NCBI GenBank assembly: GCA_030681895.1
Contig: JAUXRI010000014.1
Span: 1 to 64,000 of the forward strand
Direction of reading: 5' to 3'
Source: Myxococcales bacterium
GTDB lineage: Bacteria; Myxococcota; Myxococcia; Myxococcales; Myxococcaceae
Length of the DNA stretch: 64,000 nt
This document shows positions 1 to 64,000 of this stretch, in pieces. Every line of letters starts with the position of its first letter. The stretch's first letter is position 1. The position numbers were made by a program, and so were the translations under genes. Below the pieces are notes generated by a model. It worked only from the letters and a program-made list of their open reading frames with translations, ran no database searches and was not told the origin of the DNA.

Positions 1-1458
1 GTCGATGTTCAGGAAGCCTGGTTTCGCCGCTCACTCGAGCCGGTGCGCCGATTCCTGTCGGACTCCACGTACACGCGGCTGGCGACGCAACTGCAGCTCA
101 TGCACGTCAACGGGGTGCGCGACGCGATCGCCGACGTGCAGGTGCTCGACCTCCAGATCATCGGGTTGGAGCAGACGCCGTTCTTCGACAGCGTGCATGT
201 CCGGGTGAAGGCCTCGATGCGCGATGACGACGCGCCTGTCTCGGCGAGCGACGACGACGCGCGCGCGCTGGCCCAGAAGAAGGCGCCAGAGGCGTTCACC
301 GAGGTGTGGACGTTCGTGCGCCGCCCTGGCGTGACGACCGATGCTTCGAAGGATCTCGCGCAGGGCTTGTGCCCGAACTGCGGAGCGCCCTTCACCGGCG
401 GCGCCGCCAACACCTGCGAGCACTGCCAGGCGATCGTCAACAGCGGCAACTACGACTGGGTGCTCGCCGAGATCACCCAGGGCAGCGAATACGTCGGCGC
501 CAACGCCGCCGTCGATGGCCTCGTGCGCGCTCGTCAGCGGGACCCAGAGCTCACCACCGAGGTGCTGGAGGATCGTGCCTCGCTCGTCTTCTGGAAGTGG
601 ATCGAGGCGCAGGTCGCGAACGACGCTGGCCGTCTGGCGAAGGTCGCGGTGCCCGAGTTCGTCGAGCGACTGCGGGCCGATCTCGGAGCGTTGTCCTCCA
701 GCGGCCGGCAGAAGGTGTTCCTCGAGTGCGCCGTCGGTTCGGTGAACACGCTCTCGATCGCCGACGACGGAGAGAACGAGCTGGCGAACATCGAGCTTCG
801 CTGGAGCGCGAAGAGCGGGATCGGACCCAAAGGCCAGAAGCCGCCGACGCTCCCGTCGGTGCCTCAACGGTGGATCTTCACGTTGGTGCGGAAGGCCGGC
901 GCGGCGACGCCGAGCAAGGCAGGCGTCTCGACCTCACGGTGCCCGAACTGCAGCGCGCCGCTGTCCGACAACGGCTCGACTTCCTGCGAGTTCTGCGGAA
1001 CGGCGCTGGCGAGCGGTGAGCGCGACTGGGTGCTGCGGGAAGTGAGCTCGTGGGAGGCGTTCGGATCGAGGCGCCCAGCGGGGTCTCCCTCCGCGCCGCG
1101 CCCCGCGTCAGCCCGGGTTCCTGATCGCGAAGAGCGTGAGCGGCTGCTGTACCTGATGGCGGCGATGGCCGCGGCGGACGGCGTCGTGGACGCGAATGAG
1201 CGCAAGCTGCTCAAGATGTGCTCGGAGCGCTGGAGCGTGCCCTGGGCCAACGTCGAGCTCGCGCTGAACGCCGGCTCCGGGTTGTTCGACAAGCTCGCCG
1301 CACGTGGTTCGGCCGAGGCTGAGACGTTCATGCGCGAGCTGGTCGCGATGGCGCTCGTCGACGGAAAGATCGATCGCAAGGAGCGCAAGCTGCTCGAAGC
1401 GGCCGCCGGTCATCTCGGGCTCGGCGGCCGGCTGAATGAGTTCCTGAACCGTCAGTGA
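1..1458 (+). CDS. Tim44-like / zinc-ribbon / TerB-like protein (5' truncated by window)
   Basis: The reading frame is open from base 1, so the true start lies upstream; 485 residues are visible. The first part resembles a Tim44-like fold and is followed by a zinc ribbon (CPNC at residue 124, then CEHC). A second Tim44-like stretch and a second zinc ribbon follow (CPNC at residue 314, then CEFC). Both ribbons lead into the same short motif (DWVL), so the protein contains an internal duplication. The last ~105 residues are helical and resemble TerB tellurite-resistance-like domains, including two AxxDGxxDxxE-type turns (AADGVVDANE, LVDGKIDRKE). In related proteins such ribbons follow a membrane segment, which would be in the missing N-terminus. 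The stop overlaps the stop of the next, convergent gene by 7 bases. Function unknown; the domain calls are from recognition of motifs only. Confidence 0.75.
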   Translation, partial: VDVQEAWFRRSLEPVRRFLSDSTYTRLATQLQLMHVNGVRDAIADVQVLDLQIIGLEQTPFFDSVHVRVKASMRDDDAPVSASDDDARALAQKKAPEAFTEVWTFVRRPGVTTDASKDLAQGLCPNCGAPFTGGAANTCEHCQAIVNSGNYDWVLAEITQGSEYVGANAAVDGLVRARQRDPELTTEVLEDRASLVFWKWIEAQVANDAGRLAKVAVPEFVERLRADLGALSSSGRQKVFLECAVGSVNTLSIADDGENELANIELRWSAKSGIGPKGQKPPTLPSVPQRWIFTLVRKAGAATPSKAGVSTSRCPNCSAPLSDNGSTSCEFCGTALASGERDWVLREVSSWEAFGSRRPAGSPSAPRPASARVPDREERERLLYLMAAMAAADGVVDANERKLLKMCSERWSVPWANVELALNAGSGLFDKLAARGSAEAETFMRELVAMALVDGKIDRKERKLLEAAAGHLGLGGRLNEFLNRQ

Positions 1459-2759
1459 CGGCGCTGCGCGTCGATCGACTGCTGCATCTTCACGTGGTCG
1501 TCCATCTCGGCGTTGGCGTGCTTCAGGCAGTGCGCGAGCGAGCCCTTCGATGACTTCGCCTTCGTGAAGAAGAGCGCCGAGGCTTCGCCCGTCACCTTGT
1601 CGGCCGCGCCTCCGACTCGGCCACCGACACCAATCTCGCCTTCGACCTCCCACTCGGCGTCGATGAGCGGCCTCAGGAGCGCGGCCTGATCGCCCGCGAG
1701 GATCTGCTTCGCGAGGGCCTCGCCGCTGACCGGAACCTCGGCCGTGACCTTCGCCTTGCCGACGCCGTTCGCCACCATGCCCGTCAACGACTTCTCGACC
1801 TCGACCTCAGCGACGAACACCCACTCGGTCCTCGCTCCCTTGAGCGCTTCGTTCGCCTCAGATGGAGACAGTTCTCCACGCTTGAGCTTCTCGGCGATGG
1901 CGGGCGGCAGGTGCTTTCGCGCCTCGAGGCGTCCCTGGAGCTTCCCCTCGATCTCGCCCTCGAACAGCGTCGACGCGCTCTTGCCAGCCGCCCCTTTCCC
2001 GAGATCGAGGGCAGCCTTCGCTTCGGCGCCGATGTCGACCTTGAAGGCTGCAGTGAGTTCGCCGCGCTCGAGGTCGACCTTCACCGCCGCGGCATTCTGA
2101 AGGTCTGCACTTGCGTGACCATGCAACCCAGGCGCTGGGTGCAAATCGAACGAGAAGCCGCCGCTCGCACGTCCTTCCCCGTTCATCTCGACGAGGTTGG
2201 CTCGGTAGTGATCGAGACGTTCCGCGGCGTGAGCACTCGTTCCGGTGATCTTGTCGAGGGGGAACGCCAATGGCCACAAGCCGGGAGTCGTCGCTGCGTA
2301 CGCCACGACGCCAGCCGTTGCGATCGCCTGCGCCAGATCGGCAGCAGCCTCCGGAGTCTCGACCACGAACTTCGAGCCCCCTGCAACGCCTACCATTCCG
2401 CGAGCTTTGTCTGGCACGCCAACCCCGACCTGCCCGCCAGCGAACGCCTCCACCTCGTACTTCCCGTCATCGCGGCGCTCGATGCTGATCTTGCCTTCGA
2501 CTTTCCCAGCCAGCTTCGCCGTCACGAGCGCCTTGCAGCTGACTTCGAACGACTGGTGCGGGCCGAGCCGACTCGCAGCCTCCGAGATCGTCGACTCCAT
2601 CGGGCTCATCGTCGACGTCGCGTACTGTCGCTCGGCCTGCTCGACGCGATTTCGCTCGACGCTGCTGACTGGCCCGGCCGTGGGCTTCTCGATCGGCTGG
2701 TGGTCGGTGAGCGGCTGGGGAAACGAGGTCGAGGCGGCACCAATGCGTGGGGCAGACAT
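1452..2759 (-). CDS. Hypothetical protein, 435 aa
   Basis: Starts at ATG 2759 behind a good ribosome-binding site (AAGGAG, 8 bases upstream). There is no signal peptide. The first ~65 residues are low-complexity (Ser, Pro, Thr, Gln). The remainder alternates Gly/Val/Lys/Glu-rich beta-type stretches (for example KLAGKVEGKISIERR and VGVGGRVGGAADKV), with a short hydrophobic segment in the middle (AIATAGVVAYAATTPGLWPL). I do not recognise a family. The beta-rich, charged repeats might form an elongated structure, but that is a guess. It stands alone between convergent and co-directional neighbours. Confidence 0.7.
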   Translation of the reverse strand: MSAPRIGAASTSFPQPLTDHQPIEKPTAGPVSSVERNRVEQAERQYATSTMSPMESTISEAASRLGPHQSFEVSCKALVTAKLAGKVEGKISIERRDDGKYEVEAFAGGQVGVGVPDKARGMVGVAGGSKFVVETPEAAADLAQAIATAGVVAYAATTPGLWPLAFPLDKITGTSAHAAERLDHYRANLVEMNGEGRASGGFSFDLHPAPGLHGHASADLQNAAAVKVDLERGELTAAFKVDIGAEAKAALDLGKGAAGKSASTLFEGEIEGKLQGRLEARKHLPPAIAEKLKRGELSPSEANEALKGARTEWVFVAEVEVEKSLTGMVANGVGKAKVTAEVPVSGEALAKQILAGDQAALLRPLIDAEWEVEGEIGVGGRVGGAADKVTGEASALFFTKAKSSKGSLAHCLKHANAEMDDHVKMQQSIDAQRRH

Positions 2760-2830
2760 GAGCGAGCTCCTTGGGGAAACGGGGAGCAGGGCCTCAGTTC
2801 ATGGTCGATGCCGACCGCAACGCGCTGGAT

Positions 2831-3262
2831 TTACTTCCCGGCAGCGTCTCCATCCAACGACGCCACGTGCCACCCGTCGGACTCGCGGACAGCCAGCGCG
2901 ACGCGGCCCTCGGCGACGACGACGGTGGCGCGATCACCAGCGAGTTGCACCGGCCGAGCGAGCGCGACTTTCAGCCGGCTCACCAACGCGACGCCGCGCG
3001 GCTCGAGGGCGAAGTCCGACTTCAGGCGCTCCGGAGAGTAGCGACGCTTCAAAGACGCATCGAGCAGCCGGAAGGCACCGTCGAAGTCGCTGCGCTCCAC
3101 GGCACCGATGAAAGAAGCGAAGGCTTCACGTGCCTCTGCTTCGACTTCTGGGCTCTTCGCCGGCGTCGCGGCCGGTTCGACGCAGGGCTTCGGGTCTGGC
3201 TGGCGAACGAACTCCGCGCCAACACATCCAGTCACCACCAGCAGGAGCGCGGCTCGACTCAC
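2831..3262 (-). CDS. Small predicted lipoprotein, 143 aa
   Basis: The GTG start at 3262 overlaps the stop of the upstream small membrane-protein gene (GTGA), so the two are probably translationally coupled. The N-terminus is a short lipoprotein signal with lipobox VTGC, giving Cys13 as the predicted lipidated residue. A Pro/Glu-rich linker follows. The rest (FASFIGAVERSDFDGAFRLL onward) has the layout of a small cone-shaped NTF2/SnoaL-like domain often seen in secreted myxobacterial proteins. No catalytic motif is evident. Its role is unknown, probably in the periplasm or at the outer membrane. Confidence 0.7.
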   Translation of the reverse strand: MSRAALLLVVTGCVGAEFVRQPDPKPCVEPAATPAKSPEVEAEAREAFASFIGAVERSDFDGAFRLLDASLKRRYSPERLKSDFALEPRGVALVSRLKVALARPVQLAGDRATVVVAEGRVALAVRESDGWHVASLDGDAAGK

Positions 3263-3501
3263 GGGCTCCCCGCGTCGCCCATCTCGATCATCGGCGCGAT
3301 CATCACCCTCTCGACCCGACGATCCATCGGCATGGCGTTGAGGCCCTTCTGAAGCCGTGGGTCGACGAACATCTCGGCGCCAGGAATCACGCCGGCGTCG
3401 ACCCCCGCGGCGGACGAGGACGCGTTGCGCTCCCAGAGGGCCAACACCAGAACGGTGATGGCGAAACCAATGACCGCTCCAAGCGCAACTGTTCGCGTCA
3501 T
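3259..3501 (-). CDS. Small single-pass membrane protein, 80 aa
   Basis: ATG 3501 is chosen because GAGGGA lies 11 bases upstream; a GTG nine bases earlier (3510) is the alternative start. One N-terminal hydrophobic segment ([18 protein letters not shown]) is followed by a short polar tail rich in Met, Asp and Gly (for example [13 protein letters not shown]). This fits a membrane-anchored periplasmic peptide. The gene overlaps the following lipoprotein gene by three bases and is divergent from hutU with a ~50-base gap. Family not recognised. Confidence 0.6.
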
Positions 3502-3550
3502 GCGCGGCACATTCCCTCAGACTCGGCCTCGTGGTCTAGGGTGGTTTTCC

Positions 3551-5215
3551 ATGACGAGTGGACCCCGTGAAGTGCGAGCCCCCCATGGCTCCGAGTTGTC
3601 GTGCAAGGGCTGGGTGCAGGAAGCCGCCTTGCGCATGTTGATGAACAACCTCGACCCTGACGTCGCCGAGCGGCCGCAGGATCTGGTCGTCTACGGAGGC
3701 ACCGGGAAGGCGGCGCGGGACTGGCCCAGCTTCGATCGCATCGTGGCGGCGCTGCGGAACCTCAACGACGACGAGACGCTGCTCGTTCAGTCGGGCAAGC
3801 CCGTGGGCATTCTGAAGAGCCACCCCGACGCGCCGCGCGTGTTGATCGCGAACTCGAACCTGGTCGGCAAGTGGGCCACCTGGGAGCACTTCCGCGAGCT
3901 CGAGCAGAAGGGCCTGATGATGTACGGCCAGATGACGGCCGGCTCGTGGATCTACATCGGCACACAGGGGATTCTGCAGGGCACCTACGAGACCTTCGTG
4001 CAGGCAGGCCGCACGCACTTTGGCTCGCCGGATCTCGCTGGTCGCGTCGTCCTCACCGGTGGCCTCGGGGGCATGGGTGGCGCGCAGCCGCTCGCCTGCA
4101 CGATGGCCGGTGGTGTGATGTTGGCGGTCGAGGTCGACCCGACACGCGCGCAGCGGCGCATCGAGACGAAGTACCTCGACGTGATCGCGAAGGATCTCGA
4201 CGACGCGCTCGCGCTGGTGGCCGACGCGAAGCAGAAACGAATCGCACGATCGATCGGCGTCATCGGCAACTGCGCTGACGTGCTGCCTGAGCTGCTCAAG
4301 CGCGGCTTCAAGCCCGACCTCGTGACCGATCAGACGAGCGCGCACGACCCGCTCGGTGGGTACGTGCCCAATAAGATGTCGCTGCACGAGGCCGCAGCGC
4401 TGCGCGTGAAGGACCCGAAGGGCTACGTCGAGAAGTCGTACCAGGCGATGGCCGAGCACGTGCGCGCGATGCTGGCATTCCAGGAGGCCGGCTCCCACGT
4501 CTTCGACTACGGCAACAACCTGCGCGCGGGTGCTCAGCAGGCGGGCGTGACGAACGCGTTCGAGTTCCCCGGGTTCGTGCCCGCGTACATCCGGCCGATG
4601 TTCTGCCGCGGCGAAGGCCCGTTCCGCTGGGTGGCGCTCTCGGGCGATCCAGCCGACATCGCGGTGACCGATCGCGCGCTGATCGAGCTCTTCCCGCACA
4701 AGGAGCACATGGTGCGCTGGCTCAAGCTCGCCGCCGAGAAGGTGAAGTTCCAGGGGCTGCCGGCGCGCATCTGCTGGCTCGGGTACGGCGAGCGCGACAA
4801 GGCCGGGCTGATGTTCAACGAACTGGTCCGGACGGGGAAGGTCAAGGCGCCGATCGTGATCGGCCGCGACCACCTCGATTGCGGCTCGGTTGCGTCGCCG
4901 AACCGCGAGACCGAAGCGATGAAGGACGGCACTGACGCGGTCGCTGACTGGCCCATCCTCAACGCGATGATCAACGCGGTGAACGGCGCGAGCTGGGTCT
5001 CGCTCCACCACGGCGGCGGCGTCGGCATCGGCTACTCGATCCACTCGGGCCAGGTGATCGTCGCGGACGGCACCGAAGCGGCGGCGAAACGCATTCAGCG
5101 CGTGCTCACCAGCGACCCTGCCATGGGCGTCCTCCGGCACGCCGACGCTGGCTACGACGAGGCCATCTCGTGCGCCAAAGAGCGCGGCGTCAGAGTGCCC
5201 GGGCTGACGGCGTGA
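3551..5215 (+). CDS. hutU: Urocanate hydratase (urocanase)
   Basis: Catalyses the second step of histidine degradation, urocanate to 4-imidazolone-5-propionate, in the cytoplasm using tightly bound NAD+. ATG 3551 gives 554 residues, the normal length for the family. Visible hallmarks are the N-terminal [11 protein letters not shown] region, the Gly-rich NAD-binding stretch [11 protein letters not shown] near residue 171, and LPARICW. Cys408 in the last corresponds to the catalytic Cys410 of the Pseudomonas putida enzyme. The [17 protein letters not shown] segment is also typical, although many homologues have Ser where this one has Cys. The stop shares one base with the hutI start (TGATG), so the two form an operon. 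No hutH (histidase) is present in the window. Confidence 0.97.
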
Positions 5216-6438
5216 TGGAGCTCGTCGTTCGCAACACCTCCGAGGTCGTCACCTGCGACGGGGCGCTCGACGGACGCGCGGAAGACACGCTTGGCCGGAT
5301 TCCACGCGGGGCGATCGGCGTCGAGAACGGTCGAGTCGTCTTCGTGGGACCTGAAGCCGAGCTGCCGGTGGTGTCGAAGGGCACGATCGTCATCGACGCT
5401 CGCGGCGGCTTCGTCGGCCCGGGCTTCGTCGATTGTCACACTCACGTCGTCTTCGCGGGCGATCGCAGCGACGAGTTCGAGCAGCGCTGCCAGGGGAAGA
5501 CGTACCTCGAGATCGCGGCCGCTGGCGGAGGCATCGCGCGTACGGTGACCGCGACGCGGAACGCGACAGAAGATGAGTTGGTCGCGCTGGCGACGCCGCG
5601 CCTCGCTCGACTGCGGGCACAAGGTGTGACGACCGCCGAAGTGAAGAGCGGCTACGGCCTCGACGCCGAGTCGGAGCTTCGAATGCTGCGCGCGATCGCC
5701 CGGCTCGGCTCGGCGCAACCCGTCGAGCTCGTCGCGACCTTCCTGGGCCTTCACGCCGTGCCCGCTGAGTACAAGCAGCGTCGTGACGAGTGGGTTCGGC
5801 TCTGTGTCGACGAGCTGCTCCCGGTCATCGCGCGTGATCGACTGGCGGCAGCCTGCGACATCTTCGTCGAGCAAAGCGCCTTCACTCATGACGAGGCCCG
5901 ACGGCTCGGGGTGAAAGCCCGCGCGTTGGGACTCCCGCTGCGGCTGCACGTCGATCAGCTGACGGCGAATGGTGGCGCCCAGCTCGCAGCAGAACTCGGC
6001 GCCGTCACTGCCGATCACCTCGAGCAGATCTCGACCGAGGGCATCGCGGCGCTGAAGCACAGTGGAACCATCGCCGTGCTCGCGCCGACGTCGACCTTGT
6101 TCGCGCGAGCGAAGCCGTATGCACCGGGTCGCGCGCTCCGTGACGCTGGCGTGCCCGTGGCGCTCTGTACGAACTGCAACCCGGGTTCTTCGAACTCCGA
6201 GAACGTCAGCCTCGCGATGGGCCTCGCGTGCATCGAGAACGGGCTGACGCCGGCCGAGGCCTACCTCGGCTTCACCCGAATCGGCGCCCTGGCGATCAGC
6301 CGCCCCGAACTGGGCCGAATCGCAGTCGGCGGGCCCGCCGATCTCGTGGTGTTCGCGTGTGAGTCGTACCGCACCCTGCCCTACCACCTCGGAATGAACG
6401 AGGCCGCGCACACGATCAAACGTGGCCAGCGGGTCTGA
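5215..6438 (+). CDS. hutI: Imidazolonepropionase
   Basis: Hydrolyses imidazolonepropionate to N-formimino-L-glutamate, the third step of histidine degradation. The start at ATG 5215 overlaps the hutU stop and gives 407 residues, as expected. It is an amidohydrolase-superfamily TIM barrel with metal ligands His75 and His77 (DCHTH) and His245 (LHVDQ). The KSGYGLD and NPGSS family motifs are present. One oddity: the last metal-binding Asp of the family (Asp324 in Bacillus subtilis, in a T/S-D-F-NPGS context) appears here as Asn320 (TNCNPGSS). The C-terminus has the usual PADLVVF and YHLGMN segments. Assignment rests on length, motifs and coupling to hutU; whether the Asn form is active cannot be told from sequence. 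Confidence 0.93.
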   Translation: MELVVRNTSEVVTCDGALDGRAEDTLGRIPRGAIGVENGRVVFVGPEAELPVVSKGTIVIDARGGFVGPGFVDCHTHVVFAGDRSDEFEQRCQGKTYLEIAAAGGGIARTVTATRNATEDELVALATPRLARLRAQGVTTAEVKSGYGLDAESELRMLRAIARLGSAQPVELVATFLGLHAVPAEYKQRRDEWVRLCVDELLPVIARDRLAAACDIFVEQSAFTHDEARRLGVKARALGLPLRLHVDQLTANGGAQLAAELGAVTADHLEQISTEGIAALKHSGTIAVLAPTSTLFARAKPYAPGRALRDAGVPVALCTNCNPGSSNSENVSLAMGLACIENGLTPAEAYLGFTRIGALAISRPELGRIAVGGPADLVVFACESYRTLPYHLGMNEAAHTIKRGQRV

Positions 6439-6511
6439 CCAGGCAGGCCGCTGTCGTGCTGATGAGGGCGCACGGTGGTATGAATGACAGTGTCCGAGGA
6501 GGCAGTCCCCG

Positions 6512-7246
6512 ATGTGCCGGTTGTTCGCTGTTCTCGCTGAGCGTCCCGTGCGGGTGCACCGTGCCTTCGACGCGCTCAAACGCCAGGCGCTCGAGCACAA
6601 AGATGGCTGGGGCATCGCGCGCTTCGACGCCGGAGTTCCTCATCTCGAGGTGAACGTCACGCCGGCCCACGCCTGCGCGCGCTTCCGTCAGCTCGGTGAA
6701 GAGCTCGCGACGCAATCGCTCATCACGCACATCAGGCTTGCGTCGGTGGGCTCCGTCACGGAGCGAAATGCGCACCCGTTCTTCGCGCGTGGCTGGGCGT
6801 TCATGCACAACGGCACCGTCGCCAACTTCGCGAAGCACCGCGACGCCATTCGAAGCCACATCGCCGAGCACCACCTCGAACAGATTCGCGGCGAGACCGA
6901 CAGCGAGACGTGCTTCGCCTTGTTTCGAACCGTGCTCGACGGCGTGCAGCAGCCGGGCGTCGACGACATGAAGCGCGCGCTGGCCCGGGTGATGACGACC
7001 GTCTCGGTGATCACCGATACCGGCGACGCCCGCTCCGCGATGAACTTCCTGGTGACCGATGGCCGGCGAATGGTTGCCGTTCGCCGCGGCCGAACCTTGT
7101 TCCGCTCTTCAGAAGGAGGCGCTCACTTCATCGCCAGTGAGCGCCTCTGGGACGACGGGGTGTGGCTCGAGGTGCCTGAAGAAGGCGTCGTCGGCATCGA
7201 CGAACGCCTCGACGTCAGGGTCTCGACGGTTTCAGATTGGGTCTGA
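6512..7246 (+). CDS. Class II glutamine amidotransferase (YafJ-like)
   Basis: 244 residues. Removal of Met exposes Cys2 (MCRLFAV), the N-terminal nucleophile of Ntn-type glutamine amidotransferases. Other family positions visible are DGWGIA, the LITHIRLAS strand, AHPF and MHNGTV. There is no attached synthase or isomerase domain, so this belongs to the stand-alone YafJ-like group, whose amide acceptor is generally unknown. A strong ribosome-binding site (GAGGAGG) precedes ATG 6512. It lies 73 bases after hutI on the same strand and could be read from the same transcript, but a role in histidine degradation is not implied by its family. Confidence 0.88.
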   Translation: MCRLFAVLAERPVRVHRAFDALKRQALEHKDGWGIARFDAGVPHLEVNVTPAHACARFRQLGEELATQSLITHIRLASVGSVTERNAHPFFARGWAFMHNGTVANFAKHRDAIRSHIAEHHLEQIRGETDSETCFALFRTVLDGVQQPGVDDMKRALARVMTTVSVITDTGDARSAMNFLVTDGRRMVAVRRGRTLFRSSEGGAHFIASERLWDDGVWLEVPEEGVVGIDERLDVRVSTVSDWV

Positions 7247-7249
7247 CGA

Positions 7250-7645
7250 TCACTTGAAGCCGGCGGAGCAGTCAGCCGACAGCTTCGAGGTGACCATGCC
7301 GCCGGAGACGTTGACCAACTGGAGCGCGCAAGCCGTCATCGCGTCCGCAGCGGCCTTCTCGGCGCCCGTGGAGCACGCCGGAGCGGCCTCGACGCACTTG
7401 GCATAGGTATCGAGGAGCGTGTTGTCGGCCGAGCTGCACTTCGAGACCGACATGTTGCAGGACGACGTCGTCGAGCTGCCCTTGGTGAGGGTGACGGTGA
7501 CGCCGCCTTCGGTGTACTTGCACTCGGTCTTGCCGGCGTAGAACTTGGTGCTCGCCGCGTCGACGCGCTCGCAGATTCCTCCGCCACACGCCGTCATCGA
7601 GAACGCTGCCACCACCGCCACTGCGACCTGGGTCAACTTGTTCAT
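7250..7645 (-). CDS. Small cysteine-rich predicted lipoprotein, 131 aa
   Basis: ATG 7645 follows a good ribosome-binding site (AGGGAGAGG). The signal ends in SMTAC, so Cys20 would be lipidated, followed by GGG and then a ~105-residue domain with seven further Cys that could form disulfides in the periplasm. The centre is a short beta-rich, Thr/Ser-rich stretch (TEGGVTVTLTKGSSTT). The C-terminal half is helical and Ala-rich. No family recognised. The stop lies four bases beyond the convergent amidotransferase gene, and the gene is divergent from the CxxC-repeat gene with a 117-base gap. Confidence 0.75.
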   Translation of the reverse strand: MNKLTQVAVAVVAAFSMTACGGGICERVDAASTKFYAGKTECKYTEGGVTVTLTKGSSTTSSCNMSVSKCSSADNTLLDTYAKCVEAAPACSTGAEKAAADAMTACALQLVNVSGGMVTSKLSADCSAGFK

Positions 7646-7762
7646 CGGCCTCTCCCTTTGATTGTTGGGGGAGTGAGCTCCCACGAGCGCGGCATAGACG
7701 ACTTGAAGGCCGACGTATTCAGGATGCGCACAGGATCGATGACGCAGGTGTAGGGTTCCGCC

Positions 7763-10357
7763 ATGCGTTTCGCCCTTGCGCTGACCCTGTTGTCGCTCCC
7801 TGCACTTGCTGGGAGCCGCATCGTCGATGGAGACCTCGTCGACTGGACCGGCACCGCGCCGCTCGTCACGCATCAGGCCGCGACGTCGGGCGACGAGTGG
7901 ATCCTTCGAGGGCTGGCGGGTGATCGACGCACCGATCCCGGCATGACCGATGACAGCGATCTCACCGAGGTTCGCCTCACGGCCGACGGCACGTATCTCT
8001 ATGGGCTGATCAGGCTCGCGAACATCTCGACGACGAATGCGGTGCACGTCGCGATCGGCATCGACACGCTTCAAGCCGGCGGGCAGACCTTTCTCGGCGA
8101 TGACAGCGCGCTCGGCGTGCGCGATGGAATCAGGCCGAAGCGGCAGCTCGCGTTGCATGTCGCTGGCTCGAACAACCCCGAGATCGAGTGGTTCGCGGGC
8201 GGAACCTGGTACGCGATCATGGGCTCGCAGATCGCGGTCTCGACGACGTCCGACTGCATCGAGTTCCGCGTGCCGTTGGTTGACCTCAACGGGCTCACTG
8301 ACACCTCGCCGTTCGTCTTCACGATCGCGACGTTCAACAACACGGTCGGGTGGAACAACGACATCGACACGACGGGAACGGCCGCGGTCGATGCGCTGGG
8401 CGTCCCCGGACAGGGCGCTGCCAACGCGTGGGATCGCGAGATCAGCAACGGCGCCATCGACGTCGGCTGGTTGGTGACGTTGAGAGGCGCGACGACCGGA
8501 CCGACCGGAGTGCCCGCCGGCGAGTGCCAATTGGGGACCTCGTCGATGAGTGGAAACGCGCCGTGCACGGCCTGCGGCGCGAACCGCTTCACGTCGAGCA
8601 CCGGGGCCACGACGTGTCAGGAGTGTCCGGCGGGGTTTGGCGCTGACGCTGGAGCCGGAAGCTGTGTGAGCTGCGCGATCGGAACGGCAGGCGCGATGGC
8701 AGGCGCTGGGTGTGGGCCGTGCCTCGCCGGCACCTCGGCGCCCGCGCAGGGAAGCACGTCGTGTGTCGACTGCCCGGCAGGACGTTTCAGCGGCGCTGGG
8801 GCCGGCTCGTGCACGCTCTGTTCGGTGGGCCAGTTCGCCTCGATGCCTGCCTCGGCCTCGTGCGCGTCGTGTGCACCAGGGAACTTCGCGGCGACCCTCG
8901 GCTCGATGAGCTGCGCTCCGTGCGCGACCGGAACGTTCGCGGCAGACGCTGGCTCGGGCAATTGCATCCAGTGTGGTGCGGGGCAGTTCTCAGGTGTCGC
9001 TGCGACCCGGTGCGACACCTGCGATGCAGGCACGTTCTCGCTGGCAGGCTCGGGATCGTGTTCTGCGTGTGCGCCGGGAACTTCGGCATCTAGCGGCTCC
9101 GGCTCGTGCGCGCCTTGCGCCGTCGGTCGGTATGCGCCGGCATCGGGCACCGCTGCGTGCCTGACCTGCGCTGCCGGAACGTTCACCGGGACGCTCGGCT
9201 CACTCGGGTGCGCCTCATGTCCTTCCGGCCGCTTCTCTGACGCAGGTTCAGCCGCGTGTACGCCGTGCCCCGGAGGCCAATTCGGTCCTGACGCGGGCTC
9301 GCCAAGCTGCGCAACGTGCGGAGCGGGCACGTTCTCGGCGGCAGGCGCTGCGACCTGCAGCCCGTGCTCCCCGGGGAGGACGTCGACTCCCGGAGCGACG
9401 GTGTGCAGCGACTGTCAGCCAGGCAGCTTCTCGGACACTCCCGGCAGCGCCATGTGCACCTCGTGTCCCACTGGCAGCGCACAATCGAACGCAGGAGCGA
9501 TCAACTGTGCCCCGTGCGCTGGCGGAACGTTTTCTTCGGCGACGGGCGCGACGACCTGTTCGACGTGCAGCGCCGGAACATTCTCGGCGATGAGCGGAGC
9601 GAGCAGCTGTGTGGCGTGTCAGCCCGGTCAGGCGTCGGCCGCGGGAAGCACCTCGTGCATGACGTGTTCTCCTGGTTCCTTCTCGGCCTCGTCCGGATCT
9701 CCCGTCTGCTCCGCGTGTCAGCCCGGGTTCTTCTCGGGGACGTCGGGCGCGACTGGTTGCAGCCCCTGCGCGCCGGGCCAGTTCGCGTCGACGCTGGGAG
9801 CGACCCAATGTGTCGCGTGTCCGATCGGCACGTTCTCGAACGCGTCGGGCACGTCGATGTGCAGCCAATGTCCCGCAGGCTCGACGGCGCCCATCGGGTC
9901 CACCACGTGCTTTGCGCTCGATGGCGGCGCGCCGATTGATGCAGGTGTTCCGATCGTCGACGCGGGCGCTCCAGTCGACGCTGGGCTTCTCGTTGATGCG
10001 GGAGTGATCGACGCCGGCGCTTCCCCAGTCGACGCCGGGCTCCCGAACGATGCGGGGGCCGCCAACGACGCAGGGGTCATCGACGCAGGAGCGATCGACG
10101 CCGGCACTTCGTTCGACGCCGGCGTGTCAATCGACGCGGGTTCGCGCCCAGACGCCGGAGCACCGCCCGACGCCGGCAACATCGACGCAGGGAGCGTCAT
10201 TTCTCCCGCAGACGCCGGCACCACACGCGACGCAGGAACCGGGACGCCTCAGATGCCCACCGGCTGTGGGTGCACCACCTCACCGTCCGCGCTCTGGCTC
10301 ATCGCCGGGGTCGTCCTCGTGCTCAGCCGCCGTCGCCGCGCTGGGACGGCGGCATGA
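7763..10357 (+). CDS. Surface protein with 27 CxxC repeats and MYXO-CTERM tail, 864 aa
   Basis: Residues 1-16 form a signal peptide (cleavage near LAG). Residues 17-245 resemble a DOMON/CBM9-like beta-sandwich (IVDGDLVDW, then LYGLIRL), a type that often binds carbohydrate. From about residue 255 to 720 come 27 CxxC motifs spaced about 16 residues apart in the pattern CxxCxxGxFxxxxGxxx, like the GCC2/GCC3 or ephrin-receptor-type Cys-rich repeats. An Asp-Ala-Gly/Pro linker (~720-830) follows. The tail has GCGC, a hydrophobic segment and RRRR, which is a MYXO-CTERM sorting signal. These signals are thought to be cut by a myxosortase, leaving the protein on the cell surface; no myxosortase gene is seen here. 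The stop overlaps the epoxide hydrolase start (ATGA). Confidence 0.9.
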   Translation: MRFALALTLLSLPALAGSRIVDGDLVDWTGTAPLVTHQAATSGDEWILRGLAGDRRTDPGMTDDSDLTEVRLTADGTYLYGLIRLANISTTNAVHVAIGIDTLQAGGQTFLGDDSALGVRDGIRPKRQLALHVAGSNNPEIEWFAGGTWYAIMGSQIAVSTTSDCIEFRVPLVDLNGLTDTSPFVFTIATFNNTVGWNNDIDTTGTAAVDALGVPGQGAANAWDREISNGAIDVGWLVTLRGATTGPTGVPAGECQLGTSSMSGNAPCTACGANRFTSSTGATTCQECPAGFGADAGAGSCVSCAIGTAGAMAGAGCGPCLAGTSAPAQGSTSCVDCPAGRFSGAGAGSCTLCSVGQFASMPASASCASCAPGNFAATLGSMSCAPCATGTFAADAGSGNCIQCGAGQFSGVAATRCDTCDAGTFSLAGSGSCSACAPGTSASSGSGSCAPCAVGRYAPASGTAACLTCAAGTFTGTLGSLGCASCPSGRFSDAGSAACTPCPGGQFGPDAGSPSCATCGAGTFSAAGAATCSPCSPGRTSTPGATVCSDCQPGSFSDTPGSAMCTSCPTGSAQSNAGAINCAPCAGGTFSSATGATTCSTCSAGTFSAMSGASSCVACQPGQASAAGSTSCMTCSPGSFSASSGSPVCSACQPGFFSGTSGATGCSPCAPGQFASTLGATQCVACPIGTFSNASGTSMCSQCPAGSTAPIGSTTCFALDGGAPIDAGVPIVDAGAPVDAGLLVDAGVIDAGASPVDAGLPNDAGAANDAGVIDAGAIDAGTSFDAGVSIDAGSRPDAGAPPDAGNIDAGSVISPADAGTTRDAGTGTPQMPTGCGCTTSPSALWLIAGVVLVLSRRRRAGTAA
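8560..9900 (+). repeat. CxxC-repeat coding region (~48-base period)
   Basis: Imperfect tandem units of about 16 codons, each with one CxxC and a following Gly-x-Phe/Ser, 27 CxxC motifs in all. Codons vary between units, so the array is old or has been kept by protein-level selection rather than being a recent DNA expansion. Confidence 0.85.
9920..10245 (+). repeat. Asp-Ala-Gly linker repeat
   Basis: Repeated GAYGCNGG-type codons encode D-A-G separated by two to five residues (V, P, I, S). This linker sits between the extracellular repeats and the MYXO-CTERM tail. The same kind of linker precedes the tails of the proteins at 38479-40773 and, in a D-G-G form, 42565-45333. Confidence 0.8.
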
Positions 10358-11227
10358 AGCTCGCCGATCTCGCGGTCACGCATCACTTCGTCGATCTGCC
10401 GAAGCTGCGAATGCACTACGTCGAAAAGGGCGAGGGCCCGCTCGTGGTGCTGCTGCACGGCTTCCCCGAGATGTGGTGGTCGTGGCGCTACCAGATCGAC
10501 GCGCTCGTGAACGCCGGTTTCCGGGTGATCGCGCCTGATCAACGCGGCTACGGAGAGACGTCGACGCACGGCCCGTACGATCTCGACACGCTCGCGGGCG
10601 ACATCTGCCACCTCGTCGAGTCCCTCGGCGCCGGCCCGCGCGCGAAGATCGTCGGCCACGACTGGGGCGGCGCCGTCGCCTGGCACCTCGCTTCACACCG
10701 CCCGGAGTTCTGCGAGCGCGTCGCCGTGCTCAACTGCCCACACCCTGCGGTGATGCGCGACGCGCTCCTCAGCAACCTCTCGTTGGGGCAGCTGAAGCGC
10801 TCCTGGTACATGTTCTTCTTCCAGCTCCCCTTCCTTCCCGAGTACTTCCTCACAAGGAACGACGCCGAGCTGATGCCGCGCAGCTTGCGCGCCGCCTCGA
10901 GAGATCGCGCGCACTGGACCGAAGATGACGTGCGGCCCTTCCGTGACGCGATTCAACGCCCGGGCACCGCGAGCGGCATGCTCGGCTGGTACCGCGCCTC
11001 GATTCGCTCGGGGCTCTCGAAGCCGTTCACGCCCCCGAAGTACCCGCCGATCACCTGTGACTCGTTGCTGCTGTGGGGAAACGCCGACCCGGCGCTCGAC
11101 TTCAAGATCGTGGTTCCCGGCACCGAGAAGTACGCCCCGAAGCTCCGCGTCGTGCAGATCGAAGGCAGCGGTCACTTCGTGCAGAGCGAACGGCCGGCCG
11201 AGGTGAACGCCGAGCTGGTGAAGTTCC

Positions 11228-11253
<26 letters not shown>
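10354..11253 (+). CDS. Epoxide hydrolase-type alpha/beta hydrolase
   Basis: 299 residues from ATG 10354, overlapping the previous stop by four bases. The oxyanion motif HGFPE (His35) is typical of epoxide hydrolases rather than esterases. The nucleophile elbow is GHDWGG with Asp103, which indicates an ester intermediate with Asp as in epoxide hydrolases and haloalkane dehalogenases. The catalytic His is His274 (GSGHFVQ). The DPALDF segment before it probably supplies the acid. The likely reaction is hydrolysis of an epoxide to a vicinal diol, substrate unknown. Its last 26 bases overlap the convergent menB gene. The start overlap suggests coupling with the MYXO-CTERM gene, but no functional link is obvious. 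Confidence 0.88.
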
Positions 11254-12124
<871 letters not shown>

Positions 12125-12167
12125 GCCGCCCGAGTAGCGCCGTGCACGAGCGCGCGCACGCGCAAAG

Positions 12168-12659
12168 TCATGTTGGAGCCGGGCCCAGCCACGCCTCGAC
12201 GAGCCGCTGCGAGCGCTCCCCTCGGGCGAAGACCTTCAGCCGCCGGGTGTCTGGAGAAAGCACCTCGATCTCGATGAGCACCGAGTCGTCTGGCCGCGCA
12301 GACGGCACCTGCGAGACCCACTCCACGAGCATGGCGCCGTCTGACTCGAGCAGATCGAAGTAGCCGGTCGCGAACAGATCGCCTTCGCCTCGGAGCCGAT
12401 ACAGATCGGCGTGATGCAGCGGCAACCGGCCCGTGTAGGTCTGCACGATCGAATACGTCGGGCTCGAGACGTCATCGGGAGGCACCCCGGCGCCACGTGC
12501 GACGCCTCGGGAGAACAGCGTCTTCCCGGCACCGAGCTGCCCGTCGAGCCCAACGAAGTCGCCCAGGGAGAGCACCCTGCCCAGCCGCTCCCCGAGCGCG
12601 AAGGTCTCGTCGATCGAGCGAGCCTCGACCTGCCGGGTCACCGTCCCCAGCGCGTCCAC
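12168..12659 (-). CDS. tsaE: tRNA threonylcarbamoyladenosine biosynthesis ATPase TsaE
   Basis: 163 residues. P-loop GQLGAGKT near residue 40, SSPTYSIVQTY and HHADLYRL (switch-like segments), and LVEWVSQ match TsaE. TsaE works with TsaB and TsaD to make t6A37 in tRNAs that read ANN codons. The start overlaps the end of the nnr gene by 22 bases. The tsaE-nnr pairing is common in bacteria. A cytoplasmic protein. Confidence 0.95.
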   Translation of the reverse strand: MDALGTVTRQVEARSIDETFALGERLGRVLSLGDFVGLDGQLGAGKTLFSRGVARGAGVPPDDVSSPTYSIVQTYTGRLPLHHADLYRLRGEGDLFATGYFDLLESDGAMLVEWVSQVPSARPDDSVLIEIEVLSPDTRRLKVFARGERSQRLVEAWLGPAPT

Positions 12660-14167
12660 ACGTCACCCAGGTGTTCGATCAAATCTGACGCGATGAGGCC
12701 GAGCTGCCCACGCCGTGCCGCCGCGAGATCGCCCGAGGCGCCGTGCGCCCAGGCGCCGACGACAGCCGCGTCTTCGGTCGAGAGCCCCTGGGCCAGCAGC
12801 GCACCGGTGAGGCCTGCGAGCACGTCGCCACTGCCCCCCGTCGCCATGCCGGCGTTTCCGGTGGGGTTGATGAAGACGGCTCCGTCATGGCGGGAGATGA
12901 TCGTTCGCGCACCCTTGAGCAGGAGCACCACCGAGTGCTGGGTCGAGAAGGTGCGCGCGATGCCGACCCGATCGGCGGAGATCTCAGCCGTCGTCTTCCC
13001 GATGAGCCGCGCCATCTCGCCCGGGTGTGGCGTCAGCAGGATCTCGCCTTTGGCCTTGTCGAGCACCGAGGGGTTGGCTGCGATCGCGTTCAGCGCGTCG
13101 GCGTCGAGCACGCATGGAATCGAGAGTTCTTCGAGCAAGGCCCCCAGCAGCCGGCCCGTCTCGTCACCGCGCGCGATGCCCGGGCCGATCACCAGCGCCT
13201 GTTTGCCGTCAGCCGCCTCGAGAATGGAGTTGAAGTCAGCGAGGCAAAGCGGCCCGTCGTTCACGAGCTCGACGCCCATGATCTCAGGAGCGTGCTGCAT
13301 GATCGGCTGCAGCGACTCTGGCCTCGTCGCGACCGTGACCAGGCCTGCACCACTTCGCAGCGCAGCCTTCGCCACCAGCGCCGCCGCGCCCGTCTTGCCC
13401 CAACTCCCCGCGATCACCAGCACGTGGCCGAAGGTGCCCTTGTGCGACTCGGCGCGACGCTGCGGGAGCCGTCCCCGCACGTCAGATTCCTCGAGCAGGA
13501 ACGTGCCCTGGTTGGCCAGCACGGTGTGCGCCGCGCGGGGAATCCCGATGTCGACGAGCTCGATCGTTCCTGAGCGGCTGGCGCCCGGCTCGATCACCTG
13601 ACCGACCTTCAGGAAGCCGAACGCGGTGGTGACGTCGGCCGTGACGCACGGAGCGAACGGAACACCCGTGTCCGAGTTGAGACCCGAAGGAACGTCGGCG
13701 GCGACCACCCTCGCTCCCGCGGCGCGCCACACCGAGATGCGGCCGATGGCATCGACGAAGACACCCTCGGGCGCACGGTTGAGCCCGGTGCCGAAGATCG
13801 CGTCGATCACCACGTCGCCCGTGCCGATGGGCATGTCTTCGGAGATCGGCGCGAACGAGAGCCCTGAGGCCGTCATCGCGCGGGCGTTGCGGGCGGCGTC
13901 TCCCTGGAGCGAACCGACGTCTCCGAGGAGCTCGATGAAGACGGTGCGGCCTTCGATGGCGAGGTGCCGGGCCGCGACGACGCCGTCACCACCGTTGTTC
14001 CCCGAGCCGCAGAGAATGAAGAACCGCCCTTGAGGCCCGGCGAGCGCGAGCGCGGCCCTGGCGAGCGCAGCCCCGGCGTTCTCCATCAACACCGAACCGG
14101 GCATGCCGTGATCGGCCGACGCGGCGTCGACCCGGCGCATCTCTTGAGCCGTGAGCGCGCGCTTCAC
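12638..14167 (-). CDS. nnr: Bifunctional NAD(P)H-hydrate epimerase / ADP-dependent NAD(P)H-hydrate dehydratase
   Basis: 509 residues in two domains. Residues 1 to ~215 form the NnrE (YjeF N-terminal) epimerase with [18 protein letters not shown] and [12 protein letters not shown]. Residues ~225-505 form the NnrD ribokinase-like dehydratase with [23 protein letters not shown] and the nucleotide-binding [16 protein letters not shown]. Together they repair hydrated NADH and NADPH. The start overlaps the pdxJ stop (ATGA) and the end overlaps tsaE. Confidence 0.95.
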
Positions 14168-14883
14168 GGGTTCCTCAGCAGCTCCACCATCTCCCGCACG
14201 GCACGATCGAAGCCGACCATCACCGCGCGACCGACGATGGCGTGGCCGATGTTGAGCTCGTCGATCTCGGCGATGCGCGCGATGGGCCGCACGTTCTCGT
14301 AGTTCAGCCCGTGCCCCGCGGCGCAGCCCATGCCCAGCTTGGTGGCGGCCTTGGCGGCGTCGACGATGCGCGAGAGCTCGCGTTGACGCTCCTTGTCGCT
14401 GTGCGCCTCGCAGTACCGGCCCGTGTGGAGCTCGATTCGGTCGGCGCTGACGCGGTGCGACGACTTCACCTGGTCGAGATCGGGGTCGATGAACAACGAC
14501 ACGACGATGTCGCCGTCTTTGAGGTTCTTGACGACCTTGCTGACGAGATCCTTCTGCGAGGTGACGTCGAGGCCGCCCTCGGTGGTGAGCTCTTCACGGC
14601 GCTCCGGGACGAGCGTCACGAGGTCGGGCTTGTACTCGTACGCGACCTTCACCATCTCTTGCGTCGCGGCCATCTCGAGGTTGAGGAGCGTCTGCACCGT
14701 CTGGCGCAGCACCTTGAGATCACGCTCCTGAATGTGCCGCCGGTCCTCGCGCAGGTGAATCGTGATCTGCCCTGCCCCGGCGAGCTCCGAGAGCGCGGCC
14801 GCCGTCACCGGATCGGGGTAGGTGGTCTTTCGGGCCTGGCGAAGCGTGGCGACGTGGTCGACGTTCACACCGAGTCGTTGCAT
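14164..14883 (-). CDS. pdxJ: Pyridoxine 5'-phosphate synthase
   Basis: 239 residues. Condenses 3-amino-2-oxopropyl phosphate (1-amino-acetone-3-phosphate) with deoxyxylulose 5-phosphate in the last ring-forming step of pyridoxal phosphate synthesis. Family segments: [59 protein letters not shown] and [13 protein letters not shown] 14883 is the expected start. First gene of the run pdxJ-nnr-tsaE-menB, divergent from the small gene at 14942 with 58 bases between. Confidence 0.97.
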
Positions 14884-14941
14884 GCCCCCCGATCTACACC
14901 CTGCCTCGCACTCGTGCCTCTTTCAGGTATCGTCTGCGGCC

Positions 14942-15259
14942 ATGGTCGTCAGCGAAGAGCTGTCGAAGAGAGTCGGCATCGAAGTGGCGTCGGACGCCTG
15001 GCGTGACGTGCACGCGGAGCTGGTCGAGTACGTGAAGCACGTGCTCGCGGGCCTGCGCACGTCGAACGTCGTGCTGGGCATGGGCCTGGGGTTGCCGACA
15101 GAAGCAGTGAGCGAGCTGCGGCATGGCCGCGCCACGGGCCTGCGGGTCGACGAGCTGATGACGGTGCTCGAGAAGCTCGAGCTGGCGATCACCCTCGACG
15201 CGCAACCTGACGGACGTATTGGCGTCGCCTTTGGCGCTCCCGAGCTTCGGCTGACCTGA
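14942..15259 (+). CDS. Small HTH-like protein, 105 aa
   Basis: Starts at ATG 14942. The middle (LGLPTEAVSELRHGRATGLRVDELMTVLEKLEL) has the layout of a HigA/XRE-type helix-turn-helix, where the antitoxin core reads roughly 'LTQAEVSRLLxGRxxxFSxDRLMxLLxxLG'. The tail is a short beta hairpin. No partner toxin gene is next to it. It interrupts the otherwise minus-strand housekeeping run and lies between pdxJ and the alpha/beta hydrolase. A DNA-binding role is plausible but not proven. Confidence 0.65.
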   Translation: MVVSEELSKRVGIEVASDAWRDVHAELVEYVKHVLAGLRTSNVVLGMGLGLPTEAVSELRHGRATGLRVDELMTVLEKLELAITLDAQPDGRIGVAFGAPELRLT

Positions 15260-15262
15260 GCT

Positions 15263-16030
15263 TCAGTGGTGCCGAATCGAGTCCAGCACCGCGACGGGGT
15301 GCTCCTCTGGCACGCAGTGCCCGACGTCCTTCAGCACCCGGAAGTCGGCCCCCAGCGCCGTCGCCAGCTGCTCGCCCTGGATGATCGGCACCAGCGGATC
15401 ACGGTCGCCCCAGATGACGCGTTTGGGGAAGTCACCTGCGGCGAGCGCCTCTTTGGGCAGCCGGAACCGACCGACCGAGCGCAGTGAATCGAGCATGCCG
15501 GTGATGAACCCGTCGGCCCGCAACGACTCGAGGTAGTGCTCGACGGTGTCGTCCTTGAACGCTCCCGGTTGGCCCCAGAGCCAACGCAGGTAGTTCTTCA
15601 CCATCGGCCGCCACATCGGCGTCGCGCTCATCCACATCGTCGACATCGGCGCGAGCGGCGACTCGAGGAAGAGGCGGGCTTCGGGCGGCAGGCCGAGAGC
15701 AGGCGCGCTCGCGACTGTCAGCGACGAGACCCGCTGCGGAAACTTCGCGGCGTACGAGAGCGCGACCAGCCCGCCGAAGCTGTGCCCGAAGAGGCGGAAG
15801 TGCGTCAGCCCACGATTGACGAGGAACGGCTCCAGCGCGGTCGCGATCGCGTCGGGCGTGTTCTCGGCCCAGTTGCGGGAGCGTCCACTGCGGGGAAGAT
15901 CGATCGCGAGGAAGCGGTGCTGCTCGCCGCCCTCGGTGATCACGCCATCGAAGACCCGGTGCGAGGCGCCCAGGCCGTGAATGAGCACGATCGGCTCGCC
16001 CTGCCCTTCATCTCGATAGTGAATCGGCAT
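15263..16030 (-). CDS. Alpha/beta hydrolase, 255 aa
   Basis: Complete Ser-hydrolase triad layout: oxyanion HGLGAS, nucleophile elbow GHSFGG, acid in GDRDPLVP and His in VGHCVPEEHP. The length and short cap fit a small esterase or C-C bond hydrolase; substrate unknown. Its ATG follows the glmM stop with no gap (TGAATG), so the two are probably co-translated. It resembles the generic alpha/beta hydrolases that often sit in housekeeping operons. Confidence 0.85.
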   Translation of the reverse strand: MPIHYRDEGQGEPIVLIHGLGASHRVFDGVITEGGEQHRFLAIDLPRSGRSRNWAENTPDAIATALEPFLVNRGLTHFRLFGHSFGGLVALSYAAKFPQRVSSLTVASAPALGLPPEARLFLESPLAPMSTMWMSATPMWRPMVKNYLRWLWGQPGAFKDDTVEHYLESLRADGFITGMLDSLRSVGRFRLPKEALAAGDFPKRVIWGDRDPLVPIIQGEQLATALGADFRVLKDVGHCVPEEHPVAVLDSIRHH

Positions 16031-17410
16031 TCAGCACAGTGCCCGTTGCAGGGCGGCACCGATCTCCTCTGCGTACTGCTTGATGCGTTTGGCGTCCGTT
16101 CCTTCGACGAGCACACGCGCCTTGGGCTCCGTTCCAGAATAACGAACGAGCACCCGGCCTTCCTTGCCGAGCTTCTTCTCGACCTGCCCGATCGTCTTCA
16201 TCACCTCGGGGAGGTTCGCGAGGTCGCGCTTCTCCTTCACGACGACGTTGAGGAGCACCTGCGGGACCGGCGAGAAGATCGTCGTCAGCTCGCTGAGCGG
16301 CTTCTGCGATCGCACCATCAGCGCCAGGACCTGCAGCGCGGCGAGCGTCCCATCACCCGTCGTCGCGTGATCGAGGAAGACGAGGTGACCTGACTGCTCG
16401 CCACCGAAGACGTAGCCGTGTTTGCGCATCTCTTCGACGACATGGCGATCGCCGACGTTGGTGCGCACGACTTTCACGCCCCAGGCCGCCACCGCGCGCT
16501 CGAGCCCCACGTTGGACATCACCGTGGTGACGAGCGTCTTCTTCTTCAGCGCCTTGCGGGCGACCATCTCCTGCGTGCAGATGGCCATGATCGCGTCGCC
16601 GTCGACGATCTGTCCCTTCTCGTCGACGACGATCAACCGATCGGCGTCGCCGTCGAGCGCCACGCCGAGGTGGGCCTTGTGCTTGAGCACGGCCTTCTGG
16701 AGCGCCTCGGGGTGCAGGGCTCCGCACTTGTCGTTGATGTTCTTGCCGTCGGGCTCGACGCCGATCGCCACCACGTCGGCGCCCAGCTCTTCGAGCACCT
16801 CTGGCGCAACCCGGTACGCAGCGCCGTTGGCGCAGTCGACGACCAGCCTGAGGCCCTCGAGGGTGAGCTCGCGCGGGAACGTGTTCTTGAGAAAGACGAT
16901 GTAGCGGCCGCGGGCGTCGTCGAGGCGCACGGCACCTCCCACTCGGGTAGCGGTCGGCCGGAGAGAGTCGAGGGCCTTCTCGAAGATCAGCGTCTCGATC
17001 TTCCGCTCGATCTCGTCGGCCAGCTTGTAGCCATCGCGCCCGAAGAACTTGATGCCGTTGTCCTCGTAGGGGTTGTGCGAGGCCGAGATGACGGCGCCCG
17101 CGTCGGCGCGCATCGAGGTGGTGAGGTTCGCGATCGCAGGCGTCGGGAGCGGGCCGATGAGCTCGACGTCGACACCCATCGACATGATGCCGGCCGCGAG
17201 CGCGTTCTCGAGCATGTAGCCCGACAGGCGCGTGTCTTTGCCGATGATGACGCGGTGACGGTGATCGCCGGAGCGGCAGATGTACGCGAGCGCGCGGCCG
17301 AGCTGCATCGCCATCTCTGCGGTCATCGGGAACACGTTGGCGACGCCACGCACACCGTCGGTGCCAAAGAGGCGCGGGTGGACGAGTCCATTCGAGTCGG
17401 CGGTCTTCAT
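16031..17410 (-). CDS. glmM: Phosphoglucosamine mutase
   Basis: 459 residues. Interconverts glucosamine 6-phosphate and glucosamine 1-phosphate for UDP-GlcNAc, peptidoglycan and lipopolysaccharide synthesis. FGTDGVRG at the N-terminus, the phosphoserine loop ISASHNP with NGIKFFG, the metal loop DGDADR, the sugar-binding GGEQSGH and the phosphate-binding RYSGTEP are all present. A few extra residues precede LFGTDG, which does not affect the call. Lies 52 bases after folP on the same strand, the common folP-glmM order. Confidence 0.97.
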
Positions 17411-17462
17411 GCGCGCGGCTCTTACTGCCAGCGCACGTGGCTCACCAGCAGCACAGTTGCCC

Positions 17463-18521
17463 TCAGCGAGCCGGCGCCCGGGGACCCAGCGCGTGCGCGA
17501 CCGCCAGGGCCTCTCGGGTCGCCTTCACGTCGTGCACGCGGAACACGTCCGCCTGTCCACGCACTGCCGCGATTGCCACCGTCGCCGCGCTCGAGACGAC
17601 CCGCTTCGACGCGTCCTTCTCGCCGGTGAGCGCTCCGAGGAACGACTTGCGGCTGGTGCCGAGCAGAATCGGAGCACCCAACGCCCGCAGCGCCTCGAGG
17701 TGCCGCAGGAGCGTGACGTTGTGCTCGAGCGTCTTCCCGAAGCCGATGCCGGGGTCGATGAAGAGGCGTGAACGATCCACGCCGGCCTCGACGGCGCGGC
17801 CGATCGACTCGCCGAGCGACTCGGCGACCTCGTGCACGACGTCGTCGTAGCGCGGCTCGACCTGCATGGTTCGCGGCGTTCCCTGCATGTGCATCAGACA
17901 GGCGGCGGCTTTCGCTTGCGCCACCACGCCCGCCATCAGGGGATCACCGAAGGCCGTCACGTCGTTCACCAGGCTCGCGCCCGCGTCGAGCGCGCGTCGG
18001 GCGACCTCGGCCTTCGAGGTGTCGATCGACAACGGCATGGCAGGGACCTTCTGCTGGAGCGCCTCGATCACCGGCAGCACCCTCGCGCACTCGTCGTCGA
18101 GCGACACCGCGGCGGCGCCCGGCCGGGTCGATTCACCGCCAACGTCGAGCCAGTCAGCGCCTTCGTCGATCAGCTGGAGCGCATGACGAACCGCCGCGTC
18201 CGTGGTGCTGGCGCGCCCGCCATCGGAGAACGAGTCGGGCGTGACGTTCACGATGCCGAGAATCCACGGGCGCCCCTCGAACGCCCACGCGCGGCCCGCC
18301 AGTTCGATCGGGGCCGGCGTCGTCACCCGCAGCGCAGCCTGCACGTCAGCGGGCGCGTGGGCGACCGACTCGATTACCGCGGCGTCACCGGTGCCGCCCA
18401 GCGCCGCCGCCTGCTGTTGAGACAGGCCCGTCAACAACACGCCCTCGGCCGGAATGGCGTGGCCCAGCCGTCGCGTCAGCGCGTCGCGATCAACCAGTGA
18501 GAGGTGTCGAGCGAGGATCAT
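17463..18521 (-). CDS. folP: Dihydropteroate synthase
   Basis: 352 residues from ATG 18521. Joins 6-hydroxymethyl-dihydropterin diphosphate and p-aminobenzoate in folate synthesis. The catalytic barrel starts near residue 90 with [14 protein letters not shown] and continues with [44 protein letters not shown] and GTSRKSFL. The first ~85 residues form an extra domain ([17 protein letters not shown]) like that of long DHPS forms in some other bacteria. The start codon is only three bases after the T-tract of an intrinsic terminator (18525-18561), which leaves no room for a normal ribosome-binding site. Confidence 0.94.
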
Positions 18522-18524
18522 CGG

Positions 18525-18561
18525 AAAACAAAAGGCCCCTCGACCGCGAAGTCGAGAGGCC
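18525..18561 (-). terminator. Intrinsic terminator between ftsH and folP
   Basis: On the minus strand an 11-base-pair stem (18561-18551 with 18544-18534, one G-T wobble) with a six-base loop is followed by TTTTGTTTT. It lies 25 bases after the ftsH stop and ends just before the folP start codon, so read-through or a separate start is needed for folP expression. Confidence 0.85.
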
Positions 18562-18585
18562 GGGGAATCGATCAGACGGACGACT

Positions 18586-20526
<1,941 letters not shown>

Positions 20527-20574
20527 GGTGGTGGCCCTCAATCAGGGCCGTCGGAACTGCTTCGGTATAACTCA

Positions 20575-21582
20575 TCACCTCGGCGGGCGCCCGTCATCAC
20601 TCGATGAAGTTCCGTGAAGTCGGGCTGGGGCTACACCGATGGACAGGTGGCTGCGCTCGACGAGCAACACGCGGTCTCCGGGGAGCGTCGCGGTGCGCCC
20701 CTCCGTGATCGCCGTCAGGGCGTCATCGAGGTGGTGGGCGTCGAGCGGAACGCCCTGCTCCGACAGCCAGGCGGCCAGGACCCTCCTCCGAATGGGAGCG
20801 CCCATCGCCCGGATGGCGAGGAGGTCGAGCCGGGAGCCACCACCTGCGCCGAGCCGGGCCCGTTCGAGCCCCCGCAGCGCCTCCAACTGGAGCCACGCGT
20901 CGTCTTCGGCCGCGTAGTGGGCAAACCGGGCCAACGCAGGCACCGCGTGGGGGCCGACCGCCCGCTCCAGCGCCGGCAACACCTCGCGGCGCACCCGAAC
21001 CCGAAGGTACGAGGCGTCGTCATTCATCGGGTCGGCGACGGCCACGAGGCCGCGCACGGCGACGTACCGCTCGGTGTCTGCGCGGGTGGCGAAGAGCAGC
21101 GGCCGAACGACGCGATCACCGCGCTGCGCGTGAATGCCGGCCGCGCCCCTCCCTGAGGCCCCGCGGGTCAATCGCATCACGACCGTCTCGGCTTGATCGG
21201 TCGCGGTGTGGGCCGTGGCGATCGCTCCGAGGCCCTGGGTGCGGGCGAGGTCGAGAAGCGCGGCATACCGGGCGTCTCTGGCCCTCGCCTCGACGGCGCT
21301 GCCCGTCACGAGGCCCAGGGCTCGGGTGTGGAAGGCAACGCCTCGCTCCTGCGCCCAGTCCCGAACCAACTCCACCTCGGCCACCGATTCCGGCCTCAAC
21401 CCGTGGTCCAGACTGGCCACCTCGAACGCCGCCTTCACCCGAAAGGCGGCCTCGGCGAGCGCCATCGAGTCGACGCCTCCGGACACCGCGACGAGGACCC
21501 GACCAAGCCCTCGAAACCCAAGGGCAATTCGCCGCTCGAAGTCGGCCAGGAACCGGTCCTCCTCGATTGGGTCGTTTTTCAC
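20575..21582 (-). CDS. tilS: tRNA(Ile)-lysidine synthase
   Basis: 335 residues from GTG 21582. N-type ATP pyrophosphatase with P-loop SGGVDS near residue 35, SLDHGLRPES, ARDARYAAL, ATAHTATDQAET and the LLFATRADTERYV segment. It modifies C34 of the CAU-anticodon tRNA to lysidine so that it reads AUA as Ile. The second half (RVRREVLPALE onward) is a short C-terminal domain. First gene of the tilS-ftsH-folP-glmM run. Confidence 0.94.
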   Translation of the reverse strand: MKNDPIEEDRFLADFERRIALGFRGLGRVLVAVSGGVDSMALAEAAFRVKAAFEVASLDHGLRPESVAEVELVRDWAQERGVAFHTRALGLVTGSAVEARARDARYAALLDLARTQGLGAIATAHTATDQAETVVMRLTRGASGRGAAGIHAQRGDRVVRPLLFATRADTERYVAVRGLVAVADPMNDDASYLRVRVRREVLPALERAVGPHAVPALARFAHYAAEDDAWLQLEALRGLERARLGAGGGSRLDLLAIRAMGAPIRRRVLAAWLSEQGVPLDAHHLDDALTAITEGRTATLPGDRVLLVERSHLSIGVAPARLHGTSSSDDGRPPR

Positions 21583-21622
21583 TTGACGTCGGGTTGCTGA
21601 CGCGCGTCGCAGGCGTTAGTCT

Positions 21623-21760
21623 TTGCTTCAGCCGTGCCGGGAATGGAGCAGCGGGACCCCGGTTGTCGTACCGGCAGGAATTCGACGTTGGGCCGTGGAG
21701 TCCCCCCCTCCCCTTCACGGCTCACGGGACAGGTCGGTTCGTCCGACCTGTCTCTCTTTT
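21623..21760 (+). ncRNA. Candidate structured small RNA upstream of tilS
   Basis: A 225-base gap between two minus-strand genes holds a clear plus-strand terminator with no plus-strand gene in front of it. Upstream are two further complementary pairs: TGCCGG 21635-21640 with CCGGCA 21671-21676, and GCCGTG 21692-21697 with CACGGC 21716-21721. AGCCGTG at 21630-21636 can instead pair with CACGGCT 21716-21722, so two folds compete. A weak sigma70-like promoter (TTGCTG, 17-base spacer, TAGTCT) lies at 21594-21622. It does not match SRP, 6S, tmRNA or RNase P motifs that I know. Boundaries are inferred from these elements. Confidence 0.4.
21728..21760 (+). terminator. Strong intrinsic terminator
   Basis: Perfect ten-base-pair stem GACAGGTCGG / CCGACCTGTC with a five-base loop (TTCGT), followed by TCTCTTTT. 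The T-tract is on the plus strand only, so it does not serve either flanking minus-strand gene. A second hairpin (21762-21794, GGGGCGCTCC / GGAGCGCCCC) follows it without a T-tract on either strand. Confidence 0.8.
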
Positions 21761-21807
21761 GGGGGCGCTCCGATGGACCGGCGTTGGAGCGCCCCATAGT
21801 TCTTCTC

Positions 21808-23919
21808 CTACGGGTTCTGTCCGTACCAGGCCGTCCCGTTGACGGACAGGTCGGGCGTGCAGCGAAGGCTGTCGCCGGTCTCGCGGTAGCCGAAGCGCCC
21901 GAGCACTGGGTTGGTGATGCGGCCGCCGGCGCCCTGGCCCAGCACGGTGATGGCGGGCGGCGGAGTGCCACCATCGGGGAGCGAACCGATCGCTGAGCGG
22001 GGCGGCCAGGCGATCTCGGCGACCGCGAGCGTCTTGCAGGGCGCTCCCAGCGAGACCGAATCAGCAGGCATGAGGCCTTCGAGCGGAATCACCTGCGCGG
22101 CCGTGCGCGCGCCCCTGACGAAGATGCGCACCACCGGAGTCGGCGCGACGGTGCACTTGCCAGGTCCGAGACCGGCGTCGCCGACCGGCGCGGACTCCGC
22201 AGAGCAGCGCTCGTCCGGCATGGCGCAGCTGCAGCGATCGCCGTCGCGACAGCCAGTGCCTCCATCGACCACGCACCCCACCGGCGCGGACATGCGCGCG
22301 TCCTTGAAGTAGTGCACGAAGACCCGGTACGGGCACGCCGTGGTCGCGCAGCGCGCGTCGTGCTCGGGGTTGTTGAGCGAGATGTTCTCGACGAACTCAC
22401 CGACCGCGCCCGAGACCGAGTTGCCGGTGTTGTCGAGGTTGAGGCGTGGGTCGTCGAGCGTGCTCGGTTCGCCCCAGTTGAAGTTGGCCCCTACGACGCC
22501 CTGCCGGGTGCGGACTGCATAGCCATTGAGGTCGCCCGAGGTGGTGCTTGCGCCACCGTCAGCCGTTCTGGCGTCGAAGAACTCGAAGACGCCACTGAAC
22601 GGGTCGCTCGAGGTCGCCGCCGAGGGCCGCACGAGGTGCAGATCGAGATCGACGCCCTCCTGCCCCGACCACTCCAGCTGCACCACGAGATCTTCTTTGA
22701 TCGCGCACGCGAGTCGGCCGGTGACGACGGTGCTTGCCTGGCCATCAGAGACCGTCAGCTCGACGACGTAGTCGCCAGTCACGACGGGCTTGAACTGAAC
22801 GTTGGGGGACCCAACTCCGCTGAGCGCCGGCGGCCGCGCCCCCATCGGGACCGACAGCAAGCGCCAGGCAAACGTGAGCCCCGTGCGCCCACTCTCTGCG
22901 TCAGTGGTGCAGGTGCTCGCATCGAGCGTGTCGGAGAGCGCGCCAAGCTGAACCAGATCGCCTGGTCGGACGTCGCGCGAGAGCGTGAAGTCATAGCCAC
23001 CGGCTGGCGGAACGAGGAGCGGCGCCCACTGCGCCTGGGACACGTACTCTCGCGGGCCGCCAACGTCGATCGGAGGCGTCACGCGCGTCAGGTTGAAGCA
23101 CACCCGCGGAGGCTGGTTCGGCAACAACGTGCCGCGGAGCTCGACGACGATGCGCGGGCGGTCAGTGTCTTCCGACTCCACGATCAACTGTGCCTGGTAG
23201 CTCATCTGGCTCGCGCTCGTGGGCTTGAACCGCAGCTGCGAGGTGCGGCCTTCGCCGGGCATCAGCTCCCACGGCGTCGCTTCGGTGCGCGCGAAGGTGA
23301 AGGCCGAGGCGTCGGTGCCTTCGATGGCGACCTTCGTGACAGACATCGGCACCGGCCCGTCGTTGGTGATCACCACCCCCGGGAGCTGACTCGACGGCAC
23401 CATCACGGGCCTCGCCAGCGGCTCCATGCCGAAGTCGATCGACGGTGGCATCACCACCACCGTCCCCGTGCACTGCTGACTGCGCTCGCACACTGGAGTC
23501 ACCGAGATGATCGGCTTCGCGCCTTCTCCGACCAGGGGCACACGCACCACCGGCTTGTCCGCGTCGTTCGAGGTGACGATCAACGTCGCCTGGTACTGGA
23601 CCAGCTGGGTCGGCGTGAAGGTGACGGGCATCGTCACCTTGCCGAAGGCGTCGACGCTGGTCGGCTTCGTTCCGAGGACGAAGCCTTCGACACCGCCCGG
23701 CGCGGTCCCGGGCTCGAGCACGATCGACGCGATGGTCACCTGCGTCTGAGTGCGGGACTCGAACGTGACCGTCCGCGCCTGCCGGTCGCCGTTCTTCACC
23801 TGCCCGAAGTCGATGGTGGCGGGCGCCACCGTGAGCGATGGCTTCACCGCCATGACGTTGCCCTGACAGCGGCAGCCTGCGGCAGCGAGCACGGTGAGGA
23901 GCACGAGGGCTGTGCGCAT
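21808..23919 (-). CDS. Large predicted lipoprotein with anchor-D/ASH-like and PKD-like domains, 703 aa
   Basis: Lipobox LAAAGC makes Cys16 the lipid anchor. Residues ~27-130 and ~130-260 are two beta-sandwich repeats of the 'choice-of-anchor D' (ASPM/SPD-2/Hydin-like) type, each with PATIDFG-like and LRFKPTS/TFTPTQ strands. Residues ~290-400 resemble a PKD-like domain ending in YVVELTVSDG. The C-terminal ~300 residues start with DLDLHLVRP, include a cluster of about ten Cys (roughly 540-600), and end in a secreted-protein-like region. It probably faces the cell exterior or the periplasm. Role unknown. Stands alone, followed by the candidate RNA region. Confidence 0.85.
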   Translation of the reverse strand: MRTALVLLTVLAAAGCRCQGNVMAVKPSLTVAPATIDFGQVKNGDRQARTVTFESRTQTQVTIASIVLEPGTAPGGVEGFVLGTKPTSVDAFGKVTMPVTFTPTQLVQYQATLIVTSNDADKPVVRVPLVGEGAKPIISVTPVCERSQQCTGTVVVMPPSIDFGMEPLARPVMVPSSQLPGVVITNDGPVPMSVTKVAIEGTDASAFTFARTEATPWELMPGEGRTSQLRFKPTSASQMSYQAQLIVESEDTDRPRIVVELRGTLLPNQPPRVCFNLTRVTPPIDVGGPREYVSQAQWAPLLVPPAGGYDFTLSRDVRPGDLVQLGALSDTLDASTCTTDAESGRTGLTFAWRLLSVPMGARPPALSGVGSPNVQFKPVVTGDYVVELTVSDGQASTVVTGRLACAIKEDLVVQLEWSGQEGVDLDLHLVRPSAATSSDPFSGVFEFFDARTADGGASTTSGDLNGYAVRTRQGVVGANFNWGEPSTLDDPRLNLDNTGNSVSGAVGEFVENISLNNPEHDARCATTACPYRVFVHYFKDARMSAPVGCVVDGGTGCRDGDRCSCAMPDERCSAESAPVGDAGLGPGKCTVAPTPVVRIFVRGARTAAQVIPLEGLMPADSVSLGAPCKTLAVAEIAWPPRSAIGSLPDGGTPPPAITVLGQGAGGRITNPVLGRFGYRETGDSLRCTPDLSVNGTAWYGQNP

Positions 23920-23950
23920 GTCGGCCTTTTACCGGTTCTTGATGAATTGG

Positions 23951-23979
23951 TTGATTCCGCAGGGGCGCTGTCGGATATT
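23951..23979 (+). promoter_or_regulatory. Sigma70-like promoter for the small RHH-like gene pair
   Basis: TTGATT (23951-23956), a 17-base spacer and GATATT (23974-23979) match the -35 and -10 consensus at four of six positions each, in a locally AT-richer stretch. It is about 47 bases upstream of the first small gene. Confidence 0.55.
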
Positions 23980-24025
23980 TCCGTTCTACTCGTTGTTCGT
24001 CGCAGCACCCCCGGAGATTCCGCAC

Positions 24026-24226
24026 ATGTCTGGAACCGACAAGCGCAAGCAGTCACTGTACTTCCCTGAGGATATGCTCAAGGAGATCCAGGAAGAGGCC
24101 AACCGGCAGGACCGCTCCCTGTCGTGGGTCGTCCAGCAGGCGTGGAAGATCGCACGTGAGCGCATCAAGTCGTTCCCGGCCGTCAACGACGTCGCTGGCG
24201 CCCCCGACTCGCGCGAGGAGCGCTGA
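24026..24226 (+). CDS. Small RHH-like protein, 66 aa (first of tandem pair)
   Basis: ATG 24026 is chosen over longer in-frame forms because homology with the next gene begins here. The core KQSLYFPEDMLKEIQEEA then RQDRSLSWVVQQAWKIA has the strand-helix-helix pattern of a ribbon-helix-helix domain. It matches a small protein family that I know mainly from myxobacteria (TIGR04563-like). RHH proteins usually bind DNA as dimers, but no target is known for this family. A Pro/Asp-rich tail follows. Its stop shares one base with the next start (TGATG). Confidence 0.8.
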   Translation: MSGTDKRKQSLYFPEDMLKEIQEEANRQDRSLSWVVQQAWKIARERIKSFPAVNDVAGAPDSREER

Positions 24227-24414
24227 TGTCGACGACCGACGCACGCAAGCAGTCCCTCTACTTCCCTGAGGACATGCTCAAGGAGATCGAGTTCGAGGCG
24301 GAGCGGCAGGATCGCTCACTCTCGTGGATCGTTCAGCAGGCCTGGAAGATCGGCCGAACCGATCTCCGCAAGATGCCGTCGCCGAACGACGTGTTCGACG
24401 CGCCGCTGAAGTAA
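24226..24414 (+). CDS. Small RHH-like protein, 62 aa (second of tandem pair)
   Basis: A close paralogue of the preceding gene: the KQSLYFPEDMLKEI and QDRSLSW-VQQAWKI segments are nearly identical, while the tails differ (here ending NDVFDAPLK). Both tails contain Asn-Asp-Val, so the duplication includes part of the tail. The two are co-translated and share a promoter and a terminator; a heterodimer is possible but not shown. Confidence 0.8.
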   Translation: MSTTDARKQSLYFPEDMLKEIEFEAERQDRSLSWIVQQAWKIGRTDLRKMPSPNDVFDAPLK

Positions 24415-24439
24415 CTTCAGGCAGCACTGCCAGCACCTG

Positions 24440-24480
24440 CGCCCTCCGTCGCCGACATGGCCGCGGAGGGCGTCGTGTTT
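24440..24480 (+). terminator. Intrinsic terminator after the small RHH-like pair
   Basis: A nine-base-pair stem CGCCCTCCG (24440-24448) / CGGAGGGCG (24464-24472) is followed by TCGTGTTT. It is 25 bases after the second small gene. Confidence 0.65.
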
Positions 24481-24510
24481 CTGGGGTTCACCGGGCCTGA
24501 TTCTCCGGGA

Positions 24511-25362
24511 CTACTGGACCGGCCGCGTCGGCACCGAGCAGTTCACGAACCGAATGCGGTTGGCGTCGACCTTGATGCCGTTCTCGATCGTCTTGTTGAA
24601 GTCGCTCTGGAGCAGGTACGCCATGGTGATGCGCGAGTCGAGGCCACCAAAGCGCTGCGCCTGGCCGGGGTTCCGTGAGGCGTCGTCGCCCTTTCCCGTC
24701 AGCACCGTGTAGCCGTCGTTGCCCGCGAGAATGAAGCCAGGCAGCGCAACGCGGTACTTCGTCGCCGGGAACGGCCTCGTCATGCCCCGGGTAATGGTCT
24801 GCGCGCCGATGCGCAGCGAGGTGATGCGCGAGTTCGCCATGCGTGCGCAGTCGACCTCCATCGAGACCTCTTTCGACACCTGAAGGAACGCGCCTGAGGG
24901 TGAGATGATGGGCGTCGGCGACGCGAACAACCTCGACACCGATAGCTCGAGCACGTCGAAGACCTCCTGCTCCGAGAGATCGACGACGCGTACGGGGTTC
25001 TCGAACGGAAGAATCTCGCCCAGCACGCCGCGGGTCAGCGGCCCTTCACGAACGATGCTGCGGAGCACGCACGCGCCCTGGTCTCGCACCGAGCCACCGT
25101 TGATCAGCCCGAAGCTCACGGTCGAGGTCACGTCAGGCTGCGAGTTGAACACCCAGACGAAGGCGTCGGCGGCGCTCTGCGCGATCGCGTTGTTCCCGTG
25201 CCGGGCGTTGGGGCGATCGAGGAAGATCTCGGTGCCCTTCGCGACGAAGGCGACACGCTCGTTGGGGTTGTCGACGAGCGCCTGGCAGTCGTCGTTGAAG
25301 GCGAGGCAGCCGGTGGTCGCGGCGAACAGGGCGCAGCAGGTGAACGTTCTCAGCGTCATCAC
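24511..25362 (-). CDS. Lipoprotein consisting only of a 5'-nucleotidase C-terminal domain, 283 aa
   Basis: Lipobox ATTGC (Cys19). The remainder matches the C-terminal substrate-binding domain of the UshA/5'-nucleotidase family: SFGLINGGSVR, ILPFENPVRVVDLSEQEV, FLQVSKEVSMEVDC and KYRVALPGFILAGNDGYTVL. The metal-binding phosphatase domain that normally precedes it is missing, and the space before residue 70 is too short for it. So it should bind, but not hydrolyse, a nucleotide-like ligand. Its ATG overlaps the stop of the TonB-dependent receptor gene (ATGA). The pairing suggests a surface lipoprotein that hands a ligand to, or caps, the receptor. Confidence 0.85.
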   Translation of the reverse strand: MMTLRTFTCCALFAATTGCLAFNDDCQALVDNPNERVAFVAKGTEIFLDRPNARHGNNAIAQSAADAFVWVFNSQPDVTSTVSFGLINGGSVRDQGACVLRSIVREGPLTRGVLGEILPFENPVRVVDLSEQEVFDVLELSVSRLFASPTPIISPSGAFLQVSKEVSMEVDCARMANSRITSLRIGAQTITRGMTRPFPATKYRVALPGFILAGNDGYTVLTGKGDDASRNPGQAQRFGGLDSRITMAYLLQSDFNKTIENGIKVDANRIRFVNCSVPTRPVQ

Positions 25363-28160
25363 AGGCTCACCCGAATGGTACCGAAGATCTGGAAGGGCTC
25401 GCGAGGCACGCCCCCGGGCATTCGATCAGGCCTGGCGGCGTCGTCGGCCCAGTCGAGGTTGAACACGTTCTGCCCGATGACGACGAGCTCGACGCGATCG
25501 AAGAGCGGCTCGGTGCGCAGCTGCGCACCCACCAGCAGCGTCGGCGGCAGCAGGTAGCGGCGGCGTTGCTCGAGCGGCGTGCGGGCGTCGCTGCGGCGCT
25601 CCGAGGCGTGGCGGAGGATCACGTCGAAGTTCAGGAACGGCCCCAACGGCAACGAGAAGCCGGCGTTGAGCCGAAGCTGCGGCTGGTCGGTGATGAGGCG
25701 GCCGTTGGTGGCGGCCCCGAGATCTTCGACGCGGAACCAGCTCGAGTTGAGCCAGGCGGCCGAGCGGCTGATCAGCTCCAGGCGCGCTTCGCCTTCGAGC
25801 CCGAACGACTGCACGCCTTGCGGGCGGTTGACGTACGGCGCCAGGTTGCCCGTGGAGTCCACCATCGCGATCGGGTTGGTGAACCGATTGAAGAAGCCGA
25901 GGCCTTTGAGGCGCAGGCGGGCGTCGCCGAGGCTCTGCACCCACTCGCCGCCGAGCTCCACCGAGTCGATGTACGCGGGCTCGAGCCGAGAGTTGCCGAC
26001 GAAGCGCCCCTGGTTGAAGTCCGAGTTGATGGCCGACTCCGCGAGCTCCTGAGGCGTCGGCGTGCGGAACGAGCGCCCGTAGTTTCCGCGGATCACGATC
26101 GACTTGATGGGCGCGAGCGCGATGCCGACGCGGGGGCCGAACGACGGAACGATGGACTTCCCGGTGAAGACGCCGTCGGTCTGAGTGGGCAACTGGGTGA
26201 AGTCGAAGCGGATTCCTGCCTGGAGCGTGAGGGCCTCGAACGGCGCCCACGTGTCGAACGCATACAGGCCGAAGCCCACACGATCGGCCGCGGCGCCACG
26301 ATTGCCCGGCGGGCCATCCGTCGGGAACGCGACCTGCGAGCCATCGACATTCACGCCACGCGCGAGCGCACCCTCGCGGAACGAGGCACCCGACGAGAGC
26401 GGGACGTAGTTGGAGCTCAGCGCATACTCCGAGAGCGTCTGCAGCTCCGCGTTGAGGCCGACCGCGAGCCGGTTCTTCGCCGGCAGCGCCAGCTCTGCGC
26501 GCACGTCGAGGCCGAAGCCACGCTGACCGACCTGCTGCTGTTCCATGACGCCGTCGGGGAACAGCGTCTCGGCCATGGTGGCGCGGAACTGGTACCCGTC
26601 GGCCGTGAGCTGCCAGAGCCGATTCGTCGTCTGCTGATCGAACCAGAGCCGCGCGGCGATCTTCCCGCCCTCACCGAGCGGCCGCTCCCAACCCAGCTGA
26701 GCCTGAATGGCGAGCCAGTCGAGCCGCGAGTCGTTGCCGACGGCGTCGAAGCGCCCGACGTACGCCGCCCGGCTCTCGCTGAGCACCCGGCCCTGGAGCG
26801 TGAGCTTCCCGACGGCGTCGTTCTCGTATGAGGCGCCGAGCCCGGCGTTGATGAGCAGGCGCTGATCGTTCGTGAACTTCTCGGTCACCTGCGGCGTGGT
26901 GGTGTCGAGCCCGTCGCGGATGATCGGCCGCTTCGCGCCCTGCTGCGTCGCCACGTCACCGTCACCGAAGATCGTGAAACCGCCGAACGTCTTCGCGGCC
27001 GAGAGGTGCCCGTCGAACGCGCCGTACATCCCACCCAGAAACGACGCTCGCAGCCCCTGCTGGCGGTTGCTGACGAGGTTGATGACGGCGGTGAAGTTGC
27101 CGAGCCCGACCTCGGCTGTTGCCGGGCCGCGATAGATCTCGATGCGCTCGAAGGTGTCGATGGGCAGGTTCGCGAGCGCTTTGCCGTCGTAGAAGGCGTT
27201 GAGCCGCTGGCCGTTGAGCGTGAAGAGAATGTCGGGCTCGCCGCGCAGGCCACGCACACCAAGCCGCGAGGTGCCCTGGACGTCACGTGAGACGGTCAAC
27301 CCGGGCACGAGATCGAGCGCCTCGAAGACGTACCGCACGCCAAGCTGTTTGAGCTGCGCCGCGGTGAGCACCGTCGGCATCCACGCCGTCCTCGCGCTCG
27401 ACTCTTCGACCTTCTGAACGATCGCGCCGGTCTCTTCCGCCGAGTACATCGCCAGCTCTTCTTCGAGCTCGCTCCGCTTTCGGGGCGGCTCGGGCTTTTC
27501 GCCCGGCTTCTTCTCGACCTGCTTCGGCTCGGTGGCCTTCTCGGATGGCCTGGGCTCGGGCTTCTTCTCGACGGGCTTCTCGATCGGCTTCGGCTCGGGC
27601 TTCACCTCGACTGGCTTCTCGTCGGGGGGCGGCTTCTTCTCGACGGGCTCAGGAGGCGGAGGCGGCGGGTCCTCCTCACACTTCTTCCCCTTCTTCGTCT
27701 TCTTGCACTTCGGCTTCGGGGCGGGCTCGACCGGCGGCGGCTTCGGATCTTCGGGTGACGACGCTTCGGGCTTCAGGTCCTTCGCCTCGACGGGAGCAGC
27801 GCCTGGCACCGTCACCTTCACGGGCTTGAAGGCCGTCGCGAAGATCGCGAGCACCTCACCCAGCTTGGTGGTGCCTTCGATGTAGTACTCGACGGCCGGA
27901 GGCACGATGCGATCGCCGGGAACGACGCCGCGGTAGAGATCGCCGTACTGCAGCTCCAGCGCGATCGACTCGTACGCCTTCCCGGGGACTCGGAACTTCA
28001 ACGACACGGTCGAGAGCGAGTCGCCCGTCAACGAGCCCTCGAGCGTGAAGTCGGCGCCGGGCTTGAGCTCTGCGGGTGGCGTGTGCAGGAACCCGACCTT
28101 CGGATCGCCCGCGAGCGCGAGGCCCGGAGCCAGCAGCAACAGCAGGCAGAGAGCGCGCAC
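25359..28160 (-). CDS. TonB-dependent outer-membrane receptor with long N-terminal extension, 933 aa
   Basis: Signal peptide 1-18 from a GTG start at 28160. Residues ~19-120 form an extra beta-sandwich-like domain. Residues ~125-228 are a Pro/Lys/Glu linker of TonB-like composition. The plug runs from about 258 (VLTAAQLKQLGVRYVFEAL, LGVRGLRGEPDILFTLNGQ, IEIYRGPATAEVG). The barrel follows with the usual SFRTPTPQELAES signature and TonB-receptor strands, ending in an SL-type C-terminus (TIRVSL). A linker of this kind is usually in TonB itself rather than in a receptor. Substrate unknown. Coupled to the 5'-nucleotidase-C lipoprotein. Confidence 0.9.
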   Translation of the reverse strand: MRALCLLLLLAPGLALAGDPKVGFLHTPPAELKPGADFTLEGSLTGDSLSTVSLKFRVPGKAYESIALELQYGDLYRGVVPGDRIVPPAVEYYIEGTTKLGEVLAIFATAFKPVKVTVPGAAPVEAKDLKPEASSPEDPKPPPVEPAPKPKCKKTKKGKKCEEDPPPPPPEPVEKKPPPDEKPVEVKPEPKPIEKPVEKKPEPRPSEKATEPKQVEKKPGEKPEPPRKRSELEEELAMYSAEETGAIVQKVEESSARTAWMPTVLTAAQLKQLGVRYVFEALDLVPGLTVSRDVQGTSRLGVRGLRGEPDILFTLNGQRLNAFYDGKALANLPIDTFERIEIYRGPATAEVGLGNFTAVINLVSNRQQGLRASFLGGMYGAFDGHLSAAKTFGGFTIFGDGDVATQQGAKRPIIRDGLDTTTPQVTEKFTNDQRLLINAGLGASYENDAVGKLTLQGRVLSESRAAYVGRFDAVGNDSRLDWLAIQAQLGWERPLGEGGKIAARLWFDQQTTNRLWQLTADGYQFRATMAETLFPDGVMEQQQVGQRGFGLDVRAELALPAKNRLAVGLNAELQTLSEYALSSNYVPLSSGASFREGALARGVNVDGSQVAFPTDGPPGNRGAAADRVGFGLYAFDTWAPFEALTLQAGIRFDFTQLPTQTDGVFTGKSIVPSFGPRVGIALAPIKSIVIRGNYGRSFRTPTPQELAESAINSDFNQGRFVGNSRLEPAYIDSVELGGEWVQSLGDARLRLKGLGFFNRFTNPIAMVDSTGNLAPYVNRPQGVQSFGLEGEARLELISRSAAWLNSSWFRVEDLGAATNGRLITDQPQLRLNAGFSLPLGPFLNFDVILRHASERRSDARTPLEQRRRYLLPPTLLVGAQLRTEPLFDRVELVVIGQNVFNLDWADDAARPDRMPGGVPREPFQIFGTIRVSL

Positions 28161-28251
28161 GAGGGGCAGATGGTGGGCTGCAGCGCCTCACAACGCAAGC
28201 CAGGAAATTGCCGCCGGCCCTGGTGCATGGAAGCCTCGACGCTCCCTTCCG

Positions 28252-29859
28252 ATGCAGCCGTCGCTCGCCCTGCAGCAGGCCCTGTTCCGTCACCAACAGC
28301 GGCAGATCGACGCGCTGGTCGTGGGCGCTTCTGCGTCGTTCAAGGCCTACGAGGCCCGCTACCGCCGCCTGAGCCGCCGCTATCGACGCGCGCTCACCAT
28401 GAAGGACGTGCACCGGCGCGTGCGTGAGGCCGACATCGTTCACGTCGGCGACTACCACACGCTCCGGTTCGCTCAGCGCGCGTTCCTCGACCTGGCGCAG
28501 CGCGCGATCGAGAGCGGCCGACGGGTGGTGCTCGCCCTGGAGTTCGTCGAGGCCCGCCACCAGGCATCGGTCGATCGGTACCTCGGGGGTGCGATCGGCG
28601 ACCGCGCGTTCCTGGAGCGCATCGGGCACCCCTACTCCGGCGCGTTCGACATCTGGCCGCACTTCAAGCCCCTCTTCGAGCTGGCCCGTCGTCATCACCT
28701 CAGCCTCATCGCCATCGACAAACGCGCGTCGGGGAGCCGTTCGCTCCAGGTCCGTGACGAGGCCGCAGCGAAGACGATCGCGAAGGCCGCGAAGGCAGAC
28801 GACCGCCCGCTCGTGCTGGTGCTCATGGGCCAGTACCACGTGGCGCCACCGCACCTTCCCGACTGCGTCGAGCGCGCGCTGGGGAAGACGGAGCGTCGGC
28901 AGCTCGTCGTGCTCCAGAACCCCGAAGGCGTGTGGTGGAAGCTCGCGCAGGCAGGGCTCGCCGACGAGACCGAGGCCGTCGAGCTGAGCGATGACGTGGT
29001 GGGTATCTTCAACGCATCCCCCCTGGTGAGTCAGCGCACCTTCCTCGACTACTGCGAGGCCGAGGCCGGCGACGCGCCCATCGAAGACGGCGGCATCGCC
29101 TCGACGGTTCGCGCGCTGGTGAAGGCGATCGCGAAGCTGGTCGACGTGCGGGTGACGGGGCCGCTGTCGAAGCTCGAGGTGTTGACGCCCAACGATCTCG
29201 ACGTGCTCGAGCGCCTCGAACGACGCGGCAATTTCTCTCGCGCCGAGCTCAAACACCTCGAGCGGCACGTGCTCTCTGGCCAGAGCGCCTTCGTGCCTCG
29301 CGCGCGGACGATCTGGTTGTCAGGCTTCTCACTCAACCACGCGGCCGAGGAAGCAGCCCACTTCGTGAGGCACTGCGCGGTCGACGCCGAGATGGACCGC
29401 GAGCGCACGCGCGCCGATGCGTTCTGGGCCCGGTGTGTCGAAGAGGCGATCGGCTTCTTCGGCTCGAAGCTGGTGAACCCGCGCCGCACCTGCCCTTCGC
29501 TCGAGGAGTGGACCGGGCTCTTCACCCACGGCGAGCCGAAACAGCAGCAGACCGCGGCGTTCGTCCTGGCGCTCGCGAGCCTGCCAGACGCGCAGAGCGC
29601 CGACGCGCGACGGCTCGTGCCTGCGACGATGGAGCAGTTCCAGGCGGCCAGTCACGCGCTCGGATACCTGCTCGGTGACGCGCTGTATCAGGCACACGCA
29701 CACGGCACCCTCTCGCGCGCCCACGTCCGCGAGCTGTTTCGCGATCCCCTCGACTCGGGCCCGGCGTCGTACGCCCACTGGAAAGCGGAGGCTGAACCGA
29801 GAACTCGCGGAGACACTTTGCGAGGCCTGCGCACTCCAGTTCGTCGCGAAACCGGCTGA
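28252..29859 (+). CDS. ChaN-like protein with long C-terminal extension, 535 aa
   Basis: The first ~240 residues resemble the ChaN/DUF399 family (Tiki superfamily): IVHVGDYHTLRFAQRAFLDL, VVLALEFVEARHQ and VLVLMGQYHVAPPHLP. In Campylobacter, ChaN is an iron-regulated lipoprotein that binds haem. Here there is no signal peptide or lipobox from ATG 28252, so the protein looks cytoplasmic unless the start is wrong. The remaining ~300 residues are helical, His/Arg/Glu-rich and unknown. It is divergent from the TonB receptor gene with 91 bases between, which suggests shared regulation. Confidence 0.75.
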   Translation: MQPSLALQQALFRHQQRQIDALVVGASASFKAYEARYRRLSRRYRRALTMKDVHRRVREADIVHVGDYHTLRFAQRAFLDLAQRAIESGRRVVLALEFVEARHQASVDRYLGGAIGDRAFLERIGHPYSGAFDIWPHFKPLFELARRHHLSLIAIDKRASGSRSLQVRDEAAAKTIAKAAKADDRPLVLVLMGQYHVAPPHLPDCVERALGKTERRQLVVLQNPEGVWWKLAQAGLADETEAVELSDDVVGIFNASPLVSQRTFLDYCEAEAGDAPIEDGGIASTVRALVKAIAKLVDVRVTGPLSKLEVLTPNDLDVLERLERRGNFSRAELKHLERHVLSGQSAFVPRARTIWLSGFSLNHAAEEAAHFVRHCAVDAEMDRERTRADAFWARCVEEAIGFFGSKLVNPRRTCPSLEEWTGLFTHGEPKQQQTAAFVLALASLPDAQSADARRLVPATMEQFQAASHALGYLLGDALYQAHAHGTLSRAHVRELFRDPLDSGPASYAHWKAEAEPRTRGDTLRGLRTPVRRETG

Positions 29860-29862
29860 CAG

Positions 29863-29890
29863 CGCCCGCAAAGTCGAGTGACTGCGGGCG
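29863..29890 (+). terminator. Hairpin after the ChaN-like gene (no T-tract)
   Basis: Eight-base-pair stem CGCCCGCA / TGCGGGCG with a 12-base loop, three bases after the stop. It has no T-run, so it may be a weak terminator or a stabilising hairpin. Confidence 0.3.
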
Positions 29891-29917
29891 GGTCCCTGCT
29901 TTGCACAGGGTTGGGAC

Positions 29918-30493
29918 GTGAGCTCGGCAGCGCGAACAGTGGCAACGGAGATGTCTCTCAAGGAGCACGCTGAGGCCCTGGTCGGGGCGGGACAGCTCCG
30001 GAAGGCGGCCGCGCTCATCAACGCCCACCTCGCGGAGCACGACGCTGGCTGGAAGCTGTGGAGCACGCTGGCCTCGTTGTCGCGGCGGTTGGGTCGGTAC
30101 GAGCTCGCGGTGTCGGCCTGGCGCGCGAGCGCGCGTCAGCTCGAGACGTCTGGACACGTGAAACACGCGCACGCCGCGCTGGCCGCGGCGCTGAGGCTCA
30201 CGCCGGCCGATCAGCCGTTGCGCGACGAGGTGTCGCGGCTCTCACGGCTCGTGAGCCGAGGCGCGCCCGGCCCGGCGTCGCGACCGACCCTGCGAATCGT
30301 TCGCTCACAGGCGCCGGCTCGTTCGTCGGAGTCACGCCCGACGCTGAAGATCCCGCCGTCGCCCAGCAAACCGTCGCGCCAGCCCTGCCCTGCCACGAGT
30401 ATTGCAGCGCTCCGCCGTCCCCTCGAGATCGTCACCGATCCACACCTGGCGATCTTCGACATCCTCGACGACGAGAAGCGACTCCAACGCTGA
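29918..30493 (+). CDS. Small helical TPR-like protein, 191 aa
   Basis: GTG 29918 or ATG 29951 could start it; the longer form is given. Residues ~10-105 look like two to three TPR-type helix pairs (LVGAGQLRKAAALINAHLAE, GWKLWSTLASLSRRLGRYELAVSAWRAS, HAHAALAAALRLTPAD). A low-complexity Pro/Ser/Arg stretch follows, then a short conserved-looking end (LAIFDILDDEKRL). No membrane segment. A scaffold role is plausible; the partner is unknown. Confidence 0.6.
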   Translation: MSSAARTVATEMSLKEHAEALVGAGQLRKAAALINAHLAEHDAGWKLWSTLASLSRRLGRYELAVSAWRASARQLETSGHVKHAHAALAAALRLTPADQPLRDEVSRLSRLVSRGAPGPASRPTLRIVRSQAPARSSESRPTLKIPPSPSKPSRQPCPATSIAALRRPLEIVTDPHLAIFDILDDEKRLQR

Positions 30494-30656
30494 GGTGAGC
30501 CTGCGGACGGGTCTGCCCTGCCCTCATGCACCGTCGAGGAAGCCCGCCGCGTGCATCGCTCCCTGACGGGCGTAAGCCACAAGCGCTCTCCGCGCAGGTC
30601 GTCGACGTTCCGGGCGGGCTGTTGAAGCACTCTGACTGACGTGCCAAGCCCGGCGC

Positions 30657-31856
30657 ATGTACGACGTCGCGATCATTGGTGCAGGCCCGGGTGGAGCTGC
30701 AGCCGCGGTGGCGCTCGGGCAGCGAGGCATCACCAACGTGGTGCTCCTCGATCGGGAAGGATTCCCGCGAGACAAGACCTGCGGGTCTGGGCTCTCTCCC
30801 AACGCGCTGAAGATGGTCGAGACCCTTGGCATCGGAGCCGAGGTGAAGTCGCTCGGTGTGCCCATCAACTCGGTGCGCATCGTCACGCAAGGAGGGCGAG
30901 AGATGATCGTCGCGTCGGATGCGGCGGCGATGGTGCTGCTGCGGCGCCACTTCGATCATCTGCTCGTGAAGCGCGCACAGGACCTGGGGATCACCCTCAA
31001 GACGCCCTTTCGTGCCGTCGAGCTGATCAAGGAGGCTGACCGGGTCGTCGGCGTCACAGGTTTCGACGGCGAGACCGTACGCGCCCGGTACGTGCTCTGC
31101 GCCGACGGAGCGCATTCGATCTTCTCGCCTGATCCCCGGCCGAAGCGCAGCATCTCGACGCTGATGGGCTGGTGGGATGACGTCGACGTCGAGCCCGGCC
31201 GCCTCGACATGGTCTTCGACAAGAACCTCTCGCCGCTCTACGGCTGGCTGTTCCCCGAAGGCCAGGGCCGGGTGAACATCGGCATCTGCATCGACGGGCA
31301 GGACGCGTCGGGCGAAAAGTCGAAGCGCAACCTGCGAGCGACGTTTCGCCAGTTCCTCGATGATCACTACGCGAAGGCGTTGGCTGGGGCGACGCAGGTC
31401 GGGGCCTTCAAAGGCCACCCCATCGTCTACACGACGTGGGTTGGTGAGATCTCGGTGCCCGGCGCGCTCTACCTGGGAGAGGCCGCGCGGCTGACCCACA
31501 ACGCAACCGGCGAAGGCATCTCACAGGCGATGGAGTCAGGCACCTTCGCTGCAGAGGCCGTGGCGCGCGTGCTGCGCGGCTCGCATGACGAAGCCGCCGC
31601 GTGGAGCTGGTACCTCATGCAGCACCGCAAGCGCTTCACCGGCGCCTTCGTCGCGGGTCACGCCCTGAGAGCGGCCGTCGCGTCGCCGGTGTTGGACCGC
31701 ATGGCCGACGCGTACAACAACCCCATGGTGCGCAAGCTCGTGGTGAAGCTGCTCGGCTCGGCGCTCGCTGGCAGCTCCGTCTCCGACACGAGCCCCGGCT
31801 CGGACTCTGCCGAACCCCCGACGTCTCAGCCCAGCTCACGCAGCTCGAGGCGGTAG
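30657..31856 (+). CDS. Geranylgeranyl-reductase-family flavoprotein, 399 aa
   Basis: FAD-binding Rossmann motif GAGPGGAAAAVALGQRG near residue 9, the GGR-type DKTCGSGLSPNAL, CADGAHS in the middle, and LGEAARLTHNATGEGISQAMESG. The last is the family's second FAD motif, normally beginning GD but GE here. The family reduces isolated C=C bonds in prenyl chains. Its neighbour at 31826-33178 is a squalene epoxidase of the same flavoprotein fold, and the two genes overlap by 31 bases at their 3' ends. A role on an isoprenoid of the sterol locus is an inference from position only. The Ser/Pro-rich tail is unusual. Confidence 0.85.
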   Translation: MYDVAIIGAGPGGAAAAVALGQRGITNVVLLDREGFPRDKTCGSGLSPNALKMVETLGIGAEVKSLGVPINSVRIVTQGGREMIVASDAAAMVLLRRHFDHLLVKRAQDLGITLKTPFRAVELIKEADRVVGVTGFDGETVRARYVLCADGAHSIFSPDPRPKRSISTLMGWWDDVDVEPGRLDMVFDKNLSPLYGWLFPEGQGRVNIGICIDGQDASGEKSKRNLRATFRQFLDDHYAKALAGATQVGAFKGHPIVYTTWVGEISVPGALYLGEAARLTHNATGEGISQAMESGTFAAEAVARVLRGSHDEAAAWSWYLMQHRKRFTGAFVAGHALRAAVASPVLDRMADAYNNPMVRKLVVKLLGSALAGSSVSDTSPGSDSAEPPTSQPSSRSSRR

Positions 31857-33178
31857 CGATCGATGAAGCTGCGCGCGGAGCGGGTGACCGCTTCGCTCAG
31901 ACGGCTCACGCTGGTTCGGCCCAGCGCCTTGAGGCGACTGACGCCCGCGCGAGGCCGTCGCGGGAATTCCTTCACGACGGCAAGGGCCGACACACCGAAG
32001 ACCCTGGAGTACTCGACCATGAAGCGCGAGCTGCGCACTTCTTCGCCCGACAGAATGTCCATCGACGCGCGCCGAGCCCCGGCCGAGCGCCGCCAATAGG
32101 CGAAGACGCCGGTCTGCAGGGCCCGCGACCCTTCATCGTGCGCTCGAAAGACCTCGTAGAGCGAATCGGTGAACAGCTCGCGCATGCGGACGAAGTCGTA
32201 GCGGTAGCGCTGGTACTCGGCCAGCACCTCTTCGGTGGCGCCGCTGGTACCCACCAACTCCGCCAGCAGCGTCACATCGTTCATCGCGTTGCTCATGCCC
32301 GACGCGGTGAGCGGGTGCGCGCAGCCGCCGGCATCGCCGATCAGCACGACCCCGGGAGCGGCGCACTGCTGGGTGGTGATGGCGTGGTTGGCGCAGCCCT
32401 CGAACGGCGCCTCGGCGAGAGACCGAATCATCGACTCGCGGAGCTGCGCGGGCACCACCGGGGCGTACTTCTCGATCAGGAGCGCCACGATGGCGTCGCG
32501 GCCCTTCGCAGCCCCGAGCGGCACGTCGACACAGAACCGGATCATTCCGTCGCCGAACGGGTACGCGAGAATGGGCCCGGGCGCTCCGAGGAAGACGTGG
32601 CCGCTTCGCGCATGCGGCAGCTCACCGCGGACGGCGAAGGTGATCGAATACGACAGCAGCCTGGTCTCCGCTGCGAAGCCCAACAGCCCGCGCAGCTTCG
32701 ACTGCCGCCCGTCGGCGACCACGACCAGATCGGCGCGGTGCTCGACGCCATCGGCGGTCGTCACGCCCACCACGCGGCGGCCCGCTCGCAACACGTTCTC
32801 GACGCGAACGCCCTCCACCAACTCGATCTCTGGGTGCTGGCCCACCTCGGTTCGAAGCGCCTTCACCATGCGCTTGTGATCGATCCCGAGACCGAGCCCT
32901 TGCCGGTGCGCGTAGGGCAACACGATGGGCTGGTGGCCGGAGCCTGGAGACACTGCGAAGCCGTCGACCTCCACGCCTCCACACGCCAGGAGCGGTGCCT
33001 TGAGCCCGAGCGCGAGCAGCCCTCGCACGCCGCTGGGATGAATCAGCTCGCCCCGAAAAGCTCCGGCCGGCCCGACCGCGGCCTCGAGGACTCGCACCTG
33101 AGCGCCGCGCTGAGCCAGCGCCGCTGCGGCGATCAACCCCGCGAATCCACCACCAACCACCACCACGTCACGCGACAT
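31826..33178 (-). CDS. Squalene epoxidase (squalene monooxygenase)
   Basis: 450 residues from ATG 33178. Introduces the 2,3-epoxide into squalene using FAD and O2. FAD motif GGGFAGLIAAAALAQRG starts near residue 9. Further segments line up with eukaryotic squalene epoxidases: GELIHPSGVRGLLALGL, VVADGRQSKLRGLL, APGPILAYPFGDGMIRFCVDVP, VVLIGDAGGCAHPLTASGMSNAMNDV and the C-terminal SLYEVFRAHDEGSRALQTGVF. It lacks the eukaryotic N-terminal membrane anchor. Divergent from the squalene synthase gene, with a 118-base shared promoter region. Alternative readings such as a generic FAD monooxygenase are less likely given the neighbours. Confidence 0.88.
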   Translation of the reverse strand: MSRDVVVVGGGFAGLIAAAALAQRGAQVRVLEAAVGPAGAFRGELIHPSGVRGLLALGLKAPLLACGGVEVDGFAVSPGSGHQPIVLPYAHRQGLGLGIDHKRMVKALRTEVGQHPEIELVEGVRVENVLRAGRRVVGVTTADGVEHRADLVVVADGRQSKLRGLLGFAAETRLLSYSITFAVRGELPHARSGHVFLGAPGPILAYPFGDGMIRFCVDVPLGAAKGRDAIVALLIEKYAPVVPAQLRESMIRSLAEAPFEGCANHAITTQQCAAPGVVLIGDAGGCAHPLTASGMSNAMNDVTLLAELVGTSGATEEVLAEYQRYRYDFVRMRELFTDSLYEVFRAHDEGSRALQTGVFAYWRRSAGARRASMDILSGEEVRSSRFMVEYSRVFGVSALAVVKEFPRRPRAGVSRLKALGRTSVSRLSEAVTRSARSFIDRYRLELRELG

Positions 33179-33296
33179 AGGTGCCACTTGCCGCACACCC
33201 GTCGCGAGGCGCAAGACATGTGCACCTACGTTCGTCAGACGCTGACACATGCCCGCATGGAACGCGAAGAAGACCTCGGCTAGCGGGAGGCTCCCC
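33179..33296. promoter_or_regulatory. Divergent control region between squalene epoxidase and squalene synthase genes
   Basis: The 118 bases must hold both promoters. Two inverted repeats are visible. One is the palindrome GTCAG-ACG-CTGAC at 33234-33246. The other is a wider pair, TAGGTGC 33178-33184 (its first base is the epoxidase start codon) with GCACCTA 33222-33228. Either could be an operator. A strong ribosome-binding site (GCGGGAGG) lies at 33283-33290 before GTG 33297. No clear -10/-35 pair is seen. Confidence 0.4.
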
Positions 33297-34244
33297 GTGG
33301 ATCTCGACGACCTGCTCCAGAAGACCAGCCGCACCTTCGCCGTGGCGATTCCGCTCTTGCCGGAGCCGACGCGCAACGCAGTCGCGCTCGCCTACCTCTT
33401 GTTTCGTGTCGCCGACACCTTCGAAGACGCGACGCTGTGGACGAGAGATGAACGAATCACCGCGCTGCATCAGTTCGCGCGCCTGTTCGAGCTCGACCGC
33501 GAGGCGCGAGCGCTCGAAGCAACGCAGCTGGTTTCGCGCTGCACGTCGCGGCCGCCAATCGATCACCAGGGCTATCTCGAGCTGCTGAGCCAGCTCTCGC
33601 CGCTGCTCGATCGGTTCGACGCGCTCGAGCCGTCCGCGCGGGCCATCGTGGCGCACCACGTGACGCGCACCAGCGACGGAATGGGCGCGGTGGTGCGGCG
33701 CGCCGACGAGCGCGGAAACCTGTCGTTGACCTCGCTGCACGATCTGAAGAGTTACTGCTACCTGGTCGCGGGCATCGTGGGAGAGCTGTTGACCGAGCTC
33801 TTCCTGAACGACTGCCCCGCGCTCGGGAGCAGCGCCGATGCGTTGCGAGCCTCGGCGGTGGCGTTTGGCGAAGGGCTGCAGCTGGTCAACATCCTCAAGG
33901 ACTCCGGCGCCGATGCCAGCGACGGCCGGGTGTACCTGCCACCGCAGGTGTCCCGCGCCGAGGTGTTGTCACTGGCCTGGGCCGATCTCGAGCAGGCCAA
34001 CCGCTACGTCCAGACCCTCCAACATGGAGGAGCGCCGCGCGGCTTCGTGGCCTTCACGGGCCTGGCGCTGGTGTTGGCCTTTGCGTCGCTCGACGTCCTG
34101 CGCGTCCGCGGAGCCGGGGCGAAGGTCTCGCGAGACGACGTCGGCCGGCTCTTCGCAGCCCTTCACCAGAGCCTCGACGAGGACCAGCCCTTCGACGCGC
34201 TGGCGCTGATCAGCTCGACGGCGCTTCGTGCTCGAGCGTCATGA
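33297..34244 (+). CDS. Squalene synthase
   Basis: 315 residues. The GTG at 33297 is preferred over an earlier start at 33249 because GCGGGAGG is seven bases upstream and the family fold begins at once (LLQKTSRTFAVAI). The first Asp motif is DTFED (Asp40-Asp44); the second is the family's DxxxD near the C-terminal half (Asp202-Asp206, KDSGAD). SYCYLVAGIVGELL and GLQLVNILKD match eukaryote-type squalene synthases better than phytoene synthases. Makes squalene from two farnesyl diphosphates with NADPH. Its last 35 bases overlap the convergent cyclase gene. Confidence 0.87.
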   Translation: MDLDDLLQKTSRTFAVAIPLLPEPTRNAVALAYLLFRVADTFEDATLWTRDERITALHQFARLFELDREARALEATQLVSRCTSRPPIDHQGYLELLSQLSPLLDRFDALEPSARAIVAHHVTRTSDGMGAVVRRADERGNLSLTSLHDLKSYCYLVAGIVGELLTELFLNDCPALGSSADALRASAVAFGEGLQLVNILKDSGADASDGRVYLPPQVSRAEVLSLAWADLEQANRYVQTLQHGGAPRGFVAFTGLALVLAFASLDVLRVRGAGAKVSRDDVGRLFAALHQSLDEDQPFDALALISSTALRARAS

Positions 34245-36207
34245 ACTCGGACAGCGCCCACATCGGAAAGTAGTGGCGGTAGCAGTCGTAGGTGATGAGG
34301 CAGGTCTTGTTGAAGACGCCGACCATGGGTTCGCGAGGCCAGCTCCCGTCGCTCGCCTGTCGTTGGCAGAGCCACTGCGCGGCGCGGGCCATCGCCGATC
34401 GATCCTCACAACGGGCGCGCACGAGCGTCGACAGGGCCCACGCCGTCTGGGCCGCGTGGCCGTGCTCGCCGTCGATCCATCGGCGGAGCCGGCAGCTGTC
34501 GCCGTGCTCACTGAAGCTGCCGTCGGAGCGCTGCTGCTCGAGGAGAAACGCCGTCGCCCGTCGAATTGCCCGGTCGTTCGCAGACGCTCCCGCCGCCAGG
34601 AGCCCCGTCACGGCGAACCAGGTGCCGTAGGTGAAGCACACGGCCCAGCTGCCCTCGAAGCTCCCGTCTTCTCGTTGCGCGTCGCGGAGAAACTGGACAC
34701 CGCGGGTGATGGGCGCCTCGAGCTCGAACTCTCCAGGAAAGCGACGACGTGCGTGAACGAGCGCTTGCAGACAGGCGCTGGTGCACTCGACGTAGCTGGT
34801 GTCGACCATGATGTCGCCGAACACCTGAGACGGGTTGAGTGACTCGAGCCACCGGCCGCCGCGCTGGCGCTCGTAGGTGCCCCAGCCTCCGTCGTCGTTC
34901 TGCCACGACAACAGCAGCTCGACCGACGCACGCAACAGCTCGGGAGGAACCTCGCTGTCGTATCGCCCCTCGAGGGCGAGCGCGCACTTGAGCCCTTCGG
35001 CAGTGCAGTCGGTGATGGGCCAACCGTGCATTCGATTGCTGAAGGGCCACCCGCCCCGGCTGCGATGACGGTAGTGGCGCTCGGCCTCGGGCACGTCTTC
35101 GAGGATCTGGTTGTCGCGCAAGAAGACGTGCGCCTTCGCGAGCACCGAGTCATTCCGCTGCGGGCTCACGAGTCCTGCGTGCTCGGCCGCCAGCAGCGCC
35201 TGAATCGCGAACGCCGAGTCCCACAGCTCGGCGTTGTTGTAGCCCTGCATCTTGAGGCCGTCGTGGCCGTCCCACAGATACGCCTCGTCGAACTTCGGCC
35301 AGCCGCGATCGAAGTCGGCGCGCCCGTCGGCTCCGCGGAACCAGTGCACGAACATGTTGAGCACGGCGTTGACGGGGCCGATGTCGAGATCGTTCGTCGC
35401 TGCGTCTTCGTGGCGAATCAGCGTGAGGCACTCGTCGAGGGCCGGGCGACGCAGGAGTCGGGGGAACCGCTCCAGCGCGCTCTGCATGCGATTGACGGTG
35501 CGCAGGGGCGCGGATGACGGGCGGTAGTCATCGCTCGGCGCGACGGTCTCGCGGTGTGCCTCCCAGTCAATCTCGGCGTACGTCCCTCGATAGAGCTCGT
35601 TGCGAATGGCGGTGAGCGTGGCGTCGTCGGGAGCGATCGACTTCGTGCCGTACAGCCACGCCATCGGCAGGTAGACCATGCGCGCGTGGCACCAGAGGCG
35701 GCTGGGATGAAACGGAGACGCGCGCGGCAACAGCCACAGCTCCGGCAACAACGGCACCAGGCCGCGCCAGTCGTAGAGCCCCAACAAGCACAGGGTGAAC
35801 TTGCCCCAGGAAGCGGCGCCGAGCGGTGAGCCGTTGGCGTGAATCCAGGCGAGCAGGCGACTGGTGCGCGCGTCGTCAGGCGGCAGGCCCAGCAGGCGCA
35901 GCGCGACGTAGCCCAGCACCGAGGTGAACATGCTGCCCGAGGTGGCCTCGGCGTGGAGCCCGATGCTGCCGTCGGAGCGCTGCACGGCGGTGAAGTGGGC
36001 GATGAGGCGAGCCGTGCGTGCCGCGTCGGGCATACGGCGCGCGACCCACGCGAGCGCCACCCACATCGGCAACAGGAACATCGGCCCGCCGTAGTCGCTG
36101 GGCCAGCTCCCACGCTCGGCCTGCAGGGCTTTCAGGTTGTCGAACGCCTTCGACACCACCTCGGCGATGGGCGGTGCTTCTTCTCGAGAAGAGTTCGGGG
36201 CGTCCAC
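34210..36207 (-). CDS. Oxidosqualene cyclase, cycloartenol-synthase type
   Basis: 665 residues. Cyclises 2,3-oxidosqualene to the first tetracyclic sterol. The catalytic acid is Asp400 in the ITDCTAEG motif; squalene-hopene cyclases carry DXDD instead. Other signatures: SDYGGPMFLLP, GPVNAVLNMFVHWF, YVECTSACLQAL, GSWAVCFTYGTWFAVTGLL and GVFNKTCLITY. Three residues that separate cycloartenol from lanosterol synthases are all of the cycloartenol kind: Tyr323 (MQGYN; Tyr410 in Arabidopsis), His394 (His477) and Ile398 (Ile481). It is somewhat shorter than plant enzymes (~760 residues), mostly at the N-terminus. Confidence 0.92.
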   Translation of the reverse strand: MDAPNSSREEAPPIAEVVSKAFDNLKALQAERGSWPSDYGGPMFLLPMWVALAWVARRMPDAARTARLIAHFTAVQRSDGSIGLHAEATSGSMFTSVLGYVALRLLGLPPDDARTSRLLAWIHANGSPLGAASWGKFTLCLLGLYDWRGLVPLLPELWLLPRASPFHPSRLWCHARMVYLPMAWLYGTKSIAPDDATLTAIRNELYRGTYAEIDWEAHRETVAPSDDYRPSSAPLRTVNRMQSALERFPRLLRRPALDECLTLIRHEDAATNDLDIGPVNAVLNMFVHWFRGADGRADFDRGWPKFDEAYLWDGHDGLKMQGYNNAELWDSAFAIQALLAAEHAGLVSPQRNDSVLAKAHVFLRDNQILEDVPEAERHYRHRSRGGWPFSNRMHGWPITDCTAEGLKCALALEGRYDSEVPPELLRASVELLLSWQNDDGGWGTYERQRGGRWLESLNPSQVFGDIMVDTSYVECTSACLQALVHARRRFPGEFELEAPITRGVQFLRDAQREDGSFEGSWAVCFTYGTWFAVTGLLAAGASANDRAIRRATAFLLEQQRSDGSFSEHGDSCRLRRWIDGEHGHAAQTAWALSTLVRARCEDRSAMARAAQWLCQRQASDGSWPREPMVGVFNKTCLITYDCYRHYFPMWALSEFMTLEHEAPSS

Positions 36208-36268
36208 CGTGGCGCGCGTCGTACACCGCCGTGACGACCGTGAGAACTGAAGGTGCGTGATGTGACGA

Positions 36269-36300
36269 AGCGCCGGCCTCCGAGAAGGAAGACCGGCGCT
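36269..36300 (-). terminator. Hairpin after sucD (weak terminator candidate)
   Basis: Eight-base-pair stem AGCGCCGG / CCGGCGCT with a 16-base partly paired loop, 28 bases beyond the sucD stop and before the cyclase start. There is no T-tract on the minus strand, so termination here would be inefficient. Confidence 0.35.
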
Positions 36301-36327
36301 CCGAAGACGACAGCCATCAACGGCTCG

Positions 36328-37221
36328 TCAGACCTTGAGGCCCTTGCGCTTCATCGCCTCGACGAGCGTGGTGCCGAGCTCCGACGGCGACGCGGCCATC
36401 ACGTAGCCCGCAGCGCTCATGGCCTTCACCTTCTCAGCGGCCGTGCCCTTGCCACCGGCGATGATCGCTCCGGCGTGGCCCATGCGCTTGCCCGGAGGCG
36501 CGCTGGCGCCGGCGATGAACCCGGCGATCGGCTTCTTGAAGTTCGCCTGCACCCACGCAGCCGCCTCTTCTTCTGCGCTGCCGCCGATCTCACCGATCAT
36601 GATCACCGCGTCGGTCTCGGCGTCTTCGTTGAAGAGCTTGAGCACGTCGATGAAGTTGGTGCCGTTGACGGGGTCGCCACCGATGCCGACGGCGGTCGAC
36701 TGACCGAGGCCGAGGCCGGTGATCTGGAACACCGCCTCGTACGTGAGCGTGCCGGAGCGCGACACCACGCCGATGCGGCCAGGCCGGTGAATGTGGCCCG
36801 GCATGATGCCGATCTTGCACTTACCGCCGGGAGTGATGACGCCCGGACAGTTCGGACCGATCAGCCGCGTGCCGGTGCCCTGGAGGAAGCGCTTGGCCTT
36901 CACCATGTCGTTCACCGGAATGCCCTCGGTGATGGTGATGACGAGCGGCATCTTCGCGTCGGCGGCTTCCATGATCGAGTCGGCCGCGAACGGAGGCGGC
37001 ACGAAGACGACCGACGCGTTGGCGCCGGTGGCCTTCATGGCCTGCTCGACGGTGTCGAAGATGGGAACCTTGCCTTCGAACTTCTGGCCGCCCTTGCCCG
37101 GCGTGACGCCGGCGACGAGGTTGGTGCCGTACTCCATGCACTGCTTGGCGTGGAACGAGCCGGCCGAGCCGGTGATGCCCTGAACGACGAGGCGGGTCTC
37201 TGCGTTGACGAGAATGCTCAT
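36328..37221 (-). CDS. sucD: Succinate-CoA ligase subunit alpha
   Basis: 297 residues from ATG 37221. Binds CoA and carries the phospho-His; it forms the complex with SucC that makes succinate and ATP/GTP from succinyl-CoA in the TCA cycle. Seen: the N-terminal [54 protein letters not shown] and GHAGAII, which carries the active His. Lies 14 bases after sucC in one operon. Confidence 0.97.
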
Positions 37222-37235
37222 GGTCGAAATCCCTT

Positions 37236-38399
37236 TCAGCTCTTCAGCGCGGCGACGGCCTTCTCGGCTGCCTGGCGGAGGTTGTCGGCTGGCGTGATCT
37301 TCAGGCCAGAGTTCGCGAGGATCTGCTTGCCCAGCTCGACGTTGGTGCCTTCGAGGCGCACCACAAGCGGAATCTTGAGCTGCACTTCTTTCGCAGCCGC
37401 GACGATGCCCTCGGCGATGACGTCGCACTTCATGATGCCGCCGAAGATGTTCACCAGCACCGCCTTCACGGCAGGGTCGGCGAGGATCAGCTTGAACGCG
37501 GCGGTCACCTTTTCCTTCGTCGCGCCACCGCCGACGTCGAGGAAGTTGGCCGGCTCACCGCCGACGAGCTTGATGGTGTCCATCGTGGCCATCGCGAGGC
37601 CGGCGCCGTTCACCATGCAGCCGATGTTGCCGTGCAGCGAGATGTACGCGAGGTCGAACTCCTTGGCCTTCGCTTCGCGCTCGTCCTCTTCGGCGATGTC
37701 GCGCATCTCGACGACTTCCTTCTGACGGTAGAGCGCGTTGTCGTCGAAGGTCATCTTCGAGTCGAGCGCGACGATGGAACCGTCCTTCAAGCGCACGAGC
37801 GGGTTGATCTCGGCGAGGCCGGCGTCGGTCTCCATGTACGCGCGGTAGAGCGCGGTGCAGAACTTCACGAAAGCGTTGACCGAGTCGCCCGACAGGCCGA
37901 GGCCGTAGGCAAGCTTGCGGCCCTGGAACGCCTGGAAGCCGACGGCCGGGTCGACGGCCTCACGCAGGATCTTCTCGGGGTGCTTCTCGGCGACCTCTTC
38001 GATCTCCACGCCGCCTTCGGTCGACGCCATGAAGGTGATTCGGCTGGTCGCGCGATCGAGCGTGACGCCGAGGTAGAACTCCTTGTCGATGTCGAGGCCT
38101 TCCTCGATGTACAGCGTCTGCACCTTCTGGCCCTCAGGGCCGGTCTGCAGGGTCTTCAGCATCATCCCGAGGATCTTCGAGGCGTGCTCTTTCGCCTCGG
38201 CGGGGCTCTTCGCGATCTTCACGCCGCCGCCCTTGCCGCGGCCGCCTGCGTGGATCTGGGCCTTCACGACGGTGATCTTCGTGCCCAGTTCCTTCGCGGC
38301 CTTCTCGGCGTCATCGACCGAGCGCACGACGATGCCGCGCGGCACGGGGACGCCGTACTTCTTGAAGATCTGCTTGCCCTGATACTCGTGGATTTTCAT
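37236..38399 (-). CDS. sucC: Succinate-CoA ligase subunit beta
   Basis: 387 residues from ATG 38399, the expected length, with AGGAG upstream. ATP-grasp nucleotide-binding domain (residues ~1-240, [36 protein letters not shown]) and the subunit-contact domain ([32 protein letters not shown]). Divergent from the MYXO-CTERM gene at 38479, with 79 bases between. Confidence 0.97.
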
Positions 38400-38478
38400 T
38401 TCGACTCCTGACGATGGGACCTCGAAAACGCGCGCGGTCGTATCGACGAAACGGACGAATGTCTGCAAGATCGTTCCA

Positions 38479-40773
38479 GTGTCCTTCGTGATCACGTCGT
38501 TGGTGTGCGCTCAGCTCGTCTTCCCCACCACACCGACTGCGATCGAGTTCGGCGACGACCAGCTCCAACAGTACCCGGCGAGCGTGGGAGCGATCGCGTG
38601 GAAGGCCGATGGGGGCCTGGCGGCGATCTGGCTCGACGGCCGGCGCAGCCTGGGTGAGGCGGCCGTGGGGAACCGTGTCGATCTCTGGGGCTCGAAGCTG
38701 ATCGTCGACAACCCGGCACCGGTCGACCGCACCGGGTTGCTGTTGGCCACCCCTCCTGTGTTGGCATCGATCGAGTCTCCGGCGATCGCGTTCAACTCGA
38801 ACGTCGTCGCGATCGTGTGGATCGAGCGCCGGGCGGCGACTGCCACCGTTCAGTTGGCGATTGGCGACGAGAATGATCGCTCGATCCTCGCCGCGCCACG
38901 CGTCCTGGCGAGGTCGGGGGACCTGACGGGCGTCACGGTCGGCCCGGCGGGGAGCGGGTTCATGGTCGCGTGGACGGAGGGAACCCGGATCTGGTGGGCG
39001 CGGCTCGCCACGACGGGGCAACAAGAGAATTCCGGGAGTACCTTTGCGGCTGGCGTCCAGACGGTGGCGACGCCGCTCGTCGGAGGCGTCGTCGATGGCG
39101 GGGCAGCCTTCGCCTACAGCTCGGCGCCAACACCGCGGGCAGGCTTCTTCACTCACGATTACGTCTCGCCGACATCAGACGCGGGCAGCCTGTTCGATGT
39201 CTCGGGCGCCCTCGCCGGCATCAGCTTTCACAGTGGCACGCCGTCACTGATGCTGCGGATCAGTGGGGGCGTGCTTCAGAGCCGCCCGTCTTTGTTGTCG
39301 TTCACGACGGTGACCTCGACCCGGGCGCTCTCCGAGTGTGTCGTCGCTGGGAGCGAGGCCCTCACCGCGCTCGCCTACGTCGACCTCGTGAATGCCACCT
39401 CACAGGTCGGGTTCATCACGCCGGCCGGAACCGTGAATGTGATCGACGCGCCGCCGGCCGAGGCTGTGGCGGTGGCAACCAACTCGACTCATGGAGCCTA
39501 CCTGCGCCGGGCCAATGGGCTGTCGGTGCTGACGCGCATGCCGGCAAGCCCGACGCTCGAGCCGCCGACGGAGCTCAACTTCGCCCAGCCAACCCAGCGA
39601 GTGCCGAGCGTGGCGTGGCTTCCGGACGCGGGAGGCTTCGTGGTTGCACACGAAGAGCGCGGCACGACGACGATGGGCTCCGTGCAGACGTGGACGGGGC
39701 GGCTCGCGCTGGTGCGGCTCGACGGAGGGACCGATGATCTGGGCGCCACCGGCACTCCGCAGGTGTTCCCGGTTTTTCCGAGAGTCGTGGAGTGGGACGA
39801 GAACTCGGTCGGCGTCGAAGAGCAGGACCTCGCGAACCACACGCACCGCCTGTTGAGCACGATCACCGGAGTTCCGCCGCCGACGACCATCGGCGCGCGC
39901 GGCTGGCACTCAGCGGCCGGTCCACCGTTGCTCCGCTGGCGGGAAAGTGCACCGGGCGAGACGACGATCGACCAGGCGGTCGGCACGAGCATCGTGGCCA
40001 TCACGGAGCCGCGGTGTGTGACGACGGTGAATGGCAGACATCTGGTCGGTGGTTGGATTGGCTCGACGCTGCGGCTGTACGATGTGTTGGGGTTGGCCGG
40101 AAACTCCACCGCCATCGACGTGCCAGCGAACGTCGTCATGAAGGGCTCGGTGTGCGTCACGCGGGGGCGGGACGCATCGGAAGCGCTGGCGACGTGGAGC
40201 CAGGGCGACTTGATTCGAGTGCTGAGCATCGGCAGAGCCGATGCGGTTCGGGTGGTGATTCCAGGGCCGCCGGGAACCAGGACATTCGAGAACCCGGTCG
40301 CGACACGTCTCGGGTCGGGGGTGCTCGTGGTGTGGGAAACGCCGCCCGCGTACTCGACGATCGGAGCCGCCTTCATCGACGACTCGAGCCCGACGGTACA
40401 GGTGCCGGTGGTGCTGCACACGGGCGCTGACCTGGTCCGACACCCGACGGTGACCTCGGCGCCAGGCGGCCCTGCCCTCGTCGCGTGGCAGGAGTTCGAT
40501 GCAGCGCCCGGAGTCGGCGCGACACGCGTTCGAGCGCGCCTCGTATTTCCGCGGCTCGCGCCCGACGCAGCCGTCGATGCCGGGTCACCGGACGCTGGGC
40601 TTGTTGACGGCGGGAGTCTGGACGGCGGCGGTCAAGTCGACGCCGGCGACGCGATTCCGGTGCCGACGACGCTGACGTTCACTCCGTCATGCGGGTGTTC
40701 GGGTGGGCCCGGGGCACTCGCGCTCGTGCTGCTCGCGCTGTGGGCGCGAAGAGGTTCGCCGCGCACACGCTGA
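38479..40773 (+). CDS. MYXO-CTERM surface protein with repeated beta-type modules, 764 aa
   Basis: GTG 38479 gives a short signal-like N-terminus ([11 protein letters not shown]). The body contains repeating [18 protein letters not shown]- and [18 protein letters not shown]-type strands, as in beta-propeller-like secreted proteins with W-x-D/E-x-R motifs. The end is an Asp-Ala-Gly/Asp-Gly linker followed by SCGC, a hydrophobic segment and an Arg-rich stretch, a MYXO-CTERM signal. The protein at 42565-45333 has the same kind of plan, so the two may be paralogues. No enzymatic motif seen. Confidence 0.8.
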
Positions 40774-40835
40774 GGCGGTTCTGTTTGGCAAGCGCCTCTG
40801 CCAGAGTCCGCGCTCCTTCTGTGGGGGGTTCAGAC

Positions 40836-42254
40836 ATGTCAGGACGAGTCACGCGCGACGCGCCGATTACCCGTGCAAAGAAGACCGCTGCGACAGAAGT
40901 ACCGAAGCAACAGCCGGCAGTGATCGCAGCGCCGACGAAGGCTCCCGAGGACACCGTGGGGCCAGCGCGAAGGAAGGCGCCGGCCAACCTCACTGGTGGG
41001 CGCCACAAGGCCGTGAAGATCTCGATTCCGGGTCGGCCTGACATTGCGCCGCTCAAGGCATCCGATCTCTTGAAGTCGCTCGCGACAGGAGCGCTCGCGC
41101 AGAGCAGCCCGGCGACGGGAATCCTGGCGCCCGCCCCGTCGAGCGTGAAGGCCGAGACGCGCAACGAATTCACGCTCAAGTTCTCTCCAGCGATCACAGA
41201 TCAGAACTCGGCCCGTCGTGCTGTGTTTGGCTCAGACACCGTTCCTCCCGGGCTCTCGCTGGAGCGACGCGACGGCGGGTGGATGCTCCGTGTCGAGGCC
41301 GATCCTGCGAAGCAGGCGCCGAACAACCTGCGTTGGGATGCGTACCAGGCTGGCGTTCGGCCCGAACTGCAGGCGTATCTCTCGAAGAACCTGCCGGCGA
41401 ACCTGAACGTGCCGTCGCCGGGAAAGTCGGCTCCAGTGCTGGCCGAGTACGACGCTGATCAGCGGGCCAAGCAGGTGAAGGTGACGGGCTGGAGCAGCGG
41501 CATGGTGATCGCCGAGACGCTCAAGGGCCCGAAGATGATCGACACCACCTCGTTCGACGTCGACTTCGGGAAGAAGATGACCAAAGAGCAGGCGGCGCAG
41601 TTCTTCTGGGATCAGAAGAAGGTGCCGATGAACTCGACGCTCGAGGCGATGCCCAAAGGCAAAGAGCCCGCGTCACAGTGGCGCGTCACCCAGCCCGAGC
41701 AGTGGACGACCGACTCGCGCGCGAAGGGCATTCACCCCACCCTCGGGCTTCACCTGCTGAAGCAGACCAACGCCGCGAACCAGAAGATCCCCGAGTGGAT
41801 TGGGAGCAAGACACGCGCGGCGCTGGAGTCGAAGTCGCTCCCGCCGAAGGGCGTCGACGTGAAGCACCCGAAACCGGGTATCGCGGTGTGGCGCGAGGGC
41901 AACGGAGTGTTCTGGTACGACGAGAAGAAGAAGACCTTCGAGGCGTTCCCGAGGAAACCGGGCACGGGGCCTGGCACCGGCATGTGGAACAACTGGAACA
42001 CCAGCTACATCATGGAGAAGGGCATTTCCCCGCGTGAGGCCGGGCCGATGGTGGTCGCCGACATGCACGACACGAATCGGCAGATGTTGATGGCGTTCGC
42101 ACAGGCGTTGGCCGGGTCGAAGTCTCCCGAGCAGGGCGTGATCGCCGTCGCGGAGCAGGCGATGGACGTCGCTGGGAAGTTCGTCGATCACCCGATGCTG
42201 AAGGGGAAGGACGATCTCATCGAGGCAGCGCGTGAGGATGCGGCGAAGCGCTGA
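40836..42254 (+). CDS. Hypothetical protein, 472 aa
   Basis: ATG 40836 follows a GGGGGG-type ribosome-binding site. The first ~110 residues are low-complexity Lys/Pro/Ala. The rest is a globular domain with regular Trp/Tyr/Gly content (for example LERRDGGWMLRVEADP, WDAYQAGVRPELQAYL, GNGVFWYDEKKKTFEAFPRKPG and a helical end). No signal peptide or membrane segment. I do not recognise the family. Its N-terminal Pro/Ser/Lys-rich style recalls the unknown protein at 1452-2759, but no residue-level similarity was found by eye. Confidence 0.7.
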   Translation: MSGRVTRDAPITRAKKTAATEVPKQQPAVIAAPTKAPEDTVGPARRKAPANLTGGRHKAVKISIPGRPDIAPLKASDLLKSLATGALAQSSPATGILAPAPSSVKAETRNEFTLKFSPAITDQNSARRAVFGSDTVPPGLSLERRDGGWMLRVEADPAKQAPNNLRWDAYQAGVRPELQAYLSKNLPANLNVPSPGKSAPVLAEYDADQRAKQVKVTGWSSGMVIAETLKGPKMIDTTSFDVDFGKKMTKEQAAQFFWDQKKVPMNSTLEAMPKGKEPASQWRVTQPEQWTTDSRAKGIHPTLGLHLLKQTNAANQKIPEWIGSKTRAALESKSLPPKGVDVKHPKPGIAVWREGNGVFWYDEKKKTFEAFPRKPGTGPGTGMWNNWNTSYIMEKGISPREAGPMVVADMHDTNRQMLMAFAQALAGSKSPEQGVIAVAEQAMDVAGKFVDHPMLKGKDDLIEAAREDAAKR

Positions 42255-42564
42255 GGCTGACCCGCCCCGACGCCTGGAGCCGTGACTTGCGCGAGCTGAG
42301 AGAGAGCTGCGCTGTTGCGGGCATGCGAGTGAAGGAGCGGGTCAGGGCGCGGAACTCGAGGCCGAGCTGCGAGTCATCTCTGCCGCCCGGCTCGCGAGCG
42401 TTTGATCCCGAGGTGCCGCCGGGGACCCGGCACTGGAGGCAAGAGCAGTCACGCCTGCCGAGATGGGCCCGTCTTGGACCATCGGAACGAGTTCGAGGTG
42501 AGAGACATTCAGCCACACCGATGAACCGCGCCGCGTCAGCAACTTGAGACTCGACGACTCGCCG
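42255..42564. other. 310-base gap without a convincing gene
   Basis: Open frames exist on both strands, but none has a ribosome-binding site or recognisable domain. On the minus strand, 42542-42342, a short frame begins with LTRRGSSVWLN, which weakly recalls the FlbD family; it could be a decayed remnant. Otherwise nothing was seen. Confidence 0.5.
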
Positions 42565-45333
42565 TCACCGCTGTCGTTGCGCTCGCTGGCGCCGCCACGA
42601 AACGATGAGGAAGGCGACGAGAAGTTGGCCGAACGAGAATGCTCCCGGCGATGCGTTACAGCCGCAGGCGCGCGGGGTTGGGCCGAGCCCAGCAGGTTCG
42701 GGAATCGCCGGCGTCAGTCTCCCTCCGTCGAACTCGGGACCGCCGTCGAAGCCGGGACCGCCGTCGAAGCCGGGACCGCCGTCGAACTCGCGACCGCCGT
42801 CGAAGCCGGGACCGCCGTCGAACTCGCGACCGCCGTCGAACTCGCGACCGCCGTCCAGCCCGAGGCCGCCGTCGAGTTCAAGGCCACCTCCGTCGGCCCC
42901 AGCGTCCTGCCGGGCTCCTGCGTCGCGAGACAATTGTTGGCAGGCACCCATGCGACAGCTCCCGCCATCCTCACACGCAACTCCATCAACAGAAGCGGAC
43001 CATGAGCAGACGGCGCGAAACGGATCGCAGGACCCCACCAGACATCGCGTAGCGGGAACGCAGTCCTGAGCCGATGAGCAACCGGTCTCGCGAAGGTATT
43101 GGCCGAAGATCTCGCTCACTCGATCGTCCGGCCGCGCTCGCGCACCGACAAGAAGGACCGAGCCCTGGGCGACCTTCTCGGCACGGAGATTCGACCGACC
43201 CCCGTCCTGGTCATGAACGACGGGAGACAGATCAATCGGAATTCCGTCTGGCGTGGTGCGCGCCGAGAACAGCCCGCCGGCTTCGGTCCAGAAAAGGACG
43301 AAATTCGAGCCGTCGAAAACGAGTGCGGGGTTTCGCTGGGCAACGGACGCAGGCGCGGAGCGAAACGCGCCCGTCAGCGGGGCCCAGCCGCCGTCCGTTC
43401 CAGTCATGGTTCCAGCGATTCGGGTTACCCCAGCTTCGTCCTCTTCCCAGGCAACTGCGACTCCATGACCCGACGACGCCAGGGTTGGGAAACGCTGCGC
43501 GCGAGTGGACGGGCTCAGGACAATCCCTCCATCGTCCAGACGCCCCCCATCGAAGGCCATCCGTGCAGTGCGAATTCTCGGGGCAGCAGGTGGGCCATAC
43601 CACACAGCAGTAATTGACTCGTCAGTCGCGACGGCTCTGACCCCGTCAGAACTGAAGTAGTCCGGGCCGAAATCGTGTCGGGCTACGATCTGGCCTCGCT
43701 GGGTGAGGAAGGTCGCTTCAAGACCTGCGACGCGGCGCCAAATAAGAACATACGCACCACTGACCGAGACGAGGTCGCCCTGTGCTCCATCACCCAGATG
43801 AACTGTTGGACCCACGGTTCCGCCGTCGGAGTCGATTGGCCTGACGTAGATGTCCGAGAGAATCGAGTTCGAAAGTGGGCTTTCCCACGAGACGAGGAAA
43901 TCGCTGCCATTCGACGACGCTCTTGGGGACCTTGCTGGACGGAACACGTCGAACGGACTTCCGCTTCCTGGCACCAGATCGTTGACAAGCATTGCCCGCA
44001 CGGTTCCCTGTATGTCGTAGCGCGAGTCGTCGCGATCGTCGGACCACAGCACGAGCGTCTTCCCTGCCCCGTTCGCGATCGCCGGCTCGCCCTGTGAGTT
44101 GAACCGGAGCTGGATGGGGAACCCGGGGCGCGGCGACAGGGGTTGGGTGGTGGTAATCGGAACGGCGAATAGGACGCCTCCCCTGTACGCGCCGTTCTGC
44201 AGGATGAGCCGAGGTGTGAGCAGGAGGCTTCGCCCGGGGATGGCTGCGAGATCAAATGGGTCGCCTGCCGGCGGCAACTGAGTCTCGACCCTCGCTATCT
44301 GACCGAGTGGGCCGGTGGAGGACATCAGGACTGCGTCGATTGTGACGCTGTTACTGTGCCCCTGAGCTGCAATGACTATCGCGTTTGTGCCGTCAAACGA
44401 CGCACGCACATCGACCCCAGAGAGGCCAAGAGGCATCGGAGCCGCCCCGAGAACGCCCCCGTCTGTATCAACTCGTCGTGCAAGCACGCCCATCGACCCG
44501 CCCGAGAAGGATACGACGAAGTTGGTACCATCGGTCGTGAGCGCCGGAGGCTGCATCAGACTGTGCGTCGGACTGCTGATCAGAAGCGGTGGCTCATCGA
44601 CCGCGTTGCCCGTCGACAGAACTCTCGAGGCGCGAACGGGCGACGGTGACGACGACCACATCAGCCCCTCGTTCCACGCGACGAGGAAGCGAGTCCCGAG
44701 ACTCACGACCTGAGGTTGGTGACCGGCGTCGGTCACCATCCATGGCGTGACATCCGCAGCACCACCATCGGGCCACAGTCGCGTCGCGAACACCTCGCCC
44801 AGGTCCGTTCCCCATGTCACAAGGTACAATTCGCCATTGAACGCCACGCTGACTCCCTGTCCGACGCTGGCGCCAAGACCCAGCACCAGTGGTGTTGCGT
44901 CCTGGACATGACCAGACCCGGAAACACGAACGGCACTCACAACTCTGTCTTGCATCACCACCAACCAGTTGGCTCCGTCCCAAGCGACGTCGGAATCGCG
45001 GCCCACTCCGGTGGACATCGGAGGGCCAACACTGATGCCTACTGGCTCAAAGACCCCTCCATCGAACGAGACGCGCGTCACGGTGAAACGACTCTCTCGA
45101 TCCTGCGCAATCAGGAAGGTCCCGTTTGGTCCGGCGCTGGCGGAGCTATGGCCGAAGCCGTCGAGAAGATCTGGCTGGACCTGGGTAGGTTCGACCGGAA
45201 ATGGAGGGGACAGAATTGGTGCGTTGCTGAGACCGCTCTGAAGCCCCGCCGTGGGCTCCACCGGGCTTGCGTTTCGACACGTCGCCAACAGAGCAATGCC
45301 GATGCTCAAAGTGAGAATGGGCGGGCGGCGCAT
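42565..45333 (-). CDS. MYXO-CTERM surface protein, 922 aa
   Basis: Signal peptide at the start (ILTLSIGIALLATC, lipobox-like with Cys19). The body (about residues 40-700) has regular W/F-x-x-x-W and D-G-x-N/W repeats (DVAWDGANWLVVMQD, TLVLWSDDRDDSRYDI, GVAVAWEEDEAGVTRIAG). A Cys-rich cluster lies at ~730-785. A tandem Asp-Gly-Gly linker follows. The tail is CGC, a hydrophobic segment and an Arg cluster (WRRQRAQRQR). A lipobox-like N-terminus together with a MYXO-CTERM tail is unusual. The gene is slightly less GC-rich than its neighbours. Confidence 0.8.
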   Translation of the reverse strand: MRRPPILTLSIGIALLATCRNASPVEPTAGLQSGLSNAPILSPPFPVEPTQVQPDLLDGFGHSSASAGPNGTFLIAQDRESRFTVTRVSFDGGVFEPVGISVGPPMSTGVGRDSDVAWDGANWLVVMQDRVVSAVRVSGSGHVQDATPLVLGLGASVGQGVSVAFNGELYLVTWGTDLGEVFATRLWPDGGAADVTPWMVTDAGHQPQVVSLGTRFLVAWNEGLMWSSSPSPVRASRVLSTGNAVDEPPLLISSPTHSLMQPPALTTDGTNFVVSFSGGSMGVLARRVDTDGGVLGAAPMPLGLSGVDVRASFDGTNAIVIAAQGHSNSVTIDAVLMSSTGPLGQIARVETQLPPAGDPFDLAAIPGRSLLLTPRLILQNGAYRGGVLFAVPITTTQPLSPRPGFPIQLRFNSQGEPAIANGAGKTLVLWSDDRDDSRYDIQGTVRAMLVNDLVPGSGSPFDVFRPARSPRASSNGSDFLVSWESPLSNSILSDIYVRPIDSDGGTVGPTVHLGDGAQGDLVSVSGAYVLIWRRVAGLEATFLTQRGQIVARHDFGPDYFSSDGVRAVATDESITAVWYGPPAAPRIRTARMAFDGGRLDDGGIVLSPSTRAQRFPTLASSGHGVAVAWEEDEAGVTRIAGTMTGTDGGWAPLTGAFRSAPASVAQRNPALVFDGSNFVLFWTEAGGLFSARTTPDGIPIDLSPVVHDQDGGRSNLRAEKVAQGSVLLVGARARPDDRVSEIFGQYLRETGCSSAQDCVPATRCLVGSCDPFRAVCSWSASVDGVACEDGGSCRMGACQQLSRDAGARQDAGADGGGLELDGGLGLDGGREFDGGREFDGGPGFDGGREFDGGPGFDGGPGFDGGPEFDGGRLTPAIPEPAGLGPTPRACGCNASPGAFSFGQLLVAFLIVSWRRQRAQRQR
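42727..42888 (-). repeat. Tandem 18-base repeat (nine units)
   Basis: Units of the type GTCGAANNCGNGACCGCC (plus-strand view), 42727-42888, alternating two main forms, GTCGAAGCCGGGACCGCC and GTCGAACTCGCGACCGCC. They encode six-residue blocks (DGG with FDGG-like spacers) in the linker of the 922-residue protein. High identity between units shows a recent expansion, so the copy number probably varies between strains. Confidence 0.85.
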
Positions 45334-45460
45334 TTGACGACCATAGGCTCAGCGGCGTCGCGTTGTCTGGGGCACACGCCGGCGGAACTCCTGCGATGCG
45401 GAGCGGATCCTTCCTCGTGAGACTTCCGCAATCCTCGCGAACGGACGTGTAGCGAGTCAG

Positions 45461-46681
45461 TCAGGCAAGTCGGAATGAGCGCGAGACGACGGCGCTGATC
45501 AACTGACTCGCTCCGGCGACGGCGAAGACGGCGCTGTACGCCACCGGGCGATCGAACCCTGACGACAACGCGATCGCGGCAACCGCTCCCGCCACGAGGT
45601 TGCCGACGAACATGCCGAACGTGCCCGCCGCGTTCATCAACCCCATCGCAGACGCGCGCGCCTCGGCCGGCACCGCCTGGCTCACCAACGACAAGCTCGG
45701 CCCGTAGATCGCCGCCGACGCGACGCCGCCGACTGCCAGTACGAGCGGAATCCACTTCACGTCGAGCACCAGCAACGAGAAGAACATCAACCCGTACACC
45801 AGCGCTCCCAACGAGATCAGCGTGTAGCGATTGAACCGATCACCAATTCTCGTCAGCGGCACCGTCGCGATCGCGAACGTCACGAGGAACACCGTGAACC
45901 ACCGGCTCACCGTGCCATCGGGCACCTGAAGCACGTGAAAGGCAAACAGCTGCAGCGTCACGGTGAACGCTCCGACCGAGAAGCGCTCGAGGCCCACCAC
46001 CACCACCGGCAGCCGAACCCCCGGAGCCTTCCACACCGCCCTGCCCGACAGCTGCGACGACGCGCCATCAGGCAACACGCCGAACGCCGCCAGGCCCGCG
46101 AATACGCCGATCGCGCCGCCCACCAACAACGGGAGCGAGGGATCACCCTTCCCCAGGATCGCGCCGAGCGGAATTCCCACCACCAGCGCCAACACCACCG
46201 CGCTCCCGACCAGCCCCGTCGCCGCCGAGCCCGTCACCCGCCCACGCGCCGCGCCCATCAGAATCGACACCGCTCCGACGCTCGCCGCGCCCTGCACGAA
46301 GCGCAGCCCCAACATCACGCCGAGCGACGGCTTCAACGCCACCAGCGCGACCATCAGCCCATCGAGCAACGCCAGGCTCCCGGCGACGACTCGCCGTTTC
46401 CCGATCCGATCCGCCCAGACCGCCAACGCCGGCCCCACCAGACACGCGCCGAGCAGGTTCACCGCCATGAAGGCGTGAAACACCCACTCCTGCCCCGGCC
46501 AGCCTGACGCGACGAACGGCCGAATGACGGGGATCACCACCGTCGCCGGCATCATCGCGGCCATCACCGTCAACGCGATCGGCGCGGCGAACCGCACCTC
46601 GCGACGCAGCGACACGGGCGCGGGGCACTCCAACGGCTTGCCGTCGGCGCCAAGCTCGCTGGTCCTCACCTCAACGCCCAT
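45461..46681 (-). CDS. MFS transporter, 406 aa
   Basis: About 11-12 hydrophobic segments. The MFS loop-2 motif region is ALAVWADRIGKRRVVAGS (G-x-x-x-D-R-x-G-R/K-R-x-like), and a second copy-like segment is PLTRIGDRFNRYTLISLG. The GLMNAAGTFGMFVGNL segment is typical of drug or organic-acid carriers. Substrate not predictable. The gene is divergent from sdhC with 188 bases between. Confidence 0.8.
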   Translation of the reverse strand: MGVEVRTSELGADGKPLECPAPVSLRREVRFAAPIALTVMAAMMPATVVIPVIRPFVASGWPGQEWVFHAFMAVNLLGACLVGPALAVWADRIGKRRVVAGSLALLDGLMVALVALKPSLGVMLGLRFVQGAASVGAVSILMGAARGRVTGSAATGLVGSAVVLALVVGIPLGAILGKGDPSLPLLVGGAIGVFAGLAAFGVLPDGASSQLSGRAVWKAPGVRLPVVVVGLERFSVGAFTVTLQLFAFHVLQVPDGTVSRWFTVFLVTFAIATVPLTRIGDRFNRYTLISLGALVYGLMFFSLLVLDVKWIPLVLAVGGVASAAIYGPSLSLVSQAVPAEARASAMGLMNAAGTFGMFVGNLVAGAVAAIALSSGFDRPVAYSAVFAVAGASQLISAVVSRSFRLA

Positions 46682-46869
46682 TGACCTTCCTCTTATGGGG
46701 CTCGACCCCTGCCGACAACCCGCGCTGCATCACCGCTGCTGACAGGTCAGGGTGATTTTGCTGTTGGCCCGAGGGGCGTCCGTGGAAGAGGAGCGTGGCT
46801 GAGGCCCCCCGCGATGGGTAAGAGGCCGCTGTCAGTCGTCGAAGTCGAAGGAACTCCAAGGAGACGTGC
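46682..46869. promoter_or_regulatory. Divergent region between MFS transporter and sdhC
   Basis: 188 bases with no ORF. AAGGAG ends about eight bases before sdhC ATG 46870. TTGACC at 46681 has no good -10 partner. Probably holds the sdh promoter, but no boxes can be given. Confidence 0.3.
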
Positions 46870-47588
46870 ATGTCCGATGCTGCAGAACTGAAAGCGGGCG
46901 ACGGAGGCGAGAGCCTCATCGGCTCCATCGTGAAGTTCACGATGAGCTCGGTCGGCTCGAAGATCGTGATGGCCGCGACCGGCCTCGGCTTGTGGCTGTT
47001 CGTCACGGGCCACCTCGCCGGCAACCTGCTGGCCTTCGTCGGCCGTGACGCGTTCAACGCCTACGCCGCGACGCTCAAGGGCAACCCCTTGCTCCTGTGG
47101 GGCACCCGCACGGCGCTGCTCCTCGGCATTCCCCTGCACTTCTATTTCGCGGTGCGCTCGACCGCGATGAACAAGGCCGCGCGCCCCGTCGCCTACGCCT
47201 ACGCGAACAAGACGCCCGCCTCGATGGCCTCGAAGACGATGATCATCTCGGGTCTCGTGATCGCCGCGTTCTTTGCGTTCCACATCGCGCACTACACGCT
47301 TCGCATCGTCAGCGTCACCGACAGCCTGGGCCCCACGGGAGCGTTCAGCCCGTACGACATGCTCATTCAGGGCTTCAAGAACCCGCTCATCGCGGGCTTC
47401 TACATCGTCGGCCAGCTGCTCCTCGCGCAGCACCTGTCGCACGGCATCTACTCGCTCTTCCAGCACCTCGGGCTGTGGGGCAAACGGTGGACGCCGTTCA
47501 TCCGGAGCGCGGCGCTCGTCGTCGGCTACGGCCTGTGCGCAGCGTTCATCAGCATTCCCGTCTCTGTCCTCCTCGGAATCATCAAGCC

Positions 47589-47592
<4 letters not shown>
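46870..47592 (+). CDS. sdhC: Succinate dehydrogenase cytochrome b558-type membrane subunit
   Basis: 240 residues with about five membrane helices ([94 protein letters not shown]). Conserved His ([20 protein letters not shown] and QHLSHG) would bind two haems, as in the b558 family that passes electrons to menaquinone. A single membrane subunit replaces separate SdhC/SdhD. The stop overlaps the sdhA start (ATGA). Confidence 0.9.
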
Positions 47593-49498
<1,906 letters not shown>

Positions 49499-49499
<1 letters not shown>

Positions 49500-50260
49500 T
49501 GAGCGACAAGACCAAGACGTTGACGCTGCACGTGTGGCGTCAGAACGGCCCGAACGCTGCCGGCGAGATGAAGGAATACACGCTCGATGGCGTGAGCGAT
49601 CACATGTCCTTCCTCGAGATGTTGGACGTGATGAACGAGAAGCTGATGAACAAGGGCGAGGAGCCCATCGCGTTCGATCACGACTGCCGCGAAGGCATCT
49701 GCGGCATGTGCTCGATGGTGATCAACGGCAAGCCGCACGGCGGCCACAAGGGCGTCACCACCTGCCAGCTGCACATGCGGCACTTCCAGGACGGCGAGCA
49801 CGTCTACATCGAGCCCTGGCGCGCGAAGGCGTTCCCGGTGCTGAAGGATCTCGTCGTCGACCGCGGCTCGTTCGATCGCATCATCGCGTCGGGTGGCTAC
49901 GTCTCGGTGAACACCGGCGGCGCTCCTGACGCGAACGCCCTGCCCGTTCCCAAGACGGCCTCGACGCTGGCGATGGACGCGGCTCAGTGCATCGGCTGCG
50001 GCGCCTGCGTGGCGGCCTGCAAGAACGCCTCGGCGATGCTCTTCGTCTCGGCGAAGGTCTCGCACCTCGCGCACCTGCCGCAGGGTGAGCCCGAGCGGTT
50101 CGAGCGCGCGAAGAACATGGCGAAGCAGATGGACGCCGAGGGCTTCGGCACCTGCACCAACCTCTCGCAGTGCGAGGCGGCGTGCCCGAAGGAGATCCCC
50201 GTGCGCGTGATCGCCGAGTTCAACCGCGATCTGGTGAAGGCGAACCTGAAGGGAAGCTGA
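49499..50260 (+). CDS. sdhB: Succinate dehydrogenase iron-sulfur subunit
   Basis: 253 residues from ATG 49499. [2Fe-2S] cluster CREGICGMC with a later Cys (GVTTC); [4Fe-4S] [15 protein letters not shown]; [3Fe-4S] [17 protein letters not shown]. Carries electrons from SdhA to SdhC. Confidence 0.97.
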
Positions 50261-50273
50261 GACACGCCCTCGG

Positions 50274-50296
50274 CGAGCGGCACGTCGTGTCGCTCG
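50274..50296 (+). terminator. Hairpin after sdhB (no T-tract)
   Basis: Ten-base-pair stem CGAGCGGCAC / GTGTCGCTCG with one wobble and a three-base loop, 13 bases after the sdhB stop. Only a CTGAAGC follows, so it is a weak or Rho-assisted terminator at most. Confidence 0.35.
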
Positions 50297-50342
50297 CTGA
50301 AGCGGCTTTGCACTTCGCATCGCGTGGTTGGGTTTACGCCGT

Positions 50343-51977
50343 ATGCGCGTTCTCCCCGCAGTCGTCGTCGCCCTCGCTTGTGTCGCCTGCTCCCAGAATG
50401 CTCCGGAGGGGCCGGCCGGCCCAAAGGGTGACCAGGGGGGGCCTGGCGTCACCGGGCCTGCGGGAGAACGTGGCCCACAAGGTGAACGTGGCCTGACCGG
50501 CGACGTCGGTCCTCAGGGTCCGCAAGGCCCGGCCGGCGCGAACGGAACCAACGGCACCAATGGAATGAACGGGGATCCCGGGGCTGCAGGGCCGCAAGGC
50601 CTCCAGGGTCCCGCCGGCATGGTGCTCGTGCTCGATGGCGGTGTCGTCACCGGCCCCGCTGGAGCGAGCGTCATCGTCACCCCCATCGCGGTCGGCACCG
50701 CGCCCTGCACCACGGGCGGCGTGCGCATCACCCAGCTCAGCGACGGAGGAACGACCAGCCTCTGCAACGGCGCGGTCGGACCGATCGGGCTCCAGGGCGT
50801 CGCGGGTCCGCAGGGACCGAGCGGCCCGGCTGGCGCGTCGATCTCGGCGTCGATCCTGAATCCTCTCTCACCGCAATGTCCGACCGGTGGCGTGCTCGTC
50901 TCGCTCTCCGACGGCGGCACCCTGCCCGTCTGCAATGGCTCTCAAGGCCCGCAAGGCATGGTCGGGCCCTCAGGTCCGATGGGCAGCCAGGGCGTCGCAG
51001 GGCCAGTCGGTGCGGTCGGTCCGCAAGGCGCGATTGGGCCTGTTGGCCCTGCTGGACCGATCGGTCCGACCGGACTGACGGGCGCGACGGGCGCTCCCGG
51101 GAGCGGTGGACCTCAAGGGCCGATGGGCCCGGCTGGCCCTGTCGGCGGCGTTGGACCTTCAGGTCCGGCGGGCACTGTCGGTCCTCAGGGTCCGGCAGGC
51201 GTGGCTGGCCCCGTGGGCCCTGCGGGCGCTGTCGGCCCGAGCGGTCCGCCTGGCGTCCCCGGACCCGCACTCTACCTGGACGGCGGCCTCGCCTTCCCCA
51301 ACGACACGCCCTCGTTCGCCGGCTTCACGTCCCTGACGTACACCGGGGCGATCGGCGGCGTCATTGGCGCGAACCAGAAGTGCGGAGCCGAGTTCCCCGG
51401 CGCTTCGTTCTGCACGATCGCAGACTTCGATCGCTCGAACCCGCTGGTGGCGCCGGGGCCCTCAGGCGCGTGGATCGACTCGGATCGAGCGGCTTCGGGC
51501 GCTCGAAGCCGGACCTCATGTGGCAACTGGAACGTGGGAACGAACGCCGACAACGGCACCAACCTCACGGCGCTCGGCGTCTTCACCGGGCAGGTCTACT
51601 GCAACAACATCAAGCCGCTGGCCTGTTGCCGAGCGCCGACCAACAGCATCTTCCGTGGCTTCACGACTGCCGTCATGACTGGCAGCCTCGGCGGCGCGAT
51701 CGGCGCCAATCAGCTCTGCAACGCCGAGTTCCCCGGCGCCTCGTTCTGCACGATTGCCGACTTCGACCGGGCCAACCCCGTCGTGGCGCCGTCAGCGTCA
51801 GGAGCGTGGATCGACTCGGACCGAGCAACGTCGGGCGCTCGCAGCCGCACCTCGTGTGGCAACTGGAGCGTGGGAACGAACGCCGACAATGGCACCAACC
51901 TCACTGCACTCGGCGCCTTCACCGGGCAGGTCTCCTGCAACAACCTCAAGCCCATCGCGTGCTGCCAGGCCCGCTGA
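50343..51977 (+). CDS. Collagen-like lipoprotein with duplicated Cys-rich module, 544 aa
   Basis: ATG 50343; lipobox ACVAC (Cys18). Three Gly-x-y blocks with no break in register: about residues 25-95, ~140-170 and ~200-315. They are separated by short Gly/Asp linkers, two of which share LSDGGTxxxC. Then come two copies of a ~105-residue module, each with GAEFPGASFCTIADFDR (or NAEF), GAWIDSD, SRTSCGNW and a closing C-C pair. The two copies are ~85% alike, so the duplication is recent. Collagen-like repeats can trimerise and bind ligands on a cell surface, but the function here is unknown. Confidence 0.85.
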   Translation: MRVLPAVVVALACVACSQNAPEGPAGPKGDQGGPGVTGPAGERGPQGERGLTGDVGPQGPQGPAGANGTNGTNGMNGDPGAAGPQGLQGPAGMVLVLDGGVVTGPAGASVIVTPIAVGTAPCTTGGVRITQLSDGGTTSLCNGAVGPIGLQGVAGPQGPSGPAGASISASILNPLSPQCPTGGVLVSLSDGGTLPVCNGSQGPQGMVGPSGPMGSQGVAGPVGAVGPQGAIGPVGPAGPIGPTGLTGATGAPGSGGPQGPMGPAGPVGGVGPSGPAGTVGPQGPAGVAGPVGPAGAVGPSGPPGVPGPALYLDGGLAFPNDTPSFAGFTSLTYTGAIGGVIGANQKCGAEFPGASFCTIADFDRSNPLVAPGPSGAWIDSDRAASGARSRTSCGNWNVGTNADNGTNLTALGVFTGQVYCNNIKPLACCRAPTNSIFRGFTTAVMTGSLGGAIGANQLCNAEFPGASFCTIADFDRANPVVAPSASGAWIDSDRATSGARSRTSCGNWSVGTNADNGTNLTALGAFTGQVSCNNLKPIACCQAR

Positions 51978-52042
51978 GGCCCCTCGTCAGCCAGCACCGC
52001 GTGCGCTAAGGGCGACTCGTCTTTCTCGCCTTCAGGAGTCCC

Positions 52043-53005
52043 ATGCGCGTCATCGTCACCGGCAGCCTCGCTTACGACTACATCATGAACTTCCCCGGGA
52101 AGTTCTCGGACCACATCCTCCCGGACAAGGTCCACATGCTGACGGTCAGCTTCCTGGTCGACTCCATGAAGCGCCTGCGCGGCGGCACGGCTGGCAACAT
52201 CGCCTACAACCTCGCGATGCTCGGCGCGAAGACGTCGATCGTCTCGGCCGCCGGCCAGGACTTCGTCGACTACCGCGAGTCGCTCGAGAAGCTCGGCGTC
52301 GACATGCGCGGCGTGAAGATGGTCGGCAACGAGTTCACGGCCAGCTGCTTCATCAACACCGACATGTCGAACAACCAGATCGTCGCGTTCTACCCGGGCG
52401 CGGTGGTGCACGCGCGTGAGGTGACGCTCGAGTCGATCGGCCTGACGAAGGACGACTGGGCCCTCATCTCTCCGACGGACCCCGAGTCGATGATGCGCCA
52501 CATGCAGGAGTGCCGTCGCATCGGCGCGAAATACATCTTCGATCCAGGCAAGCAGACGCCCCGCCTCGACAAGCAGCAGATTCTCTCGGGCCTCGATGGC
52601 TGCGCCGCGCTGATCGGCAACGACTACGAGTTCGGCATGATGGCGAAGGCCACCAACATGACCGAGCAGCAGCTGATCGACGCCGCTCCTCTGACGATCA
52701 TGACCCGCGGTGATCAGGGCAGCCGGATCTACCAGCGCGGCAAGGCCGTCATCGAGATCCCCGTCGCGAAGGTGACCTCGGTCGTCGACCCGACCGGCGC
52801 CGGCGACGCGTACCTCGCAGGCCTCGCGTTCGGCCTCTCGAAGAACCTGCCGCTCGAGGTGACGGGCCGTGTCGCTGCCCTCGCCGCGACCTACGCCATC
52901 GAGCTCAAGGGTTGCCAGGAGCACGCCTTCACGAAGCCCGCGTTCCTCTCGCGCTACGTCGAGTCGTTCGGCGCCTCGGCCCAGCTCGCCGCCGCGCTGG
53001 CCTGA
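52043..53005 (+). CDS. PfkB-family carbohydrate/nucleoside kinase
   Basis: 320 residues with CAGGAG before ATG 52043. N-terminal TGSLAYDYIMNFP, substrate-side GGTAGNIAYNLAMLG, and the anion-hole motif DPTGAGDAYLAGL with the catalytic Asp near residue 255. The overall layout fits the adenosine-kinase-like branch of PfkB more than ribokinase or fructokinase; the substrate is not certain. Stands alone. Confidence 0.88.
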   Translation: MRVIVTGSLAYDYIMNFPGKFSDHILPDKVHMLTVSFLVDSMKRLRGGTAGNIAYNLAMLGAKTSIVSAAGQDFVDYRESLEKLGVDMRGVKMVGNEFTASCFINTDMSNNQIVAFYPGAVVHAREVTLESIGLTKDDWALISPTDPESMMRHMQECRRIGAKYIFDPGKQTPRLDKQQILSGLDGCAALIGNDYEFGMMAKATNMTEQQLIDAAPLTIMTRGDQGSRIYQRGKAVIEIPVAKVTSVVDPTGAGDAYLAGLAFGLSKNLPLEVTGRVAALAATYAIELKGCQEHAFTKPAFLSRYVESFGASAQLAAALA

Positions 53006-53139
53006 CCCACCTTTCAGCACGTCTCACCCTTCGCCTTCGCGCTCACCCCGCGAGGGCGTTGGTGCTTCAGGCGTATTCGTTCCACTAGAGTCGCAATTCT
53101 TCAACCGGCCGGGACGTCTGCGGCCGCCGGGGAGGTTTC

Positions 53140-56100
53140 GTGAATCAGGGTCTCAAGTTGGTCGCGCTCGCGACTGCGTTCGTGGCGGTCGGCTGCTCGG
53201 AAGCACAGCTCACGAAGCACTCGGCCGTGGCGAAGGCCGCGCAGACGATCGTCGGGCAGGACGGCGCGCTGACCGTCAACGGGGTCGCGCAGCTCAACGA
53301 GTACACGGCGCTCGCGGCAAACGCGGCACTCGGAGCCACGACGCTCCAGGTCACCGACGCGACGCAGCTCGACAGCGTCACCTTCGGGCCGCTCGCGGCG
53401 GGCAACCTGATCATGATCTACCAGGCACAGGGCGCCGCCATCGACACGGCCGACGCGACCTACGGGGCGATCACCGGGCTCAACGGCGCAGGGCTTCACG
53501 AGCTGGTCGAGGTTTCGTCGGTCGCCGGCAACACGATCACCATCGGCAACGGCTGCCTCGGGCTCAAGAACGCGTACTCGGCCTCCGGGCGAACCCAGGT
53601 CGTGCGGGTGCCGCAGTTCACCACCCTCACCGTCTCACCGACGGGCACCGTCACTGCGCTCCCGTGGGACGGCCAGCGAGGTGGCATCGTCGCGCTCCAC
53701 GTTCGCGACACGCTGACACTGCAGGGAACGATCGACGTGGCGGGCCTGGGCTTCCGCGGCGGCGCGACGGATGGGCAGACGGCGGCGGTGACCACCGACG
53801 TCACCAGCAACCGCGGCGCGACCGCGGATCTCGGCGGTGAGAAGGGCGAAGGCATCGTCGGCTTTCAGACGACCTACGACGGCCTGCTCGGACGCTACGG
53901 GCGCGGCGCGGCGGCGAACGCTGGCGGCGGCGGCAACGCGGTTCGTGGTGGTGGTGGCGGCGGTGCGAACGCGACCAACGGCAACCTGTGGAGCGGCCAG
54001 GGCGTGATGGAGGCGACCGTCATCGGCTTCCAGGCGTGGCAGCTCGATCCGGGCCGCTCGCTCCCGACGAACACCGGCGGCGCCGCGGCGCTCGCCAACA
54101 ACTCGGGTGGCGGGCGCGGCGGCTACAGCTTCTCGCAGGACAACCAGAACGCCGTCACCACAGGCCCCGGCGGCGCGTCGTGGAACGGCAACCGGCGGCG
54201 TGAGCGCGGCGGCCTCGGCGGGCGTCCGCTCGATCCTTCGGCGACGGGCCGGCTCTTCTTCGGTGGCGGTGGCGGCGCGGGCGATGGCGATCAAGCAGCC
54301 GCTGGCGCGGGCGGGCGTGGCGGCGGGCTCATCTACCTGATGGCCTCCACGGTGAATGGAGCAGGCGCCCTCGTCGCGAACGGCGCTCCAGGCGCGAACA
54401 CCATCGGCAGCCACCGCGACTCGCCCGGTGGTGGCGGCGCAGGCGGCACCGTCGTCGTGCGCGCCAACGGCATCGGCGGCTTCTCGGTCGCGGCGAACGG
54501 TGGAGAAGGCGGCAGTCAGCTGATCTCGTCCGGCCTCGACGAAGCGACCGGGCCCGGCGGCGGCGGCTCGGGTGGCTTCATCGCGACGGCTGGCGGCGCG
54601 GTGACGCGCTCTGCGGCTGGTGGCCCTGGCGGCACGACGTCGTCGAACGGCCTCACCGAGTTCCCCACCAATGGCGCGACGCGTGGCGCGACGGGCAACG
54701 CGGCTGCGGTGGTGGCGACCATCGTCGCGAACCAGGTCGTCGACGTGCCGCTGTGCCTCGAGCCGGCCAACCTCGAGGTGACCTTGAGCAACGGCCAGGC
54801 GACCTCGGTGCCCGGCACGGTCACCACCTACACGCTGCGAGTGCGCAACCTCGGCCCCGGCGGCGCGACCGGCGCGCGCATCATCGACACGCTGCCCGGC
54901 GCGCTCACCACCGTCACGTGGACCTGCGCGGCGACTGGAGCCGGCTCGTGCCCCGCGTCGGGCTCAGGCAACATCAACGCGCTCGTCAACGTGCCCGCGG
55001 GCCAGGAGGTGGTCTTCACGATCACCGGCACCATCAACCCGGCGTCGACCGGCACGCTCGTCAATCAGGCCTCGGCGTTCAGCCCGCCGGTCATCAACGA
55101 TCCCAACCTGCTCAACAACCTCGCGATCGACACCGACACGTTGGCGCCGCGCTCCGACTTGAGCCTCGCGATGACCGCGACGCCGACGCCGGTGGATGAA
55201 GACTCGAACATCACGTGGACGATCGACGTGACCAACCTGGGCGAGAGCACCGCGACCACCGTGCGCGTCACGTTCACCCTGCCGCCTGAGACGACCTTTC
55301 TGTCGGCCACGGGCACCGGTTGGGCCTGCTCCAGGGCTGCGAGCGTCGTCACCTGCACGCGCGGCTCGATCGGCCCGGGCCTCGCGCCGCCGATCTCGAT
55401 CGTCGCCAATGTCACGCTCGCGGGTGGCACGCTCACGGTGCCGGTGTCCGTCTCGACGGTCGTCCCCGATCCTCAGACGATGAACGACTCGCTGACCGTG
55501 ATCACCCCCGTCAACCCGGTGAACGACGCGCCGATCAACACCGTGCCGATCGGCCAGACGATCGTCGAAGACACCTCGCTCGTCTTCACCGTCGGCACCG
55601 GCAACCCCATCTCGGTGGCTGACGTCGATCTCGGCATGGGCGATCTGACGATCACCCTCGCCGCGACCGCAGGCACGATCTCCGTCGCGGTGGTCCCCAA
55701 CGTCACCTTCCAGGTGGGCGACGGAGTCGACGATCTGACGATGACCTTCACGGGCCGAATCGCCCCGCTCCTGGCCGCGCTGCAGACCGTCACCTTCCGC
55801 CCGCTGCCGAACTACGTCGGCGCCGCGTCGGTGCGCATCACCACCAGCGACAACGGCAACTCGGGCAACGGTGGCCCGCGCGCCGACGACGACGTGATCA
55901 GCATCACCGTCACGCCGGTGAACGATCCTCCCACGCCCACCAACGACTCGTTCGTCGTCGACGAAGACTCGATGAATTCGTTCGACGTGTTGATCAACGA
56001 CTCCTCGCTGCCCGACGGACCCGAGGTGCTCAGCATCGTCGCGGTGGGCAGCGCCATGAACGGCCTCGCGGGCGTCATGGGCACCCAGGTGACCTACCGC

Positions 56101-59100
56101 CCCAACGCCAACTTCAACGGCATGGACTCGTTTTCGTACACGATCAGCGACGGCAACGGCGGGCAGGCGACGGCGACCGTCGCGGTGCTGGTGAACCCCA
56201 TCAATGATCCACCGTCGGCGGTGAACGACACGTTCGGCGTCGTCGAGGGCTCGAGCAACAACGTGCTCAACGTGCTGCTCAACGACTCCATCGCGCCCGA
56301 CACCTCCGAGGTGCTCGCCGTGACGATGGTGTCGACGCCCGCGAACGGCACCGCGACGATCCCTACGGGCGGCGGCTCGGTGCGGTACACGCCCAACCCC
56401 GGCTACAACGGCCCCGACACGTTCACGTACACGGTGAGCGACCCCGGTGGGCTGACGGCGACGGCGCAGGTGCAGATCACCGTGGGCCCGGCGAACGACG
56501 CGCCCGTCAACGGCGTCCCGATGGCGCAGACCGTGGCCGAAGACGCCCCGCTCGCGTTCACCGCCGCGACGATGAATGCGATCTCTGTCAGCGACCCTGA
56601 CGCGGCGACCCAGCAGATCCAGATCGCGCTCTCGGCCACCAACGGCACGCTCACCCTCACCCAGACGGCCAACCTCGTCTTCACGGTCGGTGACGGCACC
56701 AACGACGCGACGATGACGTTCCTCGCGGCGCTCGCCGACGCCAACGCAGCGCTCGCCACGCTCACCTTCACGGGCCTGGCCGACTTCAACGGCATGGGCA
56801 GCCTGCGCATCGTCACCAACGATCTCGGCAACACCGGCGTCGGCGGAGCGTTGAGCGACACCGACTCGGTCGCCATCACCGTCACGCCTGTGAACGATCC
56901 TCCGGCCGCGGTCGCCGACACGATCACCATCGCCGAAGACGCGATGAACACCACCATCGACGCGCTCGCGAACGATCGCATCGCGCCCGACCTCGGCGAG
57001 ACGCTGCGCATCACCGCGGTGACGCAACCGATGAACGGCACCTCGGCGCTGGCGATGGGCGGCGCGAACGTCACCTACACGCCGAACCTCGACTTCTTCG
57101 GAACCGACTCGTTCACGTACTCGATCACCGACGGCAACGGCGGCACCGCAACGGCCACCATCACCGTCACCGTGCTCAACCAGAACGATCCACCGACCGC
57201 GACGCCCGACGTCTTCAGCGTGGCCCAGGACAGCGCCGACAACGTGCTCGACGTGTTGATGAACGACACCTCGGCGCCAGACCCGATGGAGACCTTGAGC
57301 ATCGTCGTCACCTCGCCCGCCTCGCATGGCCGCCTGGTGATCACCCCGATGGGCACCTTCGTCCGGTACACGCCGACCGCGGGCTACATCGGGCCCGACA
57401 GCTTCACCTACACGGTGCGGGACTCGAACAACGGCGTCGCGGCCGCGGTCGTCACCATCACCGTCGGCGCCGACACCGATCGTGATGGCCTGTCGGACAA
57501 CGACGAGCTCGTCGCGGGCACCAACCCCAACGACGCGGACACCGACGACGACCTCATCTCCGACGGTGTCGAGGTCAAGATCGGCATGACCGACCCGCTC
57601 GATGACGACAGCGACGACGACGGCCTGCTCGATGGCAACGAAGACGTCGATCGCAACGGCGTGAAGGCCGCGAACGAGACCGACCCGAAGAACGCCGACA
57701 CCGACGGCGACGGCCTCCCAGACGGGCTGGAGCGCGGCCTCACCATGGCGCAGGGCCGGCAGACGCGGCCCAACGTCTTCAAGGCCGACGCAGACCCGGC
57801 GACGACGACCAGCCCGCTGCGCGCGGACACCGACGCGGGCGGCGACTCCGACGGCACCGAAGACGCCAACTCGAACGGCCGCATCGACGCAGGCGAGACC
57901 GACCCCAACGATCGCCTCGACGATCGCCAGGACGCCGACCGCGACGGGCTCACCAACGCACAGGAGATCAACGCCGGGCTCGATCCGAACGACGGCGACA
58001 GTGACGACGACGGCGTGCTCGATGGAGCTGACGGCCTCACCGACACCGACGGCGACGGGCGCATCGACGCGTTCGACTCCGACAGCGACAACGACGGCGT
58101 CCTCGACGGCACCGAAGCAGGCGTGACCGAGCAGACCCTCAAGCCACGTGAGACCGACGTCTCGAAGGGCAGCTTCGTCGCCGACGCCGATCCGACCAGC
58201 ACGACCAACCCGAAGTCGGCTGACAGCGACGCCGACGGGCTCCCCGACGGGGCGGAAGACGCGAACAAGAACGGCCGCGACGACGAAGGCGAGACCGATG
58301 CCTCGAAGGCCGACACCGACGACGACGGGCTGAACGACGGCGTGGAGAAGAACGGCACCAACCCGACCAACCCCGAGGTGGGCGACTCCGACGGTGACAC
58401 CCTGCTCGACGGTGACGAAGACGGCGACAAGGACGGCTCGTTCGACGGGGGCGAGACCGACCCGAACACGGCTGACACCGACGGCGGTGGAGCGAACGAC
58501 GGCATCGAGCGGCAGCGCGGCTCCAACCCGCTCGACAAGCTCGACGATCTCGAGGTGCGCGGTGGTGGCGGCTGTGGGCAGGCACCGACCGGCCTGCTGC
58601 TCGTCGGGCTCTTCGTGATGCTGGGGCTGCGCCGTCGCAGGGCCTCGGTGGCGGCTGCGGTGCTGCTCGTCGCGCCGATGACGGTGCTCGCCCAGAGCGC
58701 GGTGAACACCTCGATCGACGTGCAGCGCTTCAAGCCGGGCTCGGGCAGCCAGGACTTCCTCAACCTCGACTCGGCGCGCGTCGCGGCCCACATGACGCCA
58801 TTCGGCGGTCTCTTCGTCGGCTACGCAGATGATCCACTCGTGCTGGGCACTCCGGGAGGCCGGGACACGCAGGTGCGGCTCGTCGACGAGCTGACGTTCT
58901 TCGATCTCTCGCTGGGTCTGGCGATCAAGGACCAGTTCGAGATCGCGCTGGCGATGCCGATGTCGATCGCGAGAACGCAAGACGCGACGACGCTCGACCC
59001 GTCGCTCGGCGCCAACATCAACGGCTTCAGCGCGGGCGATCTGCGCATCTCGCCCAAGTACGCCATCTTCCCTCGTGATCGCGCCTTCCAGGTCGCGGTC

Positions 59101-60129
59101 GCGATGCCCATCTCGCTGCCGACGGGCAACAAGGCAGCCTTCCGCGGCGGTGGGCCGGTGATGATCGCGCCTCGGGTGATGGCCGAGCTGACGTTGCCGA
59201 TTCTCCGCCTCGTCGCGAACGCCGGCTTCGCGTTCCGCACGGCGGAGCAGCGCCTGCTCAACCTGCGCGTCGGCCAGGAATTCACCTGGGGCTTCGGCGG
59301 CGAGTTTCCCCTCTTCGGCAACCAGAACACGCTGCTCCTCCAGGTATCTGTGACGGGCGCGGTCGGCTTCGCCAACTCGGGCCAGGCCGGCAACCCGGTC
59401 GACGCGCTCGCCGGCGTGAAGTACCGCATCGGCGATCGGTTCTCGATCGAGCTCGGTGCTGGTGGCGGGCTGACTCGTGGATGGGCCGCCCCCCGGTGGA
59501 CGGTGGTCGCGGGGCTCTCGTACCAGCACACGCCGATTCCGCTGCCCGGCGACGCGAAGCCGACCGAAACGCCTGTGATCGAGAACAAGAAGCCCGAGGT
59601 CGACACCTGGGCCGTCGCGCCGTCGACGAAGTCGGAGCCGCCGAAGAAGGTCGAGCCGGTCGAGGCGCCTTCGAAGCCAGTCGTCGCGTTCGTCGACGCC
59701 GACAAAGACGGCGTGGCGGACAAGGACGACAAGTGCCCCACCGAGAAGGAGACGATCAACGGCAACCTCGACGGCGACGGCTGCCCGGATCCTGGCGATG
59801 CGAAGGTGGCGCTGGTCGGCACGAAGCTCCAGCTCCGCTCTCGGCTCGACTTCCTCGCGAAGAAAGAGAAGCCCACGCCGGCGTCGGAGAACGTGCTCCG
59901 GCAACTGGCGCTGCTGCTCAAGGCCAACCCGAACACCCGCGTGCGCTTCGACGTCTTCGTCACCGATCAAGCCACCCGCGGCGAGAGCGAGAGCCTGTCG
60001 GAGCGCCGGGCCGAGGCGCTGCGCCTCTTCATCGAGAATGAAGGCGTCGCGCCGGGCCGCATTCAGTCGAACCCGCGCGGCATGGAGCGCCCGCTCGACC
60101 CCAGCAGCGTCGAGGTCAACGTCTACTAG
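53140..60129 (+). CDS. Giant surface protein: MYXO-CTERM region fused to beta-barrel/OmpA region, 2329 aa
   Basis: GTG 53140 follows GGGGAGG. Lipobox VAVGC, Cys19. ~40-180: unknown beta domain; ~200-480: Gly-rich. ~545-790: two DUF11-like domains. ~795-1443: six cadherin/VCBS-like repeats starting at NDxP. ~1445-1805: thrombospondin-3-like Asp-rich Ca-binding repeats (DTDxDG). ~1808-1832: MYXO-CTERM (GCG, hydrophobic segment, RRRR). ~1833-1848: signal-peptide-like stretch ending VLAQS. ~1849-2130: amphipathic strands like an outer-membrane barrel; Pro/Lys linker; one Asp-rich repeat (~2185); OmpA-like domain (~2225-2329, LSERRAEAL; GHTD-type site degenerate). No stop separates the halves. ATG 58618 (codon 1827) could be an internal start. 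Role unknown; a polyprotein-like product is possible. Confidence 0.85.
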   Translation: MNQGLKLVALATAFVAVGCSEAQLTKHSAVAKAAQTIVGQDGALTVNGVAQLNEYTALAANAALGATTLQVTDATQLDSVTFGPLAAGNLIMIYQAQGAAIDTADATYGAITGLNGAGLHELVEVSSVAGNTITIGNGCLGLKNAYSASGRTQVVRVPQFTTLTVSPTGTVTALPWDGQRGGIVALHVRDTLTLQGTIDVAGLGFRGGATDGQTAAVTTDVTSNRGATADLGGEKGEGIVGFQTTYDGLLGRYGRGAAANAGGGGNAVRGGGGGGANATNGNLWSGQGVMEATVIGFQAWQLDPGRSLPTNTGGAAALANNSGGGRGGYSFSQDNQNAVTTGPGGASWNGNRRRERGGLGGRPLDPSATGRLFFGGGGGAGDGDQAAAGAGGRGGGLIYLMASTVNGAGALVANGAPGANTIGSHRDSPGGGGAGGTVVVRANGIGGFSVAANGGEGGSQLISSGLDEATGPGGGGSGGFIATAGGAVTRSAAGGPGGTTSSNGLTEFPTNGATRGATGNAAAVVATIVANQVVDVPLCLEPANLEVTLSNGQATSVPGTVTTYTLRVRNLGPGGATGARIIDTLPGALTTVTWTCAATGAGSCPASGSGNINALVNVPAGQEVVFTITGTINPASTGTLVNQASAFSPPVINDPNLLNNLAIDTDTLAPRSDLSLAMTATPTPVDEDSNITWTIDVTNLGESTATTVRVTFTLPPETTFLSATGTGWACSRAASVVTCTRGSIGPGLAPPISIVANVTLAGGTLTVPVSVSTVVPDPQTMNDSLTVITPVNPVNDAPINTVPIGQTIVEDTSLVFTVGTGNPISVADVDLGMGDLTITLAATAGTISVAVVPNVTFQVGDGVDDLTMTFTGRIAPLLAALQTVTFRPLPNYVGAASVRITTSDNGNSGNGGPRADDDVISITVTPVNDPPTPTNDSFVVDEDSMNSFDVLINDSSLPDGPEVLSIVAVGSAMNGLAGVMGTQVTYRPNANFNGMDSFSYTISDGNGGQATATVAVLVNPINDPPSAVNDTFGVVEGSSNNVLNVLLNDSIAPDTSEVLAVTMVSTPANGTATIPTGGGSVRYTPNPGYNGPDTFTYTVSDPGGLTATAQVQITVGPANDAPVNGVPMAQTVAEDAPLAFTAATMNAISVSDPDAATQQIQIALSATNGTLTLTQTANLVFTVGDGTNDATMTFLAALADANAALATLTFTGLADFNGMGSLRIVTNDLGNTGVGGALSDTDSVAITVTPVNDPPAAVADTITIAEDAMNTTIDALANDRIAPDLGETLRITAVTQPMNGTSALAMGGANVTYTPNLDFFGTDSFTYSITDGNGGTATATITVTVLNQNDPPTATPDVFSVAQDSADNVLDVLMNDTSAPDPMETLSIVVTSPASHGRLVITPMGTFVRYTPTAGYIGPDSFTYTVRDSNNGVAAAVVTITVGADTDRDGLSDNDELVAGTNPNDADTDDDLISDGVEVKIGMTDPLDDDSDDDGLLDGNEDVDRNGVKAANETDPKNADTDGDGLPDGLERGLTMAQGRQTRPNVFKADADPATTTSPLRADTDAGGDSDGTEDANSNGRIDAGETDPNDRLDDRQDADRDGLTNAQEINAGLDPNDGDSDDDGVLDGADGLTDTDGDGRIDAFDSDSDNDGVLDGTEAGVTEQTLKPRETDVSKGSFVADADPTSTTNPKSADSDADGLPDGAEDANKNGRDDEGETDASKADTDDDGLNDGVEKNGTNPTNPEVGDSDGDTLLDGDEDGDKDGSFDGGETDPNTADTDGGGANDGIERQRGSNPLDKLDDLEVRGGGGCGQAPTGLLLVGLFVMLGLRRRRASVAAAVLLVAPMTVLAQSAVNTSIDVQRFKPGSGSQDFLNLDSARVAAHMTPFGGLFVGYADDPLVLGTPGGRDTQVRLVDELTFFDLSLGLAIKDQFEIALAMPMSIARTQDATTLDPSLGANINGFSAGDLRISPKYAIFPRDRAFQVAVAMPISLPTGNKAAFRGGGPVMIAPRVMAELTLPILRLVANAGFAFRTAEQRLLNLRVGQEFTWGFGGEFPLFGNQNTLLLQVSVTGAVGFANSGQAGNPVDALAGVKYRIGDRFSIELGAGGGLTRGWAAPRWTVVAGLSYQHTPIPLPGDAKPTETPVIENKKPEVDTWAVAPSTKSEPPKKVEPVEAPSKPVVAFVDADKDGVADKDDKCPTEKETINGNLDGDGCPDPGDAKVALVGTKLQLRSRLDFLAKKEKPTPASENVLRQLALLLKANPNTRVRFDVFVTDQATRGESESLSERRAEALRLFIENEGVAPGRIQSNPRGMERPLDPSSVEVNVY

Positions 60130-60144
60130 CGTGTTGGCCGGGCT

Positions 60145-60909
60145 CTACTTCGTGTCGACGGGCTTCCTGATGGCGACCTTCGCCAGCGGGTGCTGCGGAA
60201 ACCTCGCGACGAGCTCTTCGGTTCGACCGAGGGCAGAGAGCACTGACGCAGCAAACGGGTGTTCGGGGTAACGAACACTGAACTCCTCGAGCTCGCGCGT
60301 ACCGCCTGCCTCGGCCACGAGGAGATCGGCTTCGGCGACCAGCTCGAAGAGCATGGTCCGTGTCGCGAGGAACTCGTCGCGCGCCTTTGCCCCCTCTGCC
60401 ACAGAGAGCCCCATCAGCTCTGCGAACGACTTCGGGTCTCGACTGATCGACAGCAGCGCGTCGGCCTCGTCACGCATGGGCGCGGCCTGCTCGATGACCA
60501 GCCCGGCCGTAGCGCTGGCCTCAGCCGGCTTCGTCGCCCGCCACCCGGCGTCGAGGCTGGCCTGCCAACCCACCACCTGGTCGCAGTGATCGGGGAACAG
60601 CTTCGGCTTCTTCCGCAAGGCCGCCGTCAGCCGTCGGCACGCCTCGACCGAGAGGCGCGAAAAGAACGTCGACGGAGGCGCCGGCTTGCCTGTGACGAGC
60701 GCGTCCTGTGCGCGGAACACCAGCGCCATGCGAGGGCTCGAGCGCGTGTCCTGATGCGCCGCGAGATACGCCGCGATGGCGACCTTCTTCTTCGCGACGG
60801 AGATCTGCGGCGAGCGCAGCACGTCGGTCAGCGCGTCAAACTCACGTGGGTTCGGCTCAGCGGCAACCGAGAGCCCGGCCAGCACGAAGGCCACGACGGC
60901 GCGTCTCAT
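60145..60909 (-). CDS. Secreted hypothetical protein, 254 aa
   Basis: ATG 60909 with AGGAG upstream. Signal peptide (AVVAFVLAGLSVAA). The rest is helical, Arg/Ala/Glu-rich, with no recognised domain. It follows mlaD on the same strand by 29 bases, so it may belong to the lipid-transport operon, but it does not resemble MlaC. Confidence 0.75.
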   Translation of the reverse strand: MRRAVVAFVLAGLSVAAEPNPREFDALTDVLRSPQISVAKKKVAIAAYLAAHQDTRSSPRMALVFRAQDALVTGKPAPPSTFFSRLSVEACRRLTAALRKKPKLFPDHCDQVVGWQASLDAGWRATKPAEASATAGLVIEQAAPMRDEADALLSISRDPKSFAELMGLSVAEGAKARDEFLATRTMLFELVAEADLLVAEAGGTRELEEFSVRYPEHPFAASVLSALGRTEELVARFPQHPLAKVAIRKPVDTK

Positions 60910-60938
60910 GAGGGTCTCCTGACGATTGAGAAAGGCCG

Positions 60939-62492
60939 TCAGGGTGACGGCAGCAGCGGCAGCAGCGACTTCAAGTCGGAGTCGGTGAAGTACACGCCAG
61001 CGCCGACGAAGAAGTCGCGGCCCGAGATCAGCTTGTTCGTCAGCGAGTCGCGGTTCGGAGCGTTGAGCGCGTCGTCGATGCCGACGTTCACGTAGACGTG
61101 CTCGAACGGCGTGAAGCGCACCGTCGCGCGGAGCCTCGGGAGCGTCAGCTGCTCGACCGAGAAGTTGAACGCGTCGACCTTCACCACCAGCGCGTCCTCG
61201 AGCCAGCGCGAATAGTAGAAGAACTTGATGGGCACGTTGAGATCGAGCCCGACGCCGCCGGTCGACTCGATGATGCCCAGGCGCAGCGTGAGGAACGAGT
61301 AGCGCTTGGCGAACATCGCCGAGAACTTGAGCGTCTCTTTCGTGCGCAGCTGCTTCTGCACCGCGGGCTCACCAGCCGCAGGCGGGTTGTTCTGGAGGAT
61401 GATCGTCTCGACGCTGCCGCGCGGATCATCGACCGCCTCGATCAGGTAGTACTTGTCGGGCTTCGGCATCAGGCGGCCCGAGATGAAGATCTTCGCCGCG
61501 CCCTGGTTCACCAGGTAGTCGGTGCGCACGCCGAGCTCGAGCTCCATGCCCGTCAGCCGGCCCGCGAAGTCAGACACGTCTTCGATGGTGTCCGAGAGCT
61601 TCTGGCCGAGCCGCTCGTCGGTCAGCAGCGTGCCGACCGGCCCCTTGCCGTCCTTGATGTTCTTCGACACCTCTTCGACGTTGGCGAGCGTGCGATCGAG
61701 CTTGGCGAGCGTCTCTTTCACACTCGCGACGCCACCTTCGATCTCGCCCTCGTTGTCACCGACGACGCGCTTCACCGACGCCATCACGTCGCGCACGTCT
61801 TTCGAGATCGCGTCGATGTTGGCGACGATGCTCGAGATGCTGTTCTGCTCCTTCGTCGTCATCTTGCGGATGTCGCCCGAGATGCCCTCGACGTTGTTCA
61901 GGATCTGATCGAGGCGGGTCGCGCTATCGCGAATCGTCTTGTCGACCGCCGCGGTGAGCGTGGTGAGGTTGGCGACGATCGACTCGAGCGACGCCTGGCC
62001 CTTCTCGCCGCCGAGCACGTTGCGCAGCGACTTCGTCACCTGCTGCACGTCCTGGGCGATCAGCTGAATGCTGCCCATCACCGCTTCCATGCCCGGCGCG
62101 TCGAGCACCGAGACGATCTCTTCGCCGTTCAAGATGGGCGGCTGATCTTCGGTGCCCGGCGCGAGATCGATCAGGTAGTCGCCGAGCAGCGACTCGGAGC
62201 GCTTGGTGAGCGACGCGTTCCGGCGAACGCCGATCTCCTTCTTGATGCGAATCGTCACCTTCGCGCGAAGGCCGATCAGCTCGATCGAGATGATCTCACC
62301 GACGGGAATACCGGCGATCTGTACGCGCGACTTCTTGCCGAGGCCGCTGGCGTCCTTGAAGTAGGCGTACACCTCGACCGCGGCGTCCTGCTCCATGCCG
62401 CCCTTCTTCGAGAAGGTGAGGAAGCCGAACAGAATGCCGAGGGCGAGGATGACCAGCAGGCCGACGCGGAAGGGGGTGAAGACCTTCTTCAC
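60939..62492 (-). CDS. mlaD: MlaD/MCE-family lipid-transport protein with long C-terminal extension, 517 aa
   Basis: GTG 62492 with GGAGG upstream. One N-terminal membrane helix (FRVGLLVILALGILFGF). MCE domain ~36-115 (VYAYFKDASGLGKKSRVQIAGIPVGEI). Then ~170 residues of helix, with regular heptad-like spacing (VQQVTKSLRNVLG, LDQILNNVEGISGDIRKM, ASVKRVVGD, LDRTLANVEEV). The last ~200 residues alternate charged and hydrophobic strands (KIFISGRLMP, KYYLIEAVDDP, SFLTLRLGIIES, FEHVYVNVGIDD, RDFFVGAGVYFT). This fits beta strands, possibly an outer-membrane barrel. Such proteins carry phospholipids across the periplasm. Confidence 0.87.
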   Translation of the reverse strand: MKKVFTPFRVGLLVILALGILFGFLTFSKKGGMEQDAAVEVYAYFKDASGLGKKSRVQIAGIPVGEIISIELIGLRAKVTIRIKKEIGVRRNASLTKRSESLLGDYLIDLAPGTEDQPPILNGEEIVSVLDAPGMEAVMGSIQLIAQDVQQVTKSLRNVLGGEKGQASLESIVANLTTLTAAVDKTIRDSATRLDQILNNVEGISGDIRKMTTKEQNSISSIVANIDAISKDVRDVMASVKRVVGDNEGEIEGGVASVKETLAKLDRTLANVEEVSKNIKDGKGPVGTLLTDERLGQKLSDTIEDVSDFAGRLTGMELELGVRTDYLVNQGAAKIFISGRLMPKPDKYYLIEAVDDPRGSVETIILQNNPPAAGEPAVQKQLRTKETLKFSAMFAKRYSFLTLRLGIIESTGGVGLDLNVPIKFFYYSRWLEDALVVKVDAFNFSVEQLTLPRLRATVRFTPFEHVYVNVGIDDALNAPNRDSLTNKLISGRDFFVGAGVYFTDSDLKSLLPLLPSP

Positions 62493-62555
62493 AAGGCCTC
62501 CGACCCTAGTCGAGACGACTCGCCTGTCAGCGGTTTGTTTGCCCGGGCGTGCACG

Positions 62556-63314
62556 TCAGTTCTTTCCGAACCAGGTCGAGAGGAAGAGCTTCACGGCCGG
62601 GTTCTCGGAGTGCCTCAGCTTCGACGGGTGCCCCTGATCGATGATGTGGCCCTGGTAGAGGAACGCGATGTTGTCGGCCACCTTGAACGCCGACGCGATG
62701 TCATGGCTGATGACGACGCTGGTGACGCCGAGCTCTTTCTTGGCGTCGAGGATCATCTCGTCGACATAGTCCGTGGTGATCGGGTCGAGGCCCGTCGTCG
62801 GCTCGTCGTAGAGCACGATCTTCGGCCCCAGCACGATCGCGCGCGCCAGGCCGACGCGTTTGCGCATGCCGCCCGAAAGATCGGCCGGGTACTTCTCTTC
62901 GACGTTCTTGAGGCCGACGATGCCGAGCTTCTCCTTCACCAGCGCGCGAATCTCGTCTTCCGACAGATCCTTGCGGTGCTCGCGCAGGGGAAACGAGACG
63001 TTCTCGAACACCGTCATCGAGTCGAAGAGCGCGGCGGCCTGGAAGACCATGCCGAACTTCCGGCGCATGCGCTCGAGCCCTTCAGGCCCCAGCGGCACGA
63101 TGTCTTCACCGTCGACGATCACCCGGCCCGAGTCGGGCTTGAGCAGGCCGATCATGTGCTTCATCAGCACCGTCTTGCCGCTGCCGGAGCCGCCGAGGAT
63201 CACCAGCGTGCTGCCCGCAGGGACGTCGAGCGTGATGCCCGAGAGCACCTCGTGCGACCCGAACGACTTGTGCAGGTCGATGATCTGAATGATGGACTGC
63301 GAGCTGGTGGCCAT
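62556..63314 (-). CDS. mlaF: Phospholipid ABC transporter ATP-binding protein
   Basis: 252 residues. Walker A GGSGSGKT, signature LSGGMRKRVGLARAI, Walker B IVLYDEPTTGLDP, and the DIASAFKVADNIAFLYQGHII segment. The C-terminal ~20 residues (RHSENPAVKLF) are typical of MlaF. Works with MlaE and MlaD to move phospholipids to or from the outer membrane. Nine bases after mlaE. Confidence 0.93.
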   Translation of the reverse strand: MATSSQSIIQIIDLHKSFGSHEVLSGITLDVPAGSTLVILGGSGSGKTVLMKHMIGLLKPDSGRVIVDGEDIVPLGPEGLERMRRKFGMVFQAAALFDSMTVFENVSFPLREHRKDLSEDEIRALVKEKLGIVGLKNVEEKYPADLSGGMRKRVGLARAIVLGPKIVLYDEPTTGLDPITTDYVDEMILDAKKELGVTSVVISHDIASAFKVADNIAFLYQGHIIDQGHPSKLRHSENPAVKLFLSTWFGKN

Positions 63315-63323
63315 CGAAGCGCT

Positions 63324-64000
63324 CTAGCTGTGGAGGATGACGCCGACGAAGTAGTCGAGCACGAAGATGCCGAGCGCCGAGAGGACCATCGCCTCGGTGG
63401 TGGCCTGGCCGACGCCCTTGGCGCCGCCGCTCGCGTTGTAGCCCTTGAAGCAGGCGACGAGGCCCACGTAGAGGCCGAACACCGCGCCCTTGATGATGCC
63501 CTCGGCGATGTCTTCGGGGTCGAGCCACTGCTGCGTGCGCGAGATGAACGTGCCGGCCGTGACGCCCTTCACCGCGACGGAGACGAAGTACCCGCCGCCG
63601 ACGCCCATGAGATCGAACACCATCACCAGCAGCGGCACCATGATGAGCCCGGCGAGCACGCGCGGCACCAGCAGGTACTGCACCGGGTTGACGGCCATCG
63701 TCTCGAGCGCGTCGATCTGCTCGCTGACCCGCATCGTGCCGAGCTCGGTGCACATCGCGCTGCCGGCGCGCATCGTCACCATCAACGCGCTGAACACGGG
63801 CGCGAGCTCACGGGTGATCGTCAGCGTCACCGTGGGCCCGACGAGGCTCTTGGCGTTGAACATCTCGAAGGCGCGCGCGCTCTGGTGGGCGAACACCATG
63901 CCCGAGAAGATGCCCGTCAACGCGACGATGAGCACCGAGCCCACGCCCACGAAGTCGAGCTGCGCCATGAGGTTGGCGATGCGAAACGGCGGCCGCACGG
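63324..64000 (-). CDS. mlaE: Phospholipid ABC transporter permease MlaE (5' truncated by window)
   Basis: The frame runs off the right end; 225 residues or so are visible. About five membrane helices; the MlaE signatures are ARAFEMFNAKSLVG, SALMVTMRAGSAMCTELGTMRV, EQIDALETMAVNPVQYLLVPRV and GAVFGLYVGLVACFKGYNASGGAKGVG. The order mlaE-mlaF-mlaD, reading right to left, is standard. Confidence 0.95.
   Translation of the reverse strand, partial: VRPPFRIANLMAQLDFVGVGSVLIVALTGIFSGMVFAHQSARAFEMFNAKSLVGPTVTLTITRELAPVFSALMVTMRAGSAMCTELGTMRVSEQIDALETMAVNPVQYLLVPRVLAGLIMVPLLVMVFDLMGVGGGYFVSVAVKGVTAGTFISRTQQWLDPEDIAEGIIKGAVFGLYVGLVACFKGYNASGGAKGVGQATTEAMVLSALGIFVLDYFVGVILHS

Follow-up and report, generated by a model that had tools for sequence, protein, structure and literature searches.

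We propose that four adjacent genes in the window (the whole 64,000-nucleotide stretch of DNA, from an uncultured member of the Myxococcaceae, analysed here) form a compact sterol cassette, the products of which would carry farnesyl diphosphate through squalene and oxidosqualene to cycloartenol and then, probably, to cycloartanol; taken as a complete chain, we consider this likely, though well short of assured. The proposal draws on the gene families present, the residue triad of the cyclase, the trees of cyclase and reductase, gene neighbourhood, co-occurrence across genomes, and the presence or absence of the block among close relatives. A prior sequence-only reading had placed squalene synthase, squalene epoxidase and oxidosqualene cyclase together at 31826-36207, taking them for a sterol cluster with a cycloartenol-type cyclase. 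That the three genes lie there is confirmed, by Pfam for epoxidase and synthase and by NCBIfam models and alignment to the human enzyme for the cyclase, and the interpretation as such a cluster is supported; the left limit, however, has to be moved, as the cluster reaches 30657 and takes in a fourth gene (Table 1). Sterol synthesis and cycloartenol-type cyclases were already known from the Myxococcaceae (PMC4919349, PMC12004948); what is new here is the fourth gene, which had been missed, a likely end product for the pathway, and a cassette that is present whole or not at all when close relatives are compared.

Table 1. Features of the sterol gene block, in window coordinates
Feature	Position	Strand	Size and start	Basis or remark
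Geranylgeranyl-reductase-family FAD protein, predicted Bsr	30657..31856	+	399 aa	TIGR02032, motifs, tree, co-occurrence
Squalene epoxidase	31826..33178	-	450 aa, ATG at 33178	Pfam PF08491 SE, structure match, motifs
Intergenic region between divergent epoxidase and synthase start codons (ATG/ATG)	33179..33248	.	70 bp	Presumed promoters
Squalene synthase	33249..34244	+	331 aa	PF00494, TIGR01559 (best NCBIfam match), motifs, neighbourhood
Oxidosqualene cyclase, cycloartenol-synthase type	34210..36207	-	665 aa, GTG start	Profiles, alignment, tree
Catalytic Asp400 codon, in DCTAE	35008..35010	-		Aligned to human catalytic D455
Ile398 codon	35014..35016	-		Human V453, Arabidopsis I481
His394 codon	35026..35028	-		Human C449, Arabidopsis H477
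Tyr323 codon	35239..35241	-		Human T381, Arabidopsis Y410
Terminator-like inverted repeat after sucD, right-hand edge of block	36269..36300	-		Read by eye; no T run

The four genes alternate in strand and are therefore best described as a gene cluster, not an operon. Reductase and epoxidase converge, their 3' ends overlapping by 31 bp, as do synthase and cyclase (35 bp), with epoxidase and synthase diverging from the short region between them. For the epoxidase we set the most likely start at the ATG, and not at the TTG at 33376 that opens the longest reading frame, because the ATG stands just before the FAD motif. To the right, the inverted repeat suggests that sucCD transcription does not extend into the cyclase; an operon with these genes is ruled out, since the cyclase, although on the same strand, lies beyond the hairpin, and sucCD is kept in sister genomes that lack the cyclase. 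The TonB-receptor, ChaN and TPR genes to the left were likewise rejected as cluster members: the left flank that carries them matches in a same-genus genome (G004) without the cassette, and they are absent from the clusters of relatives.

The first step, condensation of two molecules of farnesyl diphosphate to squalene, would fall to the putative squalene synthase, an assignment that rests on domain, motifs and neighbourhood: the protein matches SQS_PSY (PF00494) at 115.2 bits, bears two Asp-rich motifs (DTFED and DSGAD), and is encoded beside the cyclase in the same position as in relatives, with the squalene synthase model TIGR01559 as its best NCBIfam match (83.8 bits, under the cut-off of 286.75). 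Conversion of squalene to 2,3-oxidosqualene, using O2 and FAD, would then be the task of the epoxidase, which scores 112.4 bits against the Pfam SE domain (cut-off 20.1), has the motifs GGGFAG, DGR and GDAGGCAHPLTASGM in common with its relatives, and finds its closest solved structure in squalene monooxygenase (6c6n).

In the third step, Asp400 of the cyclase would protonate the epoxide, with folding leading to the protosteryl cation, and deprotonation at C-19, favoured by Tyr323, His394 and Ile398, would yield cycloartenol. The protein passes the general model for squalene/oxidosqualene cyclases (TIGR01787, 549.9 bits, cut-off 322.7) and scores 719.9 bits (E 2e-216) with the oxidosqualene cyclase model TIGR03463, which is under the strict cut-off of 851. 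Of the 56 genomes of the phylum that have a cyclase, only 29 pass that cut-off, and it is missed by all of the human enzyme-like Group 2 rows close to the window cyclase; we therefore take it to be narrower than the family. A hopene cyclase identity is ruled out by motif, scores and tree: the hopene cyclase model TIGR01507 gives only 198.8 bits, and direct comparison gives 549 bits with human lanosterol synthase against 119 with hopene cyclase. Squalene-hopene cyclases belong to the same superfamily, but have DXDD in place of DCTAE, are less than 30% identical, and fall outside in the tree. Eukaryotic contamination is ruled out too, by bacterial relatives at 76% identity and a G+C content equal to that of the window (0.68 against 0.67).

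Both residue claims of the sequence-only reading are borne out: alignment to the human enzyme pairs Asp400, in DCTAE and not DXDD, with the catalytic Asp, and recovers exactly the three residues of the cycloartenol-type triad (Table 1). The Y/H/I combination at Arabidopsis positions 410, 477 and 481 supports assignment of the cyclase to the cycloartenol-synthase type. In lipid data from tested bacteria, cycloartenol is associated with Ile as the third triad residue and lanosterol with Val (PMC4919349); this speaks against the cyclase making lanosterol, parkeol or a mixture despite its triad, as does the conservation of Y/H/I in all 13 rows of its clade. We regard such a different product as quite improbable. 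In its favour, the three residues are not known to fix the cyclase product in every lineage, and the clade of the window cyclase itself is not known to include a tested enzyme.

A genome scan gave 80 relatives. The cyclase tree has 69 rows and, like the reductase tree, comes from a quick search with SH-aLRT support only. The earlier reading had named such a tree as its test, with a place among hopene cyclases counting against it; the window cyclase lies inside the oxidosqualene cyclases, and the DXDD enzymes lie outside them. Within a sterol-cyclase clade of uncultured Myxococcaceae, it nests with its two closest relatives, L035 (76% identical) and L036 (72%), which are both uncultured Archangium/Myxococcaceae MAGs. 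Cyclases with A/H/V, among them that of Methylococcus capsulatus and that of a genome read as Sandaracinus amylolyticus, make up a deep and separate branch. The cycloartenol-type cyclases of Stigmatella, Cystobacter and Corallococcus (Wei et al. 2016, PMC4919349) share family, triad and a Myxococcaceae host with the window cyclase, but their clade, which holds Corallococcus and the best TIGR03463 scorers, is distinct from that of the uncultured genera, and its rows are about 48-55% identical to the window protein. Gene order separates them as well: cyclase, synthase and epoxidase keep their order and orientations in L035, L036, L038, L040, L300 and L301, and synthase and cyclase converge in the window clade, whereas at L047, L049, L052 and L059 both run in one direction. 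The window cyclase thus stands for a distinct branch of the cycloartenol-type enzymes, one that comes from uncultured Myxococcaceae, is apparently not yet characterised, and now has a concrete predicted product. Sterol synthesis had been called rare in bacteria, which holds for oxidosqualene cyclases in bacteria at large but not among these relatives, where they are common (56 of the 195 genomes in the phylum; 113 of 318 in a second myxobacterial class). Two cyclases stand out by their triads: that of L014 (G017, Myxococcaceae) has Y/Q/V, lanosterol-like at the third position, yet sits among Y/H/I cyclases, and that of L221 (G165) has the unusual combination Y/N/T.

The FAD protein at the left end of the block is probably a Bsr-type sterol C-24 reductase, and would reduce the C-24 side-chain double bond of cycloartenol to give 24,25-dihydrocycloartenol (cycloartanol). 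In S. amylolyticus, sterols are reduced at C-24 by Bsr, a protein of the geranylgeranyl reductase (GGR) family; it is encoded in a sterol gene cluster, its features include YxWxFP and a Cys, its tested substrates are zymosterol and desmosterol, not cycloartenol, and homologues occur in Minicystis rosea and Cystobacter (Lee and Welander 2025, PMC12004948). The window protein passes the GGR model TIGR02032 (168.2 bits, cut-off 158.8) and carries YGWLFP at 195 and Cys42 (in KTCGSG), features which are also found in other GGRs and so are not specific. It falls in a 50-row clade (SH-aLRT 97) together with proteins of two genomes that we take to be S. amylolyticus and M. rosea, the first supported by its gene cluster, in which reductase, epoxidase, cyclase and synthase lie together; Archangium-type reductases of cyclase-less genomes fall outside this clade. 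The window reductase thus shares with the tested Bsr its family, the YxWxFP motif, the active-site Cys, a sterol-cluster location and a clade. It is, however, only 43-45% identical to that enzyme (58-59% to the M. rosea protein) and is paired with a cycloartenol-type cyclase, whereas the S. amylolyticus enzyme is paired with one of the A/H/V lanosterol type.

Counting reductases of at least 180 bits, the cyclase is also present in 16 of the 17 reductase-bearing genomes of the phylum (Fisher p 3.9e-9) and in 49 of 51 in the second myxobacterial class (p 1.6e-23), kinship being ignored in both tests. The converse does not hold, since 39 of 55 cyclase-bearing genomes of the phylum, and 64 of 113 of the second class, are without a reductase at this threshold; the reductase is therefore optional. 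The order of reductase, epoxidase and synthase recurs in L217, and the reductase adjoins cluster genes in L210, L211, L221, L222 and L223.

Comparison within the genus ties the four genes together more directly. In G004 the interval 30480..36257 (5778 bp), in which reductase, epoxidase, synthase and cyclase are the sole cluster genes, is replaced by 1451 bp, the flanks matching at 92% on the left (up to 30479) and 95% on the right (from 36258). The genes, absent together at this site, therefore behave as one unit, and the reductase is tied to the sterol genes; neither sterol cyclase nor reductase was found in any of the six other genomes of the genus. As both flanks match within the window, the cluster is chromosomal in the genus and a contaminant contig is unlikely. 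That close neighbours differ by a whole pathway speaks against a simple vertical history of the sterol genes in this genus. A plasmid search gave a best match of 37%. The place of the cassette in G004 is taken by an unrelated 416-aa protein (L294:6180-7427, reverse strand) in which we read TPR-like repeats and a IIDTGASSVVLS stretch resembling retropepsin. A second difference between the two genomes lies to the right of sucCD, where window positions 38637-45479 give no DNA alignment with G004 between two sides that align at about 95%; the stretch measures 6.8 kb in the window and 2.9 kb in G004.

It is against this background that the last step has to be weighed, as the pathway might end at cycloartenol, with the reductase silent or serving a different isoprenoid, for instance a quinone tail. 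Only cycloartenol was seen in Cystobacter fuscus (PMC4919349), despite the Bsr homologue reported from Cystobacter species (PMC12004948), and this counts against the C-24 reduction; Bsr is also reported to be close to the menaquinone reductases of mycobacteria (PMC12004948), and the menaquinone reductase model MenJ gives the window reductase 99.8 bits. This score is, however, far below the MenJ cut-off of 700. A pathway that stops at cycloartenol would also sit poorly with the grouping of the reductase beside the M. rosea protein and with its distribution: it hardly occurs outside genomes that have a cyclase, and within the genus it shares the presence or absence of the sterol genes. We hold an end at cycloartenol to be unlikely, though deserving of serious attention, and continue to favour reduction to cycloartanol.

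The conversion proposed here, of cycloartenol to cycloartanol, is made in plants by the sterol side-chain reductase SSR2 at the entry to cholesterol synthesis. SSR2 belongs to the DHCR24 family, which is unrelated to the GGR family of our candidate, such that any likeness between the two would be convergent. We speculate that the cassette is a compact and exchangeable unit leading to cycloartanol, that it offers bacteria a route, through a GGR-family enzyme, to the step with which plants begin cholesterol synthesis, and that it is common to other uncultured Myxococcaceae with both genes; this wider proposition we would give an even chance. Judging from titles and abstracts, the matches listed in a literature search for cycloartanol in bacteria concern plants, propolis and other topics. 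Should the reductase indeed act on cycloartenol, there would be bacteria that produce a saturated C30 cyclopropyl sterol, with a bearing on the reading of fossil steranes as signs of eukaryotes.

The earlier remark that no later demethylase is visible stands: the window has no CYP51-like P450, and none turned up in the assembly within the tests made, although at 87.85% completeness the absence from the assembly is a soft one. The ring methyls are therefore expected to stay. The CYP51 signature is G-x-H-T-S/T; all five full-length P450s of the assembly have AGHETT instead, their best NCBIfam matches are not CYP51 models, and the P450 search thus does not place the genome among those with a cholesterol-type pathway of CYP51 and later enzymes. 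We think it highly improbable that the sterol is processed further, whether by a reductase of the ERG4/ERG24 family encoded elsewhere in the genome or by unrecognised enzymes. The idea gains something from a PF01222 protein at G000:C187:35727-36782 (145.6 bits), from the incompleteness of the assembly (only 88% complete), and from the known demethylation of sterols in bacteria that have no recognised homologues of the eukaryotic enzymes (PMC4919349). Against it, none of the five P450s has the CYP51 signature, and the ERG4/ERG24 protein also occurs in five of the six same-genus genomes without the cyclase, so that it does not track the pathway; its candidacy as a pathway enzyme is not supported.

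By our own reading, this ERG4/ERG24-family homologue lies near a rimM-like gene (G000:C187, L231:1501-2874, reverse strand). On another contig (G000:C21, L225/L230), about 3 kb contain a P450, a protein that we read as fatty-acid-desaturase-like, and a second P450 match, which is partial; together these may form a small oxidative lipid cluster. Finally, in a 1010-aa open frame at G000:C230 (L240:8427-11456, reverse strand), residues 21-625 form a DXDD squalene-hopene-cyclase-like domain and residues 738-947 an MPAB/rubber-oxygenase domain (PF09995). Same-genus genomes without the sterol cyclase encode cyclases of this DXDD type in frames of 1013-1036 codons.
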